From NCBI RefSeq assembly GCF_000214595.1, contig NZ_AFIG01000003.1:310001-374000 (forward strand): DNA of 64,000 bases, given 5' to 3'. Of the stretch, positions 1-64,000 are shown piece after piece. Within the stretch, counting starts at the first letter, position 1, and each line of letters begins with the position of its first letter. The position numbers and the translations under genes are program-made. Source of the stretch: Methylophaga thalassica MP. Lineage in GTDB: Bacteria > Pseudomonadota > Gammaproteobacteria > Nitrosococcales > Methylophagaceae. The notes under the pieces are model-generated. The model searched no databases and was not told the DNA's origin. It saw only the letters and a program-made list of their open reading frames with translations.

Positions 1-131
1 CAGATACCAGCACTGGTGAAAAAGGCTAATACCAGAAATAACGCTGCCCGCACTGGGTTACGTACTGTTATCACCATCGTTGCAGCAAACAATAAAATAA
101 CCGCAAAGGTATAAAAGATTATGCTTTCCAC
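1..131 (-). CDS. nuoJ: NADH-quinone oxidoreductase subunit J, 5' part only
   Basis: This is the first 43 codons of NuoJ, a membrane subunit of proton-pumping complex I. The reading begins GTG, then ESIIFYTFAVILLF, and continues into VRNPVRAALFLVLAF, which matches the first transmembrane helix and the conserved loop of NuoJ/ND6. The start is GTG at 131, because the same frame has a TGA stop two codons upstream (137-135). The 3' end lies beyond the left edge. It follows nuoI by about 12 bases and is part of the nuo operon. Confidence 0.85.
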   Translation of the reverse strand, partial: MESIIFYTFAVILLFAATMVITVRNPVRAALFLVLAFFTSAGI

Positions 132-143
132 TAGTCAGTCATC

Positions 144-632
144 CTAACGATATGGTGCATCAGCCGCACGATCAGCAGCAATCTCTGGCTCATATTTATC
201 CCCTATTGCCAGTAATTTATCTTTAGTCATAATTTGTTCGCCTCGATTTTCAAAGTGAAACTCAAAATGACGAGTTTCGACAATGGAATCGACCGGACAG
301 GACTCTTCACAAAACCCACAATAAATACATTTAAACAAATCAATATCGTAACGTGTGGTGCGACGACTGCCGTCATCCCTGGGCTCGGTTTCGATAGTAA
401 TGGCTAATGCCGGACAGACCGCTTCACATAATTTACAGCCAATACAGCGTTCCTCCCCGTTCGGGTAACGTCTTAATGCATGAAGTCCTCTGAACCGGGG
501 TGACTGAGGTGTTTTTTCTTCAGGGTATTGAACCGTCACCTTACCAGCAAATAAATAACGCCCGGTTAAACGAAGTCCCTGAATGAGCTCCCACAATAAA
601 AAACTCTTAAAAAAATGACGGAGACCTGACAT
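144..632 (-). CDS. nuoI: NADH-quinone oxidoreductase subunit I (two 4Fe-4S clusters)
   Basis: NuoI is the peripheral-arm subunit that passes electrons through two 4Fe-4S clusters (N6a, N6b) towards NuoB. Both ferredoxin motifs are visible: Cys63, 66, 69, 73 ([12 protein letters not shown]) and Cys102, 105, 108, 112 ([12 protein letters not shown]). The frame is open further upstream to 674. I chose the ATG at 632 because it gives 162 residues, the normal length, and is preceded by a strong GGGAGGGGG stretch. A second ATG directly before it (635) is possible. The start overlaps the nuoH stop. Confidence 0.95.
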
Positions 633-1690
633 CATCCCCCTCCCGCAGTTAATACTGCACTTTCTGTGAACCAAGGCCCGATATCCAATACTTGAGCCGT
701 CGACACAATCACCAACCAGACAAGTGTCACCGGAATAAATATTTTCCAGCCCAAACGCATAATCTGGTCATAACGATAACGCGGAAATGTTGCTCGAAAC
801 CACAGATACATAAACAAGAATATGGCTGTTTTTGCTAATAACCACACCAAACCAGGTACCCAGGCAAAAGCCGATTCCAACACAGGGATACCGTCAAACG
901 GTGATAACCAGCCGCCCATAAATAACGTCGCAGCCAGCATGGAAATCAAAATCATATCGGCATATTCAGCGAGGAAAAAAATAGCAAACGCCATACCGGA
1001 ATATTCCACATGGAAACCGGCGACGATTTCAGACTCCCCTTCAGCAATATCAAACGGCGCCCGGTTGGTTTCGGCCACCCCGGAGATAAAATAAACAATA
1101 AACAGCGGAAACAGTGGTATGAAATACCAGTGCCAGAAGCCACCTTGCTGAGCCAGCACAATCTCACCAAGATTCAGACTGCCAGCCGCAATGAGTACAC
1201 CGACCAGAGCAAATCCCATAGCAATTTCATACGACACCACTTGTGCCGCACTACGTAATGCGCCTAAAAAGGCATAACGAGAATTAGATGCCCAACCTGC
1301 CACCACCACGCCATACACACTCATTGAGGTGATCGCTAAGATGTACAAAAGACCGGCATCAATGTCAGCCAACACCATGCCATCATCAAACGGCATTACC
1401 GCCCAGGCCGCCAGCGCCGGGCCAATCGCCAAAACTGGCGCTATCAGAAACAAATATAAATTGGATTTTGCTGGAAAAATCACTTCTTTAAGTAGCAGTT
1501 TCAGGCCATCTGCTATCGGTTGTAATAATCCCCAGGGACCGACTCTGTTAGGACCAATCCGCGTTTGTATATAACCAATCACTTTACGCTCGGCGTAAGT
1601 CAGATAGGCGACTGACAGCATTAAAGGCACAATAATTAATAAGATCTTCAGCAGATTCGGCAAGATATCCTGTAAAAACATATCGATCAT
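632..1690 (-). CDS. nuoH: NADH-quinone oxidoreductase subunit H
   Basis: NuoH (ND1) is the membrane subunit joining the peripheral and membrane arms of complex I, and it helps form the quinone pocket. The 352-residue protein has about eight hydrophobic helices. It carries family motifs: the loop [17 protein letters not shown] near residue 45-60 and the acidic quinone-side loop [18 protein letters not shown] near 210-230. The ATG at 1690 overlaps the nuoG stop as ATGA, which implies translational coupling. An in-frame ATG three codons later is an alternative start. Confidence 0.96.
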
Positions 1691-4026
1691 GTGGCTGCCT
1701 CACTTTGAGAAACAGAGACCTGACCAAATAAGCTGACTAAGCGGTTAGCCGCATCTGTAGTGGCCGCGACATACACGCAGCCATCTGCAATATTGTCATC
1801 AATCTCTAATGGTAAGCGTACCACTTTGTCTTCTTGTGTCAGCGTCAACGGCGTTTGATGGTTCAAATCCCATTTTTCTGCTTCTTTTCTGTTGATACGG
1901 GCAAACTGGGCACGCTGAGTTTCAGGCGTTTTTTGTAATGCGTCACTGTGTCTTAGTAAAACATCAGTCCGATACATTGGCACTTCAGAAATCATCATCA
2001 ACTCTGATTCCGCCGTCAACGAATCAGGAATATAAGCTGAAACCGTCTTCGCCTGCATCTCAGACTGGTTTTGTCGAATCTCATCCACCACATCCTGTGA
2101 CGAAATATAGTCAAACCCTTGTATTTGGCTGACATTGCCCAGTACACGCAGAACTTTCCAACCAGGCCGACTATCACCTCTGGGAGCAACAGCACCAGCA
2201 AACTGCTGCCATTGTTTATCCATTCCGACAAACGTGCCAGATGTTTCAGTAAAACAGGCCGTGGGTAATATCACATCGGCCGTTTGTCTTAAAAATTCAC
2301 TGTCAAAACTATGCAGCCCCACCACAAAACTAGCGCGTTTTAATGCCTGTTTGGCTATTACTGGCACCGCAGTATCCTGTAATGCATCAAAGTCCATCAG
2401 CACATAAGCCCGCAGACTCTGTTGCCACATTTGCAGACTATTCTTAGCTGCACCACCGGGTAGCGTATTGGCAATCAAATGAGCCTGACTATTGGCTGAT
2501 GGCATAACAACACAACGGCTGCCAGATAACTCGGCAATCTTCTGCACTAAAGCACGAATTTTCGCTGCATTGGGATGGTGATTGGCTAAATCTCCTACAA
2601 TAAGTGTTGCGGTAGTGGCATTGGATAATTGCATTGCCACATTTTGCTCAAACGCACTGGGCGTACGTTCCGGATACAAAGCTTGCCACTCATCATCAGT
2701 GTCATTGGCAATTGACGATAAGACTTTGGCAATACCAGCTAATGTTGTGAGCATCGCATTGATATCAACAGCCATTTCATACTCAACCGGCATCAGCATA
2801 TCGGTCAGGAAAAAATTGATATTAGTTACTGCCGCTCCAACCAAGGCCGCCTGTCTTATCCGATGAGCAAGGATAGGTTGTTCAGCCCGGATATTGCTGC
2901 CAATCAAGACAACAGCATCACTTTCCTGCACTTCTGCCAATGTCCAATTATTCAGAGGATACTGTTCTGGATGATCTGAAAAATCCTGTTGACGCAGGCG
3001 ATGGTCAATATTCTCAACACCTAAGCCCCGTAACCATTTCTGAAAAAGAAACGCTTCTTCCAAGGTCGCTGTCGGGGAAATTAAGCCACCCACCTCTTCT
3101 GTTCCATGTTTGTTAATAACGGTTTGCAAACCTTTTACCGCTGCTTCCAGCGCGGTTTGCCAGTCAACCACCTGCCAGTCACCTTCCACCTTAATCATCG
3201 GATCAGTGAGTCGCTTTGAATGTGCCAAGCCTTGGTAGGAGAACCTGTCTCTATCTGATAACCAGGCCTCATTGATAGACTCGTTATCTCTTGGCACCAC
3301 TCGCATCACATCATTTTGTCTGACATGCAGCTCAATATTGGAACCAATGGCATCATGAGGTGCGATAGAAGGATGGGCTTTCATTTCCCAGGCACGCGCC
3401 TTATAACGAAACGGTTTTGAGGTTAAGGCACCCACAGGACAGAGATCGATAATATTGCCGGACAGCTCTGAAACCAGACTGTGCTCGACATAGGTACCGA
3501 TTTCCATATGTTCGCCACGCCCAGTTGCCCCAAGCTCTTTAACGCCGGCGATTTCCACACCAAAACGAACGCAACGAGTGCAATGAATGCAGCGTGTCAT
3601 ATCGGTACGAATCAAAGGCCCAATATCTTTGTCTTTGACAACACGTTTGCCTTCTGTAAAGCGGCTAACGCCTTCGCCATACCCCATGGAAAGATCTTGC
3701 AACTCGCATTCACCACCCTGATCACAGATAGGGCAATCCAGCGGATGATTAATCAGCAAAAATTCCATTACACTGCGTTGAGCATTGACCGCGACTTTGG
3801 AATGAGTAAACACCTTCATGCCTTCCGTAACGGGAGTCGCACACGCTGGTAACGCTTTACGGGATTTATCAACTTCAACCAGACACATCCGGCAGTTCGC
3901 CGCTATCGACAGCTTTTTGTGATAACAAAAACGTGGAATATCAATGCCCGCCTCATCAGCAGCCTGAATAATCATTTTTGTTGAATCCACTTTCAGCGGA
4001 ATACCGTCGATTTCGATATTAACCAT
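1687..4026 (-). CDS. nuoG: NADH-quinone oxidoreductase subunit G
   Basis: NuoG is the large iron-sulfur subunit of the NADH-oxidising arm. The ligands are visible near the N-terminus: Cys34, 45, 48, 62 for the 2Fe-2S cluster N1b; His94, Cys98, 101, 107 for N5; and Cys146, 149, 152 plus a later Cys near 196 (DLCPVGAL) for a third 4Fe-4S cluster. The rest is a molybdopterin-oxidoreductase-like fold without its cofactor role. At 779 residues it is within the usual length range of the short NuoG type. It lies 13 bases after nuoF. Confidence 0.95.
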
Positions 4027-4039
4027 GTCTACTCAGCCT

Positions 4040-5317
4040 TCACGCTGTGTTATCCATACACCGACCGTGATCGATGTGGTATTGAAATTCATCACGAAAA
4101 TGTTTGATGAAACTGACAACCGGGGCCGCGGCAGCATCACCCAAGGCGCAAATCGTATTGCCATTAATATTCTCAGCAACATCCACCAGCCGATCTAAAT
4201 CTTCTTGTCTGCCTTGGCCTTCTTCAATCCGTTTCACAACCCGATATAACCAGCCAGTGCCTTCTCGACATGGCGTGCACTGACCGCACGACTCCTCATA
4301 ATAAAAATAAGCAATACGCTGTAAGGCCTTCACCATACAAGTTGAATCATCCATAACAATCACCGAACCGGCACCCAACATTGAACGTGCTTTTGCAATG
4401 CCGTCATAACTCATATCCAGTCCCATCATGATGTCAGCGGGCACCACAGGGGTCGAGGAGCCACCTGGAATCACCGCTTTTAATTGATGGCCATACCTGA
4501 CGCCACCGGCTAATTCCAATAACTCAGCAAAGGGAGTACCGAGCGGTACTTCATAGTTACCGGGTTTATTGACATGGCCGGTCATACAGAAAATTTTGCT
4601 GCCACCATTATTCGGTGTTCCCAAGTCATGAAACCAGTCAGCACCATGCTGCAAAATCACGGGGATAGACGCCAGACTTTCAGTATTGTTAATCGTGGTC
4701 GGCCTGCCATATAAACCATAGCCGGCTGGAAATGGTGGTTTATAACGTGGCTGGCCTTTTTTGCCTTCCAGTGATTCGAGTAAGGCGGTCTCTTCCCCGC
4801 AAATATAAGCGCCAGCACCGATATGGGTATGCAACTGAAAATTAAAGCCACTGTCCAGAATATCCTTACCTAGATAACCTGCTTGCCTGGCTTCTTCCAA
4901 TGCCGCCTCAAAGCGTTCTATTGGCTCATAAAATTCACCACGGATGTAGTTGTAACCCGTTTGGGCACCGATGGTGTAACCGGCGATAATCATGCCTTCT
5001 ATCACCTGGTGTGGATTAAATCTGAGAATGTCACGGTCTTTACAGGTACCGGGCTCGCCTTCATCAGAATTACAGACAATATATTTATCGCCGGGCAAAC
5101 GTCTGGGCATAAAGCTCCATTTCAACCCGGTAGGGAAGCCGGCGCCACCACGGCCACGTAATGCCGAGTTTTTAATCTGTTCGATGATAGATTCAGGTTT
5201 GAGTTTATTACTCAAGATATTTTCAAGCACCTGATAACCACCCACCTGACGATAGGCCTCCAAGGTCCACGATGGAGACAGATGGCTGGTACGAAAGCAG
5301 ACTTGATCCAGCTTCAT
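4040..5317 (-). CDS. nuoF: NADH-quinone oxidoreductase subunit F (NADH/FMN binding)
   Basis: NuoF binds NADH and FMN and holds the 4Fe-4S cluster N3, so it is the electron entry point of complex I. The nucleotide/FMN glycine loop [10 protein letters not shown] is at residues 55-64. A second signature, [15 protein letters not shown], lies near 170. The cluster motif [13 protein letters not shown] is near 345, with the fourth Cys in NTICALGD. The length of 425 residues is normal. The start at 5317 overlaps the nuoE stop by four bases. Confidence 0.96.
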
Positions 5318-5826
5318 GACTGAACCCCATCAATTAAAGCATCAATTTTTTCTTTAGTGAGGTATTCATGATATTGCTTATCCATCAACAACATTGGTGC
5401 ACCGACACAAGCCCCAAGACACTCCACCTCTTTTAGCGTGAACAAACCATCTTCTGTTGTTTCCCCTGGCTTAATGGATAAGCGTTGCTGCAAATGTTCG
5501 AGAATTTCTTCTGATCCACACAACATGCAAGAGATATTGGTACACAGGCTGATCTTATGTTTACCGACCGGCTCCAGCTCAAACATGCTGTAAAAGGTCG
5601 CCACCTCATAGACACTGATGTTTGACATGGATAAGTATTCCGCCAACGCATCCATAATGGCTCTGGAAAGCCAGCCACCATTCGCTTCTTGCAGAATATG
5701 TAAACATGGAATGACCGCCGACTGAGCCCGGCCTATCGGGTATTTGGCTATCCACTTATCCAACTCAGCACGAAGTTGCTCAGTAAATAAAGTCTGTTTA
5801 GGTCCGGTCAATACCATTTCTGTCAT
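5314..5826 (-). CDS. nuoE: NADH-quinone oxidoreductase subunit E (2Fe-2S)
   Basis: NuoE is the thioredoxin-like 2Fe-2S subunit (cluster N1a) next to NuoF. The four ligands are Cys95 and Cys100 (LCTNISC) and Cys136 and Cys140 (ECLGAC), with the expected spacing. The 170-residue length and the typical [12 protein letters not shown] segment before the first Cys pair support the call. The start overlaps the nuoD stop. Confidence 0.95.
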
Positions 5827-7076
5827 CGGTCAATCTCACCAAACACAATATCCATCGTACCGATAATGGCAACCACATCCGCCAACATATGACCTTTTGC
5901 CATTTCATCCATAGCTGCCAGGTGTGGGAACCCTGGCGCGCGAATTTTCACGCGATAAGGCTTATTGGCTCCATCCGAAATCATATAAATCCCAAACTCG
6001 CCTTTGGGATGTTCAATCGCAGTATAGACTTCACCTTCCGGGACACAATAACCTTCGGTAAATAATTTGAAGTGATGGATCAAGGCTTCCATATCGTTTT
6101 TCATCGTACTGCGTTTAGGTGGGGCGACTTTAGTATCGTCAACGATCACAGGCCCCGGATTCGCTCTGAGCCAATCCACACATTGTTTGATAATGCGGTT
6201 AGACTCACGCATCTCGGCTACGCGGACTAAATAGCGATCGTAGCAGTCGCCCTCCTTACCTATCGGAATGTCAAAGTCCAATTGGTCGTAGACTTCATAA
6301 GGCTGTTTACGGCGTAAATCCCATTCAATACCTGAACCTCTTAACATCGGCCCTGAAAAACCAAGTTGTAAAGCTCGCTCCGGACTGACCACACCAATAC
6401 CGACAGTGCGTTGTTTCCAGATACGGTTGTCGGTTAATAAGGTCTCGTATTCGTCGACACAATGAGGAAATCGTTGTGTGAAGTCTTCTATAAAGTCCAA
6501 TAGACTGCCTTCACGATTTTGATTCTTTTTCTTTATCTCTTTTTCGTTGTGCCATTTCGATGTTTGATATTGAGGCATCTTATCGGGTAAATCACGGTAA
6601 ACGCCGCCGGGACGGTAATAGGTGGCATGCATTCTTGCTCCTGATACCGCCTCGTAACAATCCATCAAATCTTCACGTTCACGAAAGCAATAAAGAAAAA
6701 CAGTCATTGCGCCAATATCAAGGCCATGCGCTCCCAGCCACATCAAATGATTTAACACCCGGGTAATCTCATCAAACATGACGCGGATGTATTGCGCTCT
6801 GACGGGCACATCGATACCAATCAGTTTTTCGATAGCCATCACATAGGCATGTTCGTTACACATCATCGACACATAATCGAGACGGTCCATATAACCGATG
6901 CTTTGATTAAACGGCTTGGATTCAGCCAGTTTTTCTGTACCCCGATGCAGCAGACCAACATGCGGATCCGCTCTGACAATGACTTCACCATCCATTTCTA
7001 GAATAAGGCGGAGTACGCCATGTGCAGCCGGATGTTGTGGACCAAAGTTCAGTGTGAAATTTTTTATCTCAGCCAT
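5823..7076 (-). CDS. nuoD: NADH-quinone oxidoreductase subunit D
   Basis: NuoD is the 49-kDa-type subunit that forms much of the quinone site together with NuoB. The N-terminus contains the signature [14 protein letters not shown], whose His residues line the quinone pocket. The motif [14 protein letters not shown] follows, and the protein ends with DIVFGEIDR, the typical C-terminus. The length of 417 residues is normal, and nuoC and nuoD are separate genes here rather than fused. The start at 7076 overlaps the nuoC stop by one base. Confidence 0.96.
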
Positions 7077-7735
7077 TATTTCTCATCCCTGAGATAACGG
7101 TTATCGTCACGAATCACCCTGGGTACCAGGGTTCTTGGTTCAATGCTGACCGGTTCATACACCACGCGTTTTTTGTCTTCATCGTAACGCATCTCAACAT
7201 TGCCAATAAGTGGGAAATCTTTGCGAAACGGGTGGCCGACGAAGCCGTAGTCGGTCAAAATGCGACGTAAATCAGGATGACCTTCAAATAAAATACCAAA
7301 CATATCAAAGGCTTCACGTTCATACCAATCCGCACTTGCCCAGACACTTGTTACGCTGTCGACGAGGGGCTGTTCGGCAGCCAGTCTGACTTTTAGCCGT
7401 AAGCGTTGGTTATGTTTGATTGACCGCAACTGATAAACCACAGCAAAGCGATAACCATCCGTCACTGGTTCTGCATGACCCAATCCATCTACAGCGCGGC
7501 TAAAGCCAAACTCTGTTGATTGTTTCGTTTCCCAACTGCTGCCACCGTACTCTGAGTAATCCACTCCCGCCAAATCCATCAATTGCTCAAATTGATAGTC
7601 ATCACGTAGTGTTGTGCAAACGTTGATAAGGTGCTCTGCTGCCACATGCAAAGTGATTTCATCTCTAACCAGCTCACAGTCCAGCAAGGCTTCTGAAAAA
7701 TCCTGTTCAAGTTTAGCTTTTAGGGTTTGCATCAT
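7076..7735 (-). CDS. nuoC: NADH-quinone oxidoreductase subunit C
   Basis: NuoC is the 30-kDa-type subunit of the peripheral arm. The family signature is visible around residues 145-180: [29 protein letters not shown], here read in two parts, followed by [12 protein letters not shown]. The length is 219 residues. Two ATG codons open the gene (7735 and 7732), and neither has a clear Shine-Dalgarno. It sits 14 bases after nuoB in the operon. Confidence 0.95.
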
Positions 7736-7749
7736 AAAACAGGTCGCTT

Positions 7750-8232
7750 TCAGGGTTGTCTGGCTATGGTATTAGTACGGTGAATTTTTTTCTGCAGTTG
7801 TAATATTCCGTACAGTAATGCCTCAGCCGTTGGGGGGCAGCCAGGCACATAGATATCTACGGGTACAATCCGGTCACAACCACGGACTACAGAATAAGAG
7901 TAATGATAATAACCGCCGCCGTTAGCACAGGAACCCATTGAAATCACCCAGCGTGGTTCAGACATCTGGTCGTATACTTTACGAAGTGCCGGCGCCATTT
8001 TATTTACCAGTGTACCGGCAACGATCATTACATCAGATTGACGAGGACTGGCTCTGAATACAATGCCAAATCGGTCCAGATCATAACGTGCAGCACCCGC
8101 ATGCATCATTTCCACAGCACAGCAGGCCAGGCCAAATGTCATTGGCCATAAGGATCCGGTTCTTGCCCAATTAATCAGCTTGTCAGCAGAGGTGGTGACA
8201 ACGCCTTTTTCAAGAACACCTTCTATTCCCAT
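7750..8232 (-). CDS. nuoB: NADH-quinone oxidoreductase subunit B (cluster N2)
   Basis: NuoB carries the terminal 4Fe-4S cluster N2 that reduces quinone. The ligands are the tandem Cys37-Cys38 (ACCAVEMM), Cys102 (GSCANGGG) and Cys132 (PGCPP). The frame is open to 8253. I chose the ATG at 8232 because an AAGGAG sits eight bases before it and it gives the usual 160 residues starting [10 protein letters not shown]. With this start the gene overlaps nuoA by ten bases, and its ribosome-binding site lies inside the end of nuoA. Confidence 0.95.
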
Positions 8233-8579
8233 TCCAGCGCTCCTTTTTTCCACTCATACACAAACCCAACCACCAGAATGCCCAGAAATAAGAACATGGC
8301 TAGGAGTCCGAATACACCGATCTCATCTAATACGATGGCCCAGGGGAACAGGAATGCGATTTCTAAATCGAAGATAATAAAGAGAATAGCGACGAGATAA
8401 TAACGAACATCAAACTTCATGTGAGCATCTTCAAAAGGCTCGAACCCACATTCATACGCTGAGCGTTTTTCACTATCCGGATGACGAGGTCCTAATACAA
8501 AACCAGCCAGCAATGGCAGAACACCAAAGCCGATGCCGATAATGATAAACAACAAAATCGGGAGATAATTCTCCAGCAT
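8223..8579 (-). CDS. nuoA: NADH-quinone oxidoreductase subunit A
   Basis: NuoA (ND3) is a small membrane subunit with three helices. The conserved loop [20 protein letters not shown] follows helix 1, and the protein ends [13 protein letters not shown]. The frame is open to 8615, but the ATG at 8579 ([10 protein letters not shown]) has an AAGGA eight bases upstream and gives 118 residues, the family norm. It is the first gene of the nuo operon, so the promoter should lie in the stretch up to about 8870. Confidence 0.94.
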
Positions 8580-8869
8580 GCTGCGCTTCCTTACGATGTC
8601 TCGACAACTCAGCATGAGGGACTTGCGTCACTGCTCATGCCCCTGATTGCATTATCAACTATGACCGCAATCATCAGGATTGATACTACACACTAAAAAC
8701 GCTGATGAGAAGTCACAATATTTGATAAATAACGATTTTTACCAAGCTTATGAGACTGGACAGAACTGAATAGATTGTGCTCGAATATGCCTTACTTTGA
8801 TTTGAGCAATGCTCAACTCCCAACAAACCAATGTCTCAGATAAAAAAACAATAAGGTGCATCATTTCAG
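8580..8869. promoter_or_regulatory. Divergent intergenic region between nuoA and the sensor kinase
   Basis: This 290-base gap must hold the nuo promoter (leftward) and the kinase promoter (rightward). I see no convincing -35/-10 pair. Visible structure includes the inverted repeat GCATGAG...CTCATGC (about 8613-8640, 15-base loop), which would form a hairpin in the nuoA leader. Next to it is a second repeat, GATTGC...GCAATC (about 8646-8674). Their role is unknown. Confidence 0.4.
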
Positions 8870-11507
8870 GTGAATAAGAATAAGTGGTTAAGTACACCTG
8901 TTGTGGTAGCGATCATCATTTTATTAGCGGCTTTAATAGCCGCTGGTGTGGCAGCTTCGCATTTATTCTCACTGATTCAGGAGGATGTCACGTCACGTCT
9001 AAATACGGCATTAGTTACCTCCATTAACAGAGTCAAACAATCTTTCACCAATCACCAGCGAAATAGTGTTTATTGGGCAGAGAATACCGTTATTCAGCAA
9101 ATCGCTTTATGCTAATAAACATGAAAACAGAGCGATGCAGCAGGATTTATATCAACTCGTTGATGGCAGTCTGAAAGCAACGATCACCAATGAAGGTTAC
9201 CGAGACTACAAATTATTTAACCTCAACGGTGAGTTGATTTTGTCAGGCATCAGCGGTTTCGCAAAGCCTGAACAGAATATTACCCTGCCAGATAATATTC
9301 TTGCTGCATTATCGAAAAAGGATGTCTATACCTCTCATCCATTTATGCCTTCATCCGTATGGCAATCAACATTACGGCATCAATATCCCTTACCAACCAT
9401 GTTATTTATTGCTCCTATCCATGATTGGGCGGGAAAAACAGTCGCTTTTTTTGCGTTTGAAATTAATCCAGACAAGCTGTTTAACCCGGCTTTTCATGAA
9501 AATCAGGTCGGACAAACCGGTCAAGCCTATGCCATAGATGAACAAGGGCGGATGCTGACCCAAAGTAAATTTACTAACCAATTAATTCGAGCAGGATTAA
9601 TCGATGCTTCGAATCCGCTCACTGAGTTGAAACTCGAAGTCCGTGACCCCGGTTTTGATTTACTGGAGTCACCCGACAAAAAAGTGAAAAGCCCTATGCC
9701 ATTGACACTGATGGCTAAGTCCCTGACCCAGCATAAAACTGGGGTCAACCTGAAAGGCTATCGTGATTATCGTGGCGTCAAAGTCATCGGCAGCTGGCGC
9801 TGGGATGAGCAACTCAATATGGGGATTGTCACAGAAACAGAGGTTTCCGAAGTATACAAACTATACCGTTCGCTGTTATTCAGCGTCATTGTCAGTATTG
9901 TGTTTATCATTTTTATGACGGCATTTGGTACCTATTTCTATCGCCGTTCCACCCAGCAACAAATTGTCTCACTGCAACAACGAGATGCCATTATTAAACA
10001 AACAGATGATGGTTTTGTCACCATCGATGATCAGGGAAGAATCACCATGGTCAATCCCGCCATCTGTTTACTATTTGGCTATCAGGAAGCCGAATTGATT
10101 GGCCAGCCGGTATCCATTTTAATAGATGAAGAACAGCGACATAAACATGATAATTATCTGAAACAAGCTGATATACATGAACCGAAAATTATTCATCGGA
10201 CCCGTTCATTATCAGCGACCAGGAAAGATCGCAGTCAATTTCCGATTGAACTCAATGTCAGCCCGATGCAGTTTGGCCATCGTAAATTTTATATCGGCGT
10301 GATTCGTGATATTTCTGAACGTTATCAATATCAGCAAGAACTGATCAAAGCCATGCAGCAGGCTGAACATGCTAATCAGGCTAAAAGTGAGTTTCTTGCC
10401 AAGATGAGTCATGAGCTGAGAACACCGCTCAATGCCATTATCGGTTTCTCTCAGCTGCTACAGATGGATAAGTTAAATGATGACCAACGCGAATCGGTCA
10501 GTATGATTGAAAGCTCAGGAAATCATTTGCTGTCATTAATTAATGAGGTACTTGATCTGTCTCGTATAGAAAGTGGCCATATGTCAGTGTCTGTTGAAGA
10601 TGTTGAGCTAAAACCACTCATCGATCACATCCTACCTTTTATACAAACGCATCTTAAGACACTTAATTTAAGTATTACAGAGAGTTACCCAAAACAAACC
10701 ACATCCCTCTTTGTGCGTGCCGATCACGTTAAATTAAAACAGGTATTGCTTAACTTATTATCCAATGCAGCAAAATACAATAGACCTAATGGCAGTATAG
10801 AAATTATTATCAGCCACACAGATAACCAATCAACCCGCATTGCTATCAAAGATACGGGCTATGGTATTGATGAAAAATTACAGCAACGGCTATTCGAACC
10901 TTTTGACCGTCTCGACAAAGACACCTCAGATATACAAGGAACCGGAATAGGACTGGTCATTAGTCGTGAACTGATTAAGTTGATGAATGGACGTTTTGGC
11001 TTTGAAAGTGAGCCAGATAAAGGATCGACATTCTGGATAGAGCTGCAACGCTCATCTGCTAACAATAGCTCGATCTTATCTCCTGCAGATAGTGAGCCGG
11101 ATCAACTGAGTGGCGCTCAAATTAAACATATCAAAATTTTATGCATAGAAGATAATCCAACCAACCTGAACCTGATGCAGCGCGTGTTTAAACAATATCC
11201 GCAATTTGCTCTGTTAACAGCCGCTGATGCAGAAGCAGGATTAGAGCTGGCCAGACAATTTGAGCCCCAAGTTATTCTTATGGATATTAACTTACCAGGC
11301 AAGAGTGGCTTTGAGGCGTTAAAAGACCTTAAGCGTTCAGCAATCACCCGGGATATTAAAACGATTGCTTTAAGTGCTAACGCGATGCCACAAGACATTG
11401 ATAAAGGTCTGAAAGCAGGCTTTGATTATTATCTGACTAAACCGCTTAACTTTGAACTGTTAATTGAAACTATCAACCAAGCTATAGAAAAAGCTATCAA
11501 ACACTAA
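8870..11507 (+). pseudogene. Hybrid sensor histidine kinase, split by a frameshift near 9066-9115
   Basis: Two overlapping frames together make one membrane sensor kinase. The first, 8870-9115 (GTG start, weak ribosome site), has a transmembrane helix at about residues 10-33 and the start of an extracytoplasmic domain. The second, open from before 9066 to 11507, continues that Cache-like sensor domain. It then has a second helix (SVIVSIVFIIFMTAFGTYF), a PAS domain, a HisKA box with phospho-acceptor His in MSHELRTPLNA, an HATPase with DTGYGIDEKL and GTGIGL boxes, and a C-terminal receiver with its Asp in VILMDINLPG. Rejoining needs removal of one base (or addition of two) between about 9066 and 9115. 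I cannot tell a real mutation from a sequencing error, and no obvious homopolymer lies at the break. No output regulator gene is adjacent. Confidence 0.8.
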
Positions 11508-11538
11508 GCTCAGTTGAGTCACCCTAAACAGGTATAAG

Positions 11539-13026
11539 TTAAACTGACCCGGCCCAAAGTTGTATGGCGTCTAACGCCTGCTGGTTTAACGCTATTGCAC
11601 GTTTTTCGTGATTGGCTTCAATGTAACAACGGAGTTCCGGGGCATTGCCAGAGGGCCGAATGTGAATGATTTCATCATCAGCAAAAGACATTCTCACACC
11701 ATCGGTTGTATCAACAGCTTTGACCTCACCCATGAATGGGAATAGCTGTTTAACCTGCTCTCGACTCAGCTCATTATCAGGTAATAATGTTTCAAGCAGT
11801 AAACGACTTTTTTCCAGTGCGAAGTTTTTCAGTCGATCACTACTGGTGTAAATCGCTGGCATAGAAGAATTCAGTTCAGACACGCTCTGTTGTCGTTGTT
11901 TGGCCAATAACAACACGCTTAAAATAACAATAACCGCATCCCTTGTAGGCAAAGGGCTTAATGTATTTCCTGCTAATTCAATGGCTGATTGCTGTAAAAA
12001 ACCACCATTGGCTTCATAACCCACAATACGTTTTTTTGATTCTCCGACGGTCGTTTGCATGGCTGAAATAACATAAGGTGAACCTATTCGGGTACGTATG
12101 ACCTGCTCAAAAAAGTCAGCATTGACAGCGGAGTTACTGCTGACAGGGGTCACGACAATATCAGCAGCAAGATAGATCGCCGTTAACAAACCGACAATAT
12201 CACCTCTAAGCCAACGCCCTTTTTCATCACTGATAAGCGGTCGATCACTATCACCATCCGTGGACACAATCGCATCCAGCTCATGTTTAGAAGCCCATTG
12301 TTGAGCAAGTTGAACATCTTCAGGACGAATCGCTTCAGTATCCACTGATACAAATTGCTCACTTCGCCCGAGACAAATAGTGTTTGCACCTAACACAGAT
12401 AAAATCTGTTGAAGTAAATCCCTACCCACAGCAGAATGCTGGTAAATACCAATAGTCATGCCTGACAAGCAATTTTCTGGGAAAAAATGTGAGAAGCGTT
12501 CGATATAGAGCGTTTCAGCTAATAAAGATGGCTCAGCGAAAACATCATCTTGTTTGATAAAGTGGCCGTCGTTATTAAACAACTCATCAGGAATATCAAC
12601 AAACTGTTGTTTTATGGCTTGTTCATCCGCCTGCAGTATTTCCCCAATCGGCAAATTAAATTTCATGCCATTGCGGTCATCGGGGATATGACTTCCGGTC
12701 ACCATAATGGTCGGCATTTTATGTTGAATACCGTACAAAGCAACCGCTGGCGACGGAATAAACCCCAGGTTAACGGGACGTAAACCATAATACTGGCAGG
12801 CTTTAGCCACGGCATTCATAATACGCGGACTGCTTAACCTCAGATCGCCACCAATACCGAACTCATCACCTGTTTGAATCTGATTACCAGCTATCAGATG
12901 CTGCAAGAATGCTGCGGTATAAGCAAAACAAACACGATCTGTCATATCAGTGACCAGACCACGGGTACCACTAGTACCAAATTTGACGCCAGAATCTGAC
13001 ATCAATTGTTCAATATGAATTTTCAT
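11539..13026 (-). CDS. Phosphomannomutase/phosphoglucomutase-family enzyme
   Basis: This alpha-D-phosphohexomutase interconverts hexose 6- and 1-phosphates. Next to manC the likely substrate is mannose 6-phosphate, feeding GDP-mannose synthesis. All four family loops are present: an N-terminal GTSGTRG substrate loop, the catalytic Ser in VTGSHIPDDRNGMKF, the metal loop STDGDSDRPL, and the phosphate loop RPSGNAPELR. At 495 residues it is longer than GlmM. The ATG at 13026 has little Shine-Dalgarno; an ATG eight codons later is possible. It lies 10 bases downstream of manC, so the two are co-transcribed. The substrate assignment (ManB/CpsG) rests on context. Confidence 0.85.
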   Translation of the reverse strand: MKIHIEQLMSDSGVKFGTSGTRGLVTDMTDRVCFAYTAAFLQHLIAGNQIQTGDEFGIGGDLRLSSPRIMNAVAKACQYYGLRPVNLGFIPSPAVALYGIQHKMPTIMVTGSHIPDDRNGMKFNLPIGEILQADEQAIKQQFVDIPDELFNNDGHFIKQDDVFAEPSLLAETLYIERFSHFFPENCLSGMTIGIYQHSAVGRDLLQQILSVLGANTICLGRSEQFVSVDTEAIRPEDVQLAQQWASKHELDAIVSTDGDSDRPLISDEKGRWLRGDIVGLLTAIYLAADIVVTPVSSNSAVNADFFEQVIRTRIGSPYVISAMQTTVGESKKRIVGYEANGGFLQQSAIELAGNTLSPLPTRDAVIVILSVLLLAKQRQQSVSELNSSMPAIYTSSDRLKNFALEKSRLLLETLLPDNELSREQVKQLFPFMGEVKAVDTTDGVRMSFADDEIIHIRPSGNAPELRCYIEANHEKRAIALNQQALDAIQLWAGSV

Positions 13027-13035
13027 CTGGATAGT

Positions 13036-14433
13036 TTAGTTGCGGTGGTAATTATCCTGGAAGCGAACAATATCATCTTCACCAAGATAACCACCGGATT
13101 GAATTTCAATAATTTCTAAAGGCACTCGCCCCGGATTATGCAGTCGATGCTTTTGTCCGACAGGAATGAAAGTTGATTCATTTTCAGAAAGTAAGAAAAC
13201 CTCATCATCTCTGGTTACTTCAGCCGTCCCCTGGACTACCACCCAATGCTCAGCACGATGATGATGCATTTGCAGAGAAAGTGATGCGCCCGGTTTTACT
13301 CGGATACGCTTGACCTGAAACCGTTCACCCAAATCAATAGAATCATAATATCCCCACGGGCGGTAACAAAGACGATGATTTTCAGCTTCAGGGCGTGATT
13401 GTGATTTGAGTTTTGCAACGATATCTTTGATATCCTGCGCCTGTGCTTTACTGGCGACCATCACCGCATCCGCCGTCTCTACAATTACCAGATCTTCAAC
13501 ACCAATTGCGGAAACAAGTCGGTGCTCACTGTGAATATAAGCGTTTTTCACATTCTGTATTTCGACATCGCCTTTCAGTACATTATTGTTCTCATCCTGT
13601 TGTGAACACTCCCACAACGATGACCAGGAGCCGACATCATTCCAGCCAGCATCAAGCGGCACGACGACGGCCTTATTGGTTTTCTCCATCAAAGCATAAT
13701 CAATGGAGTCCGATGGGCAGGCTTCAAAAGCAGTTTTATTCAAGCGGACAAAATCTAAATCCTGTTCACTTTGTGATACGGCTAAACGGCATTTTTCAAC
13801 GATATCAGGATTGAATTTGTTCATTTCTTCGATCAATAGCGAAGCTTTGAACATAAACATCCCACTGTTCCAGTAATACTCGCCAGAGGCCAGGTATTGC
13901 TCAGCGGTTTCTAAATCCGGCTTTTCAACAAATTGTTTAACTGCAGAAATCGCCTCTTTTTCTTCAGCCTGTATATAGCCATAACCTGTATGGGCACAAT
14001 TCGGAACAATACCAAATGTCACTAAATTTCCCGCTAATGCTTGCTGTTCAGCGATTTTTATTGCTTGATGAAAGGCTTCAATATCCGCAATAACATGATC
14101 AGCAGCCAAAACTAACAGTACCGGATCCTGTTCACGAGAAAGTGCTTGAAATGCAGCACTCACAATAGCAGGCGCTGTATTTCTACCAGCAGGCTCCAGT
14201 AAGATACTGGGAGATTCAATACCAATTTCTAGTAATTGCTCCGCCACCATAAACCGGTGACTCTCATTACATACCACTATAGGAGATGCACTATCTAAAC
14301 CTTTCAGTCTAAGAATAGTTTGTTGAAACATAGAGTCATCACCAAACAAATTCAAAAATTGTTTGGGTTTATGTTTACGTGAAAGTGGCCACAAACGCGT
14401 ACCACTTCCTCCAGACATTACAACAGGTATCAT
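13036..14433 (-). CDS. manC: Mannose-1-phosphate guanylyltransferase / mannose-6-phosphate isomerase
   Basis: This bifunctional enzyme makes GDP-mannose. The N-terminal nucleotidyltransferase has the signature MSGGSGTRLWPLSRKHKPKQF. The middle contains FVEKPDLETAEQYL and YYWNSGMFMF. The C-terminal cupin isomerase begins around residue 350 and has RPWGYYDSID, the metal-site segment LQMHHHRAEHW and a later GQKHRLHNP. The length of 465 residues is typical of ManC/AlgA. It sits at the downstream end of the operon with prsT and the exosortase, supplying sugar nucleotide for the polysaccharide. Confidence 0.93.
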   Translation of the reverse strand: MIPVVMSGGSGTRLWPLSRKHKPKQFLNLFGDDSMFQQTILRLKGLDSASPIVVCNESHRFMVAEQLLEIGIESPSILLEPAGRNTAPAIVSAAFQALSREQDPVLLVLAADHVIADIEAFHQAIKIAEQQALAGNLVTFGIVPNCAHTGYGYIQAEEKEAISAVKQFVEKPDLETAEQYLASGEYYWNSGMFMFKASLLIEEMNKFNPDIVEKCRLAVSQSEQDLDFVRLNKTAFEACPSDSIDYALMEKTNKAVVVPLDAGWNDVGSWSSLWECSQQDENNNVLKGDVEIQNVKNAYIHSEHRLVSAIGVEDLVIVETADAVMVASKAQAQDIKDIVAKLKSQSRPEAENHRLCYRPWGYYDSIDLGERFQVKRIRVKPGASLSLQMHHHRAEHWVVVQGTAEVTRDDEVFLLSENESTFIPVGQKHRLHNPGRVPLEIIEIQSGGYLGEDDIVRFQDNYHRN

Positions 14434-14463
14434 TTAAAATTCCGCTTTAACAAGTTAATAGCT

Positions 14464-16854
14464 TTAGTTATCTAGTGCACTCAATGCCGTGTCAATATCG
14501 GCCATTAAAGTACTATCATTATCTTGTGATGCTTGTTGCTTAGCCGTGTTCAGATATTGTCTGGCTAAATCATTATTGCCCTGTTTCGCATGTAAAACAC
14601 CGAGGTGATAATTAAATACCGCAACATTCGGCTCTAATGAAACCGCCTGTTCCAGCACGGGTTTTGCTTCATCGAGCTTATTCAGTTTTACATTGACCCA
14701 ACCATAACTATCCAGAAAATAAGGTTGTGTTGAAGACTTAAAGCGTTGGGTGATTTCCAACGCACGGTTCAAGTTTTCTGGCGACTCGAACCGATCGGTT
14801 AATAAGCTGGCTAAATTATTAGCAGCAATATCCACATTATTATTCTTTTTCAGAATTGCATCATACAAATTACGTGCTTCACCATAATTACCTCGCGACT
14901 CTTCAATAGAAGCCAGTTGTAGTGAAAAACGGATATTGTCATCTATATTATCAACCGCTTGTTTCAATACCTTTGCAGCGTCATTTAATTTGTCATTACG
15001 TAAGTAATAATCTGTTAAGAGCGAGTAACCCAGCGTCCAGTTTTTCTGTTCAGCAATTTTTTTCTCAAGAATACTGACAGCCTGTTCCGCTTTGTCGACC
15101 CTAAAGTAGTGAATAGCCAGAGTGGCATAACCATTCATCGAATTAGGGTATTTTTGGTTGAAATTGTTCAAATAACTTTCTAGTTGTTCATTTTCATCCA
15201 ATGCTTCCATACTGGTAGCCAGTCCCTGCATTGCACGACTTGAATTAGGTTCCAACTCAAGAGCAGCTTCATACTCGGCCTTGGCAAGCGCGTAGTCACC
15301 CTGCCCTTCGTATAACTGTCCAGATAATAAATGGGAAAGTAAGGTATCACCTTGCTGGTCTTTAAGAAGGTCAATGGTTTCAATGCCTGCTTTCCAGTCT
15401 TTCTTAAGAATTCTGACCTCTGTCAGTTGTTGCAGCAATGTAGCGTTGGTCGGATTTTTGTCTAAAGCCGTCACCAAAACTTGTTCAGCCTTATCGTAAT
15501 TACTTTCTTGAACCAACATACTCGATACTGTTAATGCAGCAGTTGCGTTATAAGGGTTGGCTGCTAAAGCTTGTCGGAAGCTGTCTTCTGCCAGAGCTTC
15601 AGAACCTTGTTTCTGATAGGCTTGTGCAAGTAATATCATAGCTTCATCAGAATCAGGCGAGTTTCTTAATACGGTTCTTAAATCCGTGACTGCCTGATCA
15701 TACTTTTGATCGATTAAGTCCAGTTTGGCTCTGACCAACAATGCACCACTTTCCTCAGGAGCAACATCAAGAACCGCCTGTGCTAATTCACGTGCCTTGT
15801 TGAAATCCTGTTTTGACGCATAGTAAGACGCTAACATCACCCGCGCCTTATTTCCGTTAATACCCTGTGGGTCTTCCTCAACAATACGGTTAAGTTCGCT
15901 GACAGAACCATCCACATCACCATTTTTATCTAACAAGGCCGCTTTAGCAAAACGCAAGTCATAGTTCTCGGGTGCGGCTTTAATCATCTCGTCCAGTTTA
16001 GTGAGTGCTTCTTGAGGATTTTTCTGATTAATTAGTCCCAGTAAAAATTGCTGAGCTTCAGCGTCATCAGGATGTATTTTCAGGAAAGACTGTAAGATGT
16101 TTAGCGCATCGTCATATCTATCCAACTGTGAGACTAAAAGTTTAGCGTAAGACAATACCACTTCGCGTTCATCAGGCTTTCGCTCTAAAATCTCTTCATA
16201 GACATTAGCCATACCCTTGTAGTCTTTCATTTCGTTATAAAGACTTAATTCGATTAATCGCAACGACAGATCTTCAGGATATTTTTCAACAGCCTCTTGA
16301 GCTTTTGCCAGTGCGGCAGGTAACTGGCCTTTGTCTTTCAGGATTAAAACTTCTAAAGACAGAATGTCTTTATGATCAGGATAATCTTTTGCTACTTCAG
16401 CAAGCAGTTTGGATGCTTCATCAAACTTCTGCTCCTTAGCCAGAATAGAGGCTTTGAGAATTCGACCATCAAAACTCTCAGGTTTTAAAGACAGCGCTTT
16501 GTCGGCTCTGGTCATCGCTTCATCAAGTTTACCGCCCAGCAGGTAGAGTCGTCCCAGTTTAATCTGAGCATCTACATGGTTGGGGTCCAGCTGTTCAACC
16601 GTGGTCAGATTAGCAAACATTTGCTTCCAGTTTTTGCTTTGCTCATCTAACAGGGCTAATCGATAGTAAGGTTCTGCTTGTCGGGGATCAATCTGAATAG
16701 CATTTTTATATTCTAACCGAGCTTTGTCATAATTCCCGTTATCAAAAAACTCGTTACCACTTTCAACATAATCCGCTGCACTATCAGCAGAACTTCCACA
16801 TCCCGCTGCCATCCCCAGCATCAATACCAGCAATAAACCTTTACTCGCTTTCAT
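14464..16854 (-). CDS. TPR-repeat lipoprotein of the exosortase system (PrsT-like)
   Basis: This is a predicted outer-membrane or periplasmic lipoprotein of 796 residues. The signal peptide ends in a lipobox (GMAAGC, Cys19). The remainder is a long chain of tetratricopeptide repeats, for example EYKNAIQIDPRQAEPYYRLA and NYHLGVLHAKQGNNDLARQYL. Long TPR lipoproteins of this kind (PrsT family) are known next to exosortase/PEP-CTERM and EPS loci, where they may scaffold export; their exact role is not established. An AAGGTAGGG sequence precedes the ATG at 16854. The gene follows the exosortase by nine bases. The PrsT label rests on architecture and position. Confidence 0.8.
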   Translation of the reverse strand: MKASKGLLLVLMLGMAAGCGSSADSAADYVESGNEFFDNGNYDKARLEYKNAIQIDPRQAEPYYRLALLDEQSKNWKQMFANLTTVEQLDPNHVDAQIKLGRLYLLGGKLDEAMTRADKALSLKPESFDGRILKASILAKEQKFDEASKLLAEVAKDYPDHKDILSLEVLILKDKGQLPAALAKAQEAVEKYPEDLSLRLIELSLYNEMKDYKGMANVYEEILERKPDEREVVLSYAKLLVSQLDRYDDALNILQSFLKIHPDDAEAQQFLLGLINQKNPQEALTKLDEMIKAAPENYDLRFAKAALLDKNGDVDGSVSELNRIVEEDPQGINGNKARVMLASYYASKQDFNKARELAQAVLDVAPEESGALLVRAKLDLIDQKYDQAVTDLRTVLRNSPDSDEAMILLAQAYQKQGSEALAEDSFRQALAANPYNATAALTVSSMLVQESNYDKAEQVLVTALDKNPTNATLLQQLTEVRILKKDWKAGIETIDLLKDQQGDTLLSHLLSGQLYEGQGDYALAKAEYEAALELEPNSSRAMQGLATSMEALDENEQLESYLNNFNQKYPNSMNGYATLAIHYFRVDKAEQAVSILEKKIAEQKNWTLGYSLLTDYYLRNDKLNDAAKVLKQAVDNIDDNIRFSLQLASIEESRGNYGEARNLYDAILKKNNNVDIAANNLASLLTDRFESPENLNRALEITQRFKSSTQPYFLDSYGWVNVKLNKLDEAKPVLEQAVSLEPNVAVFNYHLGVLHAKQGNNDLARQYLNTAKQQASQDNDSTLMADIDTALSALDN

Positions 16855-16863
16855 ATCCCTACC

Positions 16864-18393
16864 TTATTCCGCAATATATTGTTTTAACTTTGGCTCGGCG
16901 ACCTGCATAAACGACAATATTCGTTGTTCTGCCTGCGCCACTGTTTCATTGTCTGCCACCATGGTGACCATTCTCACCAATGAGCCATCAGTTCTGTTTT
17001 TAATGATTGAATCTTGTAATAAATACCACTTGTTAATGTATTCATTCGCGACAATACGACCATGCCCCTGGAACCAGTAATACACGAGTTGTTCTTGTGT
17101 GCCTTTTTTAATGATGACACGATTCGCGGGGTGGCCATTCGCTTCGATTCGGTCAAATGCAGCTATCTCCCAACCACCGCCAGGAATACATACGCGTGGT
17201 GAATGCGGTGACTCACCTTTACGTTGCGTTTCATAATAAGCCACATAAAAGTTGACTGTTTGTTTTTGCTTATTTTGATAGTTTGCTAATAAATAATCGG
17301 TCATGGCCAATTTGGACTCAACCCTGTCATCCAAAGGCATTTGATATCCTGTCCACTCCTCCAGTTGCATCGGAAAATTTACTAAGGCATTATGCTCTGG
17401 AATGATTTCCTGACGATTATCAATATAGTGTGTTACACCATAGCTGGATAAAAGAGTGAGAACAGTCAGAGAAAAAATTATCAGATTACCCGATGACGAA
17501 GCATTATTTTCATAAAATATTGGTTTGGTTTTATTATATTGCTCTACCCCGAAGACATCGGCAAACGAATAGCCCGTTGTCAGTTTTTCCATTAACCAAA
17601 TCAGCAATGCAAGTAGGCCAGCACAGGCCATGAAGATAATCCAGCCCTCAAAATCATGTAAAAAACCTTCTGCTTGGGCAATACCCCAGTTATCCACCAG
17701 CACACCAATTACACCAATTCGGAAACTATTCATCAAAATCGTAATAGGGATGGTTGCCAGAAAAACGACGGCTTTTTTCCAGAAGCTGGCACGGTAAAAA
17801 TAAGCTGCAATAAACCCAAGGCTCATCAATGGGAATAAGTAGCGCAAACCACTACAGGCCTCAACCACCTGAAGTTTGTAGACGCCAAGATCAATGATAT
17901 TCCCTTCCAGATAAACAGGAATATCAAACAGACGAATAACCTGAACACCTAACCAGGATGACACCAACTGCAATTTCGCCGTCAGCACGACCTCAATGAC
18001 GTATGGTAAAGGTATGGCAAATAACAGTAGCAAGATAGGAGCGAGTGTATATCGACTGGCTTTACCAAGAAAAATCATGGACAAGCCAACCAGAGTCAGA
18101 ACAAAGGAATATTGAATCAGAATAAATAAGGCGCTTAATTCTCCAAGTATGTATACGAGTAGTGAAAGAAGAATTAAAAAATAGCCACTCCACATGGGCC
18201 GAGAGACCGATGAGAGAATCAGATCTTTTTTCTCCCAAAGTATATACAGACTGACCAGTGGAATGAGGAAACCATGACTATACTCTTCCTGTGTATTCCA
18301 CCGCGTATATGCTTCAGCAATTCCCCCCCAATAGGTGATAAAAGCCAACACAAGCGTGACTATAAATACACTTGCTTTTTGATAGCTTAACAC
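16864..18393 (-). CDS. Exosortase fused to a C-terminal EpsI domain (XrtD-like)
   Basis: Exosortases are multi-pass membrane transpeptidases that recognise a C-terminal tripartite sorting signal. Here the first ~280 residues are hydrophobic with the expected catalytic set: Cys180 (VEACSGLRYLFP), Arg225 (MNSFRIGVIG) and His246 (GFLHDFEGW), numbered from the GTG start. The C-terminal ~200 residues are an EpsI-like domain with LEEWTGYQM and the SPRVCIPGGGWE motif (Cys402). I chose GTG at 18393 because AAGGAG lies eight bases upstream. An in-frame ATG at 18417 has no ribosome site but would be coupled to the upstream stop. The expected substrates are the two VPxPA-tailed proteins at 44.4-45.7 kb. 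The XrtD subfamily (VPLPA-specific, EpsI-fused) is recalled, not searched. Confidence 0.88.
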   Translation of the reverse strand: MLSYQKASVFIVTLVLAFITYWGGIAEAYTRWNTQEEYSHGFLIPLVSLYILWEKKDLILSSVSRPMWSGYFLILLSLLVYILGELSALFILIQYSFVLTLVGLSMIFLGKASRYTLAPILLLLFAIPLPYVIEVVLTAKLQLVSSWLGVQVIRLFDIPVYLEGNIIDLGVYKLQVVEACSGLRYLFPLMSLGFIAAYFYRASFWKKAVVFLATIPITILMNSFRIGVIGVLVDNWGIAQAEGFLHDFEGWIIFMACAGLLALLIWLMEKLTTGYSFADVFGVEQYNKTKPIFYENNASSSGNLIIFSLTVLTLLSSYGVTHYIDNRQEIIPEHNALVNFPMQLEEWTGYQMPLDDRVESKLAMTDYLLANYQNKQKQTVNFYVAYYETQRKGESPHSPRVCIPGGGWEIAAFDRIEANGHPANRVIIKKGTQEQLVYYWFQGHGRIVANEYINKWYLLQDSIIKNRTDGSLVRMVTMVADNETVAQAEQRILSFMQVAEPKLKQYIAE

Positions 18394-18425
18394 TGTGCCT
18401 GCTCCTTGCTGTTTCATGTAATGAA

Positions 18426-19547
18426 TTAGCCTGAGATTACCTTGAATCGTTTTAAAACACCAGCTAATGACATTAATCGTTTTATTTTCTGTTTGGGGTT
18501 CAAAACAATAAGCTCACAACCTGCCAAATTAAGCTTGCCCTGAAGTGTCAATAATCTCGCCATAAATGCACTATCAATATAGCTAACACCAGACAAATCG
18601 ATCTTTAATTGGGAGCGATTAGCTAACACCATGGTACTTATCAATGCATCTAATTTTTCAAGATTACTAGACTGAAAACAGCCGGCTAAAAATAAGGTGT
18701 ATGTGTTTGGCTGCCAGTTGACGGCATTATCCTGACTCACACCACGCTTATACTTTTTATCGACAAAATAATAGGGAAGTTGCTTTGTCAGTAATAACCA
18801 ACTCAAACTCCAGCCATCTTTTACATACCGTTTCCACAAGTTTGGCTCTTGTTTTATACGCCAAAGCCATTCCAGTCCGAATTTACGCCATTTCTCAGGC
18901 GCTCTGATAACTGAACCAGCCACGAAATTAATCACCGCCCCCAAATGGCTAATCACTGGCGCGTTTAGCTTATCCATATTATTCATAATCCAGGCCTGAC
19001 CTTTTTTGGCACCCAGCGCAACAAGCAAAAAATCAGGTTCTGCGTCATTAATTTTCTGGATAATATTGTCCTGACTCATTTCTTCAATACTGATAAACCC
19101 CGGATCATAAAAACCAACACTCACCATACCCGCGGAATCAATATTAAGTTGTTTATGTGCTTTTTCGGCAATACCGCTTTCACCACCGAAGAAAAAGACT
19201 TTAATCGGCTGCTCTCTCTTTTTTTCGGACAAAAACTGAAATAAATCTGAACCGGCTACTCGTTCTTTGACCGGTAATTTCATCATTTTAGCTAGCCAAA
19301 CTAAAGGCATGCCATCAATCACAGATAAATCACTGACAGCGACTGATTGATAAAATGCATCATCCTCATTCGCTGTTATGGTGAAATTAATATTTGGGGT
19401 AGAGAGAAAACAGCGTTTTTTTGATGAAACCGCCTGCTCAATTAGGCTTGCTGATTCAGCCATACTGACAAAGTCAAAAGGCAAGCCCATCAATACATGT
19501 TGTTTGTTTCGCTGATGGAGGTCAGGAAAAAAAGATGTGTTACTCAT
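18426..19547 (-). CDS. WecG/TagA/CpsF-family glycosyltransferase with a C-terminal STAS domain
   Basis: Residues ~15-260 are a GT26 glycosyltransferase of the WecG/TagA type, which adds a sugar to an undecaprenyl-linked intermediate at the inner membrane face. Visible motifs are STPNINF, VIDGMPLVW, GAKKGQAW and RAPEKWRKFGLEWLWR. Residues ~281-373 are a STAS domain like anti-sigma-factor antagonists (LKIDLSGVSYIDSAFMARLL), with the potential phospho-acceptor Ser326 in the IDS motif. The usual length of the transferase alone is about 245-265 residues, so this is a true fusion. The start ATG overlaps the stop of the DUF218 gene (ATGA). The STAS part could be a regulatory switch or a partner-docking module; no anti-sigma factor or kinase is nearby. 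Confidence 0.88.
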   Translation of the reverse strand: MSNTSFFPDLHQRNKQHVLMGLPFDFVSMAESASLIEQAVSSKKRCFLSTPNINFTITANEDDAFYQSVAVSDLSVIDGMPLVWLAKMMKLPVKERVAGSDLFQFLSEKKREQPIKVFFFGGESGIAEKAHKQLNIDSAGMVSVGFYDPGFISIEEMSQDNIIQKINDAEPDFLLVALGAKKGQAWIMNNMDKLNAPVISHLGAVINFVAGSVIRAPEKWRKFGLEWLWRIKQEPNLWKRYVKDGWSLSWLLLTKQLPYYFVDKKYKRGVSQDNAVNWQPNTYTLFLAGCFQSSNLEKLDALISTMVLANRSQLKIDLSGVSYIDSAFMARLLTLQGKLNLAGCELIVLNPKQKIKRLMSLAGVLKRFKVISG

Positions 19548-20263
19548 TTTATAGTCTCATCGCGAGGTAATCCCCACATTTCCTGGTGAGAGTTCCTGGC
19601 TGGTAAATCAAAACAACAATGAGCATAAATCCAGCCGATTAATTCAACCAGTACCGTTTTGGCTCCGGCACTGGTTTGCCACCAATATTGCAAAGTGAAG
19701 TCCTCAGGCACAGCACGGATAATACCAATAGGTATGGGCAAAGCATTAAAAGCCTGTTGATATAAAAACTGAGTTCTACGGCTGTGAACATCAGCAGAAA
19801 ATACATTAATGCCTATCACTTTATCTCCGACAATTGATGACTCAATAAATTTTCTCACCATAACGGCACTTAAATAGGTTCTATCCTGAGCAGAAGCTGG
19901 GGTGGCAACAACCTGTAACTTATTCTCGTCAAGCCCCAATAAGGCTAGCTGATATGCCGATTGTTCGGCATATGAATCGAACTGGTCGGTAAAATTTCTT
20001 GCTTCAGGGCCGCCGGTAGTAATGACCAAATCATAATGACCTGTTTTATATTCAGTGTAAGCCTGACTGAGTGCGGCTGGCTTGAGCCAGCCTTCTACCA
20101 CTAGAATATTAGCTTCAACTGGCTCTTGTTTCGCTAAAAAGAAGGCAACATTGTTTACAAGAAATACGCTTATGGTAAGCAATAACAATATAGTAATAAT
20201 TACTGTCCATGGCGTAGGAACAAGAATATATCGTCGTCTGAAAAACCGTCCCTGTTTTTGCAT
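19544..20263 (-). CDS. DUF218/YdcF-ElyC-like membrane protein
   Basis: This is a 239-residue protein with one N-terminal transmembrane helix (TPWTVIITILLLLTISVFL, about 17-37) followed by a DUF218 domain. The domain contains ILVVEGWLKP, DLVITTGGPEA and, further on, FSADVHSRRTQFLY. ElyC/YdcF proteins of this fold affect envelope-polymer metabolism, but their chemistry is not settled. The gene lies between a glycosyltransferase (its stop is one base before this start) and the WecG-STAS gene (four-base overlap), so it belongs to the same tight operon and probably acts in polysaccharide assembly. Function is not assigned. Confidence 0.8.
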   Translation of the reverse strand: MQKQGRFFRRRYILVPTPWTVIITILLLLTISVFLVNNVAFFLAKQEPVEANILVVEGWLKPAALSQAYTEYKTGHYDLVITTGGPEARNFTDQFDSYAEQSAYQLALLGLDENKLQVVATPASAQDRTYLSAVMVRKFIESSIVGDKVIGINVFSADVHSRRTQFLYQQAFNALPIPIGIIRAVPEDFTLQYWWQTSAGAKTVLVELIGWIYAHCCFDLPARNSHQEMWGLPRDETIK

Positions 20264-21493
20264 CTAAAAACGACCGATTGTTTCAGTAAATAATGTCTGC
20301 AAACGCCTGGCGTTGATATCCTGTGCAAACTCTTGTTGAACTTTTTTCTCGGCATTACTGATCAGTGTCGTCCTTAAAGCCTCGTCCTTTATTAGCCCGA
20401 GCATCGCTACAGCCAATTGTTCGCTGTTGTCAGGCTCAATCAGCATACCGGTTTGTTCATTAACCACCAGCTCAGGAATACCTGAAATCTTTGCGGATAT
20501 AACGGCCGTCCCCACCATCATAGCTTCCATCAGCACGACCGGGATACCATCCATATCGCCCTGCTTGTCTTTTTTACAGGGTAAGACAAACAAATCCAAT
20601 CCAGTAACAAATTTAACCACCTGATCGTGAGGTAATGCCCCTAAAAATGTAACTTTATCGGTCAGCTCAAGTTGGTTGACTTGCTGTTTTAATTGCTCTT
20701 CCAGTGGACCTGAACCAGCAATCTCCACTTTAAAATCAGAAAATTGAGTTTGCAGAATAGCTAGAGCAGAAATAAGCGTATCAATGCCTTTTTTTTCTAC
20801 CAATCTGCCGACCACACCGATCCGAACAGGATCTGATAATGCGATTGAAGACTTGCGAGTGAACACACGACTATCTACGCCACAGCGAATAATTTCTAAT
20901 TTACCAGGATCAACTTGATAGGTCTGCTGAATATAGTGACGATTAAAGTCAGAAATTGTGGCAAAAAAACCTGACCTTTCGACCTTTTTATCTAACAATA
21001 AACCGCGCTCAAATATATCGTTGGCATGAGCTGTTACGCTGAAAGAAATACCTGAAAGCATACTGGCATACATCGCAATATCAGTGGGCACATGTGCAAA
21101 ATGCACATGTAAATGCTGAATATCATTGTCTAATAAATCTTGTGCCAGCTTAGCTGCATAGAAGAAGCGATAAAGAAGACCTCGTGCATCACGCGATAGA
21201 ATGTTCACTTGGAACATATCTTTCACACACTTACTAAGTGCTTTGATGTAGTGAATAGGTTTTTTAGTCAGTAATTTGAGATGACTAAAAAAAACAGTCT
21301 TTTTTGACATTGCATAAAGGTATATAACCTTCGACCTCAATTCATCAAGGTGTTGATCAGTGGCAGGCATGATTGGTTTATGCACAGAGAACGGTATTAT
21401 CTCATGGCCTAGTTCAGTCAAGGCCAGAATTTCGTTATATACAAATGTGGCAGATAACGCAGGAATCTCAGGTGCCAGATATGCCAGTTTCAA
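20264..21493 (-). CDS. Glycosyltransferase family 4
   Basis: This is a GT-B fold retaining glycosyltransferase of 409 residues. The N-terminal half starts MKLAYLAPEIPALSATFVYNE, as in colanic-acid-type enzymes. The C-terminal half has the nucleotide-sugar site IGVVGRLVEKKGIDTLI, then GSGPLEEQL, then the EX7E-type region with GIPVVLMEAMMVGTAVISAKISGIPELV in two parts. The start is TTG at 21493 with AAGGG seven bases upstream. The donor and acceptor sugars cannot be told from sequence. It heads the tight run GT4, DUF218, WecG-STAS, exosortase, PrsT. Confidence 0.88.
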   Translation of the reverse strand: MKLAYLAPEIPALSATFVYNEILALTELGHEIIPFSVHKPIMPATDQHLDELRSKVIYLYAMSKKTVFFSHLKLLTKKPIHYIKALSKCVKDMFQVNILSRDARGLLYRFFYAAKLAQDLLDNDIQHLHVHFAHVPTDIAMYASMLSGISFSVTAHANDIFERGLLLDKKVERSGFFATISDFNRHYIQQTYQVDPGKLEIIRCGVDSRVFTRKSSIALSDPVRIGVVGRLVEKKGIDTLISALAILQTQFSDFKVEIAGSGPLEEQLKQQVNQLELTDKVTFLGALPHDQVVKFVTGLDLFVLPCKKDKQGDMDGIPVVLMEAMMVGTAVISAKISGIPELVVNEQTGMLIEPDNSEQLAVAMLGLIKDEALRTTLISNAEKKVQQEFAQDINARRLQTLFTETIGRF

Positions 21494-21505
21494 ACGTATT
21501 CCCTT

Positions 21506-22429
21506 CTAGCCGTGAGATTGTTGCCAAACAACAGTTTGTTGTTCGTTTAACTGTCGGGTTGCTTCAGCTTTCCCTTTGACAAGACATTGCCATTGATAAT
21601 GACGAATAAACGCAACGAGAGGTTTGTCAGCAAAGCGTGGCTGACGGGTCAGCATGCTTTTCACATAGCCCCACCACATAGCAGCTCCCCCCAGAAAGTA
21701 TGGAGGATGCAACATACGGAAAACCGAGGAAGCGGTCATATAAATCAGCCCAGTTCCCATAAAATACTGACCAAAACCATGACGCATACGACCAGTAAAT
21801 ATCCCCTTCTGACTTGACCCCATAGGTCTAAGGTGGATGAATTGTAAATCAGGCTCATCCCAGCTCACCGCTATCCAGCCCAATTGACGGCACTTATGAC
21901 AGTCAATTCCATCCCACATCACCTGTCGAACAAAGCCACCAATTTCTTCAAAACAGCTTCGGCGATAAAACTTTGTCATGCCAACAGACATCTCATCACC
22001 ACATTTCTCACTTATAAGCTCACCAGATTTTTTATCTCTGAAATACGCTTTACCGCTGCATGTACCAATACGTGGATTTTGCTTCATGCGGTCAATCAAA
22101 ATCTCAAAATAACGTGGGGGTAAATCTAAATCCAAATCAAATTTACAGATAAAATCAAACTGACTGACATCCACCTGATCATAGCCATAATAAAAGGCTT
22201 CGATCACACCAGGCCCTACGCTACGGTGACCACGATTCTCACGTGTTATCACTTTGATGAAGGGATATTTCTCTGCGTAATCAGCCAAAATTTGTGGCGT
22301 CGCATCAGTAGAACCATCATCAACAATCACCCATAGATCAGGCTGAATAGTCTGATTCACAACACTATCCAGCGTTATCCGCATATAGTCAGATTCATTG
22401 CGACATGGTGAAACCAATAAATAGCTCAT
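21506..22429 (-). CDS. Glycosyltransferase family 2
   Basis: This is a GT-A fold inverting glycosyltransferase of 307 residues. It begins SYLLVSPCRNESDYMRITLDS, followed by DLWVIVDDGSTDATPQIL. The metal-binding region is FICKFDLDLDLPPRYFE (DLDLDL), a GT2 variant of DXD. The C-terminal part is amphipathic but has no clear multi-pass region. GAGAAGAAG precedes the ATG. It lies between the SMR-like gene and the GT4 gene in the same direction. The acceptor is unknown. Confidence 0.87.
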   Translation of the reverse strand: MSYLLVSPCRNESDYMRITLDSVVNQTIQPDLWVIVDDGSTDATPQILADYAEKYPFIKVITRENRGHRSVGPGVIEAFYYGYDQVDVSQFDFICKFDLDLDLPPRYFEILIDRMKQNPRIGTCSGKAYFRDKKSGELISEKCGDEMSVGMTKFYRRSCFEEIGGFVRQVMWDGIDCHKCRQLGWIAVSWDEPDLQFIHLRPMGSSQKGIFTGRMRHGFGQYFMGTGLIYMTASSVFRMLHPPYFLGGAAMWWGYVKSMLTRQPRFADKPLVAFIRHYQWQCLVKGKAEATRQLNEQQTVVWQQSHG

Positions 22430-22459
22430 AACTTCTTCTCTATAATCCGTTAAAGGGTT

Positions 22460-22819
22460 TTATCTTGCTAATAACACAACACCAGACACAATAAGCAATG
22501 TACCCGCAAGTTTTTGAATCGTTATCGGTTCTTGCAGAAAAAAATGTGCAAACAGCATCGTACCGATAAAGCCAAGACCAACAAATGGATAAGCACGACT
22601 TACATCGACTCGGGTCAGTACATACAACCAAAACACCATACTCATTCCATAACACGTCAAGCCTAAAACAACATACTTATTAATGACTATATTGATAAAG
22701 TCCCATGAAAGCCATTCTGCCGGAAGAGCTAAACGACTCATGCCAAATTTTAGAAATATCTGTGCTAAAACAGAGAGTAAGACGCTAGTTAAAATGGCTG
22801 AGATAGTAATGAATTGCAT
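22460..22819 (-). CDS. Four-helix SMR/EamA-like membrane protein
   Basis: This 119-residue protein has four predicted transmembrane helices, the size and layout of EmrE-type small multidrug-resistance proteins and of the ArnE/ArnF flippase subunits. Residues such as LAQIFLKFGMSRLALP and RVDVSRAYPFVGLGF fit that family. Its ATG overlaps the stop of the HAD-UbiA gene, so the two are translationally coupled. Given that partner, I infer a role in moving a prenyl-phosphate sugar across the membrane rather than drug efflux. This is not proven by sequence. Confidence 0.7.
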   Translation of the reverse strand: MQFITISAILTSVLLSVLAQIFLKFGMSRLALPAEWLSWDFINIVINKYVVLGLTCYGMSMVFWLYVLTRVDVSRAYPFVGLGFIGTMLFAHFFLQEPITIQKLAGTLLIVSGVVLLAR

Positions 22820-24249
22820 TAAAACTTCGCTAGTAATGTAATAAAGATAATAAAAGCGATAGTAACTACACTCCCCTTATCCTTAATTGAAAAAACGATA
22901 GGATCATCATGCATCTCAGCGCGATTTGTTTTTAACCACATACGACAAAGCCAATAAGCGAATGCTGGTAATGTTGCCCAAAGAAGAATTGGTGTTTGAT
23001 AAAAACCATCATGCAAAGATGTCTGTACATAAAAAGACATTATCAATAAGGAAACAAAAGCTGAAGTCACACCAAAAGATTGCATCAGATTGTAGTCATC
23101 AACATGATAATCTCTTCCAGATGTCTTTGTTTTGTTCATTTGTGATAATAATTTTAACTCTGCACACCGCTTGACTAAAGCTAAACTAAAAAAAGTAAAC
23201 ATAGAAAAAGCCAGTAACCAGAATGATAACTCGACATTAATTATCATCGTTCCGGCAATAATTCTGATAGTGAATAAACTGGCAAGTGAAATCACATCAG
23301 CAATCACATAATCTTTGAAATAAAAGGTATATGCTAAAGTTAAAAATAAGTAAGCCAACACAGCTATCTGGAAATTCAGTGGCGTCAACAATATCGACAA
23401 TATTACTACTAGAAAAAATAATGCAATAGCCGTGACTATTGCATTTTGCAAAGGCCAAGAACCAGACGGGATGGGGCGATTTTTTTTACGAGGATGCAGT
23501 CTATCGGCTTCTAAATCGCTCAAATCATTTAAAACATATGTCGCAGAAGCCAACAATGAGAACAATAAAAAACCAAGAATAGAATATCCGATAGATTGTA
23601 TGTCGAGATAGAGACCAGAAACAAGCAAAGGTACAAAAATTAAAAGATTTTTAAGCCACTGGTGGACACGAAGTCCTTTTAAAACAACTTTAACTGGATT
23701 TTTTTCAACTAACCAGACTCTGTCGACAGGCGTTACTTTATTTCGCGCAAGTGCCTTTGCCGTTGGATTAACCAGATATGACTGTTTAGCATGTTCAAAA
23801 ATTGTAAAATCTACCGCTTCATTACCTGCATATGCAAAGTCTGGAGAAATTTCACGACACTTTTCTAATTTGGCTATGCCTTTTAAATTTGATGACGCTG
23901 AAGTTGCTATAACCCCATCAAAAATTCCCATGTGTGTAGCAATCTGATCAGCATATTTAGCAATACTTGCTGTAGCAAGATACAGTATTCTGCCTTGACG
24001 CTTTTCTTCCTTCAAAAATGCTATAAATTCATCGTTATAGGGTAGTGACTCAATATTAAGATCAACATGAAGAGCAAGTTGAGACTTAAGGTAAGCTTTT
24101 CCGTGAAATAACCAAACCAGTAAATAAATAAAGCCTAATGGGTTTTGTTTTAGAAACTTTAAAGATGATTCAACAAGCAAGTCTGAAAAAATTAAAGTAC
24201 CATCCAAATCTACAAAAAGTGGCAATCGCTGATTATTTCCGTTTTTCAT
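22819..24249 (-). CDS. HAD phosphatase-UbiA prenyltransferase fusion
   Basis: Residues ~8-190 form a HAD hydrolase: the nucleophile motif is FVDLDGTLI (Asp14, Asp16), a Ser/Thr motif follows in YLATASIAKYA, and the acidic motif is AYAGNEAVD. Residues ~205-476 form a UbiA-superfamily membrane prenyltransferase with the first Asp motif NDLSDLEADRLHPRKKNRP and a second aspartate motif, YHVDDYN. The closest known chemistry for UbiA proteins of this layout is decaprenyl-phosphate phosphoribosyltransferase (Rv3806c type), which joins PRPP to a lipid phosphate. The HAD domain could then remove the 5-phosphate. That reading is inference; a quinone-pathway role is unlikely here in the EPS island. The SMR-like gene follows directly. 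Confidence 0.82.
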   Translation of the reverse strand: MKNGNNQRLPLFVDLDGTLIFSDLLVESSLKFLKQNPLGFIYLLVWLFHGKAYLKSQLALHVDLNIESLPYNDEFIAFLKEEKRQGRILYLATASIAKYADQIATHMGIFDGVIATSASSNLKGIAKLEKCREISPDFAYAGNEAVDFTIFEHAKQSYLVNPTAKALARNKVTPVDRVWLVEKNPVKVVLKGLRVHQWLKNLLIFVPLLVSGLYLDIQSIGYSILGFLLFSLLASATYVLNDLSDLEADRLHPRKKNRPIPSGSWPLQNAIVTAIALFFLVVILSILLTPLNFQIAVLAYLFLTLAYTFYFKDYVIADVISLASLFTIRIIAGTMIINVELSFWLLAFSMFTFFSLALVKRCAELKLLSQMNKTKTSGRDYHVDDYNLMQSFGVTSAFVSLLIMSFYVQTSLHDGFYQTPILLWATLPAFAYWLCRMWLKTNRAEMHDDPIVFSIKDKGSVVTIAFIIFITLLAKF

Positions 24250-24327
24250 ACCAATCCATTCATTGATTTACTCAATCTTATTTTTACATCTAAAATACTT
24301 TAAAAATATATAGCAACAGGAAGCCAA

Positions 24328-25557
24328 ATGAAGCAGGATACATTACTCACCAAACATCTAGTATACATTCTAATACTTGCCGCTATATTACGAATCGTAT
24401 GGATGTTATGGATACCTGTCGTACCAGTTTCTGACTCAGTAATGTACCATGAATTTGCTAAAAGCATCAGCGAAGGAAAAGGCTATGCCTACCCTGCAGG
24501 CAACCTAACGGCATACTGGCCTGTTGGCACTCCCGCGATTTATGGCAGTCTGTATGCGTTGTTTGGACAGCACTACGAAGTCATCGCCATATTCAACGTT
24601 TTTGTAGGAATATTAACAACGTTGTTCATCATCTTATTAGCACAACAATGGTTCTCAGCCAGAACAGCAGCCATCGCTGGTCTCATATACGCTCTCTGGC
24701 CATCACAAATACATTACACAACAATACTTGCGAGCGAACTACTCTTCAATCTTTTTATGATAATCGGACTATTTTGCTGGTACAGATTCCAAAACAAACC
24801 AGTATTATCAGTTTTGACTGCCACACTATTCTTCGTATGTGCAGCCTATGTTCGACCTATAGCTTTATTACTACCTTTCATTTTGCTCGCTCTGCACTTT
24901 CTGAATCATGCTGATTGGAAAAGGCTATTTACTTCATCTATGTTGGTGGCTATCACCATGGCAGTTCTCATTTCACCGTGGGCTGTTAGAAATTATCACC
25001 TGTTTGGGGAACCTGTTCTAATCTCAACTAATGGCGGACCAGTTTTATGGATGGGAAATAATCCGGCGTCAAGTGGCGAATACATGCCATTACCGGATAT
25101 TCATTTTGACTCTGAAGTTGAAAGAGCTAATTACTTTAAAGAAAAAGCACTTGAACACATCAAACAAGAACCTATGCTATTTCTTAAACGAGCCGGCAAG
25201 CGGTTTGTGGATTACTTCCGTTCAGAAAATATTGGTGTTAATTGGAATATAGAAGGTATAAAACAAAAAGGGGCTGAAAGTTTAGTCTTGCCCATGAAAC
25301 TTCTCAGTACCATCTATTGGCTTAGTTTGGTTGGCTTATCTGTATATGCGATCGGCAATCTAATCAAAAAGAATGGTTTCTGGCAGGCGTCCATCAGCAC
25401 GCCAATATTTGCTTTGCTGGGATACTTTATTGTTCTTCACATAATAATTGCGTCTGGCGATCGTTATCATTTTCCAATCATCCCTCTTATTGCTTTACTA
25501 TCAGCTACAAGTATTCAGGCTGCATATGAGAAACTCAAAGAGAGGAAACAGACTTAA
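24328..25557 (+). CDS. ArnT/GT39-type membrane glycosyltransferase
   Basis: This is a GT-C fold enzyme of 409 residues that uses a lipid-phosphate-linked sugar on the periplasmic side. It has about nine hydrophobic helices. Near the N-terminus the acidic loop PVSDSVMYHEFAKSISEGKG fits the catalytic aspartate region, and AYWPVGTPAIYG follows. The later STNGGPVLWMGNNPASSGEY segment is common in this family. AGGAA precedes the ATG at 24328. It is one of only two island genes on the plus strand: it is divergent from the HAD-UbiA gene (78-base gap) and tail-to-tail with the next GT2. It could use the lipid-linked pentose predicted for HAD-UbiA. Confidence 0.82.
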   Translation: MKQDTLLTKHLVYILILAAILRIVWMLWIPVVPVSDSVMYHEFAKSISEGKGYAYPAGNLTAYWPVGTPAIYGSLYALFGQHYEVIAIFNVFVGILTTLFIILLAQQWFSARTAAIAGLIYALWPSQIHYTTILASELLFNLFMIIGLFCWYRFQNKPVLSVLTATLFFVCAAYVRPIALLLPFILLALHFLNHADWKRLFTSSMLVAITMAVLISPWAVRNYHLFGEPVLISTNGGPVLWMGNNPASSGEYMPLPDIHFDSEVERANYFKEKALEHIKQEPMLFLKRAGKRFVDYFRSENIGVNWNIEGIKQKGAESLVLPMKLLSTIYWLSLVGLSVYAIGNLIKKNGFWQASISTPIFALLGYFIVLHIIIASGDRYHFPIIPLIALLSATSIQAAYEKLKERKQT

Positions 25558-25560
25558 GCG

Positions 25561-26550
25561 TTATTTATATTCAATTAATCGCTGCTTTTTACCTAATATG
25601 ACATTTCTGTAAAACATCATAATTCCTAGAGTTTGTGGCAATTTGGAAAACACGTTGGAGACAGAGGTTATCAGCGAATGATAAACACTACCTGACTTTA
25701 ATCGCTCTCGAAGTGTTAATCGTACAATTTGAATTAAATAAATAATTATTGCCAGAAAAAATAGGGGATTCCAGAATGATAAACAAAGAATTGTGAGTAA
25801 TAATACCGTCCAAAACATGTTGCTTCGGACTTCTTTTAAACGAAATTTTTCTTCAGTATGTCCATGAAGAAAATAAGACTCAGCATACGCATGCCCTGCC
25901 CGTTTATGCCGTTTCCACCATTGTGAGACTTTAGTCATAGCAGCGTCATGCAGTGTCATTTCGGCATCTAAACGCCTAATTTTCCACCCCTGCTGACGCA
26001 TGCGAAAACACATTTCTGGCTCTTCACCCGCGATCAAACTTTCACGGTAGCCATTCACTTGCAGGAATGCTTTTACGCGTATCAGGGCATCACCACCACA
26101 AGATTTTGTATCGCCGATAGGCGTATTCCACTCAATATCACAAAGTTTATTTAATACTGAAGCATCTGGGTAGCGTTCCCGGCGTCTCCCACAAGCAATC
26201 GCATAATCAACTGATTCTTTGAGAAAAACATAGGCTTGATCAAGCCAACCCGCTTGAACCTCACAGTCACCGTCGACAAACTGAATAAACTCAATTTGTG
26301 GGGTTAGCTTTAGTAAAGCTTTTGCCCCTTCATTACGGGCTCGTGCAGCGGTAAATGGAATAGTGAGGTCAAGATTAACTACATAAACGCCTAATGACTC
26401 GGCTAATTCGACACTAGAGTCTGTGGAACCAGAATCTACATAGATCACATATTTCAACTGCTCTCTAATTGATTCGAGACAAACTCTCAGGCGCTCGCCT
26501 TCATTTCGACCAATAACAACAGCACCTATTGAATTGTTATTCAAAATCAA
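25561..26550 (-). CDS. Glycosyltransferase family 2 with C-terminal membrane helices
   Basis: This is a GT-A glycosyltransferase of 329 residues. The N-terminus SIGAVVIGRNEGERLRVCLES leads to YVIYVDSGSTDSSVELA. The metal motif is FIQFVDGDCEVQAGWL (DGD), and the acceptor-side region has AGEEPEMCFRMRQQGW. A strongly hydrophobic stretch near residues 240-275 (LTILCLSFWNPLFFLAIII) suggests membrane anchoring. The start appears to be TTG at 26550, overlapping the stop of the upstream acetyltransferase gene. Sugar specificity is unknown. Confidence 0.87.
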   Translation of the reverse strand: MILNNNSIGAVVIGRNEGERLRVCLESIREQLKYVIYVDSGSTDSSVELAESLGVYVVNLDLTIPFTAARARNEGAKALLKLTPQIEFIQFVDGDCEVQAGWLDQAYVFLKESVDYAIACGRRRERYPDASVLNKLCDIEWNTPIGDTKSCGGDALIRVKAFLQVNGYRESLIAGEEPEMCFRMRQQGWKIRRLDAEMTLHDAAMTKVSQWWKRHKRAGHAYAESYFLHGHTEEKFRLKEVRSNMFWTVLLLTILCLSFWNPLFFLAIIIYLIQIVRLTLRERLKSGSVYHSLITSVSNVFSKLPQTLGIMMFYRNVILGKKQRLIEYK

Positions 26551-27065
26551 CTATCCATTTCTTTTGTCGAACCAATGACTTTCGCAGGTACACCAGCAAC
26601 AATAGCAAAGTCTGGAACATCTTTCGTTACTACTGCATTAGCACCAATCTGAGCATGTTTGCCAATAGTGATGTGCCCGATTATTTTTGCACCTGCCCCA
26701 ATATCTACATGTCCTGCAATTATAGGTGCGCCGTCATTGCTAGACTTAACGCCAATCGTGACTTGTTGATGAATCAGGCAATTAGGCCCAATCATAGCTG
26801 CAGAGTGAATAACAATTCCATTTGGATGTGGAATCAACACACCGCCACCTATCTGGCAATTCAATGGAATATCAGCTCCAGTAATCACCGTCCAGAACCT
26901 GTGACGTAAAACAGCTAGTTTCTTTAATAATTTATTCAAAAATCCCGTGTTGGCTGTATATTTCTGATAGTCTCGTGTGGCACGTAATAATTTTTTGGAA
27001 GGTGACCAAAAACATTGACTCTGTTCGCGTGTCCAGTCAGGTACTTCAGCTGAGATATTATTCAT
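26547..27065 (-). CDS. Serine acetyltransferase-like hexapeptide-repeat protein
   Basis: This 172-residue protein has a left-handed beta-helix of hexapeptide repeats, e.g. NCQIGGGVLIPHPNGIVIH, IGPNCLIHQQVTIG and IGANAVVTKDVPDFAIVAG. It resembles the C-terminal half of serine acetyltransferases, as found in many polysaccharide clusters, where such enzymes O-acetylate sugars. The catalytic-type His lies in PHPNGIVIH. It overlaps the neighbouring paralogue by eight bases. True serine acetylation is less likely because the N-terminal CysE helical domain is missing. Confidence 0.82.
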   Translation of the reverse strand: MNNISAEVPDWTREQSQCFWSPSKKLLRATRDYQKYTANTGFLNKLLKKLAVLRHRFWTVITGADIPLNCQIGGGVLIPHPNGIVIHSAAMIGPNCLIHQQVTIGVKSSNDGAPIIAGHVDIGAGAKIIGHITIGKHAQIGANAVVTKDVPDFAIVAGVPAKVIGSTKEMDS

Positions 27066-27585
27066 TTATCCTCACTTCTGATTTTATTTTTATTACCTTC
27101 GCTGGAATACCAACAGCAACTGCGTAATCAGGTATATCATGTGTTACAACAGCATTGGCTCCAATAGTGACATGATGGCCAATAGTCACTTTACCGAGTA
27201 TTTTAGCTCCAGCACCAATATTGACATAATTGCCGATAACCGGCGCATCGAATGGCGATTCAAGACTTTTATTTCCAATAGTGACACCTTGTCGAATAGT
27301 ACATCCATCGCCAATTTTGGCATTACCGTGAATCACAATGCCGTGTTGGTGCTCAAAAACGACGCATTTCCCTAGCTGAACTGTATAGGGAAGTTCGATG
27401 CCATACTTGAAGCGAACATGCCTCTCCATCATCCGATATATCAGACTCAACCCTACCCTTAAAAAGCGAGGTTGAACAGACATACGCCAACGACCAAAGC
27501 GATAAACAGTCAATGTTCTAAAACCAGCGAGGTTAATCGCTTTATTATTCGCTTTACGGTCATCCCTGATATTGGAGAAAAACAT
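27058..27585 (-). CDS. Serine acetyltransferase-like hexapeptide-repeat protein (paralogue)
   Basis: This 175-residue protein is a paralogue of the next gene downstream. The N-terminus is helical and basic (FRTLTVYRFGRWRMS). The hexapeptide coil follows: FEHQHGIVIHGNAKIGDG, TIRQGVTIGNKS, NYVNIGAGAKILGKVTIG, and the terminal VGIPAKVIK. The catalytic-type His is in EHQHGIVIH. Two adjacent overlapping copies suggest either two O-acetylation sites or a hetero-oligomer. It follows the rhamnosyltransferase-like GT2 by one base. Confidence 0.83.
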   Translation of the reverse strand: MFFSNIRDDRKANNKAINLAGFRTLTVYRFGRWRMSVQPRFLRVGLSLIYRMMERHVRFKYGIELPYTVQLGKCVVFEHQHGIVIHGNAKIGDGCTIRQGVTIGNKSLESPFDAPVIGNYVNIGAGAKILGKVTIGHHVTIGANAVVTHDIPDYAVAVGIPAKVIKIKSEVRINE

Positions 27586-27586
27586 G

Positions 27587-28573
27587 TTACAACCTATCTA
27601 ACCATGAAAAGAAAATACTATTTCGCCAAAAATCGAGCCATAAATACTTAGTATCATTTTTAAAACGGAGTCTTATCATGTCTAAAACCTTGTGGATTGT
27701 GAACATAACTCCCCACGACAAATCGGCCAATATCGTATAAAAAAAACCATAATTCTTAAGAAAATAGTACTGACGTGACTGAAACCAATATTTTGGACGC
27801 CTTCTTCGAAGACTATCACCGCTTACAATCCCAGTACTTTGTCCCACATAGTGGATTACACGACTCGAGGGAACATACCAGCATTGCCAACCTGACCTTT
27901 GAGCCTGTAAACAGTAGTCTGTTTCCTCGTAGTAAAGAAAATAGTTTTCATCCATTAATCCAATATCGTCAATGATGGAGTAACGAATGAACATACTTGC
28001 TCCTGCTAACCAATCAACAACTTCAGGCTGAGATGGGATGTCTTTCGAAGAAACTAAATATCGATGGAACAGTTTATCTGTGATCCCTAACCTTAGACCA
28101 GATAATAACTCACTTTTCAGGGAATGAAATCTAAATGAAGAACGTTGAGGCCGACCAGCTTCATCTTCTAGACGACTACCGATAATGCCTGCTCTAGAAT
28201 GTTCCTCAGCGAAATTAAGCAGGTTAGTTAAAGCATCATCTAAAAGGCTTGTATCAGGATTAAGCAACCATACATATTCAGGAGAATTCATAAATTTATC
28301 TTTAGCTTCTTTTATTGCTAAATTGTTGCCATAAGAAAAGCCGCCATTTCTCTCGGCAAGGACGACCAATACATATTGGTCATATTGCGACTCCGAAACA
28401 AAAGACTTTATCTTTGCAAATGAATCGTCGGGCGACATATTGTCAACTATGATGATTCGATCACAATCAATATCAATCTGTTCAATTAACCGTGGAAGTA
28501 AGTTGCAAACATGTTCTGCTGTACAGTAGTTTACGATAGAGACTAACGTCCTAACGTCCAATATTTGTGACAT
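27587..28573 (-). CDS. Glycosyltransferase family 2 (rhamnosyltransferase-like)
   Basis: This is a GT-A glycosyltransferase of 328 residues. It begins VRTLVSIVNYCTAEHVCNLL, has RIIIVDNMSPDDSFAKI, and carries the nucleotide-sugar motif VWLLNPDTSLLDDAL. The motif EVVDWLAGASMFIRYSIID and YFLYYEETDYCLQAQRSGW are typical of the WbbL-like rhamnosyltransferase group. The C-terminal part is rich in aromatic residues. The actual sugar is not certain. Confidence 0.86.
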   Translation of the reverse strand: MSQILDVRTLVSIVNYCTAEHVCNLLPRLIEQIDIDCDRIIIVDNMSPDDSFAKIKSFVSESQYDQYVLVVLAERNGGFSYGNNLAIKEAKDKFMNSPEYVWLLNPDTSLLDDALTNLLNFAEEHSRAGIIGSRLEDEAGRPQRSSFRFHSLKSELLSGLRLGITDKLFHRYLVSSKDIPSQPEVVDWLAGASMFIRYSIIDDIGLMDENYFLYYEETDYCLQAQRSGWQCWYVPSSRVIHYVGQSTGIVSGDSLRRRRPKYWFQSRQYYFLKNYGFFYTILADLSWGVMFTIHKVLDMIRLRFKNDTKYLWLDFWRNSIFFSWLDRL

Positions 28574-28657
28574 GGTTACCCTCAGTTATTATTTACTTTT
28601 CAATATTGATATTGACAAGACACATACATAACTAATTACATAGCGTGTTTGCCAGAA

Positions 28658-30019
28658 TTATCTAGTTTGACTTATTGAGTATTTAGTTGATATTAAATCG
28701 TGAACTCTACCGGCTAGGCTACCGATCACGCACCAATATAAAGGGTTGATTGATGCATTTGGCATCTGATCCATAATAATTAATCCTACAACAAGAGAAT
28801 GCGCAGAGATAAGGTACTGGCTCTGAATAGGCATAGATTTGATTCGTTTATCTTTACTAAAAATCAACCAAATCGGAATAATCATAAAAAGAAAAGTAGA
28901 CAAAAACCCAATCCATCCTGAAACACCAATTGATATTATCCATGCACCATCTGTTGTGCTAATGTCTTGACCAGTCTCTGGGTCAAACACTCGATTCCTT
29001 CCCCAATCTCCCCAGCCGAACCAGGGCTTTTCATTAGCATGCTCCAATAAAATATGTTCATTATCAAACCGATATTGCAATGAACCAGCCCTATCAGCAC
29101 TTACAGAAGCAGCAAGTTCAACTAAGTCCTGATGAGGGAAAATTTTAGTAGCTGATAATATTGGATAAGTAACAAACACAATAGTAATCAACACTGAAAC
29201 TAAAATTATTTTTCTTGGACTGGAAAATTTTATAGCTACGAACGCTAACAAGCCATAAAGCAATGCAGCAAGACTTTTGGATAAAAGCAATGTAAGAAAA
29301 ACAACTAATAATCCTGAGCCTGTTTTAAATCTAAATACCTTAACTTTTAATTTGAACATACAAGTCCAAACAGCTACCCCCACGGCGAAAAACATTGCAA
29401 CTAATAAGCCATGCCCCATAAATACTACGGCTCGGAACCCACCATCACGGTATTGCTGCCCCCATGCATGTGGAAAATAACCATATATCATGCTGTGTAA
29501 TTGTGGACTCATTCTTATTTCATAAAGGGCCAAGAATGCATAGACAAAAGTTGCTATAGCAAAAGTTTTGAATAAATATATTTGTTGATTTTCCTCACGA
29601 AAATAAGTAGCTCCTATAAAAAAAGGAAAAAAATTCAGTAATGTAGTTATTGAGCTACTTATTCCATCATATAAGGTCAAACCAGGTAAAAAGAGATAAC
29701 GTTCCTGATTACTCAAAGCCGTAAAAATGGGTGATAGTATTAGTATAAATAAAAGTACTTTATACACTCGACTTAGTAAATTTAATGAAGATAATGACCC
29801 ACTGAACAGCATATACACTATTATGGTCAATATAGTGATTAGAAACCTGTCCAAGTCTGGCAGGCCACTGATTTCTATCGACATGCGAGCGGGCAAGAAC
29901 ATATAAGAACATAATAGCGCTAACAGTGCACCTTTCCCGATCCCATAATTGCGCAAGAGCACAAATGTTACAAATGGCCAAACAGCCATTACAAGGTAAG
30001 CAAAATTATTAGGTGTCAT
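28658..30019 (-). CDS. O-antigen/EPS polymerase or ligase-like membrane protein (Wzy-like)
   Basis: This is an integral membrane protein with about ten to twelve helices and one large periplasmic loop (around residues 310-375, containing EHANEKPWFGWGDWGRNR). That layout and the WFGWG-type motif fit the Wzy_C/WaaL O-antigen ligase family, so in this locus it is the likely polymerase of flipped repeat units. The frame is open to a TTG at 30049. I chose the ATG at 30019 (MTPNNFAYLVMAVW), though neither start has a clear ribosome site. The DNA here is clearly more AT-rich than in the flanking housekeeping genes. Confidence 0.78.
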   Translation of the reverse strand: MTPNNFAYLVMAVWPFVTFVLLRNYGIGKGALLALLCSYMFLPARMSIEISGLPDLDRFLITILTIIVYMLFSGSLSSLNLLSRVYKVLLFILILSPIFTALSNQERYLFLPGLTLYDGISSSITTLLNFFPFFIGATYFREENQQIYLFKTFAIATFVYAFLALYEIRMSPQLHSMIYGYFPHAWGQQYRDGGFRAVVFMGHGLLVAMFFAVGVAVWTCMFKLKVKVFRFKTGSGLLVVFLTLLLSKSLAALLYGLLAFVAIKFSSPRKIILVSVLITIVFVTYPILSATKIFPHQDLVELAASVSADRAGSLQYRFDNEHILLEHANEKPWFGWGDWGRNRVFDPETGQDISTTDGAWIISIGVSGWIGFLSTFLFMIIPIWLIFSKDKRIKSMPIQSQYLISAHSLVVGLIIMDQMPNASINPLYWCVIGSLAGRVHDLISTKYSISQTR

Positions 30020-30103
30020 ATTATTAAATCGGGATTGAAAATAATTCAATAAGCTTCACAAGGCGACATGTTTGCCTATATTCACTCATCTACCAATGCG
30101 CTT

Positions 30104-31027
30104 TTAGAATACTGCATCGCTTGACTTTTTCCATGGTTTGTATGTCACTATAAAAAGAAGATAACCAGGGTCCATTTTCATTGTGTTAAATAAGTGAAAT
30201 AGAAATTTTGGAATCGAGGAAACATTGAATTGTGTATGAAAAGAAAGAACATCTCTCCAGATGCGAAGTCTGTGTCTAACTAACCTTAAATTGATTAACT
30301 CTTTAAGCTTAGAATCGGATTGAACTTCAGGATGTTCAAGTAATTTCTTAATTAATTTGACTGCATAGTAGTGCAATCTACCAGACTTTGTTATGGAATT
30401 TTCAACCCGTCTATAGACACCAAAGCCACCTTTAGTTCTTACTACCTTACCGTTACTCAAAATAATATTGAGCCTTAATGTAGAATCAGCAAATCCCTTC
30501 ATGTCTTCATCATAACCACCAAATTTTCTTACTGTAGCGGCTTTATACATTTCGCAGGCAGGAAATGGGGGTGGATACAAAAGAAATAACTCTACTGGTG
30601 TGCCGGGTTCATCTGGCCAATTGATTCGATTTAGTGGACCAATCTCACCTTTCTCATCCACACCTTTAAAGTCTGAACAAAATATATCAACCTCTTGGTA
30701 TGTTCTGGCCATTTTCACATGACATTCAATAAGATCCTCTGAAATCCAATCATCTGAATCTAAAAACACAACATACTCCCCCGATGCCGCTCTAAAACCT
30801 GTGTTTCGAGCGGCACTCACACCTTTATTTTTCTGTGTAATGAGAGTGACATTACTACCATACAAAGAGCTAATTACAGAAACAGAATTATCTGTAGAAC
30901 CATCATCAACAACTATAACTTCTATATTTCCATAAGTTTGAGACATTGCGCTATCAATAGCGGTTTGGATATAACGCTCTCTGTTGAAACAAGGGATGAT
31001 AATGCTCACTAAGGGGCTATAAGACAT
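30104..31027 (-). CDS. Glycosyltransferase family 2
   Basis: This is a GT-A glycosyltransferase of about 307 residues. The catalytic domain begins LVSIIIPCFNRERYIQTAIDS and has VIVVDDGSTDNSVSVI and the metal motif YVVFLDSDDWISEDL (DSDD). Later comes the segment CEMYKAATVRKFGGYDEDM. I used the ATG at 31027, which has a GGAAA upstream and places the start just before the first beta strand. An ATG four codons earlier (31039) is also possible. It follows the flippase gene by about 28 bases. Confidence 0.87.
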   Translation of the reverse strand: MSYSPLVSIIIPCFNRERYIQTAIDSAMSQTYGNIEVIVVDDGSTDNSVSVISSLYGSNVTLITQKNKGVSAARNTGFRAASGEYVVFLDSDDWISEDLIECHVKMARTYQEVDIFCSDFKGVDEKGEIGPLNRINWPDEPGTPVELFLLYPPPFPACEMYKAATVRKFGGYDEDMKGFADSTLRLNIILSNGKVVRTKGGFGVYRRVENSITKSGRLHYYAVKLIKKLLEHPEVQSDSKLKELINLRLVRHRLRIWRDVLSFHTQFNVSSIPKFLFHLFNTMKMDPGYLLFIVTYKPWKKSSDAVF

Positions 31028-31054
31028 GATGGTTTCCATTAAACAGTTAATGAT

Positions 31055-32410
31055 TTAAACGCTTGGAAGTAACTCGTTACTATAAAAAGAGAAGTAAAAT
31101 ATTGTGAATGCTATAACGATCAATATAAAAATAATATCTATATCTGGTTGCCATATTCCTTTTTTGTATGCTAAATAGGCATTTAGAGGATACATAAACC
31201 AGGTTACAAATGTGTAACCTATCACTAACCCCAATACTCCAAATAAATAATAGCCACAGATTATTGATGTGATCTGAACGAGAACTTGGGTTGTATTCAA
31301 TATAGTAAGTAGTTTTGGATGACCTAATGCAAGAATAACATTTTGATATGACATCGATAACACACCAATTAGCATTGATAATGGCAATATTTTTAACATC
31401 CAAACAGCATCAGAGTATCTTTGATCGTAAAGTATTCCTATCAACTCAGACCCTAGGGTCATCATAGCAACAGAAATAGTCCATGCACTCAAAACCATCA
31501 ACTTGAGTGTTTTTCTCAAGGTCACACAAACATTGGATATATTTTCTGTTCTAGCAATATTCGCAAAAGAGGGAAATAATATTTTATTGCTGATAAGTTG
31601 GATAACATTTTGTGAAACCATGTTAAACATTGCTGCTATGGTATAAACCCCAAGCATTGTCGTACCCATGAAGTATCCAAATAGCACTCTATCTATCTGT
31701 GAAAGTAAGAATGTCACCCCAGTACTCAGAAATATCCACTTTCCAAAGCCAAAAAGCTCATATATAGCAGATTTATCCCATCTGAATTTGTTCTGGATCC
31801 CATCTAATAAAAAGTGGCTCAAACCTAGCTTAACAAATACCCCTACTAAACTTCCTGCTACTAAACCCCAGACCGTAGGACTAAAATAAACCCATAATAG
31901 CGTGGCAACCACACCGAGGAGTTGTGAAGACAGATCCATTAAGGTGTATCGTTTCAAACTTAAATTGCGATTCGCTGAACTTATCGATGTCGAATAAAAA
32001 CCTGAAACGATGGCTGATAGAGCAGCGATGGGGATTATATCTATCAATCTTGGTTCATCAAAAATACTCGCATAAATTGGACTCGATAAACATGCAACGG
32101 CCCAAATAATCGCCCCACGTATTATCTGCAATGTCCATGCTGTATTTAAAAAATCCGGATCCGCTCCTCTTTTATTTTGAATAATACTAGCCCCGGTCCC
32201 CAAATCAGAAAACATACTTATTCCCTGTATAAAGACATTTACAAGCATCATTAATCCAAATACTTCTGGAAAAAGTAGTTTAGCTAGAAGAACATTACTA
32301 ACAAGTCTCAAAGATTGAGATATGCCATATCCAACAACGACCCAGACAGAACTGTTAATTGCTTTTTTTCTCAGGCTTGAAGAGCTTGTATCAAGGTCTT
32401 GTGTAGACAT
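31055..32410 (-). CDS. Oligosaccharide flippase (Wzx-like, MOP superfamily)
   Basis: This is a polytopic membrane protein of 451 residues with about twelve to fourteen helices. The N-terminus SSVWVVVGYGISQSLRLVSNVLLAKLLFPE, read in parts, and FGLMMLVNVFIQGISMFSD are typical of the Polysacc_synt/Wzx group that flips undecaprenyl-linked repeat units. The motif DLGTGASIIQNKR after helix 2 is shared with WzxC-type proteins. It stands next to the polymerase and several transferases, as expected for a Wzx/Wzy pathway. Confidence 0.87.
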   Translation of the reverse strand: MSTQDLDTSSSSLRKKAINSSVWVVVGYGISQSLRLVSNVLLAKLLFPEVFGLMMLVNVFIQGISMFSDLGTGASIIQNKRGADPDFLNTAWTLQIIRGAIIWAVACLSSPIYASIFDEPRLIDIIPIAALSAIVSGFYSTSISSANRNLSLKRYTLMDLSSQLLGVVATLLWVYFSPTVWGLVAGSLVGVFVKLGLSHFLLDGIQNKFRWDKSAIYELFGFGKWIFLSTGVTFLLSQIDRVLFGYFMGTTMLGVYTIAAMFNMVSQNVIQLISNKILFPSFANIARTENISNVCVTLRKTLKLMVLSAWTISVAMMTLGSELIGILYDQRYSDAVWMLKILPLSMLIGVLSMSYQNVILALGHPKLLTILNTTQVLVQITSIICGYYLFGVLGLVIGYTFVTWFMYPLNAYLAYKKGIWQPDIDIIFILIVIAFTIFYFSFYSNELLPSV

Positions 32411-32525
32411 TATGTGTAGAATTATCCATGTTTTTATTATGCCTTAATTGCAAAACCATATCGCATATGACAAATTATTATTCAGATTTCAGCTCAAAAC
32501 TGTTTCACTAATTCTAATCATGAAA

Positions 32526-33305
32526 TCATATTTTATTAATTAAATGCTTGTATTCGTCGGTGAATCTTATATCGCCTTCAGGAATGCCCCATTTATCTCC
32601 AGCAAAATATCTAAAATCACTGAACGAGCTTGCTGTAATGCAATAACCCGCATTGATCACTCTCGTACTGATACCAATTTCCCCGTCTAGAATCAGTTTT
32701 TGTTTATCGTAGTTAATACTTTTATCGAGGAATCCATCAGGGAAAACATGCTCAAGTACATCCATGTTTGTATAGAGGAAGAAAGACTGTATGTGGGGCA
32801 TGAATGCTTTTTCATCACTAATTGTATTATGCGAATTCAGTGAAATACCACACATTCCAGTGCTGTCATTTTTATAAAACAATAATTGATATTTTTTCAA
32901 CCAATTATCGTCTTTTGGCCCAACAACTGATGAGTTTAAGAACAATACATCTCCAGTATAATTTTCCTTTCTCAATAGTTCTAACCCATAATCGTATGCG
33001 CCAATATCCATGCCTTGATTATTTCTGAAAAAGATTTTTTTAACAAATGGATACTTAGATTTCAATGAAATATATTTCTTCTTTGGAACACTTCTTTTAC
33101 CGAATATTGAAGCAAATACTGAATCGGGAACTAGCTTGTCAGTGTTAATAACCAGATAAAGTTCGAAATCAACCCCAGAGTTCTGGCTATTAATTGCTCT
33201 AAGAAGCCTACCAAGTCCACAATTGATTTTGTTTCGACCTAAAACCTTTTTTCTTTTAAGTGAGTAACCATTCCAATCTGCCAATATAACTTTAACTCTA
33301 TTCAT
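32526..33305 (-). CDS. RgpF-like (rhamnan synthesis F) glycosyltransferase-like protein
   Basis: This is a soluble protein of 259 residues. The segments FFRNNQGMDIGAYDYGLELL and VLFLNSSVVGPKDDNWLKKY resemble the RgpF/rhamnan-synthesis family and other small GT-A-like enzymes acting on cell-surface polysaccharides. I do not see a classical DXD. Its coding DNA is strongly AT-rich. It is separated from the flippase by about 115 bases and preceded by a long gene-free stretch, so it may start a transcription unit. The specific reaction is not known. Confidence 0.6.
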   Translation of the reverse strand: MNRVKVILADWNGYSLKRKKVLGRNKINCGLGRLLRAINSQNSGVDFELYLVINTDKLVPDSVFASIFGKRSVPKKKYISLKSKYPFVKKIFFRNNQGMDIGAYDYGLELLRKENYTGDVLFLNSSVVGPKDDNWLKKYQLLFYKNDSTGMCGISLNSHNTISDEKAFMPHIQSFFLYTNMDVLEHVFPDGFLDKSINYDKQKLILDGEIGISTRVINAGYCITASSFSDFRYFAGDKWGIPEGDIRFTDEYKHLINKI

Positions 33306-33930
33306 CGGTAGCCACTTAAAACCTGATTACTAATATACGATAACCACATATTTATAAATCTTTGATTCAGCCATTATGCAAGTTACAAAATAAGCAACAT
33401 ACTTACCTAAAAGCACATAAAATGAATTTCAACAATATAACTAAAACTCAATAACAGTAAGGCATTTCCTACTAAATGTGTTTAATTATTCTAGTAACCA
33501 AGAGTCTGTAACGCAAAACTCTCTCAGTAATTTTTAAAGTATATTAGCCATACTCTAACCACACCAGTAATATATAAGCATAATTTTGTTATGAGTATAA
33601 GTCGTATACAACCCAAAAGTATCGATTTTTTAGCTGAATCATTATTAAGTGCTCACTGCCACTGTAGTCAAAAGTTTAACAAGGGGTATTTACAATGATA
33701 GCTAATCGTTTGTCAGTATTGCTGATAATGATAAATTAGAGATCTAATCTCAATATAGGCGACGTTATTGGTTTCAGAAAATATACTCGACAAATTTTTG
33801 AAAATTGAAGCTAGTAATGTTTATTAGCTTTTCTTAATGCTACCAAAATTAATGCTCACTAATGTAAGTATAAAATTTACTTCCATTAGTGAATTTCAAT
33901 ATCACACCTAACTCAAATTTGAATAACTAT
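33306..33930. other. AT-rich gene-free stretch between divergent genes
   Basis: This is about 625 bases without a convincing gene, the longest gap in the window. It separates the leftward RgpF-like gene from a rightward GT4. The only translatable signal is a 14-codon frame at 33695-33739 (plus strand, MIANRLSVLLIMIN) with an AAGGGG eight bases upstream. This could be a leader peptide, a gene remnant or chance. I see no terminal inverted repeats, no transposase remnant and no JUMPstart/ops element. Confidence 0.5.
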
Positions 33931-35079
33931 ATGATCAAAATCGGTTACTTAGTACACGACAATCCGCATGATGTAAAAAGTTTCAGTGGTACAGGCTTTT
34001 ATATGTTTAATGCACTCTGTAAAACTAAAAATGTCGCAGTGCATTTGTTAGGAGAAAAATATTTAAAAAAACAAAGCCTCATTAGTCAAGCAAGCAAATT
34101 ACTGAGAAAACTTTTTTGTTTTTCTTCAAAGCTTAGAGAGAAAGTTGATCTGATTGAACAATATTTTTTTCTTGAAGCAATAAAAAAAGAACTCAAAGAA
34201 AATACTTTCGATTTCATCGTTGCTCCAGTTTGCAGTCACCTCATCGTAGAAATTGGTAAGCTCCCAAGTATCCCAGCAATCCTCTTTGTTACTGATGCTA
34301 CTCCAAGTTTTCTGAAAGACTTCTATCAATGGGATATTCCAGATAATGCTTTTGTTACTGAACAAACGGCAATAAAAAACGCTACTTATGTCATTTACTC
34401 ATCAGATTATATGAGAAAACTCGCATCTACTGAGTACGGTGAATTCGATCAGAAAAAGTTTTTAACAATCCCTTTTGGATTGAATATGAGTACTGCCCCC
34501 GAAACCATTCCAAATAAAAATTATTCGGACAAATTAAATATTCTGTTTGTTGGAAGAGATTGGGAACGTAAAGGAGGTGAAAAAGTATTATCTGCATTTA
34601 AGATTCTTGTTAGTTGGGGTTATAACGTGGATCTAACGATAATTGGCGCAAACCCGGAACAAACTCGTAATATTGACAATATCAGAATAATTGAATATGT
34701 GAATAAGAGTAGTGAAAGTGATCAAGCAATGTATTTTGAAATACTTAGCAAAGCTCACTTTTTATTACTTCCAACAAAAGCAGATTGCACCCCCATGGTG
34801 ATTGCTGAAGCAAATGCTTTTGGTGTACCGGCTATCACTACCAATGTTGGTGGCATACCAACACTTGTAAAGGAAGGGCAAAATGGATTTCTATTTAATA
34901 TAGATTCAACAGCAAACGAATATGCCAGTTTAATACACAAGATATTTTCAGATAAAAAACTCTATCTCGATTTATCAAAGTCATCCCGAAAAGAGTATGA
35001 AGATAGACTAAACTGGACAATATGGGCGGAACATATAATAGAAACCGGAATGACCGTCGGAAGACGAAATAAGGGCTGA
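33931..35079 (+). CDS. Glycosyltransferase family 4
   Basis: This is a GT-B glycosyltransferase of about 382 residues. After MIKIGYLVHDNPHDVKSFSG, the C-terminal domain has NILFVGRDWERKGGEKVLSAF, LTIIGANPEQT and the donor-binding region LLLPTKADCTPMVIAEANAFG with ITTNVGGIPTLV. The frame extends upstream to a GTG at 33889. The ATG at 33931 fits the family start better; neither has a clear ribosome site. It lies alone on the plus strand in the most AT-rich part of the island, which suggests separate acquisition. Confidence 0.84.
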   Translation: MIKIGYLVHDNPHDVKSFSGTGFYMFNALCKTKNVAVHLLGEKYLKKQSLISQASKLLRKLFCFSSKLREKVDLIEQYFFLEAIKKELKENTFDFIVAPVCSHLIVEIGKLPSIPAILFVTDATPSFLKDFYQWDIPDNAFVTEQTAIKNATYVIYSSDYMRKLASTEYGEFDQKKFLTIPFGLNMSTAPETIPNKNYSDKLNILFVGRDWERKGGEKVLSAFKILVSWGYNVDLTIIGANPEQTRNIDNIRIIEYVNKSSESDQAMYFEILSKAHFLLLPTKADCTPMVIAEANAFGVPAITTNVGGIPTLVKEGQNGFLFNIDSTANEYASLIHKIFSDKKLYLDLSKSSRKEYEDRLNWTIWAEHIIETGMTVGRRNKG

Positions 35080-35196
35080 TTTTGAATAATTTTTTAATCG
35101 ACTTAATAAATATTTACTAGTTATCCTTTGAATAAGTTATCGACTGAACACCTATGGAAATAAATCTATTAACATTAAGTCATTTTGAAATAAGTT

Positions 35197-36462
35197 TTAT
35201 TCCCAGAAAACGGGTTTTTTTGAGCTATTTCCTAGTACCCAGTCATAAACTTGTAAACTTTTCTTTGCTTTAGCTTGCCATGCATAAAATGTCATAACAT
35301 GGTTATAGGCGTTATTTGATAGTTCTTTTAAACGTAAATTATCACTAACTAGTTTTTCTAGCTCGAATATCATTTGTTTGGTAATTTCATTTTTATCAGC
35401 TAATTGCAATTTAATCCCCCTTGTCTGATCAACCAATTCGGCAGAAGCACCATAGTCGACAACAATAGGTGTCATTTTACAAGCCATAGCCTCTACTAAT
35501 GCTCCAGCCCCTAGCTCTCGAATTGTTGGATATGCAAAAATAGCACACTCTCGCATATACTGGCTTACTTCAGCTTGTGTTTTCCAGCCTACAAATTTAA
35601 TTACATGCTCTAAATGGTAGTCTTTAACTTTTTTCTCCATTTCTTCTCGCATAGGCCCATCTCCAACGATGACTAACTCATGCTGCTGAAGAAGTTCGCT
35701 AGAAATGAATGCTTGCAACACAACATCTGGAAGCTTATACGGAACTAATCTACTTGCGAAGAGGATCTTCTTTTTTTTCTGATAAGTTCTTTCTGAGTCA
35801 TTATTAAAGAGTTTAGGGTCAATTCCTACCTCAGGGAAATTAATTATCTTTTCTCTAAATTCATTGGGTAAGTCATCAATAGAGTGTTGAAATCCTGCAA
35901 GTATAGAGGTAGCTTTTCTTAATGTTGTTTTCCTGAATGGTAAATATTTATATATATTTCTTATTGGAGAAAGCCACTCTTTTTCCTTACTTCTCTCATC
36001 ATAAAAGTGTTCCGGCCATTTCAAACCACCATTAAGAGGCCCGAGAACAAATGGAGTATGTGTTTTTGTGGCAATTATGCTTGGAAGAGTGGGTGACATA
36101 GGCGTTACACGATGAATTAAAGAAAACTCTTCAGCATTAATTCTATCTTTGAGTAGCTTCCATGCTTCCCATTCAAAGGCAAGATAAGAAGGATAATTAA
36201 AGGCCATAGCCGTTGTCCACCCACCTTCGTTACCTCGTATAAACTTAGAAAGTTTATATATAGGCTTTGCAATATACTCATTATCAATATAGATGATTTC
36301 TGCATTATGAAATCCAGATTTCTCTATGTTTGCTTTATTTCTAATATGAGTTACAACCGTACAGTCGATTAATTCAGCTATGGCTTTTGATGCTTTATAT
36401 CCTACAATTGGAAGAGAAGGCCACTCTGGGTTACACTGTTCTGCCAAGATCAAAACTTTCAT
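35197..36462 (-). CDS. Glycosyltransferase family 4
   Basis: This is a GT-B glycosyltransferase of 421 residues, starting MKVLILAEQCNPEWPSLPIV. The middle part has LIHRVTPMSPTLPSIIA and FVLGPLNGGLKWPEHF. The donor domain has ILFASRLVPYKLPDVVLQAF, HELVIVGDGPMREEME and the EX7E-like ELGAGALVEAMACKMTPIVVD. Its ATG is nine bases downstream of the stop of the beta-helix gene, so the two are co-transcribed. Specificity is unknown. Confidence 0.86.
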   Translation of the reverse strand: MKVLILAEQCNPEWPSLPIVGYKASKAIAELIDCTVVTHIRNKANIEKSGFHNAEIIYIDNEYIAKPIYKLSKFIRGNEGGWTTAMAFNYPSYLAFEWEAWKLLKDRINAEEFSLIHRVTPMSPTLPSIIATKTHTPFVLGPLNGGLKWPEHFYDERSKEKEWLSPIRNIYKYLPFRKTTLRKATSILAGFQHSIDDLPNEFREKIINFPEVGIDPKLFNNDSERTYQKKKKILFASRLVPYKLPDVVLQAFISSELLQQHELVIVGDGPMREEMEKKVKDYHLEHVIKFVGWKTQAEVSQYMRECAIFAYPTIRELGAGALVEAMACKMTPIVVDYGASAELVDQTRGIKLQLADKNEITKQMIFELEKLVSDNLRLKELSNNAYNHVMTFYAWQAKAKKSLQVYDWVLGNSSKKPVFWE

Positions 36463-36471
36463 TCTTTTAAT

Positions 36472-38826
36472 TTATTCCTTTAACTCAAAAGTTTGTTTTA
36501 CATTTATAGTCTTAGCATTAATGTAGTTAATGATATTGTCGACATTATAGTAAGATTCTGGATTGTTCTTAAGGTTATTCAACACTGAAAGTACATAAGA
36601 CTGATAATCTGAAAACCCTTGGCTTGCAACAAACATATCCAATAAATTTACATTATCAACTTTTGATAAGTAGATATTGTTACTTCCTGTTACATTCTCT
36701 GCTGAGTCAAGTACGGATGAATCTTTATCAATTCCAAGATTTACATAATTGTTATTTACAATTTGAGTATCTCTAGTATGACCAATTACCTTCAGACCAT
36801 ATGTATTAGTGAGCTCAGCAGCATTATCAGAAACAGTATTTCCGCATATCAGCCCTGACTGCCAATCATTTGCCTCAATATTAAATGCAATATTTCTATT
36901 AGTAGGTTGTGTGCGTCCAATATTTGATAACACATTGTTAGTTATCTGGATGTTATCCCATCGGTAACCATTATCGAAGTCAGTATTTCCACCAATAGAA
37001 AACCCAACTTCACCTTCAACTATTATATTTTTATTAAGCAAGATATTGTATGAATTTATGGCATCAATTTTCGTAGCAGAATCAGAGTTCGATGTAAATT
37101 TCATGCCAATGCTTGAGGATCGAGATGACAAATTCTTTTCGATGATCAAATTTGAGCTATTTTCGATATATACATTGTGATTGAAAAATGTGGCATAGCC
37201 ATAATCTTTTGTATTAATTGCAACATTTAAGGGTCTTTGTTGATACCAACCATTATGATCGAAAATATTTTCTTCTATTAAAGCCGAATTGATTTTACTG
37301 AGAAAAATCCCTTGAGAATGACTTTTAGTACTATATGAATTCAATATCTGGTTTCGTCTAATTACAATATTCTGATTTATAGCTCCGGTCATCGCACCAA
37401 GAACTACGGTACCTGCAAAGAAGTTAAAACGGTTATTTTCAAAATGCAGACCTTGAACAAACTTACCACTCACATTCGCAAATACAACTGGCGATTGTAA
37501 ATCACCTGTCCATCCTACAAAACTACTAGATTTAGGATCTCGCCCACTTGCGTAAAACTCAATGCCAACGACAGTAATGAAACTTCTATCCTTAATACCC
37601 TGCATTACGTCTGCCGTATATGAATCTATTATCGGCCTTTTTGTTCCTTTGTCACCATAAGCACCAAAAACAAGATGAGCTGCTTGTGATTTACCTGATT
37701 TCAACCAGATTTTGTTCTTCAGTTCAAATACATCACCTTTTTTAAATAATATCCAATCAGGCTTACCATCTCGTATCTGCTCGTATGCTTTTTCAATCGT
37801 TTTGTATGGTTGAATAGTTTTTGGATTGAATGGATTATCCAACTCAGCACTGAGATATGTTTTTGCAGTGCTATCATTTCCGTCCGTTGAGCTAACATAA
37901 ACTATTCTGGTTTCACTATCAGGAGTTATAATTGACCAACCATTGCTATCTTGTGGATAAGTTTGTATGGCCGCTCTCCATGGGGCATCTACTTCGCATT
38001 GAGGATAGTTACTGCTATCAACAACATCTGTGACAGTCTCAGCAACTGAGTCAGATTGATTATTATCGGAGGTAGCGTCGGTATCATTTAAAGTCAGTTT
38101 TTCTGACACACTGTTTCTAAAGTTCCTGGTTGATGATTTTTCTATCAGATTTTGACGTGTAGATTGTGTAGTTTCCGATGAAGCTTGACTACTACTTCCA
38201 CCACCACTATTGTTTCTGCTAAATCTATTATTGCTGGTACTTGAACTGGATGTTGTGCTTGCAGAGCGATCATCAGAATATCTATCGTTTGTTTGAGTAT
38301 TTGGAAATCTCAAAGATTCTGTTTCTTGTGTTCTCGCCAGAGTTACTGAATCACTACCATTACCACTTGAATACTCAGTTGCGCTTGGATTACCAGAAGG
38401 TATGGTTTCTATAACAGAAGATGGCACCCATGTTAAAGACTCCCCTTGACACTCCCCTTGAGTTAGGGAATTTGCTTTCATGACTTCTTTATTAAAATCC
38501 GAGAGCTTTTTATCTTCCCATGCTTGGTAGTTAGTCCATTGACGGCCTGTTTTTATAAGTATGAGATCACCATTACTGGCGTTGGCTAATAACTTGGCTT
38601 TTTCTATACTTTCAAAAGCTGCTACGTTATTAGCTTGGTACGGATTCCGTATATTGTTCAGTGTATAAGTTTTAGCCAGTTGATCACTACCATTATAAGG
38701 ATTGACGAAGATAATTCGTGATGACTCATTAAATTTGTTATTGGTTACGATACAGTCAGCAAAAAGTTGACCAGCTGTCAGGAACATGCCAAAAAACACT
38801 AAGAATAGTTTATATTTCATATACAT
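36472..38826 (-). CDS. Secreted parallel beta-helix protein with a Ser/Asn-rich linker
   Basis: This predicted periplasmic or extracellular protein has 784 residues. It has a signal peptide (KYKLFLVFFGMFLTAGQLFA, cleaved before DC). A short module at about 38-96 (IFVNPYNGSDQLAKTY) is repeated at about 306-368 (VYVSSTDGNDSTAKTY). The two are separated by a low-complexity Ser/Asn/Thr-rich linker at 145-265. The second copy leads into right-handed beta-helix repeats rich in IENN/IVIRRN-type strands to about 720. Such folds are found in polysaccharide lyases and epimerases; I cannot identify catalytic residues. I chose the ATG at 38826, which has GAGG eight bases upstream. Confidence 0.75.
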   Translation of the reverse strand: MYMKYKLFLVFFGMFLTAGQLFADCIVTNNKFNESSRIIFVNPYNGSDQLAKTYTLNNIRNPYQANNVAAFESIEKAKLLANASNGDLILIKTGRQWTNYQAWEDKKLSDFNKEVMKANSLTQGECQGESLTWVPSSVIETIPSGNPSATEYSSGNGSDSVTLARTQETESLRFPNTQTNDRYSDDRSASTTSSSSTSNNRFSRNNSGGGSSSQASSETTQSTRQNLIEKSSTRNFRNSVSEKLTLNDTDATSDNNQSDSVAETVTDVVDSSNYPQCEVDAPWRAAIQTYPQDSNGWSIITPDSETRIVYVSSTDGNDSTAKTYLSAELDNPFNPKTIQPYKTIEKAYEQIRDGKPDWILFKKGDVFELKNKIWLKSGKSQAAHLVFGAYGDKGTKRPIIDSYTADVMQGIKDRSFITVVGIEFYASGRDPKSSSFVGWTGDLQSPVVFANVSGKFVQGLHFENNRFNFFAGTVVLGAMTGAINQNIVIRRNQILNSYSTKSHSQGIFLSKINSALIEENIFDHNGWYQQRPLNVAINTKDYGYATFFNHNVYIENSSNLIIEKNLSSRSSSIGMKFTSNSDSATKIDAINSYNILLNKNIIVEGEVGFSIGGNTDFDNGYRWDNIQITNNVLSNIGRTQPTNRNIAFNIEANDWQSGLICGNTVSDNAAELTNTYGLKVIGHTRDTQIVNNNYVNLGIDKDSSVLDSAENVTGSNNIYLSKVDNVNLLDMFVASQGFSDYQSYVLSVLNNLKNNPESYYNVDNIINYINAKTINVKQTFELKE

Positions 38827-38968
38827 AACATGCACCTCAGGTAACAGATAATTCAAAAACTACTTTACCGCTATAATGCACGGAATACCAGCTTCCTTTA
38901 TGATGGAGTTCTCATTTAGATTAAAATATTAGTTGTGCAAAAGTATATCTTGGTTAATTCAGCAAAGA

Positions 38969-39859
38969 TTATACTAGATGAATATTGTAAAGCTCTAGAA
39001 GCCAACTACGAACACGTTTAACATCAGGGTTTTGGCTTTCTTTCATTTTAATAATCGTAGATGATCGTTTGTCTTTGATCATGTCAATCACTGTATTGAC
39101 GTTCACCTCTTTAGAGTCGTCAGCAAATGCATAAACCAAAGCAAAATCACATAAGTTATTAATACGTCTTGGAACACCTTCGCTATAACAAAAAATGGCA
39201 GCACAGGCTTCATTGGTAAAAATCTTATGGTCAGCGCCTGCAACTTCCATCCTATGCTCAATATATTTTTGCGTTTCAGGATAACTTAAAGCTCTCAAGT
39301 GATACTCAACCCCTATTCTCTGTGCGAACTGTTCAAGTTCAGGTAAGTTTAATTTATCACTGAGCTCAGGCTGGCCCGTTAATACCAATTGCATAAAAAT
39401 ATCAGCATCGATATTCACATTTGATAGTAGCCTTAACTCTTCTAGTGCTTTAACCGATAGGTTTTGTGCTTCATCAACGATCAGAACAATTTTTTTACCT
39501 TTAGCGTGTTGTTCAATAACAAAGTCGACATAGTCACGATAACGCCCGGCATTATCAGTAGCAGATGAGGGAATCTCCAAAGCATCCAACACCCATTCCA
39601 TTAATTGTCCGAAAGACTCACTGGTATTATTGATCAGCCCAATGAGATATTCGTCATCCAATTTGTTTAACAAGGAGCGCACTAAGGTTGTTTTCCCTGC
39701 ACCAATTTCACCGGTGACCACAGTAAAGCCAGCCTGACTCATCAAGCCATATTCCAACATGGTCAGAGCTTTTTTATGTACTGGGCTAAGATATAAAAAC
39801 TTAGGGTCGGGTACCAGGTTAAATGGCTTGAAGTTCAGACCAAAATGTTCTGTATACAT
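38969..39859 (-). CDS. ExeA-like AAA ATPase of the EPS/exosortase locus
   Basis: This is an AAA+ ATPase of 296 residues with Walker A VTGEIGAGKTTLV (about 47-59), Walker B KIVLIVDEAQNLS, and sensor segments LVLTGQPEL and EGVPRRINNLC. The N-terminus YTEHFGLNFKPFNLVPDPKFL is the ExeA/GspA type. Such ATPases regularly sit beside the BY-kinase and Wzz-like genes in exosortase-linked EPS loci, where they are thought to energise or gate assembly. No peptidoglycan-binding domain follows, unlike full-length ExeA. It lies three bases after the kinase gene. Confidence 0.87.
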   Translation of the reverse strand: MYTEHFGLNFKPFNLVPDPKFLYLSPVHKKALTMLEYGLMSQAGFTVVTGEIGAGKTTLVRSLLNKLDDEYLIGLINNTSESFGQLMEWVLDALEIPSSATDNAGRYRDYVDFVIEQHAKGKKIVLIVDEAQNLSVKALEELRLLSNVNIDADIFMQLVLTGQPELSDKLNLPELEQFAQRIGVEYHLRALSYPETQKYIEHRMEVAGADHKIFTNEACAAIFCYSEGVPRRINNLCDFALVYAFADDSKEVNVNTVIDMIKDKRSSTIIKMKESQNPDVKRVRSWLLELYNIHLV

Positions 39860-39862
39860 GAA

Positions 39863-40705
39863 TCAATAATTCTGATGGGTTGGATGTGTTTCTGCCTTGT
39901 TAAGAACAGTACCGACAAGGTGCGTGCCCTCTAAAAGCTGCAATGACTTTTTGATGTTCTCTTCATTGTTTTTACCGTCTTCCAGTACTAACAATGTGCA
40001 GTCAAAATAGTTTGAGGACATTAATACATCATCCGTTTGTAATAGAGGGGGTACATCAAAAATAATCAAACGTGAATTGTATTGTGACTTAATATCTTTC
40101 ACTAACGAGGCCATTTTCGGACTGGACAATAACTCGGCAGAGTCTTCAGCCCTTCCCATACCAGGTAAGATAACCAGTCTTTCTATTCCAGGGTTGACCA
40201 GAACATGATGGAGGTACAAATCGTCTTCCAGGTATTCTTTTAAGCCCGCTTCCACATTTAGTCCAAAATAGCTGGCAATGGATGGATTACGCAGATCCAT
40301 ATCCACTAGCAAGACTGTCTGGTTTAACTCCATGGCAATCGCTACAGCAAGGTTAGCTGAAACCAATGATTTACCCTCTCCCGCAGTGGGGGAAGTAATG
40401 GCTATTGTCTGCCAATCATTCTGACGCATTTTCTGCAGAACCTGGGTACGCAACATCCTGAAGACAGCGGATTGTGGATTATTGTAGTGTCCAGCGATGA
40501 CTCTATTATTTTCTAAAACACTTTGAGGTGTTTTAACGACTTTTGTCTGTGTATATTCAATATTCTGTAGAGGTGGCGCTAGCGGATCTTCGGGAAAAGA
40601 TGTCTTTTCCTGTGTCTCCGTTTGAATGACTGTGTTATCTGGTTCGACCTCGATCCCCGCATGCTTCTGCTTGGCTTTATCTAAGGCTTTTTGAATTCTA
40701 TCCAT
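39863..40705 (-). CDS. CpsD/CapB-family tyrosine autokinase
   Basis: This is a BY-kinase (bacterial tyrosine kinase) of 280 residues that works with the Wzz-like membrane protein to control chain length. The Walker A is ITSPTAGEGKSLVSANLA, the Walker A' VLLVDMDLRNPSIA and the Walker B RLIIFDVPPLL. The C-terminus ends HPTHQNY with a single Tyr, whereas most BY-kinases have a cluster of several. The start follows the Wzz-like gene by 33 bases. Kinase activity is likely, but the usual multi-site tail phosphorylation is not evident. Confidence 0.88.
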   Translation of the reverse strand: MDRIQKALDKAKQKHAGIEVEPDNTVIQTETQEKTSFPEDPLAPPLQNIEYTQTKVVKTPQSVLENNRVIAGHYNNPQSAVFRMLRTQVLQKMRQNDWQTIAITSPTAGEGKSLVSANLAVAIAMELNQTVLLVDMDLRNPSIASYFGLNVEAGLKEYLEDDLYLHHVLVNPGIERLVILPGMGRAEDSAELLSSPKMASLVKDIKSQYNSRLIIFDVPPLLQTDDVLMSSNYFDCTLLVLEDGKNNEENIKKSLQLLEGTHLVGTVLNKAETHPTHQNY

Positions 40706-40738
40706 TCTTATTTCCTACTCAGAAGTATAACGTCACGA

Positions 40739-42499
40739 TTACAGCAAGCTGACTTTACGCATCAACCGATACCAGAGCACTTCGAGATTAATGACATAAA
40801 AATGTATTGCAATGACTGAAATTATCGCGAGGATGATAGCCACTATAATCCAGCGGTTTCTTAATGTTTTCCTACGAGCAAGCTCTCTGGTGGTCGTAAT
40901 CATAGGAATCACAACAAGTGGCGATTTCCCCACTATATGGGCCACCTGTGTATAGCCTCTGACACCACCAAAAAACATCTCCACTAAAAAGGCTAGACCA
41001 AGCCCTGCACCTACTGACGCGCCTAATCCCAACACTAACAATTTTGGCCTGTTAGGCTTTTCGGCTTTTGATGGAACTGCAGGAGGTTCAATCAAGGTAA
41101 AGCTTTCACCTTTATTTTCAGACTCAAGATTTTGTGCCAGCTCAGCCTGTAACTGCTTGGAGCGTAACTCACGATATTTTGCGACCGTATTCTCATGGTC
41201 ACGTGTCAGCTCATCATAAGCCCGTTGTACCTGGTATGTTTCTGAAACACGACGCTCAAACTCGGCCAGTTTGGTTTTAATTTCTTCTTGCCTATTACGT
41301 AGCCTCGACACCTCATTCTCAGTAGAGTCAATTTTTGACTTAAGCTGCACATAGGCTGGATTCAAACGATCATTAGATGGTTTCGTTTGAGTCGGCTGAC
41401 TATCTGCTTTTTTAAGGCGCTCCTCAAGACTAGCAATTTTATTTTTTTGCGCTTTTATATCAGGATGACTATCAGCATATTTTTCACTTAGGGTATTCAA
41501 CTCCGTTTTAGCCTGCTCTAATTCAGCCTGAATCACTTGAGCATCATTGCCCGTCACGCCTAATTCTTTTTCTAAGGCATCAATTTGTCGCTTGACTCTT
41601 ACCACATCAGGATGAGTTGGCTCATATTTTGATAATAAGGTGCTATATTCAATTCTTAATTGTTCTAGTCTCACTTCAGAACTACTTGGTTCATTCGTGC
41701 TGCTTGCTGTGGCACCTAAAGGCAAATACATTGGAACAGTTGAAAGTTGCAAACTCAGAGTCGTGATTTGATCTTTTAATAGTAATATTTCGTTTTGATT
41801 GGAGGTTTGTTCATCTCCTAATCTTTGGATCATTGAAAGATTGTACTGTAATAACTCTGGTAAACTGCCACTATAGCGGTCTTTAAATTCTGCAATTTGT
41901 TTTTCCAGTTCACGCACCTTTGCCTGAAACTTATCTCCTTCTTCTTTCAGGAAGTCTTTCGTTTCTGCCGCACGATCAGTTCGAGCTTTGACATTTTCAT
42001 TCAAAAACTCAGTAACCAGTTCATTTGCGACCTGTTGTGCTTTTTGAGGCGATTTATCCATGAACGAGACAGTAAAAGCGATACTGGCTCGTTTTGCACG
42101 ACCACTTACAGGGTCGGTAACATTCGCCTGGACTAAATCCACACTGACATTGGACTTAAACAACTCGACGATGGTTGAAGTGGCTGCAGTTTTTTGACGT
42201 TCAGTCCTGTATAAATCATATTTGCTAACCATCTCCATCACTCTGGATGTCGTCATCAATCGTTGTTTGATGACTTCGATACGTTGGTCAGCATAACTTG
42301 TGACGGTTGAACGAACTAAATCATTTGGAATTTCTTGTGATTCAATCAGGATAGTTCCCTGAGATTTATAGGTGGCAGGAAGTGAAAATACCACTATAAA
42401 TGTCGCTATGGCTAACAACATAGCAGGAATAATAACCCAAACCTTCCTGCGCCAGAGAAGATTAAGATAATCCCCTAAGCCTTTTACTTCTTCTTCCAT
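40739..42499 (-). CDS. Polysaccharide chain-length/co-polymerase protein (Wzz/GumC-like)
   Basis: This is an inner-membrane protein of 586 residues. It has an N-terminal Wzz domain after a first helix (VWVIIPAMLLAIATFIVVFSL, about 16-36). A long coiled-coil region runs from about 185 to 450, and two further helices lie near 490-515 and 550-572. Within the coil a segment is repeated: KYEPTHPDVVRVKRQIDALE and KYADSHPDIKAQKNKIASLE. GumC-type proteins set polymer length and bridge to the outer-membrane exporter. The kinase domain is encoded separately, directly downstream. Confidence 0.88.
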   Translation of the reverse strand: MEEEVKGLGDYLNLLWRRKVWVIIPAMLLAIATFIVVFSLPATYKSQGTILIESQEIPNDLVRSTVTSYADQRIEVIKQRLMTTSRVMEMVSKYDLYRTERQKTAATSTIVELFKSNVSVDLVQANVTDPVSGRAKRASIAFTVSFMDKSPQKAQQVANELVTEFLNENVKARTDRAAETKDFLKEEGDKFQAKVRELEKQIAEFKDRYSGSLPELLQYNLSMIQRLGDEQTSNQNEILLLKDQITTLSLQLSTVPMYLPLGATASSTNEPSSSEVRLEQLRIEYSTLLSKYEPTHPDVVRVKRQIDALEKELGVTGNDAQVIQAELEQAKTELNTLSEKYADSHPDIKAQKNKIASLEERLKKADSQPTQTKPSNDRLNPAYVQLKSKIDSTENEVSRLRNRQEEIKTKLAEFERRVSETYQVQRAYDELTRDHENTVAKYRELRSKQLQAELAQNLESENKGESFTLIEPPAVPSKAEKPNRPKLLVLGLGASVGAGLGLAFLVEMFFGGVRGYTQVAHIVGKSPLVVIPMITTTRELARRKTLRNRWIIVAIILAIISVIAIHFYVINLEVLWYRLMRKVSLL

Positions 42500-42523
42500 T
42501 TATTATTGCTCTTTGCTGTAGAT

Positions 42524-43714
42524 TTAGCGAGAAAAACGAATTCCATCCCAATTGTAGTCGATGTTGAATGAAAGCGCATTGCTGTCGACATCCTTGCCAT
42601 CTGACTCATCAACACTACGATACCGGTATGAAAAAACAAGTGCCCAGTCTTCAGCTAGTTTCCAAGATAGACTGGGTGAAAAATCAATGTATTTTGTCTC
42701 TGTACTATCTAGATCATCTGCGCTGCGATATTTACGATAGCTTGCTGATAGACTTCCAGAAAGTTTCTCGGTGAAGTTCCTCCGATATGAGAACCTATAG
42801 GCATCCTGTTCATTTACGTCACCTTCACTTGATGGCGTTAATGAGCGACTTGCTGAAAATGTATAACTATTTAACTCATCTTCTCTTGTTGTACTAATTG
42901 AGTAATCTAAACCAGTACTCTGATCAGATGTTTGCGGGCCAACGGCAGGGTTATTTTCGCTATCCAAATAACGTGCACCCAATAAACCATTCACTGACCA
43001 AAGTTCAGACAATTGATATTCACTTGTGAGTCCTAATGAGTAAGAGTCGTATTCATTATCCAGTCTGTCAGATTCAGCTTGATAGTTAACATAACTGACT
43101 GACAAACCCGCGTTTAACCGTTCTGTGTATTGATGTTGCGAGGCCAGGTTAAGACTAGCCGTTTCATTATCTGTTAGGTTAGACGATGAACCCAGTATAG
43201 TGTTATTGCTTCCTGAATCTGACTGTTTTCGAGTTTGGTATGAGAAGCTAAAACTTATTGTGTCTAATTCCGTCAATCTGTAGCTATATGATGGCGAGAT
43301 ACTTTTCGTAATTGTGGTGGATGTGTTACTAAAATCGGCCGTATCTTCTTCTGCAATATCGCGTGATTCACGTTCTGCATAATTTAAATTGAGGCCATAG
43401 GTACTTCTCTCAGTAGCATAAGATGTACTAAAACTGGCGAAGGGATTTTCTTTATCGAGCTCTTTTAGATCTTGATATCTGCTTATTCTATAACCTAAAC
43501 GAACTTCTGATGTTGAGTTTTCTAATGATCGCGTTAAGCTTAATGTAGGATCAATATTTAAACTGAAATCATCTAACCTATCTTCACGAAGTAGCTCATT
43601 ATCGTCATATTTAAACTTAGGATCAGCCTGTGCATTAAATACCCATTCTGCTGCTGATGCTGTATTTATGAGCAGGCAAGGCAATAATAGCGGAATATAT
43701 TTTCTCATGGACAT
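42524..43714 (-). CDS. Outer-membrane beta-barrel protein of the EPS locus
   Basis: This is a 396-residue secreted protein. Its signal peptide ends NTASAAEWVFNA. The rest alternates hydrophobic and polar residues with many paired aromatic strands, such as FSTSYATERSTYGLNLNYAE, SGSLSASYRKYRS and WALVFSYRYRSVDE. This pattern indicates a beta-barrel of about sixteen or more strands. It lies between the export protein and the Wzz-like gene, as do the barrel proteins reported in exosortase-linked EPS loci. It may form the outer-membrane pore for the polymer. No enzymatic motif is visible. Confidence 0.78.
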   Translation of the reverse strand: MSMRKYIPLLLPCLLINTASAAEWVFNAQADPKFKYDDNELLREDRLDDFSLNIDPTLSLTRSLENSTSEVRLGYRISRYQDLKELDKENPFASFSTSYATERSTYGLNLNYAERESRDIAEEDTADFSNTSTTITKSISPSYSYRLTELDTISFSFSYQTRKQSDSGSNNTILGSSSNLTDNETASLNLASQHQYTERLNAGLSVSYVNYQAESDRLDNEYDSYSLGLTSEYQLSELWSVNGLLGARYLDSENNPAVGPQTSDQSTGLDYSISTTREDELNSYTFSASRSLTPSSEGDVNEQDAYRFSYRRNFTEKLSGSLSASYRKYRSADDLDSTETKYIDFSPSLSWKLAEDWALVFSYRYRSVDESDGKDVDSNALSFNIDYNWDGIRFSR

Positions 43715-43732
43715 GTGTCTCTGCTATTTTGC

Positions 43733-44284
43733 TTAAGGTACGATGATAACGTCGCCACTTTCCAATGTAATGTTGGTATTTAATGCTTTGCCTTTTTTTA
43801 TCTCTGCATACTTGACAGGTAAGACTTGTTGCTTATTCCCATCTCTGCGAAGCACGATAATGTTGTTTTCTTCTGCATAAGGTGATAAACCACCGGCTAA
43901 ACTTAGCGCTTGCATGGCATCTAAGGGTTGATTCATTACAAATGAACCAGGGTTTAATACTTTCCCTAAAATATGAACTCTATTACCTTCAACATTTGTG
44001 ACAGAGACCGTAACAACTGGATCTGCCAGGTATTCGCTGAGTTTTTTAGTTAATTCTTCTTCAACCTCAGCCACCGTTTTGTCTTTGGCTACAACTTCTC
44101 CAGCTAAAGGAAAGGTAATAACGCCATCAGGCAGGACCGTTACTTGTTTTTGTAAGGACTCTTCATTCCATACTGAAATATCTAACACGTCACCTGAGTT
44201 TAATAAATAGCGTTCTGCAGCAAACGTCGTTGAAGAAAATAGAGAAAAAAGTGCAACAAAAAGTACAAGGAAGCGCTTAAGCAT
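43733..44284 (-). CDS. Polysaccharide export protein (Wza-like, short)
   Basis: This 183-residue periplasmic export protein starts with a signal peptide (LFVALFSLFSSTTFA). The Poly_export domain has YLLNSGDVLDISVWNEESLQ and VLPDGVITFPLAGEV; an SLBB domain follows (VHILGKVLNPGSFVM to LESGDVIIVP). There is no lipobox cysteine, and the C-terminal transmembrane helix of full Wza is absent. The outer-membrane channel could therefore be the neighbouring barrel protein. AAGGA lies about eleven bases before the ATG. A terminator separates it from the VPxPA gene upstream, so it needs its own promoter in 44285-44342. Confidence 0.87.
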   Translation of the reverse strand: MLKRFLVLFVALFSLFSSTTFAAERYLLNSGDVLDISVWNEESLQKQVTVLPDGVITFPLAGEVVAKDKTVAEVEEELTKKLSEYLADPVVTVSVTNVEGNRVHILGKVLNPGSFVMNQPLDAMQALSLAGGLSPYAEENNIIVLRRDGNKQQVLPVKYAEIKKGKALNTNITLESGDVIIVP

Positions 44285-44342
44285 GAGGGAAAATCCTTAT
44301 CTATAAATAACATTCAAAATTGATATTAACACTCTATTTTTC

Positions 44343-44370
44343 AAAAAAAAAGGGAGCTTTTGCTCCCTTT
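44343..44370 (-). terminator. Rho-independent terminator after the first VPxPA-CTERM gene
   Basis: A perfect nine-base-pair stem (AAAGGGAGC / GCTCCCTTT, loop of four) is followed on the minus strand by a run of T. It ends the transcript of the gene at 44414-44932. A second small inverted repeat (TTAAGTTA / TAACTTAA, 44384-44403) sits between the stop codon and this stem. Confidence 0.85.
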
Positions 44371-44413
44371 CAATTTGTGACAGTTAAGTTACTGTTAACT
44401 TAAATCTTAATTC

Positions 44414-44932
44414 TTATGCAGCAACTGCTGATTTTCTTCTAAGCCCCAAGAAACCTACTAAGGCAGGAGCAAACAAGAATAATGCTGCTGGTACTGGTAC
44501 AGCAGATACTGATACGTCATATTTCAAAATGTTAGATGCAGCATCAATGATATCAATACCGTAGTAAACACCAGCTGTTAAAAATGCTGTAAAGCTGAAA
44601 TCACCTGTAATAGCGAAAGTTTGTGCACCAGGTAAATAATAACCACTAGGGCCAGAAATTTGACCAAACTTTATGGTCGCACCGGATAATGCAGTGAATG
44701 GGTTAAATGACCATTCCACTTTAATTCCAGTGTCGGTATCAGAGATAAGATCAAACTCTGAATACCAGTTACCAACTTCACCCACAGTACCACCAGCAAG
44801 AACAGTACTGTTGTTATTGACATCAACTGACTGTGTTGCGCCACTTGATCCGATACCAGTAAGAGTCAATGTTGCAGCATTAACACCAACAGAGAACATG
44901 AGAGCTACTAAAAATAGCATCGCCTTTTTCAT
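44414..44932 (-). CDS. VPLPA-CTERM-type sorted secreted protein, copy 1
   Basis: This is a small exported protein of 172 residues. It has a signal peptide (MKKAMLFLVALMFSVGVNA) and a beta-rich middle without cysteine. The C-terminal sorting tail is AVPVPAALFLFAPALVGFLG followed by LRRK: motif VPxPA, hydrophobic helix, basic cluster. This is the exosortase substrate layout, and the fused exosortase at 16.9-18.4 kb is the likely processor. It is about half identical by eye to the next upstream paralogue, with shared segments WSFNP, FSFTAFLTAG and KYDVSVS. AAGGA lies upstream of the ATG. A riboswitch-like leader and its own terminator flank it. The function of the mature protein is unknown. Confidence 0.88.
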   Translation of the reverse strand: MKKAMLFLVALMFSVGVNAATLTLTGIGSSGATQSVDVNNNSTVLAGGTVGEVGNWYSEFDLISDTDTGIKVEWSFNPFTALSGATIKFGQISGPSGYYLPGAQTFAITGDFSFTAFLTAGVYYGIDIIDAASNILKYDVSVSAVPVPAALFLFAPALVGFLGLRRKSAVAA

Positions 44933-44966
44933 AATAAACTTCCTTATGCATAAGTTGAAAAAACAA

Positions 44967-45048
44967 GCAATGCAACCCAGCCATCTTTAAAAAAGATCTG
45001 TGGCTTTCCGACCCCGCCTCACGACGAGTTTGGCTTTTGTTAAATTAC
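44967..45048 (-). ncRNA. Putative c-di-GMP-I (GEMM) riboswitch, copy 1
   Basis: The leader of the VPxPA gene, read on the minus strand, contains GCCAAACTCGTCGTGAG, then GGGGTCGGAAAGCC, a hairpin (44983-44997) and GATGGCTGGGTTGC. These correspond in order to the GEMM elements GGCAAACC, GGGACGCAAAGCC, the variable P2 hairpin and the TAGCGGGGTTACC strand of the Vc2 riboswitch. A terminal pairing GTAAT/ATTGC can close the element. The 5' GGCAAACC part is diverged, so the identification is by eye only. The element ends about 34 bases before the ATG, and a T-run and a palindrome at the ribosome site follow. Confidence 0.62.
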
Positions 45049-45127
45049 CATATCCATAAGATATGATAATCACCTATCTGACTTTTTCAGATGAGTGAAT
45101 GATATGGAGCATTGTCCACCCGTGTCT

Positions 45128-45145
45128 ATTGTACCTTGGTACAAT
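45128..45145. promoter_or_regulatory. 18-base palindrome upstream of leader copy 1
   Basis: ATTGTACCTTGGTACAAT has eight-base arms with a two-base centre. It lies upstream of the riboswitch-like leader in the direction of transcription. On the minus strand its second arm includes TACAAT, a possible -10 box. The bases on either side (ACAATAGACA and AATAGCAA) recur at the same relative position upstream of copy 2, but there the palindrome is missing. A protein-binding operator is plausible but unproven. Confidence 0.4.
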
Positions 45146-45175
45146 TTTGCTATTGGAATTTAAAATCAATGCTCT

Positions 45176-45223
45176 AAAGGATATAAAAAAAGGGAGCCAA
45201 AGCTCCCTTTTTTTATATCCTTT
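45176..45223. terminator. Strong bidirectional terminator after the second VPxPA-CTERM gene
   Basis: Perfect 22-base-pair inverted repeat with a CAAA loop. The core AAAGGGAGC/GCTCCCTTT is the same as in the terminator of copy 1, and T-runs occur on both strands. It ends the transcript of the gene at 45235-45723 and isolates the copy 1 promoter region. Confidence 0.88.
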
Positions 45224-45234
45224 GTAACTTTAAA

Positions 45235-45723
45235 TTAAGCTGCAACAGCTGTTTTTCTACGCATACCCAAAAAGCCTAATAAAGCAGGGGCAAACAAGAA
45301 TAGAGCAGCAGGTACAGGTACCGCAGATACAGAAACGTCATATTTAACAACGCCTGACGTAGCATCAATAATGCTCAGGATATAGCTAGTACCTGCAGTC
45401 AACATAGCTGTGAAGCTGAAGTCTTCAGTAATTGCATATGACACAGTGTCACCCAATGTACCAAAAACTAATGTTGCACCAGTAATTGCAGGATTAAATG
45501 ACCATGCGATTACAACAGGTGTATCAGTATCAGTTGTGAGTGAAAATGCTGAACCCCAGGTACTTTTCTTAGAGACAGTACCACCAGCTAAAACAACTGA
45601 ACTACCAGATAAATCAACACTTTGACTTGCGTTAGTTGAACCAGCTTCAGTCAGAGATAACGTCGCGGCGTTAACGCTTACTGAAAACAATAAAGCTACG
45701 ATAAATAGCATCGCTTTTTTCAT
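45235..45723 (-). CDS. VPLPA-CTERM-type sorted secreted protein, copy 2
   Basis: This 162-residue exported protein is paralogous to copy 1. The signal peptide is MKKAMLFIVALLFSVSVNA. The sorting tail is AVPVPAALFLFAPALLGFLG followed by MRRK. Between them is a short beta-rich domain with no cysteine. The frame is open back to 45777, but that part runs through the structured leader. The ATG at 45723, with AAGGA in the same place as in copy 1, is the real start. The C-terminal 35 residues are nearly identical in both copies, while the middle has diverged. Confidence 0.88.
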   Translation of the reverse strand: MKKAMLFIVALLFSVSVNAATLSLTEAGSTNASQSVDLSGSSVVLAGGTVSKKSTWGSAFSLTTDTDTPVVIAWSFNPAITGATLVFGTLGDTVSYAITEDFSFTAMLTAGTSYILSIIDATSGVVKYDVSVSAVPVPAALFLFAPALLGFLGMRRKTAVAA

Positions 45724-45759
45724 AATAATTTCCTTATGCATAAGAATTCGAAAAAACAA

Positions 45760-45845
45760 GCAATGCAACCCAGCCATCTTTAAATGTAGATTTAAAGATC
45801 TGTGGCTTTCCGACCCCGCCTCACAGCGAGTTTGGCTTTAATTAC
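45760..45845 (-). ncRNA. Putative c-di-GMP-I (GEMM) riboswitch, copy 2
   Basis: This is the same architecture as copy 1: GCCAAACTCGCTGTGAG, GGGGTCGGAAAGCC, a hairpin (45776-45799), then GATGGCTGGGTTGC and the closing pair GTAAT/ATTGC. The variable hairpin is longer than in copy 1 (ten pairs against six), and the extra bases pair perfectly, which is what a real RNA stem would show. The loop of the first stem differs, while its CTC/GAG arms are kept. The element ends about 36 bases before the ATG. Confidence 0.62.
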
Positions 45846-46001
45846 ACAACATCAAACACGCCGACATTGTGTAAGACCAGTATGATCTTGCTACAAAGCC
45901 ATCACCGTTGATGTCTATTGTTCTGATTGCTATTAAGATATTTACGATAACTAGTATTATCTGGTGTATATGCTTTACACCGATACCTTAACAGTAAGGA
46001 T

Positions 46002-46049
46002 ATGATACTGTGTCTCAAAGTAAGTAACAAGTATATTTAGTAAGTAACA
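46002..46049 (-). promoter_or_regulatory. Candidate promoter and direct repeats upstream of leader copy 2
   Basis: On the minus strand TTGTTA (46025-46030) and TATCAT (46002-46007) are separated by 17 bases, a fair sigma-70 match. Two direct repeats of TGTTACTTACT (46019-46029 and 46039-46049) are centred 20 bases apart, two helical turns, and the nearer one overlaps the -35. This could be an activator site. The rest of the gap up to 46074 contains GGTGTA/TACACC (45963-45981), CCTTA/TAAGG (about 45986-45999) and nothing else recognisable. Confidence 0.35.
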
Positions 46050-46074
46050 TTACTAATTAAAACTAAACAAACAA

Positions 46075-47484
46075 TTAATAGGCATTTTTACCGACAAACC
46101 CTTTGAACAGGGTTAAAAAAATAATCTCAAGATCGAGTAATAACGACCAGTTCTGGATATATTTCAAATCATAATGCACCCGTCCCTGCATTTTATCCAG
46201 CGTATCTGTTTCACCTCTAAAACCATTTATCTGTGCAAGCCCAGTAATGCCCGGTTTCACTTTATGTCTCAGCATATATCCCTGAATCTGCGCACGATAT
46301 TGCTCATTATGTGCTACAGCATGTGGTCGTGGTCCAACGATGGACATCGACCCACCGAGAGAATTAAAAAATTGTGGAAGCTCGTCAAGAGACGTTCGAC
46401 GCAGGAAACCACCAAAAGGCGTAATTCGGCTATCATTTTTTTGAGCTTGTGTGACTTTTTCACCATCTTCCGTGACTGTCATTGTACGGAATTTCCATAC
46501 TTTAATTTTTTCACCATCCACACCATAACGGGTCTGTTTGAAAAATACAGGACCTTTAGATGTGAACTTCACCCCAGCGGCAATAATCAACATGGGTATA
46601 GCAATAATCATCAGAATAATGGAGCTGAGGATAATATCTTCTAATCGTTTCAATATACTATCGATACCAGCAAAGGGCGTTTCATAAACTGAAATAGCCG
46701 TGATGCCCTGATAATCCACCCAACGTGAATTAAGAAGATTGAACGTGAACAAGTCTGGTACTAAGTATACTGAGGCGGTGCTGTCTGCCAACAGCTCGGT
46801 TATATGCCGTATTCTATGCTCTGCTGACATAGCAAGAGTGATATACACCGTATCCACTTTACCTGCTTTGCAGTCCTCAATCAGCTGATTGAAATCACCC
46901 ACATTTTTATTGGTAACGACTAAGTTAGGTTCCGTTTCGACTCGTTTTTGTGAGCGGTCATCGTAATAACCTACCAGCCTGAATCCTGACCAGTCCATTT
47001 CATTAAATGCACGCTCCAGACGTTTTCCCAAAGTTGTTTCACCAACGATAGCAACGTTTCTGGTGTTGACTCCGCGAGCCCGGAGGATTGCCAACGATGT
47101 TCTCACAATGGCATGCCAGGAAATTAATTCAATTGGCGTCAATAAAAACCATAAAAAAACAAAGCTATCCAGATAACTACCAGAGTGAATGAAAAAGATA
47201 TCAATCATCACCAGAATGAAAACACTGGTAAACCATGAAAACATAACTGCCGAAACTTCTTCTCGCAATGCTGTGCCTCGCCATGAACGATAGGCATCTT
47301 GAGATTCGGCAAAAAAATTAAACAATAAAATAGCGAATAAGAGACTCCATATATAAAGGACATCCCATCCCGCCTTAAAAATATCAAATAAGGCTAAAAA
47401 GGTAAGCAGGATAATGCCACTATCAATCAGGCGTGATATCGCATTAATTTTTGCATCGTATTGTCTAATCCTGCCTTGAGCCAT
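46075..47484 (-). CDS. Undecaprenyl-phosphate glucose phosphotransferase (WcaJ-like)
   Basis: This initiating enzyme of EPS synthesis transfers hexose 1-phosphate to undecaprenyl phosphate. Of 469 residues, the first ~140 hold four helices, then a CoA-binding-like domain (VNTRNVAIVGETTLGKRL). A fifth helix near 290 precedes the catalytic bacterial sugar transferase domain: FFKQTRYGVDGEKIKVWKFR, RRTSLDELPQFFNSLGGSMS and VGPRPHAVAHNEQYR. The C-terminus has KPGITGLAQINGFRGE. AAGGA precedes the ATG. The sugar is probably glucose or galactose, but this cannot be read from sequence. Confidence 0.9.
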   Translation of the reverse strand: MAQGRIRQYDAKINAISRLIDSGIILLTFLALFDIFKAGWDVLYIWSLLFAILLFNFFAESQDAYRSWRGTALREEVSAVMFSWFTSVFILVMIDIFFIHSGSYLDSFVFLWFLLTPIELISWHAIVRTSLAILRARGVNTRNVAIVGETTLGKRLERAFNEMDWSGFRLVGYYDDRSQKRVETEPNLVVTNKNVGDFNQLIEDCKAGKVDTVYITLAMSAEHRIRHITELLADSTASVYLVPDLFTFNLLNSRWVDYQGITAISVYETPFAGIDSILKRLEDIILSSIILMIIAIPMLIIAAGVKFTSKGPVFFKQTRYGVDGEKIKVWKFRTMTVTEDGEKVTQAQKNDSRITPFGGFLRRTSLDELPQFFNSLGGSMSIVGPRPHAVAHNEQYRAQIQGYMLRHKVKPGITGLAQINGFRGETDTLDKMQGRVHYDLKYIQNWSLLLDLEIIFLTLFKGFVGKNAY

Positions 47485-47557
47485 TTGTTCCTTTTTGCCT
47501 TATTAGTATTTATTGGTATTGAGTGACATCTATAGTTTAAGTATAAATGATGCAGGA

Positions 47558-48532
47558 TTAATTCGCTTCGCTCTTGTAATAGCTTTCAAGAACAGAGATT
47601 AATCTAGGCAATTCATCTTCTTTCATGAAGTTAATACCTGCAGCTGCTTTTCTACCTCCACCAGTATCAAATTGGCCTGCAATATAATCAGCTCCTTCTT
47701 GACGTATTTTGGGTGCTCTTATGCTCACCACGTAAGCAGATGATTCAGGTATTTCAGTGAGAATTAAATGTGCCCGTGAAGGATACTGATTGCTTAAATA
47801 ATTACTATAGGTACCACTAATACGTCTTGCCCATTTATCATCAGGTAGTGTGATTACTCCCACTGTCTCATTTTCATAGCTAAGCTTTTGTTGTTTGGCC
47901 TGTGCCAAATCAGAGTTGAAGCCTGAGTTCAGAGTCTCAATTATTTCAGCATTGTCATCAATAAAATCTAGCGGAGAGCGGTAGTTAACACAACATGTAT
48001 ACAACTCATCAGGCGCGAAGAATAAATCGTCAATACTGGCACCATAGCCGTTGTAATTAATATGCTGCCCCAGGGTTTTGAGTTTGATTATGTTACTTTC
48101 ATCAAGGTGGATTTTTTTAGCATAATCTTCAGCAACACTGGCAAGATTGTCTCCAAAAGCCGCTGTTATCGCCCATAATTCATAGGCATTATTTAGGTAC
48201 TCATTGATTATCAACGCAGTGCATTTATTGGGATGCATATCAATCAGTGCTTGTAAACGAGGATGACTGATTTGCTCTCCTGGGTTGTGATGATCGGCAT
48301 AAAACACATCGACATCATTCAATAGCAGATTTAGCAGCGCATCATGATTTTTCTGCATTGAGACATCTAATACTGTGACTTGACACGCTTTTTCTACATC
48401 GACCCTACTCAGTAATTTTATATCTCGCTTAACACCAGTAATTAGTTCAGAGCGAATGGGATTAGCTAATCGCAATTGAACTAACGCACAAATACCATCA
48501 GCATCGCCATTAAAAACATCAAAGTTTGTCAT
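47558..48532 (-). CDS. DHH/DHHA1-family phosphoesterase
   Basis: This metal-dependent phosphoesterase has 324 residues. The N-terminal DHH domain has FNGDADGICAL (about residues 7-17), VTVLDVSM and the name motif FYADHHNPGE. The C-terminal DHHA1 domain carries DTGGGRKAAAGINF, a variant of the GGGH substrate motif. Families with this layout include RecJ exonuclease, GdpP and NrnA (oligo-RNA and pAp hydrolysis); the short two-domain form is closest to NrnA. Only five bases separate it from cysC. Removal of pAp, the by-product of PAPS-dependent sulfation, would fit that neighbour, but this is inference. Confidence 0.8.
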   Translation of the reverse strand: MTNFDVFNGDADGICALVQLRLANPIRSELITGVKRDIKLLSRVDVEKACQVTVLDVSMQKNHDALLNLLLNDVDVFYADHHNPGEQISHPRLQALIDMHPNKCTALIINEYLNNAYELWAITAAFGDNLASVAEDYAKKIHLDESNIIKLKTLGQHINYNGYGASIDDLFFAPDELYTCCVNYRSPLDFIDDNAEIIETLNSGFNSDLAQAKQQKLSYENETVGVITLPDDKWARRISGTYSNYLSNQYPSRAHLILTEIPESSAYVVSIRAPKIRQEGADYIAGQFDTGGGRKAAAGINFMKEDELPRLISVLESYYKSEAN

Positions 48533-48537
48533 TAGCT

Positions 48538-49128
48538 TTAAATAATCTCGTTTTGTTTTAAGTAGGAAATCACTCTATCAACGCACTCATTTACATTGAG
48601 TTCAGCTGTATTGAGTGTGACTTCAGGATGGTGTGGTACTTCGTAATCGGAATCAATGCCCGTAAAATTTTTTATCTGTCCACTTCTGGCTTTTTTATAG
48701 AGACCTTTCGGATCACGTTCTTCACACGTGCTTAGAGGAGTAGATATATAAACCTCAACAAACTCTTTTTCTTCAACAAGGTCACGAACCATTTGCCTAT
48801 CACTGCGAAACGGTGAGATAAAAGCACTCATCACAATCAGACCAGCATCTGCAAATAACTTGGCCATTTCCCCAATTCGTCTAATATTCTCAACACGATC
48901 TGCATCTGAAAAACCCAGGTCCTTATTCAAGCCATGTCTGACATTATCACCATCAAGTAAATAAGTGTGATGTCCCAGCTCAAATAGCTTTTGTTCTACA
49001 GCATCTGCAACCGTAGACTTACCAGCACCACTTAGGCCTGTAAACCATAAAATACAGGGCTTTTGTTTTTTTTGTTTTGATCGCTCTAACTTTTCTACCT
49101 TGTGTTTATGCCAAACAATATTTTCCAT
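48538..49128 (-). CDS. cysC: Adenylylsulfate (APS) kinase
   Basis: CysC phosphorylates APS to PAPS, the activated sulfate used in assimilation and by sulfotransferases. The P-loop is WFTGLSGAGKSTVADAVE (about 29-46). LLDGDNVRHGLNKDLGFS, RVENIRRIGEMAKLFADAG and SAFISPFRSDRQMVR are CysC signatures. The length of 196 residues is normal. No cysD, cysN or cysH is in the window. Its place at the edge of an EPS island, with a DHH phosphoesterase, raises the possibility of polymer sulfation. No sulfotransferase is recognisable here. Confidence 0.94.
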   Translation of the reverse strand: MENIVWHKHKVEKLERSKQKKQKPCILWFTGLSGAGKSTVADAVEQKLFELGHHTYLLDGDNVRHGLNKDLGFSDADRVENIRRIGEMAKLFADAGLIVMSAFISPFRSDRQMVRDLVEEKEFVEVYISTPLSTCEERDPKGLYKKARSGQIKNFTGIDSDYEVPHHPEVTLNTAELNVNECVDRVISYLKQNEII

Positions 49129-49250
49129 AACAAAAAATTCCTCATCTAAGTAAGTAATATATTGAGGTAGATATTACCGACTTCACTAATTATTCCTAGT
49201 CCCTTGATGTAAAATTTATTATTTCGTTGTTTTTACTAAAGTCTATAGGC

Positions 49251-49285
49251 AAAAAAAAGAGCCTGACATTAGTCAGGCTCTTTAA
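49251..49285 (-). terminator. Rho-independent terminator after tRNA-Leu
   Basis: The stem AAAGAGCCTGAC/GTCAGGCTCTTT with a four-base loop is followed on the minus strand by eight T. It lies three bases beyond the encoded CCA end of tRNA-Leu and ends the secG-tRNA transcript. Confidence 0.9.
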
Positions 49286-49287
49286 TT

Positions 49288-49372
49288 TGGTACCGACGGC
49301 CGGAGTCGAACCGGCACACCCGAAGGCACTACCCCCTCAAGATAGCGTGTCTACCAATTCCACCACGTCGGC
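49288..49372 (-). tRNA. tRNA-Leu(GAG)
   Basis: This is an 85-base class II tRNA with the CCA end encoded. The acceptor stem is GCCGACG paired with CGTCGGT. The anticodon arm CTATC-TTGAGGG-GGTAG gives anticodon GAG. A short variable arm (TGCCTTCGGGTGT region) and the T arm CCGGTTCGACTCCGG are clear. It lies 23 bases downstream of secG, as leuU does in E. coli. The EPS island begins directly beyond its terminator. Confidence 0.96.
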
Positions 49373-49395
49373 AAGGGTAATCAAGGTTGCGTATT

Positions 49396-49725
49396 CTACG
49401 GTAATTCAGGCAAATCTGCAGGTGTTTTATCGACTTTTTGTTCTGTTGTTGGCGCAGACTCAGTCACACTTTTTGCTTTTCCTGGTGTTTCCACAGAAAA
49501 ATAGGCTAGTGTCAGGCTGGTGATGAAAAAGATAGTCGCTAAGATCGCACTTGCACGACTTAAAAATGAAGCTGAACCCTGACTGCCGAACAGACTACCT
49601 GAAGCACCGCCACCGCCGCCACCAAATGCAGCACCTGCATCAGCGCCTTTACCGTGCTGAATCAGAACAAATCCAATCAGCAAAAGACAGGCAATAATAT
49701 GAACTGTGAGAATAATCGCGTGCAT
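49396..49725 (-). CDS. secG: Protein translocase subunit SecG
   Basis: SecG is the small helper subunit of the SecYEG translocon. The 109-residue protein has two membrane helices ([21 protein letters not shown] and [19 protein letters not shown]) flanking the conserved [16 protein letters not shown] loop and [12 protein letters not shown]. The hydrophilic C-terminal tail is rich in Thr, Glu and Pro. It follows tpiA by six bases. Confidence 0.94.
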
Positions 49726-49731
49726 GTGTTG

Positions 49732-50517
49732 TTAACCTAATTTTAAAACTGCGGCCTGACATATTTTAACAAATTCATCGGCGTCGAGTGATCCCCCGCC
49801 GACAAGTCCGCCATCAATATCAGGTTGTAGAAACAATGGCGCAGCATTATTACCTTTTATGCTGCCTCCGTAAAGTATTCTTATATTTTTTGCTATCTCT
49901 TTATCGTGTTTTGCTACACGTTGTCGCATAAAACTATGTACGTCTTGCGCCCATTCTGGCGTGGCTGAGCGGCCTGTGCCGATAGCCCATACCGGTTCAT
50001 ATGCTAAAACCGTATGAGCGAGCCCTTCAACGCCCTGATGCGCAATAACAGTATCCAGTAATCGCAACACCACTTCTTCGGTACGACCAACAGCATGTTC
50101 GTCAGGGCTTTCCCCAATGCAGATAATTGGTGTAATGCCCGCTCTGACTGCCATTTCATATTTTTCAGCGATAATACGGTCAAGTAGACATTGATCCAGG
50201 TCTAACTCAGCATATAAACAGCGTCTTTCTGAATGGCCTATTAATACATATTTGCAGCCAAAATCTACCAGCATGCTCGCCGAAATTTCGCCCGTGTAAG
50301 CCCCTTTCTCAAACTGAGATAGGTTCTGCGTCCCCCAAGATAATCCTGTACCTGTAAGGGCAGATTGTACTTGTTGCAGGTAAACAGACGGCGGAAATAA
50401 CGCGACCTCGATATCCGAAAAGGTATCGGCTTTAGAGAGTATGCCTTCAAGTAGTGCTTTATTACTCTCACTAGAGCCGTTCATTTTCCAGTTACCAGCG
50501 ACTAGTGGTTTACGCAC
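49732..50517 (-). CDS. tpiA: Triosephosphate isomerase
   Basis: TpiA interconverts dihydroxyacetone phosphate and glyceraldehyde 3-phosphate. The active-site residues are visible: GNWKMNGS (Lys, about residue 11), the electrophilic His in LIGHSERR, and the catalytic Glu in AYEPVWAIGTG, followed by the phosphate loop LYGGSIKGNN. The length of 261 residues is normal. The start is GTG at 50517 with a GAGAG-type ribosome site. A 127-base gap separates it from glmM, so a promoter may lie there. Confidence 0.96.
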   Translation of the reverse strand: MRKPLVAGNWKMNGSSESNKALLEGILSKADTFSDIEVALFPPSVYLQQVQSALTGTGLSWGTQNLSQFEKGAYTGEISASMLVDFGCKYVLIGHSERRCLYAELDLDQCLLDRIIAEKYEMAVRAGITPIICIGESPDEHAVGRTEEVVLRLLDTVIAHQGVEGLAHTVLAYEPVWAIGTGRSATPEWAQDVHSFMRQRVAKHDKEIAKNIRILYGGSIKGNNAAPLFLQPDIDGGLVGGGSLDADEFVKICQAAVLKLG

Positions 50518-50644
50518 TTAACACTCTCTTTCAATATAAAATGAAACATCAGACTACATACCCACTATGGATAAAGCAATGTATGAAATAGTTCTGGCTA
50601 AGCAATTACCAGAATAAGACTCAGCTAATATCAAAACATCTCAT

Positions 50645-51991
50645 TTAATTTTTCAGCTCCTGCTCAATTACAGAGGCAAGTTCCTCAGCCAGTTGTTTGG
50701 TTAATGTCGCATCAATACCTTCGACCATGACACGGATAACCGGTTCAGTTCCTGAGGCTCTGAGTAATACTCTTCCTTCATCTCCCAGTCTTTTCTCTAC
50801 CGATGAAATGGCTTGGTTAATCTCAGCATTTTTATTCAGGTCAATCATTTTATTGACTCTGACATTAATCAAATGTTGAGGATATTTTGTTACGACAGAT
50901 CGTAACTCATGCAGACTATTGTTAGTTTGCTGAATTTCTGCAACCACTTGAAGCGCTGCAACAATGCCATCACCTGTTGATGTCTTGTCCAGACAAATGA
51001 TGTGACCAGATGCTTCCCCACCCAGTAAACCACCGACCTGTTGTAGTTTTTCCATGACATAACGATCACCGACTTTTGCCCGATGAAGTGACATATCGAA
51101 TTTCGCCAGCGCATGCTCTAAGCCAAGGTTTGACATCTGTGTACCAACAACATCAGGCATACTTGCTCCCATCCGTTGTCTTGCTCTGGCGATGATAAAT
51201 AATAGTTCATCACCATCGACGATTTCCCCGCGATGATCAACCATAATGATACGATCACCATCACCATCTAAGGCAAGCCCCAGATCGGCTTTATTCTCAA
51301 GCACAGCTTGTTGTAGAAGTCGCGGTTCGGTTGAGCCACAGTTTAGATTGATGTTAAAACCATCAGGTTCTGCGCCCATAACAATGACGTGTGCGCCCAA
51401 CTCTTTGAAGACATCCGGGGCGACGTGGTAGGTAGCGCCGTGCGCACAATCGACAACGATTTTCAGCCCACTTAAATCAATGCCAGTTGGTATTGTACTT
51501 TTACAAAACTCAATATAACGACCTGCCGCATCACCAATACGATGTGCTTTACCCAAACGGGTAGAATCAACCGTTTTTAATGGTTGTTCCAGCATCGCCT
51601 CAATTTCCAGCTCTATTTCATCAGGTAATTTTGTCCCCTGCGCCGAAAAAAACTTAATGCCATTATCATGATAAGGATTATGCGAAGCACTGATGACTAT
51701 GCCAGCTTGAGCATGAAAAGTACGGGTTAGATAAGCAACTGCCGGAGTAGGCATGGGCCCTAGTAAATAAATATCAACGCCTGCGGCAGATAAACCAGCC
51801 TGTAAGGCAGACTCAAACATATAGCCCGAAATACGGGTATCCTTACCAATGATGACTCTGCTGTTACGTTCTTTCGCCAGGACTCTGCCAACGGCCCAAC
51901 CGAGTTTTAATACAAAGTCCGGCGTGACAGCACCATCACCGACACGACCACGAATGCCGTCTGTTCCAAAATAACGTCTTTGTTTAGTCAA
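50645..51991 (-). CDS. glmM: Phosphoglucosamine mutase
   Basis: GlmM converts glucosamine 6-phosphate to glucosamine 1-phosphate for UDP-GlcNAc. The N-terminus is [12 protein letters not shown]; the phospho-Ser lies in [16 protein letters not shown] (about 102), the metal loop is [13 protein letters not shown] and the phosphate loop [12 protein letters not shown]. The length of 448 residues is normal. The start is TTG at 51991, eight bases inside the end of folP, with GAAG just upstream. It also feeds the envelope polymers of this locus. Confidence 0.95.
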
Positions 51992-52823
51992 AATCTTCTA
52001 CCTGCATAACTGCCTGACTTAATTTTACGGCTTGATGAGTCTCTTTCACATCGTGAGTTCTAATAAGCTTTGCACCCAACCATGTCGCGATTGAAGCAAG
52101 CGATAAACTCCCAGCTAATCGTTCATCCACACTGACTTTTAACATATCACCAATAATAGACTTACGTGAAACACCAACTAAAACCGGATAAGGTAAATCC
52201 GTCAGAGTGGATAAATGTTTCATCAGCCTTAGATTATGGCGGGCACGTTTACCGAAGCCAAAACCGGGATCAAGCATGATCTGTTCAGCTTTAATACCTG
52301 CTTTTAGACAGGTATCTACGCGTTCCAACAAGAACGCTTTCACTTCAGCAACCACATCGCTGTAGTGAGGTTCATTTTGCATGGTTTGGGGTGTGCCTTG
52401 CATGTGCATTAAACAGACGGGCACATTTAGCTCAACAGCGGCTGCCAATGCGCCTTCAGTTCGCAATGCATTCACATCGTTGATAAGCCCAGCACCAGCC
52501 TTGACCGCTGCTCTCATGACTCCAGGCTTCATGGTATCGATAGAAATAGGAATATCGAATTCCGCACTTATCATTTCGATGACGGGTGCAACACGTTCGA
52601 TTTCTTCTTGCTCCGCAACGATGTCTGAACCAGGCCGCGTAGATTCACCGCCGATATCCAGAATATCCGCGCCTTCGGCGATAAGCTTTTCAGCTTGTTT
52701 GAGGGCAGCATCACGATTAAGAAATTTGCCACCATCTGAGAATGAATCAGGAGTGACATTTACGATGCCCATAATACGAGGAACGGACAAGTCCAAGGAC
52801 TTGCCCGCGCAATCAAAAATCAC
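51984..52823 (-). CDS. folP: Dihydropteroate synthase
   Basis: FolP condenses p-aminobenzoate with the pterin pyrophosphate in folate synthesis. Signatures: [17 protein letters not shown] (about 18-34), [25 protein letters not shown] and the C-terminal [14 protein letters not shown]. The length of 279 residues is normal. The start is GTG at 52823 with AGGAAG seven bases upstream. The order ftsH-folP-glmM is conserved in gammaproteobacteria. Confidence 0.95.
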
Positions 52824-52841
52824 GTAATGACTTCCTGGTTT

Positions 52842-54752
52842 TTAATGCAGCTGATCAGCTGGTTTGCCAGAAGGTGTTTCTGAAGAATCAGACTCTGTAT
52901 CACCAGATGGTGGCGTAGACGAACGATCAGTCCAGTCTTTTGGTTCACCCGGTTCACGACCTTCCATAATGGCATCAATCTGATCACTATCAATGGTTTC
53001 ATATTTCATTAATAGTTTAGCCATAGTGTGCAATTTATCCATATTATCAATCAGCAATTGTTTTGCACGATCATAGTTACGGTTGATAACACGTCTTACA
53101 TCTTCATCGATCTGTTTCGCTGTCAGATCAGACACCGCTTTATGCTGAGTCACACTACGGCCCAAGAAAACTTCGCCTTCATCTTCACCATAAGACAATG
53201 GTCCCATGTTGTCAGAAAGCCCCCATTTAGTGACCATATTATGAGCGAGCTCAGTGGCACGTTGGATGTCATTGGACGCACCGGTAGTCACCGCTTCCTG
53301 ACCGAAGATAAGCTCTTCAGCTAAACGACCACCATATAAACTTGAAATTTGGCTTTCTAAGGTCTGTTTGCTGTAACTGTATTTATCTTCTGTCGGTAAG
53401 AACATCGTCACACCCAATGCTCTACCCCTTGGAATAATACTGACTTTATAGACAGGATCGTGCCCCGGTACTAAACGACCAATGATGGCATGGCCAGCCT
53501 CATGATAAGCCGTTAACTCTTTCTCTTTTTCATTCATCACCATGGAGCGTCGTTCTGCACCCATCATGATTTTATCTTTTGCCAATTCAAGTTGTTCCAT
53601 GCCAACCAGACGTTTATTACCGCGAGCAGCGAATAATGCCGCTTCATTAACCAAGTTAGCTAAGTCTGCACCAGAAAAGCCTGGTGTACCACGAGCAATC
53701 ACTCTTGCATCGACATCATCAGCGGCTGGTACTTTACGCAGATGCACATTGAGGATCTGTTCACGACCACGAATGTCTGGGAGCGGTACCACGACCTGAC
53801 GGTCAAAACGGCCAGGACGTAATAATGCTGGATCAAGTACGTCAGGACGGTTAGTTGCCGCGATAACGATGACACCTTCATTACCTTCAAAACCATCCAT
53901 TTCTACTAATAATTGGTTAAGTGTTTGCTCACGTTCATCATTACCACCGCCCATACCAGCGCCACGGTGACGACCTACAGCATCAATTTCGTCAATAAAA
54001 ATGATACATGGCGCATGCTTTTTGGCTTGTTCAAACATATCACGAACACGCGACGCACCCACACCAACAAACATTTCAACGAAGTCAGAACCAGAAATAG
54101 AGAAAAACGGTACTTTAGCTTCACCTGCAATCGCTTTAGCCAGTAAGGTTTTACCTGTACCTGGTGAACCAGCCATCAAAATACCGCGAGGGATACGACC
54201 ACCCAATTTTTGGAACTTGCTTGGATCGCGCAGGAAATCAACAAGTTCAGCCACTTCTTCTTTGGCTTCTTCTACACCAGCGACATCTTTGAAGGTGACT
54301 TTAACTTGATCTTCGTTAAGCATGCGCGCTTTGCTTTTACCGAATGACATGGGGTTTTTACCGCCACCACCCTGCATTTGTCGCATAAAGAAAATCCAGA
54401 CACCAATCAATAGAAGCATTGGGAACCATGAGATAAAGATCTGCATCAGTAAGCTGGTTTTTTCTGCTGGTTCCGCTTTGATGGTGACGCCATTATCTAA
54501 TAAATCACCAATCAAACCGGGATCGTAATCAGGACTATATGTCGTGAATTTACTACCGTCTGTCAGTTCACCTGAAATGGTTCTGCCCTGAATATCAACT
54601 CTGGCTACAGCCCCGTTTTTCACGTTGCTGATAAAGCTAGAATAATCCATGCTGCCTGAATCATTACTTTGTGGACCAAAATTATTAAAAACAGACATCA
54701 GCACAACGGCGATGACTACCCACAAAACAATATTTTTCATCATGTCATTCAA
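52842..54752 (-). CDS. ftsH: ATP-dependent zinc metalloprotease FtsH
   Basis: FtsH is the membrane AAA protease that degrades misfolded and regulatory proteins. It has two N-terminal helices (about 5-22 and 103-123), then the AAA domain with Walker [13 protein letters not shown] and Walker [17 protein letters not shown], the second region of homology [18 protein letters not shown], and the zinc motif [12 protein letters not shown]. The C-terminal tail is acidic, Ser-rich and low in complexity. The TTG at 54752 has AGAGG nine bases upstream. The tandem ATG codons at 54743/54740 are alternatives that match the E. coli start better. Confidence 0.96.
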
Positions 54753-54781
54753 TGTAAGGTACCTCTGGTTACCATTAAATG

Positions 54782-55399
54782 TTATTTGAGACCACGCCCC
54801 AACAAATAAACTTCACGACTTCTCGCTCGAGAAGCCCCCGGCTTACGGGTAACAACTTTCGTGAAGTTGTCTCTCATTTCTTTCAAAAAAGCTTCGAATC
54901 CTTCGCCTTGAAACACTTTGACAAGAAAGCAACCGCTTTTACTTAAATTATTCAATGCAAAATCTAAAGCCAACTCGACCAAGTACATACTTGAAGGCTG
55001 ATCTATCGACCCTACACCTGTCATATTGGGGGCCATATCCGATAATACAAGGTCTATTTGCCGACCATCCAATACTTTATTCAATTCATCTAGTACATCG
55101 TCTTCACGGAAGTCACCTTGAATAAAATGTACTCCCGTCAGAGGTGTCATTTCTAATATATCTAGTGCGATAACTTTACCACTATCGCCAACCTTGGCTA
55201 AGGCATAGTCAGACCAACCGCCAGGTGCTGAGCCAAGGTCAACGACACTCATACCAGGACGAATAAGTTTATCTTTATCATCAATTTCTTTTAATTTGAA
55301 AGTCGCACGTGAACGATGGCCTTCTTTCTGAGCCTGTTTGACATACTGATCATCAAAATGTTCTTTTAACCAGCTTTGACTTGATTTACTTCTAGCCAT
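54782..55399 (-). CDS. rlmE: 23S rRNA (uridine-2'-O)-methyltransferase RlmE
   Basis: RlmE (FtsJ/RrmJ) methylates U2552 of 23S rRNA. The 205-residue protein has the SAM loop [15 protein letters not shown] and catalytic residues near Lys36 (ATFKLKEID), Asp118 ([11 protein letters not shown]), Lys158 ([10 protein letters not shown]) and Glu199 (SREVYLLG). It lies directly upstream of ftsH, the classical arrangement. The start ATG is one base after the stop of the DUF4149 gene. Confidence 0.95.
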
Positions 55400-55400
55400 A

Positions 55401-55865
55401 TCAGGATATTTGCTCTGCTTCTGAACGCTTATCTGAAGTTAATACTAACATCAAACCAAGTAAGCTCATTAACATATACATACTCTCACTTAGTTTATGC
55501 AGCGTATCAAACCGTTCAGTTAAAATTGGATCTGTACGCCAGTCTAATAATTTTATCGATGCCATATCAGGCTGGATAAAAAGTAGAAAGACAACACTCA
55601 TGATTAGCATGGCTAAAATAAGCCAGCTTCGCCAATAGCGATGAAATGTGGTGACACCAAAAACAAATAACCGACTTATCAACAAAATACAGGCACTTAT
55701 AAGACTTAGAATATTGACGGCATAAAACAATTTGCCGGCGTAATCACCGGCAATTGTTAGTTCTAAATTCGCAAAGGCCATTGGCACGGCTAAATATCCT
55801 ATCGACCACAGTGAACCGATCCAAAGGGTCAAAAGTAATCGTTCACCTGAATAGCCAGACAGCAT
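55401..55865 (-). CDS. DUF4149-family membrane protein
   Basis: This 154-residue membrane protein has four predicted helices, starting [19 protein letters not shown]. The segment [22 protein letters not shown] near the C-terminus is typical of DUF4149 proteins (TMEM205-like). It has no known function. It is tightly placed between greA and rlmE with one-base gaps, so it is expressed with these RNA-related genes. Confidence 0.75.
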
Positions 55866-55866
55866 T

Positions 55867-56343
55867 CTACGCCTCGTAGCCTATATCAATAATTTCATAT
55901 TCGATATTACCACCTGGCGCTTGCACTGTTGCCACATCATCAATTTCTTTACCAATCAGTGCACGAGCAATCGGCGAAGATACAGAAATACGATTTAATT
56001 TGATATCAGATTCATAGTCACCCACGATCTGATATTTCACTTCCTGATCAGTATCTATGTTTAATAAGGTTACTGTCACCCCAAATACCACGCGGCCTTC
56101 TTTAGGTAAAGTAGCCGGGTCGATTATCTGAGCATTAGACAATACCGACTCCAATTCCTGAATACGACCTTCGATAAAACTTTGCTGCTCTTTTGCTGCG
56201 TGGTACTCCGCATTTTCTTTTAAATCACCATGTGCGCGGGCTTCTGAAATAGCCGCAACCACTTCAGGCCTTGCCACCATCTTCAGGTGTTTTAATTCTT
56301 CTTTAAGTGCTTCAGCACCACGTGAAGTAATAGGTACAGCCAT
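55867..56343 (-). CDS. greA: Transcription elongation factor GreA
   Basis: GreA rescues backtracked RNA polymerase by stimulating transcript cleavage. The N-terminal coiled coil includes [13 protein letters not shown] and [20 protein letters not shown], with the acidic tip Asp and Glu. The C-terminal FKBP-like domain has [14 protein letters not shown] and [14 protein letters not shown]. The length of 158 residues is normal. Its start overlaps the carB stop (TAATG), so it is coupled to carAB. Confidence 0.96.
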
Positions 56344-59300
56344 TAATTTAACTCTCCATGCAAAGATTGCAGCCTGTTTACTGAGCCAATATCTTCGCTA
56401 TTTAGTGCTTGAACAGTGGCTCTAGCAGCTGCCAATGTTGTCGTATAGTTGACTTGATGCTGCAGTGCTGCACGACGAATTTCTCTTGAATCGGCAACAG
56501 ATTGGCGACCTTCGGTCGTATTCACAATCAAGTCAATTTCATCATTTTTAATCATATCGACGATATGAGGCTGGCCTTCCGCGACTTTGTTCACAGGCTC
56601 ACAATTCACACCCGCTTCTTCTAATACACGCTGTGTGCCTCGTGTAGCGAGCAATGCAAAACCAAGTGAGGACAAGTCTTTCGCAATTTGTATAACAGCT
56701 ACCTTATCAGCCTCACGCACACTGATAAAGGCTTTGCCTCCAGTAGGCAGTACAACTGAAGCGGCTAACTGTGATTTTGCAAAAGCTTCACCAAATGTTC
56801 TGCCAACCCCCATGACTTCACCCGTCGATTTCATTTCAGGGCCAAGGATAGGGTCGACACCTTGGAACTTAATGAATGGGAATACCGCTTCTTTAACAGA
56901 GTAATAAGAAGGAATGACCTCTTTCGTTACGCCTTGGTCTACTAGTGAGCGACCCGCCATGGCTCTCGCAGCGATCTTGGCTAATGGCACACCAATGGAT
57001 TTCGATACATAAGGCACTGTACGTGACGCACGTGGGTTGACTTCAAGAATATAGATTTGCTCACCCTTAATGGCAAACTGCGTATTCATTAAACCTTTTA
57101 CACCGAGCTCTAACGCCATTTGACGTACTTGCTCACGCAACTGGTCCTGTGTTGCCTGACTCAGGCTATATGGCGGTAAGGCACAAGCAGAGTCACCAGA
57201 GTGAACACCGGCTTGTTCAATGTGTTCCATAATGCCGCCAATCAGCACATCTTTACCATCGCAGATAGCATCTACATCGACTTCAATAGCATCATCAAGG
57301 AAACGGTCTAATAAAACGGGCGATTCATTCGATACTTTCACCGCATTCAGCATATAACGTTGTAATTCTTCTTCGTTATAAACGATTTCCATCGCGCGTC
57401 CACCCAATACATACGAGGGACGTACTACTAAGGGATAACCAATTTCCGATGCTAATGCGACAGCCGTATCAACAGAATGAGCTAGTCTATTTGGTGGTTG
57501 TAACAAGTTCAGTTTTTCAACCATTTGCTGGAAACGTTCACGATCTTCTGCGTGATCAATGGCATCTGGTGATGTTCCGATAATAGGAACACCCGCAGCT
57601 TCAAGCGCACGTGCCAGTTTCAATGGCGTTTGACCACCAAACTGCACGATCACCCCTTTTGGTTTTTCCAGCTCGACGATTTCTAATACATCTTCCAGCG
57701 TCAAAGACTCGAAATACAGACGATCTGAAGTGTCATAATCCGTTGAAACCGTTTCTGGATTACAGTTGACCATGATGGTTTCATAACCGTCTTCACGTAA
57801 TGCTAATGCCGCATGAACACAGCAATAATCAAACTCAATACCCTGACCAATACGGTTAGGCCCCCCCCCCAGAATCATAATCTTGTCACGATCACTTGGG
57901 TTGGCTTCACATTCCATATCGTAAGTTGAATACATATACGCCGTGCCAGTTGCAAACTCAGCACCACAGGTATCAACGCGTTTATAGACCGGACGTACTT
58001 GCATCGCCTGACGATACTCACGGATCTGTTTTTCTGTTTTTTGTAACAGTTTAGCCAATCGTGAATCAGAGAAACCTTTGCGTTTTAAGGCATACATTTC
58101 CTGCTGATCGATATCGTTAAGCGAGCGTTCTTTAAGTTGATTTTCTAATGTCACCAACTCTTCAATTTGAATCAGGAACCATGGGTCTATATGTGTCAGC
58201 TTTTGAATTTCATCAAAACTGAAACCATAACGGAAGGCATCTGCTACGTACCATAAACGATCTGAGCCCGGTAAGCTCAGCTCACGGCGTAATGTTTCTG
58301 CTATGTTTTCCTCTGTCAGATCTATGACTTCTGTCAAACCATCACGATCAATTTCAAGGCCACGTAAAGCCTTTTGTAATGATTCCTGGAAGTTACGCCC
58401 AATAGCCATCACCTCACCGACAGACTTCATCTGCGTACTTAGACGGTTATCAGCCTGTGGGAATTTTTCAAATGTAAAACGCGGTACTTTTGTCACCACG
58501 TAATCGATTGTTGGCTCAAACGAAGCCGGTGTCGCGTTACCGGTAATTTCGTTTTGCAATTCGTCTAGTGTATAGCCTACTGCCAGTTTTGCAGCGACTT
58601 TCGCGATAGGGAAACCTGTTGCTTTAGAGGCCAGGGCTGAAGAACGCGAGACACGTGGATTCATCTCAATGATAATCAGACGGCCTGTTTCTGGATTAAC
58701 AGCAAACTGTACGTTTGAACCACCGGTATCCACACCAATTTCACGCAATACTGCCAGAGAGGCATTACGCATGATTTGATATTCTTTATCTGTCAGGGTT
58801 TGAGCTGGGGCAACGGTGATTGAATCACCTGTGTGTACGCCCATAGGATCCAGATTTTCAATGGAACAGATAATGATGGCGTTATCTTTACGGTCACGCA
58901 CCACTTCCATTTCATACTCTTTCCAGCCTATGATTGACTCTTCAATCAGTAATTCAGAAGTTGGGCTGAGGTATAAACCTCGCTGACAGATTTCAATAAA
59001 ATCCTGCTTGTTATAAGCGATACCACCGCCACTACCGCCCATCGTAAAAGAAGGACGGATAATCACTGGGAAACCAAATTTTTCTTGAACCTGTAAGGCT
59101 TCGTCCAGCGTGTGTGCAATATCAGATTGTGGCATATCCAGACCGATTTTACGCATGGCCTCACGGAATAAGTCACGGTCTTCAGCTTTGTTAATCGCTT
59201 CACTATCAGCACCGATCATCTCGACACCGAATTGTTCTAAGATCCCGTGTTTTTCCAGATCCAGTGCACAGTTAAGCGCTGTCTGTCCGCCCATGGTAGG

Positions 59301-59561
59301 CAAAATGGCATCTGGACGTTCTGCTTCAATCACTTTGCTTACAGCTTGCCAGGTAACAGGCTCAATATAAGTGGCATCAGCCATATTAGGGTCAGTCATG
59401 ATCGTGGCTGGATTCGAGTTCACCAGAATGACACGATAACCTTCTTCTCGCAGCGCTTTACACGCTTGTGCACCAGAATAATCGAATTCACAGGCTTGAC
59501 CGATAACAATCGGTCCTGCACCCAGAATCAGAATACTTTGAATATCAGTACGTTTAGCCAT
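56343..59561 (-). CDS. carB: Carbamoyl-phosphate synthase large subunit
   Basis: CarB makes carbamoyl phosphate from ammonia, bicarbonate and two ATP, for arginine and pyrimidines. The 1072-residue protein is the normal tandem of two ATP-grasp halves. The first half has [18 protein letters not shown] and [11 protein letters not shown]; the second has [16 protein letters not shown] and [11 protein letters not shown]. The C-terminal allosteric domain begins near 935. At 57861-57870 the coding strand has ten consecutive G (Leu-Gly-Gly-Gly), which is slippage-prone. It follows carA by six bases. Confidence 0.97.
57861..57870 (-). repeat. Ten-base poly-G tract inside carB
   Basis: Ten consecutive C on the plus strand encode the end of Leu and three GGG Gly codons in the second carboxyphosphate-domain signature. 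Gly has four codons, so the run is not required by the protein. It is the longest G/C homopolymer I noticed in the window. Confidence 0.95.
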
Positions 59562-59567
59562 CGTGTG

Positions 59568-60698
59568 TTATTTACCCGTTGCTTGTTCAAGTAGATCGAT
59601 GAAGTGATCAAAAAGTGGAGCTGCGTCTTGCGGACCAGGACTTGCTTCAGGATGTCCCTGGAAACTAAATGCTGGCTTGCTGACGTGGTGGATACCTTGC
59701 AAGGTGCCATCGAATAGTGATCTGTGCGTTGCTGTTAATGTGTCTGGCAGTGTTTCTTCATCTACGGCAAAGCCATGATTCTGGCTGGTGATCATAACCA
59801 ATCCCGCCAGCAGTTCTTGCACAGGATGGTTAGCACCATGATGACCAAACTTCATTTTGACTGTTTTGGCGCCACAGGCGAGACCTAACAATTGGTGACC
59901 AAGGCAAATACCAAAGGTCGGGATATCTTTTTCCAGCAACGTTTGAATCGCACTTATCGCATAATCACAGGGTTCTGGATCACCAGGTCCATTTGATAGG
60001 AATACCCCATCCGGATTAAGGGCTAAGACTTCTTCAACAGGGGTTTGTGCCGGCACAACAGTGAGTTTGCAACCACGCTCCACCAACATTCTCAGAATGT
60101 TTTTCTTGGCACCATAGTCATAAGCCACCACATGATATTTAGCTTCAGCCGCTTGAGACTGGCCATCAATATGCCAGCAAGCCTCATCCCAGACATAGGA
60201 TGCTTTTGTGCTGACTTCTTTGGCAAGATCCAGCCCTTTTAAACCCTGAAAGCCTTTTGCAGCAGCGATAGCCGCTTCAACATCGATGTTATCACCAGCG
60301 ACGATGCAGCCTTTCATTGCCCCTTTTTCACGAATCAAACGTGTTAATGAGCGTGTATCAATACCTGCCAAGCCGACAATATTGTGTTTGACCAGGTAAG
60401 CATCCAATGCTTGTTCACTTCTCCAGCTACTTACAACAGGAGAAAGTTCTCGAATAATAAGTCCACTTGCGTAAACGTTGTCAGATTCTTCATCCTCGTC
60501 ATTAACACCGGTATTTCCGATATGAGGATAGGTTAATGTGACTATTTGTCGACAATAAGAAGGATCAGTCAGGATTTCCTGATAGCCAGTCATTGACGTG
60601 TTAAAAACAACTTCACCGACTGACTGGCCAATGGCTCCAATCGATTCGCCGTGATAAACCGTGCCGTCTTCAAGAGCAAGTAACGCACTCGTTCGCAA
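59568..60698 (-). CDS. carA: Carbamoyl-phosphate synthase small subunit
   Basis: CarA is the glutamine amidotransferase that supplies ammonia to CarB. The N-terminal domain begins [18 protein letters not shown]. The class I glutaminase domain has the nucleophile Cys in [15 protein letters not shown] (about 265) and the His-Glu pair in [10 protein letters not shown]. The length of 376 residues is normal. The start is TTG at 60698: a perfect GGAGG lies six bases upstream. The 163-base gap upstream should hold the promoter; I see no attenuator. Confidence 0.96.
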
Positions 60699-60861
60699 GG
60701 GAAACCTCCACCAGATAAAAATAATGGGGCAAACATGACGTTCTCCCCAGACAAAATCTTTGTAATTTTATCGCAAAACAGCCGGTCGAGTCCACGCTAA
60801 AAACGATTATCCTCTGGCGCTGGTGCTAACTATTTCAATTTCCTGAAGTGTATCTGCGATT

Positions 60862-61674
60862 CTATATATAAAGTTCCGGTCTGCGATGTGTGTGTAGCGG
60901 CATATTTGACCGAACCTGACGCAGATACTCAATATCAATTCGACTCAGGGTGAGGCCGACTCTTTCAGGCGCACAGCACAGGATGCTTCCCCAGGGATCA
61001 ATAATGACGCTGCTACCGTATGAAATCCGATCACCATAATGTTTCCCCCACTGATTTGGCGCGACAATGTAGACCTGATTTTCGATAGCCCTTGCAATTA
61101 ACAGCGGTAACCAGTGATGTTTACCTGTATGGAGAAAAAATGCCGCCGGAACAAAAATAATTTCAGCTCCCTTGTCTGACAGTGATCGAAACAAGTCCGG
61201 AAAACGTAAGTCATAACAAATGCTAAATCCCAGCCGACCCAGCTCATGATCAAGCACTACTGTTTTACTACCGGGCTTTATGCCGGCTGACTCCATATAC
61301 CCCAGTGGAACGGCGTCACACATATGAATTTTCTGATAGCGGGCTTTTTCACTGCCATCGCGGTCGATGAAGATAGACGTATTGAACAACCTTCCACTGT
61401 TTTCATCAGTGATTTCATACACACTGCCCAGCAATAGAGCACAGTTACTCTGTTTGGCAAGCTGGCTAAAGCGAGGCAGGATATCCGTTTCCAGTTTCTC
61501 GGCCACATCATGCTTCGCTGAATGGTCATTACCGACATAGAGAAAGGTTTCAGGAAAGGCTAAAAGATTGAGCTTTCGCTCAGCGGCTTCTGCAATCATA
61601 TGCTCAGAAAAAGCCAGATTATCTTCATAGCTTTCGGACGAATTCATCTGCACGATGCCTACATCAATTACCAT
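60862..61674 (-). CDS. Nitrilase-superfamily carbon-nitrogen hydrolase
   Basis: This is a C-N hydrolase of about 270 residues with the complete catalytic triad: Glu42 (FPETF), Lys115 (YQKIHM) and Cys153 (SICYDLRFP). It resembles the Nit1/Nit2 branch, which repairs or hydrolyses omega-amides such as deaminated glutathione. The likely start is the ATG at 61674, with AAGGTG upstream; a GTG directly before it is in frame. It is divergent from hemB. The precise substrate is not known. Confidence 0.85.
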   Translation of the reverse strand: MVIDVGIVQMNSSESYEDNLAFSEHMIAEAAERKLNLLAFPETFLYVGNDHSAKHDVAEKLETDILPRFSQLAKQSNCALLLGSVYEITDENSGRLFNTSIFIDRDGSEKARYQKIHMCDAVPLGYMESAGIKPGSKTVVLDHELGRLGFSICYDLRFPDLFRSLSDKGAEIIFVPAAFFLHTGKHHWLPLLIARAIENQVYIVAPNQWGKHYGDRISYGSSVIIDPWGSILCCAPERVGLTLSRIDIEYLRQVRSNMPLHTHRRPELYI

Positions 61675-61818
61675 CACATCACCTTATCTTTTACGCGGCT
61701 AATCCCCTCTAGCGAAAATATAACAAAAATAAGGTCTACACAAACTCACGCCAGACACATTAGAAAATCACTGGTGACATTAGGATTGCTTGGGTATATT
61801 GAAGCGTTTAATGTGTAA

Positions 61819-62847
<1,029 letters not shown>

Positions 62848-62874
62848 TTCTCAAGAAATTTATTAGCTATATCT

Positions 62875-63702
62875 ATGACAGATAAATATGCCGTTATCGG
62901 CCACCCAATTAAACATAGTAAATCGCCCTTTATTCATGCTGAATTTGCCAAACAATGTCAGCAGGATATTGAATACACCGCAATAGAAGTGCCACTGGAC
63001 TCGCTGGCTTCAAGTCTTCAGCAACTACGTGACGTTCTGAAATTAAAAGGCATTAATATCACCGTTCCATTTAAGGAACAGGCATGGGAGCTGGCAGACA
63101 ATTTATCGGACCGTGCTCAACGTGCCGGTGCGATAAACACCCTGATGTTTGAAAACAACGGTTCGATGTTTGGAGACAATACTGATGGCATTGGTTTATG
63201 TCGTGATCTTGAAAACCATGATGTTAGCTTAAAAGATAAACGGGTTTTATTAATTGGTGCAGGCGGTGCGGCGCGTGGTGTGATTGCACCGTTAATGACC
63301 TACCAGCCTACTGAGCTTTTTATTGCTAATAGAACCGCCAGCAAAGCGAAAAAACTGGCAGAGCTATTTGCTGATTTAGGCCAGATTCAGGGAGGTGGCT
63401 TTAGTGAGGTAAATAATCACTTCGACGTGATTATCAATGCCACTGCTGCAAGCTTACAAGGTGAAGTGCCTGACTTACCAGTCAGCATTTTTACTGAACA
63501 AAGCTGTTGTTACGACATGATGTATGCAGATACCGACACCGCTTTTATTGCATGGGCCAAGAAACATAATGTCAGCAAAACGGTAGATGGCTTAGGCATG
63601 CTTGTCGAACAGGCTGCCGAAGCTTTTTATCTCTGGCGAAAAATCAGACCTGACACCGGCTCAGTCATGCAAAAGCTTCGAGACGGTATGCAAGCAAGCT
63701 GA
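62875..63702 (+). CDS. aroE: Shikimate dehydrogenase (NADP+)
   Basis: AroE reduces 3-dehydroshikimate in aromatic amino-acid synthesis. Shikimate-binding residues lie in HPIKHSKSPFIHAEF and GINITVPFKEQA (catalytic Lys), with NTDGIGLCRDL. The NADP-binding loop is LIGAGGAARGVIAP followed by IANRTASKAKKL. The C-terminus has DGLGMLVEQAAEAF. The length of 275 residues is normal. It follows hemB by 27 bases and ends before a terminator. Confidence 0.95.
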   Translation: MTDKYAVIGHPIKHSKSPFIHAEFAKQCQQDIEYTAIEVPLDSLASSLQQLRDVLKLKGINITVPFKEQAWELADNLSDRAQRAGAINTLMFENNGSMFGDNTDGIGLCRDLENHDVSLKDKRVLLIGAGGAARGVIAPLMTYQPTELFIANRTASKAKKLAELFADLGQIQGGGFSEVNNHFDVIINATAASLQGEVPDLPVSIFTEQSCCYDMMYADTDTAFIAWAKKHNVSKTVDGLGMLVEQAAEAFYLWRKIRPDTGSVMQKLRDGMQAS

Positions 63703-63720
63703 CTGTGTCCTACTCTAAAA

Positions 63721-63748
63721 AATAAAGCCTGCGTAAGCAGGCTTTATT
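63721..63748. terminator. Bidirectional rho-independent terminator between aroE and the MFS gene
   Basis: AATAAAGCCTGC and GCAGGCTTTATT form a 12-base-pair stem with a GTAA loop. A/T runs on both sides make it usable by both convergent genes. Confidence 0.88.
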
Positions 63749-63768
63749 TATTCTGAAAGCATTCAAAA

Positions 63769-64000
63769 CTATTTATGCTCTTGCGCTAATTCCGGATGCG
63801 TATTGTGAACATGATGTTTGTCTCTTACCGGACGGATAGATAAATTTGCAATGAAGGCAATGATCAATAGCCCCGCCATGGCGAACATGGTTGAGTTATA
63901 CAAGCTAGGGGTTGGATCCAAAGTCCCTGCAGGTGCAATTTCCATCAACTGCGAAATAGACACCGTTTTTGCCGCAATCAATTGATCAAGATTATCAATA
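63769..64000 (-). CDS. MFS transporter, C-terminal part only (OFA-like)
   Basis: This is the last 76 or so codons of a gene whose 5' part lies beyond the right edge. The visible sequence has a hydrophobic last helix (LYNSTMFAMAGLLIIAFIA) followed by NLSIRPVRDKHHV and a hydrophilic tail. The segment PTPSLYNSTMFAMAGLL with RPV after the helix recalls the C-terminus of oxalate/formate-antiporter-type MFS proteins. The frame is open to the window edge. The substrate cannot be inferred. Confidence 0.6.
   Translation of the reverse strand, partial: IDNLDQLIAAKTVSISQLMEIAPAGTLDPTPSLYNSTMFAMAGLLIIAFIANLSIRPVRDKHHVHNTHPELAQEHK

Follow-up and report, generated by a model that had tools for sequence, protein, structure and literature searches.

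A pentofuranose pathway was worked out experimentally in 2024 for Citrobacter youngae O1/O2, where the synthase and the GT-C enzyme were shown and the transporter was proposed; flippase activity of such transporters lacks direct demonstration (PMC11127046). In that glycan locus, ORF15 joins HAD (PRP) and UbiA domains in one polypeptide, ORF14 is a four-helix EmrE/ArnE-like transporter and ORF12 is a GT-C enzyme of family GT136. UbiA phosphoribosyltransferase chemistry is also represented by mycobacterial Rv3806c, in a pathway with a separate, unrelated phosphatase (Rv3807c), a proposed flippase (Rv3789), other GT-C enzymes and arabinose made by DprE1/DprE2 (told in PMC11127046). Two further systems share parts of this logic. 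ArnE/ArnF and ArnT combine small four-helix lipid SMR proteins lacking an acidic residue in helix 1 with a GT-C fold and a polyprenyl-phosphoryl sugar. The GtrA/GtrB/Gtr serotype conversion systems comprise a lipid-sugar synthase, a flippase and a GT-C enzyme, although GtrB is a glycosyltransferase using a UDP-sugar and GtrA falls under a different Pfam family, PF04138. GtrA-type transporters have been grouped with SMR (PMC11127046).

The locus compared here with these systems lies in a 64,000-nucleotide stretch of Methylophaga thalassica MP DNA (the window) and consists of the following features:

22440-25557, no strand assigned: three-gene cassette, flanked by GT2 genes at 21506-22429 and 25561-26550
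22460-22819, minus strand: open frame, SMR-like protein, 119 aa
22819-24249, minus strand: open frame, HAD-UbiA fusion, 476 aa
22825-23697, minus strand: UbiA domain of the fusion, about residues 185-475, with N241, D242, D245, D249, K255, R258, R361 and E364
23734-24225, minus strand: HAD phosphatase domain of the fusion, about residues 9-172, with D14, D16, T93, K127 and D147
24328-25557, plus strand: open frame, GT-C membrane glycosyltransferase, 409 aa

The three genes are read, with a probability of roughly 0.8, as a strain-variable cassette that decorates the exopolysaccharide (EPS) of the surrounding island with a pentofuranose, most likely D-ribofuranose. At the cytoplasmic leaflet, the UbiA domain would load polyprenyl (undecaprenyl) phosphate with 5-phosphoribose taken from PRPP, after which its HAD partner would strip the 5'-phosphate. 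The SMR-like protein would then pass polyprenyl-phosphoryl ribose to the periplasmic leaflet, where the divergent GT-C enzyme would put ribose on the glycan as a side chain. We infer both synthase reactions, the flipping and the transfer from homology with C. youngae O1/O2. The mechanism put forward in the initial annotation is essentially this published three-component pathway, so the idea itself is not new. The C. youngae genes belong to an ABC-transporter O-antigen locus, whereas the EPS island around the cassette encodes Wzx- and Wzy-like proteins together with an exosortase, and the GT-C gene here is transcribed divergently.

All three open frames proved real at the positions initially annotated, each with low-E-value family matches. 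The coupling of the SMR gene to the fusion was confirmed, as the stop codon of the fusion and the start codon of the SMR gene share one base in TAATG. The GT-C gene is divergent, on the opposite strand to the other two, which counts against reading the three genes as a single cassette. A promoter consensus scan gave 12 sites against a shuffle mean of 13.5, i.e., no excess, and a consensus scan for terminator-like sites found 5 against 2.9 in shuffles.

The fusion is most likely a polyprenyl-phosphate phosphoribosyltransferase of the Rv3806c type joined to a 5'-phosphatase, as judged from its sequence. An N-terminal HAD and a C-terminal UbiA domain lie in one chain, and the NCBIfam model PRK08238 names this fusion type, the kind to which ORF15 belongs, at 557 bits over residues 4-475 (curated cut-off 351). 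Pfam detected UbiA at 2.3e-22 and HAD at 4e-5, the latter with 24.5 bits, below the cut-off of 27 bits. Both folds were present in the AlphaFold2 model (mean pLDDT 94.1), and Foldseek matched the HAD domain to SerB-type phosphatases, e.g., 7qpl and 1l7o. In the profile search against UbiA subfamilies, decaprenyl-phosphate phosphoribosyltransferase models gave 155, 150 and 109 bits, ahead of a general prenyltransferase (58 bits), haem O synthase (36.7 bits) and ubiA_proteo (25.4 bits). Clustering with quinone or haem proteins, which would have refuted the initial annotation, was not seen. One such NCBIfam model matched a single genome among 14 controls, that of Corynebacterium glutamicum, and scored below its cut-off there as in the window's genome, where the fusion is the sole protein of its type. 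The best solved relative, by sequence (7.5e-28) and by fold, was the mycobacterial structure 8j8j (Foldseek E 5.8e-10, TM-score 0.82 by target length). Together with the precedent of C. youngae ORF15, this homology favors the annotated role of one polypeptide making and dephosphorylating lipid-linked phosphoribose. A literature search on HAD-linked UbiA proteins under the phosphoribosyltransferase name found no paper.

The predicted catalytic residues are strongly conserved. D14, D16, K127 and D147 of the HAD domain occurred in all 120 aligned rows and T93 in 117 (Ser in the other three); in the UbiA domain, N241, D242, D245, D249, R258 and R361 occurred in 120, K255 in 119 and E364 in 118 of 120. 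Mapped by motif order, not by alignment, ORF15 D18, N247, D248, D251, D255, R366 and E369 correspond to D14, N241, D242, D245, D249, R361 and E364, each found in at least 118 of the 120 rows. R361 and E364 say little on function, because the ORF15 variants R366A and E369A were still active (PMC11127046). HAD motif IV counts against the assignment: its position, usually occupied by Asp, is N143 here, and the column holds Asn in 77, Asp in 42 and Gly in 1 of 120 rows.

The 119-aa protein is proposed, from its sequence features, to be an ArnE/ArnF-like four-helix lipid SMR and a candidate flippase of polyprenyl-phosphoryl ribose, the helices being assigned by a crude hydropathy count. Pfam reported EamA (3.7e-11) and Multi_Drug_Res (9.1e-6), and the NCBIfam equivalog cut-offs were missed for both ArnF (69.1 vs 99) and ArnE (42.7 vs 92). 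Helix 1 of the window protein contains no Asp or Glu. Besides the window protein, the alignment took in 21 of 22 further loci (all but L125; the L141 row is a fragment); S16 occurred in 21 of these 22 rows, window included, the majority-acidic positions were only 72 and 97, and one row (L056) had Glu in helix 1. In lipid SMRs, Asn often replaces the central Glu, as stated in part of PMC9574504. An SMR drug exporter was rejected on the ArnF-like score and the lack of an acidic residue in helix 1. Unlike the ArnE/ArnF pair, the window has a single SMR gene, beside the fusion and with a different expected sugar. The flippase role suggested earlier is backed by homology, the C. youngae EmrE/ArnE-like transporter being likewise proposed, and the flipping itself would follow by analogy.

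The 409-aa protein is proposed to be a GT-C pentofuranosyltransferase on the basis of its modelled fold. Pfam PMT_2 matched at 3.1e-7, and the AlphaFold2 model, built from 8 sequences, had a middling confidence (mean pLDDT 78.9). At a probability of 1.00, Foldseek retrieved AglB, PglB, OST and ArnT, the E-values spanning 3.8e-4 to 3.1e-3 and identity 12-17%. D36 (the acidic residue after the first helix), E137, R379 and Y380 were identical in all 8 aligned homologues. No solved structure matched the sequence at E<=1, and the likeness to ORF12 is drawn at the level of fold class. Of the earlier label 'ArnT-like', only the GT-C fold class stood. There was no significant similarity (E 0.10) to the membrane protein beside the fusion of Erwinia typographi, a locus for which no relative was matched in the E. 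coli genomes searched.

The cassette is strain-variable and is present or absent as one unit. All three genes stand side by side in two congeners (G039 and G035), and the segment 22440-25557, holding just these genes, is absent in its entirety from a genome of the same species (G054) and from another congener (G037). In these two genomes the right-hand flank retains only about 71% identity, a sign of change on that side as well, which counts against a clean block difference. Of 57 family genomes, three had the GT-C protein (E<=1e-10), each together with the fusion, and five had the SMR protein (E<=1e-5), four of them with the fusion and the fifth with its match at a contig edge. The GT-C protein as an unrelated neighbor was rejected, as it is present and absent together with the fusion and the SMR protein. 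The genes for the proposed synthase, flippase and GT-C enzyme are adjacent and co-occur.

The fusion and SMR genes, often with a GT-C gene, recur in gamma- and betaproteobacteria without nearby DprE1. Fusion, SMR and GT-C genes in the same direction, with GT-C homologues, were seen at L048, L096, L101 and L103. One search for relatives kept 80 of at least 575 confirmed ones. The 23 SMR-adjacent loci include weak SMR matches (L141, 34 bits; L169, 21; L170, 33) and a 35-bit match within an approximately 305-aa frame (L125), and two loci counted as non-adjacent (L112 and L149) have weaker SMR-like frames further away (26 and 17 bits).

With regard to the acceptor, the earlier idea of a complete periplasmic sugar-decoration path in an EPS island held for the three components, and EPS as the acceptor is inferred from gene position. 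The ribose might instead be added to a protein (a pilin, or a surface protein that the exosortase processes) or to LPS. A UbiA enzyme of the same type was proposed for arabinosylation of type IV pilin in Pseudomonas aeruginosa (told in PMC11127046), the island carries the exosortase XrtD (16864-18417, 554 bits) and the best Foldseek matches of the GT-C protein are oligosaccharyltransferases, though they share the general GT-C fold only. Such an acceptor is nevertheless unlikely, given the cassette position between EPS glycosyltransferases (GT2). In addition, the slot in congeners G036 and G042 is occupied by a gene for an AMP-binding/carrier protein that weakly matches an acyltransferase, joined in G036 by a GT4 gene, and the nearest fusion outside the genus lies in a Vibrio plasmid EPS cluster, according to a quick tree in which 42 of 117 inner forks were weakly supported and from which 18 of 138 loci were left out for too short or weak a match. 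A literature search combining UbiA, SMR, exopolysaccharide and ribose found no paper.

With EPS as the preferred acceptor, the expected sugar is most likely D-ribofuranose as judged from gene content. Ribose is likelier than arabinose because a search of the window's genome for DprE1 gave no match at E<=1e-3, although the same query was positive (E<=1e-10) in 18 of 25 genomes. These 25 were hand-picked from 52 with a match, and in 9 of the 18 positives DprE1 lay already within the locus stretch; the other seven, in which a fusion stands with SMR but DprE1 is absent from the neighborhood, had none genome-wide. The best DprE2-like SDR of the window's genome was weak (37 bits, 28% identity), and no epimerase was found among the scanned island genes. 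Arabinose was set aside on the DprE1 and DprE2 results. It is quite unlikely, then, that a distant epimerase converts the ribose lipid before flipping, giving D-arabinofuranose or xylofuranose, even though several observations point that way. DprE1 stood near the fusion in 77 of 138 loci, counted with HMMs trained on a portion of those loci and self-chosen bit thresholds (L072 counts as lacking DprE1, since its frame, truncated at the contig end, scored 82 bits against a threshold of 100), and DprE2 was also found in 26 of 29 DprE1 loci of the subset tabulated first. Four operons with the order fusion-DprE1-DprE2-SMR (L037, L049, L117 and L131) make the SMR type compatible with arabinose, and DprE1 away from the fusion in 9 of the 25 tested genomes makes a distant epimerase conceivable in principle. 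The SDR epimerase ORF13 gives xylofuranose (PMC11127046), and an epimerase of another family might be encoded elsewhere in the genome.

A role of the fusion in quinone, haem or other prenyl transfer, with the three genes acting separately, is scarcely credible: the protein belongs to the UbiA superfamily by Pfam, but the subfamily scores and solved relatives strongly favor the phosphoribosyltransferase type, two other UbiA proteins of the genome far outscore it on general UbiA membership (229 and 200 bits vs 81) and the genes come and go together.

Under the ribofuranose reading, a broader and doubtful proposal is that ribose cassettes are a type apart, exchangeable and served by a flippase class of their own: SMR without DprE1, as opposed to GtrA, or SMR behind DprE2, as is often seen in arabinose-type loci, the flippase class tending to follow the sugar. 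GtrA was near 36 of 77 DprE1 loci and 1 of 61 others (a weak match). The window GT-C enzyme may, in the same tentative sense, represent a ribofuranosyltransferase family outside GT136.

If true, the main reading would carry a pathway demonstrated for a single O-antigen system over to exosortase-bearing exopolysaccharide islands, and genomes of the same species would differ at this slot by a whole cassette. The comparative rule that a fusion and SMR without DprE1 suggest ribose would predict the sugar in uncharacterised loci. Because direct proof of flipping is still wanting for such transporters (PMC11127046), a minimal set of synthase, SMR protein and GT-C enzyme would serve well for testing it.

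The cassette comprised three open reading frames, which are listed below.

22460-25557 region, first frame, minus strand: four-helix SMR-like protein, 119 aa, open frame
22460-25557 region, second frame, minus strand: HAD-UbiA fusion, 476 aa, open frame
22460-25557 region, third frame, plus strand, divergent: GT-C protein, 409 aa, open frame

The stop codon of the 476-aa frame and the start codon of the 119-aa frame overlapped by one base (TAATG). Pfam families EamA/Multi_Drug_Res were matched by the 119-aa protein, PMT_2 by the 409-aa protein and UbiA, with an HAD match below the cut-off, by the fusion, which NCBIfam identified as PRK08238 (557 bits, cut-off 351). The flanks contained polysaccharide genes, coding for GT2, GT4, a WecG-type transferase, exosortase XrtD, Wzx- and Wzy-like proteins, hexapeptide transferases, chain-length and export proteins and an initiating sugar transferase. 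The EPS island is shared by an exosortase system, with this VPLPA-CTERM exosortase XrtD (16864-18417; 554 bits, cut-off 400) and an adjoining PrsT-like TPR protein (14464-16854; 275 bits, below the cut-off of 312). The WecG/TagA-type glycosyltransferase encoded at 18426-19547 carried a C-terminal STAS domain, a fusion which seems unusual for an EPS island, and two other island frames, 36472-38856 (794 aa) and 19544-20263 (239 aa), had no Pfam matches.

The initial annotation had proposed that the fusion attaches phosphoribose to polyprenyl phosphate; in agreement with this, model scores and solved relatives placed its UbiA domain apart from the quinone and haem enzymes. Decaprenyl-phosphate phosphoribosyltransferase models scored 155, 150 and 109 bits, the next-ranked model, a general prenyltransferase, reached 58 bits, and those of haem O synthase and 4-hydroxybenzoate octaprenyltransferase 37 and 25 bits, respectively. 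The best relative by sequence among solved structures was the mycobacterial phosphoribosyltransferase 8j8j (7.5e-28), with 0.013 obtained for 4od4, an entry labelled 4-hydroxybenzoate octaprenyltransferase. The structure search with an AlphaFold2 model of the fusion (mean pLDDT 94.1) returned 8j8j at the top (5.8e-10, TM-score 0.82 by target length), 8j8k second and then archaeal UbiA homologues, and the HAD part matched SerB-like phosphatases. Two more UbiA proteins are encoded in the genome, with general UbiA scores far above that of the fusion, and the sole match of the decaprenyl-phosphate model there was the fusion, below the cut-off. Among 14 control genomes this model matched only in Corynebacterium glutamicum (1/14), also below the cut-off.

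Residues were counted in 120 full-length fusions, the window's protein among them. HAD residues D14, D16, K127 and D147 and UbiA residues N241, D242, D245, D249, R258, Y307, K312, R329, K360 and R361 were present in all 120 rows, K255 in 119, E364 in 118 and T93 in 117. HAD motif IV had N143 in the window's fusion (N in 77 rows, D in 42 and G in one). For ORF15, the HAD-UbiA fusion of Citrobacter youngae O1/O2, PMC11127046 describes that Ala replacements of N247, D248, D251 and D255 abolished detectable activity in vitro and left it low in vivo, that D18A gave chiefly the 5-phosphate form plus some dephosphorylated product, and that R366A and E369A were still active. The active-site positions of the window's fusion and this ORF15 correspond by motif order.

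The GT-C model, built from only 8 sequences (mean pLDDT 78.9), matched AglB, PglB, OST subunits and ArnT (probability 1.00, E from 3.8e-4 to 3.1e-3), and D36, E137, R379 and Y380 were invariant in 8/8 homologues. The C. youngae GT-C protein ORF12 is described as requiring D31, E34, H106 and R349 and, largely, Y350 (PMC11127046). D36 could be the counterpart of D31, and R379-Y380 of R349-Y350; this mapping, limited to D31 and R349-Y350, suggests a like site plan. The 119-aa protein scored 69 bits with ArnF and 43 bits with ArnE, each under the cut-off, and had no acidic residues in the first helix. In an alignment of 22 SMR rows only positions 72 and 97 were acidic in the majority, and one row (locus L056) had Glu in the first helix. 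In lipid-type SMRs, Asn often replaces the central Glu, according to a review (PMC9574504).

The family was represented by 57 genomes. Four of these had the fusion (E<=1e-40); the GT-C protein was found in three (E<=1e-10), all with the fusion, and the SMR protein in five (E<=1e-5), four of them with the fusion; the fifth match (G038) begins at contig base 5. All three genes were missing from another genome of the species (G054), in which homology to the window ran at 94% to 22440 and, after 35 intervening bases, set in again from 25557 (about 71%). Co-occurrence and joint absence therefore make the divergent GT-C gene a member of the cassette. A congener (G037) resembled G054, with 27 bases between the flanks; given the lower right-hand identity, the right side in both has also diverged or been exchanged. 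Two other congeners carried different genes in the slot, with flanks 84% and 87% identical, ending at 22417 and 25560 (G036), or 76% (to 22417) and 68% (from 25840) identical (G042). Both contained an AMP-binding/carrier protein gene with a weak acyltransferase match, and G036 additionally a GT4 gene. Since the slot, which is flanked by two GT2 genes (22417-25560 in the window; loci L187, L188, L189 and L190 in the relatives), is empty or differently filled, it apparently serves for the exchange of glycan-decoration/EPS-modifying genes.

The comparison was extended to 138 loci with the fusion or its UbiA type (55 genome stretches, 80 named genome loci, two plasmids and the window), using bit thresholds of our own and neighbourhood HMMs trained on some of these loci. 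The gene of the arabinose epimerase component DprE1 was nearby in 77 loci and not in 61. An SMR gene lay directly beside the fusion in 23/61 loci without DprE1 versus 0/77 with it, and among 84 full-length loci (at least 5 kb each side) in 18/33 versus 0/51. In seven of the 77 DprE1 loci an SMR gene lay at another place in the stretch; four of these loci had fusion-DprE1-DprE2-SMR operons. GtrA was found in 36/77 DprE1 loci versus 1/61 others, that one weak (28 bits). On a quick tree of 120 fusions, weak in places, the window fell in a branch of 26 rows (SH-aLRT 94) with 17 fusion-SMR loci, nine with neither and no DprE1 loci; the neighbouring branch held five DprE1 loci, four with SMR, and the remaining six fusion-SMR rows lay elsewhere. 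At least six switches between the two arrangements are needed on this tree, so that a single inheritance is an unlikely source of the pattern.

Homologues of the window's GT-C protein stood behind the fusion-SMR pair in L048 (part of the HMM training), L096, L101 and L103. In other fusion-SMR loci the neighbour was often a protein of 7-9 helices by a crude count, matching PMT_2 above the cut-off in L162, below it in L156 and, in several others, no Pfam family. Shorter membrane frames adjoined the pair in L056, with PMT_2 below the cut-off, and in L093; no membrane-protein gene was seen directly behind it in L047, L065, L104 and L170. L093, on Vibrio alfacsensis plasmid pVa1 (8995-12252), had a fusion 48% identical to the window's and an EamA-type gene inside an XrtA EPS cluster; the next two frames were short and carried the annotation hypothetical, and the first of them matched no Pfam family. 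Genome G298 (L047, L050) encoded two distinct HAD-UbiA fusions, an SMR gene adjoining one and not the other. A large Burkholderia stagnalis plasmid (L174) carries an arabinose-type version, with FAD oxidoreductase and SDR genes after the fusion and GtrA further on.

At E<=1e-3, a DprE1 query from a genome of the same family matched nothing in the genome to which the window belongs, the top DprE2-like match there reached 37 bits (28% identity), and no epimerase was seen among the scanned island genes. Ribofuranose is therefore the simplest product of the cassette, though an epimerase of a different kind may be encoded elsewhere in the genome. In 25 genomes hand-picked from 52 with a match, this DprE1 query (cut-off E<=1e-10) left just the seven fusion-SMR genomes without DprE1 nearby (G000, G039, G035, G268, G298, G086 and G146) unmatched and gave a match in 18/18 others, which in nine genomes lay apart from the fusion.

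With assays, mutants and NMR data, PMC11127046 had already described an HAD-UbiA polyprenyl phosphoribose synthase; it also proposed without assay the function of a four-helix EmrE/ArnE-like transporter, termed MATE there, described a GT-C transferase and called the pathway widespread; among the matches listed, the literature search gave nothing closer. The window's cassette is a further example of this published type and is therefore not new in kind. What it adds is an EPS/exosortase setting, a presence/absence polymorphism within the species and a flippase family that tends to track the DprE1 state, when families are taken as in Pfam (PMC11127046 classes GtrA-type transporters with SMR).
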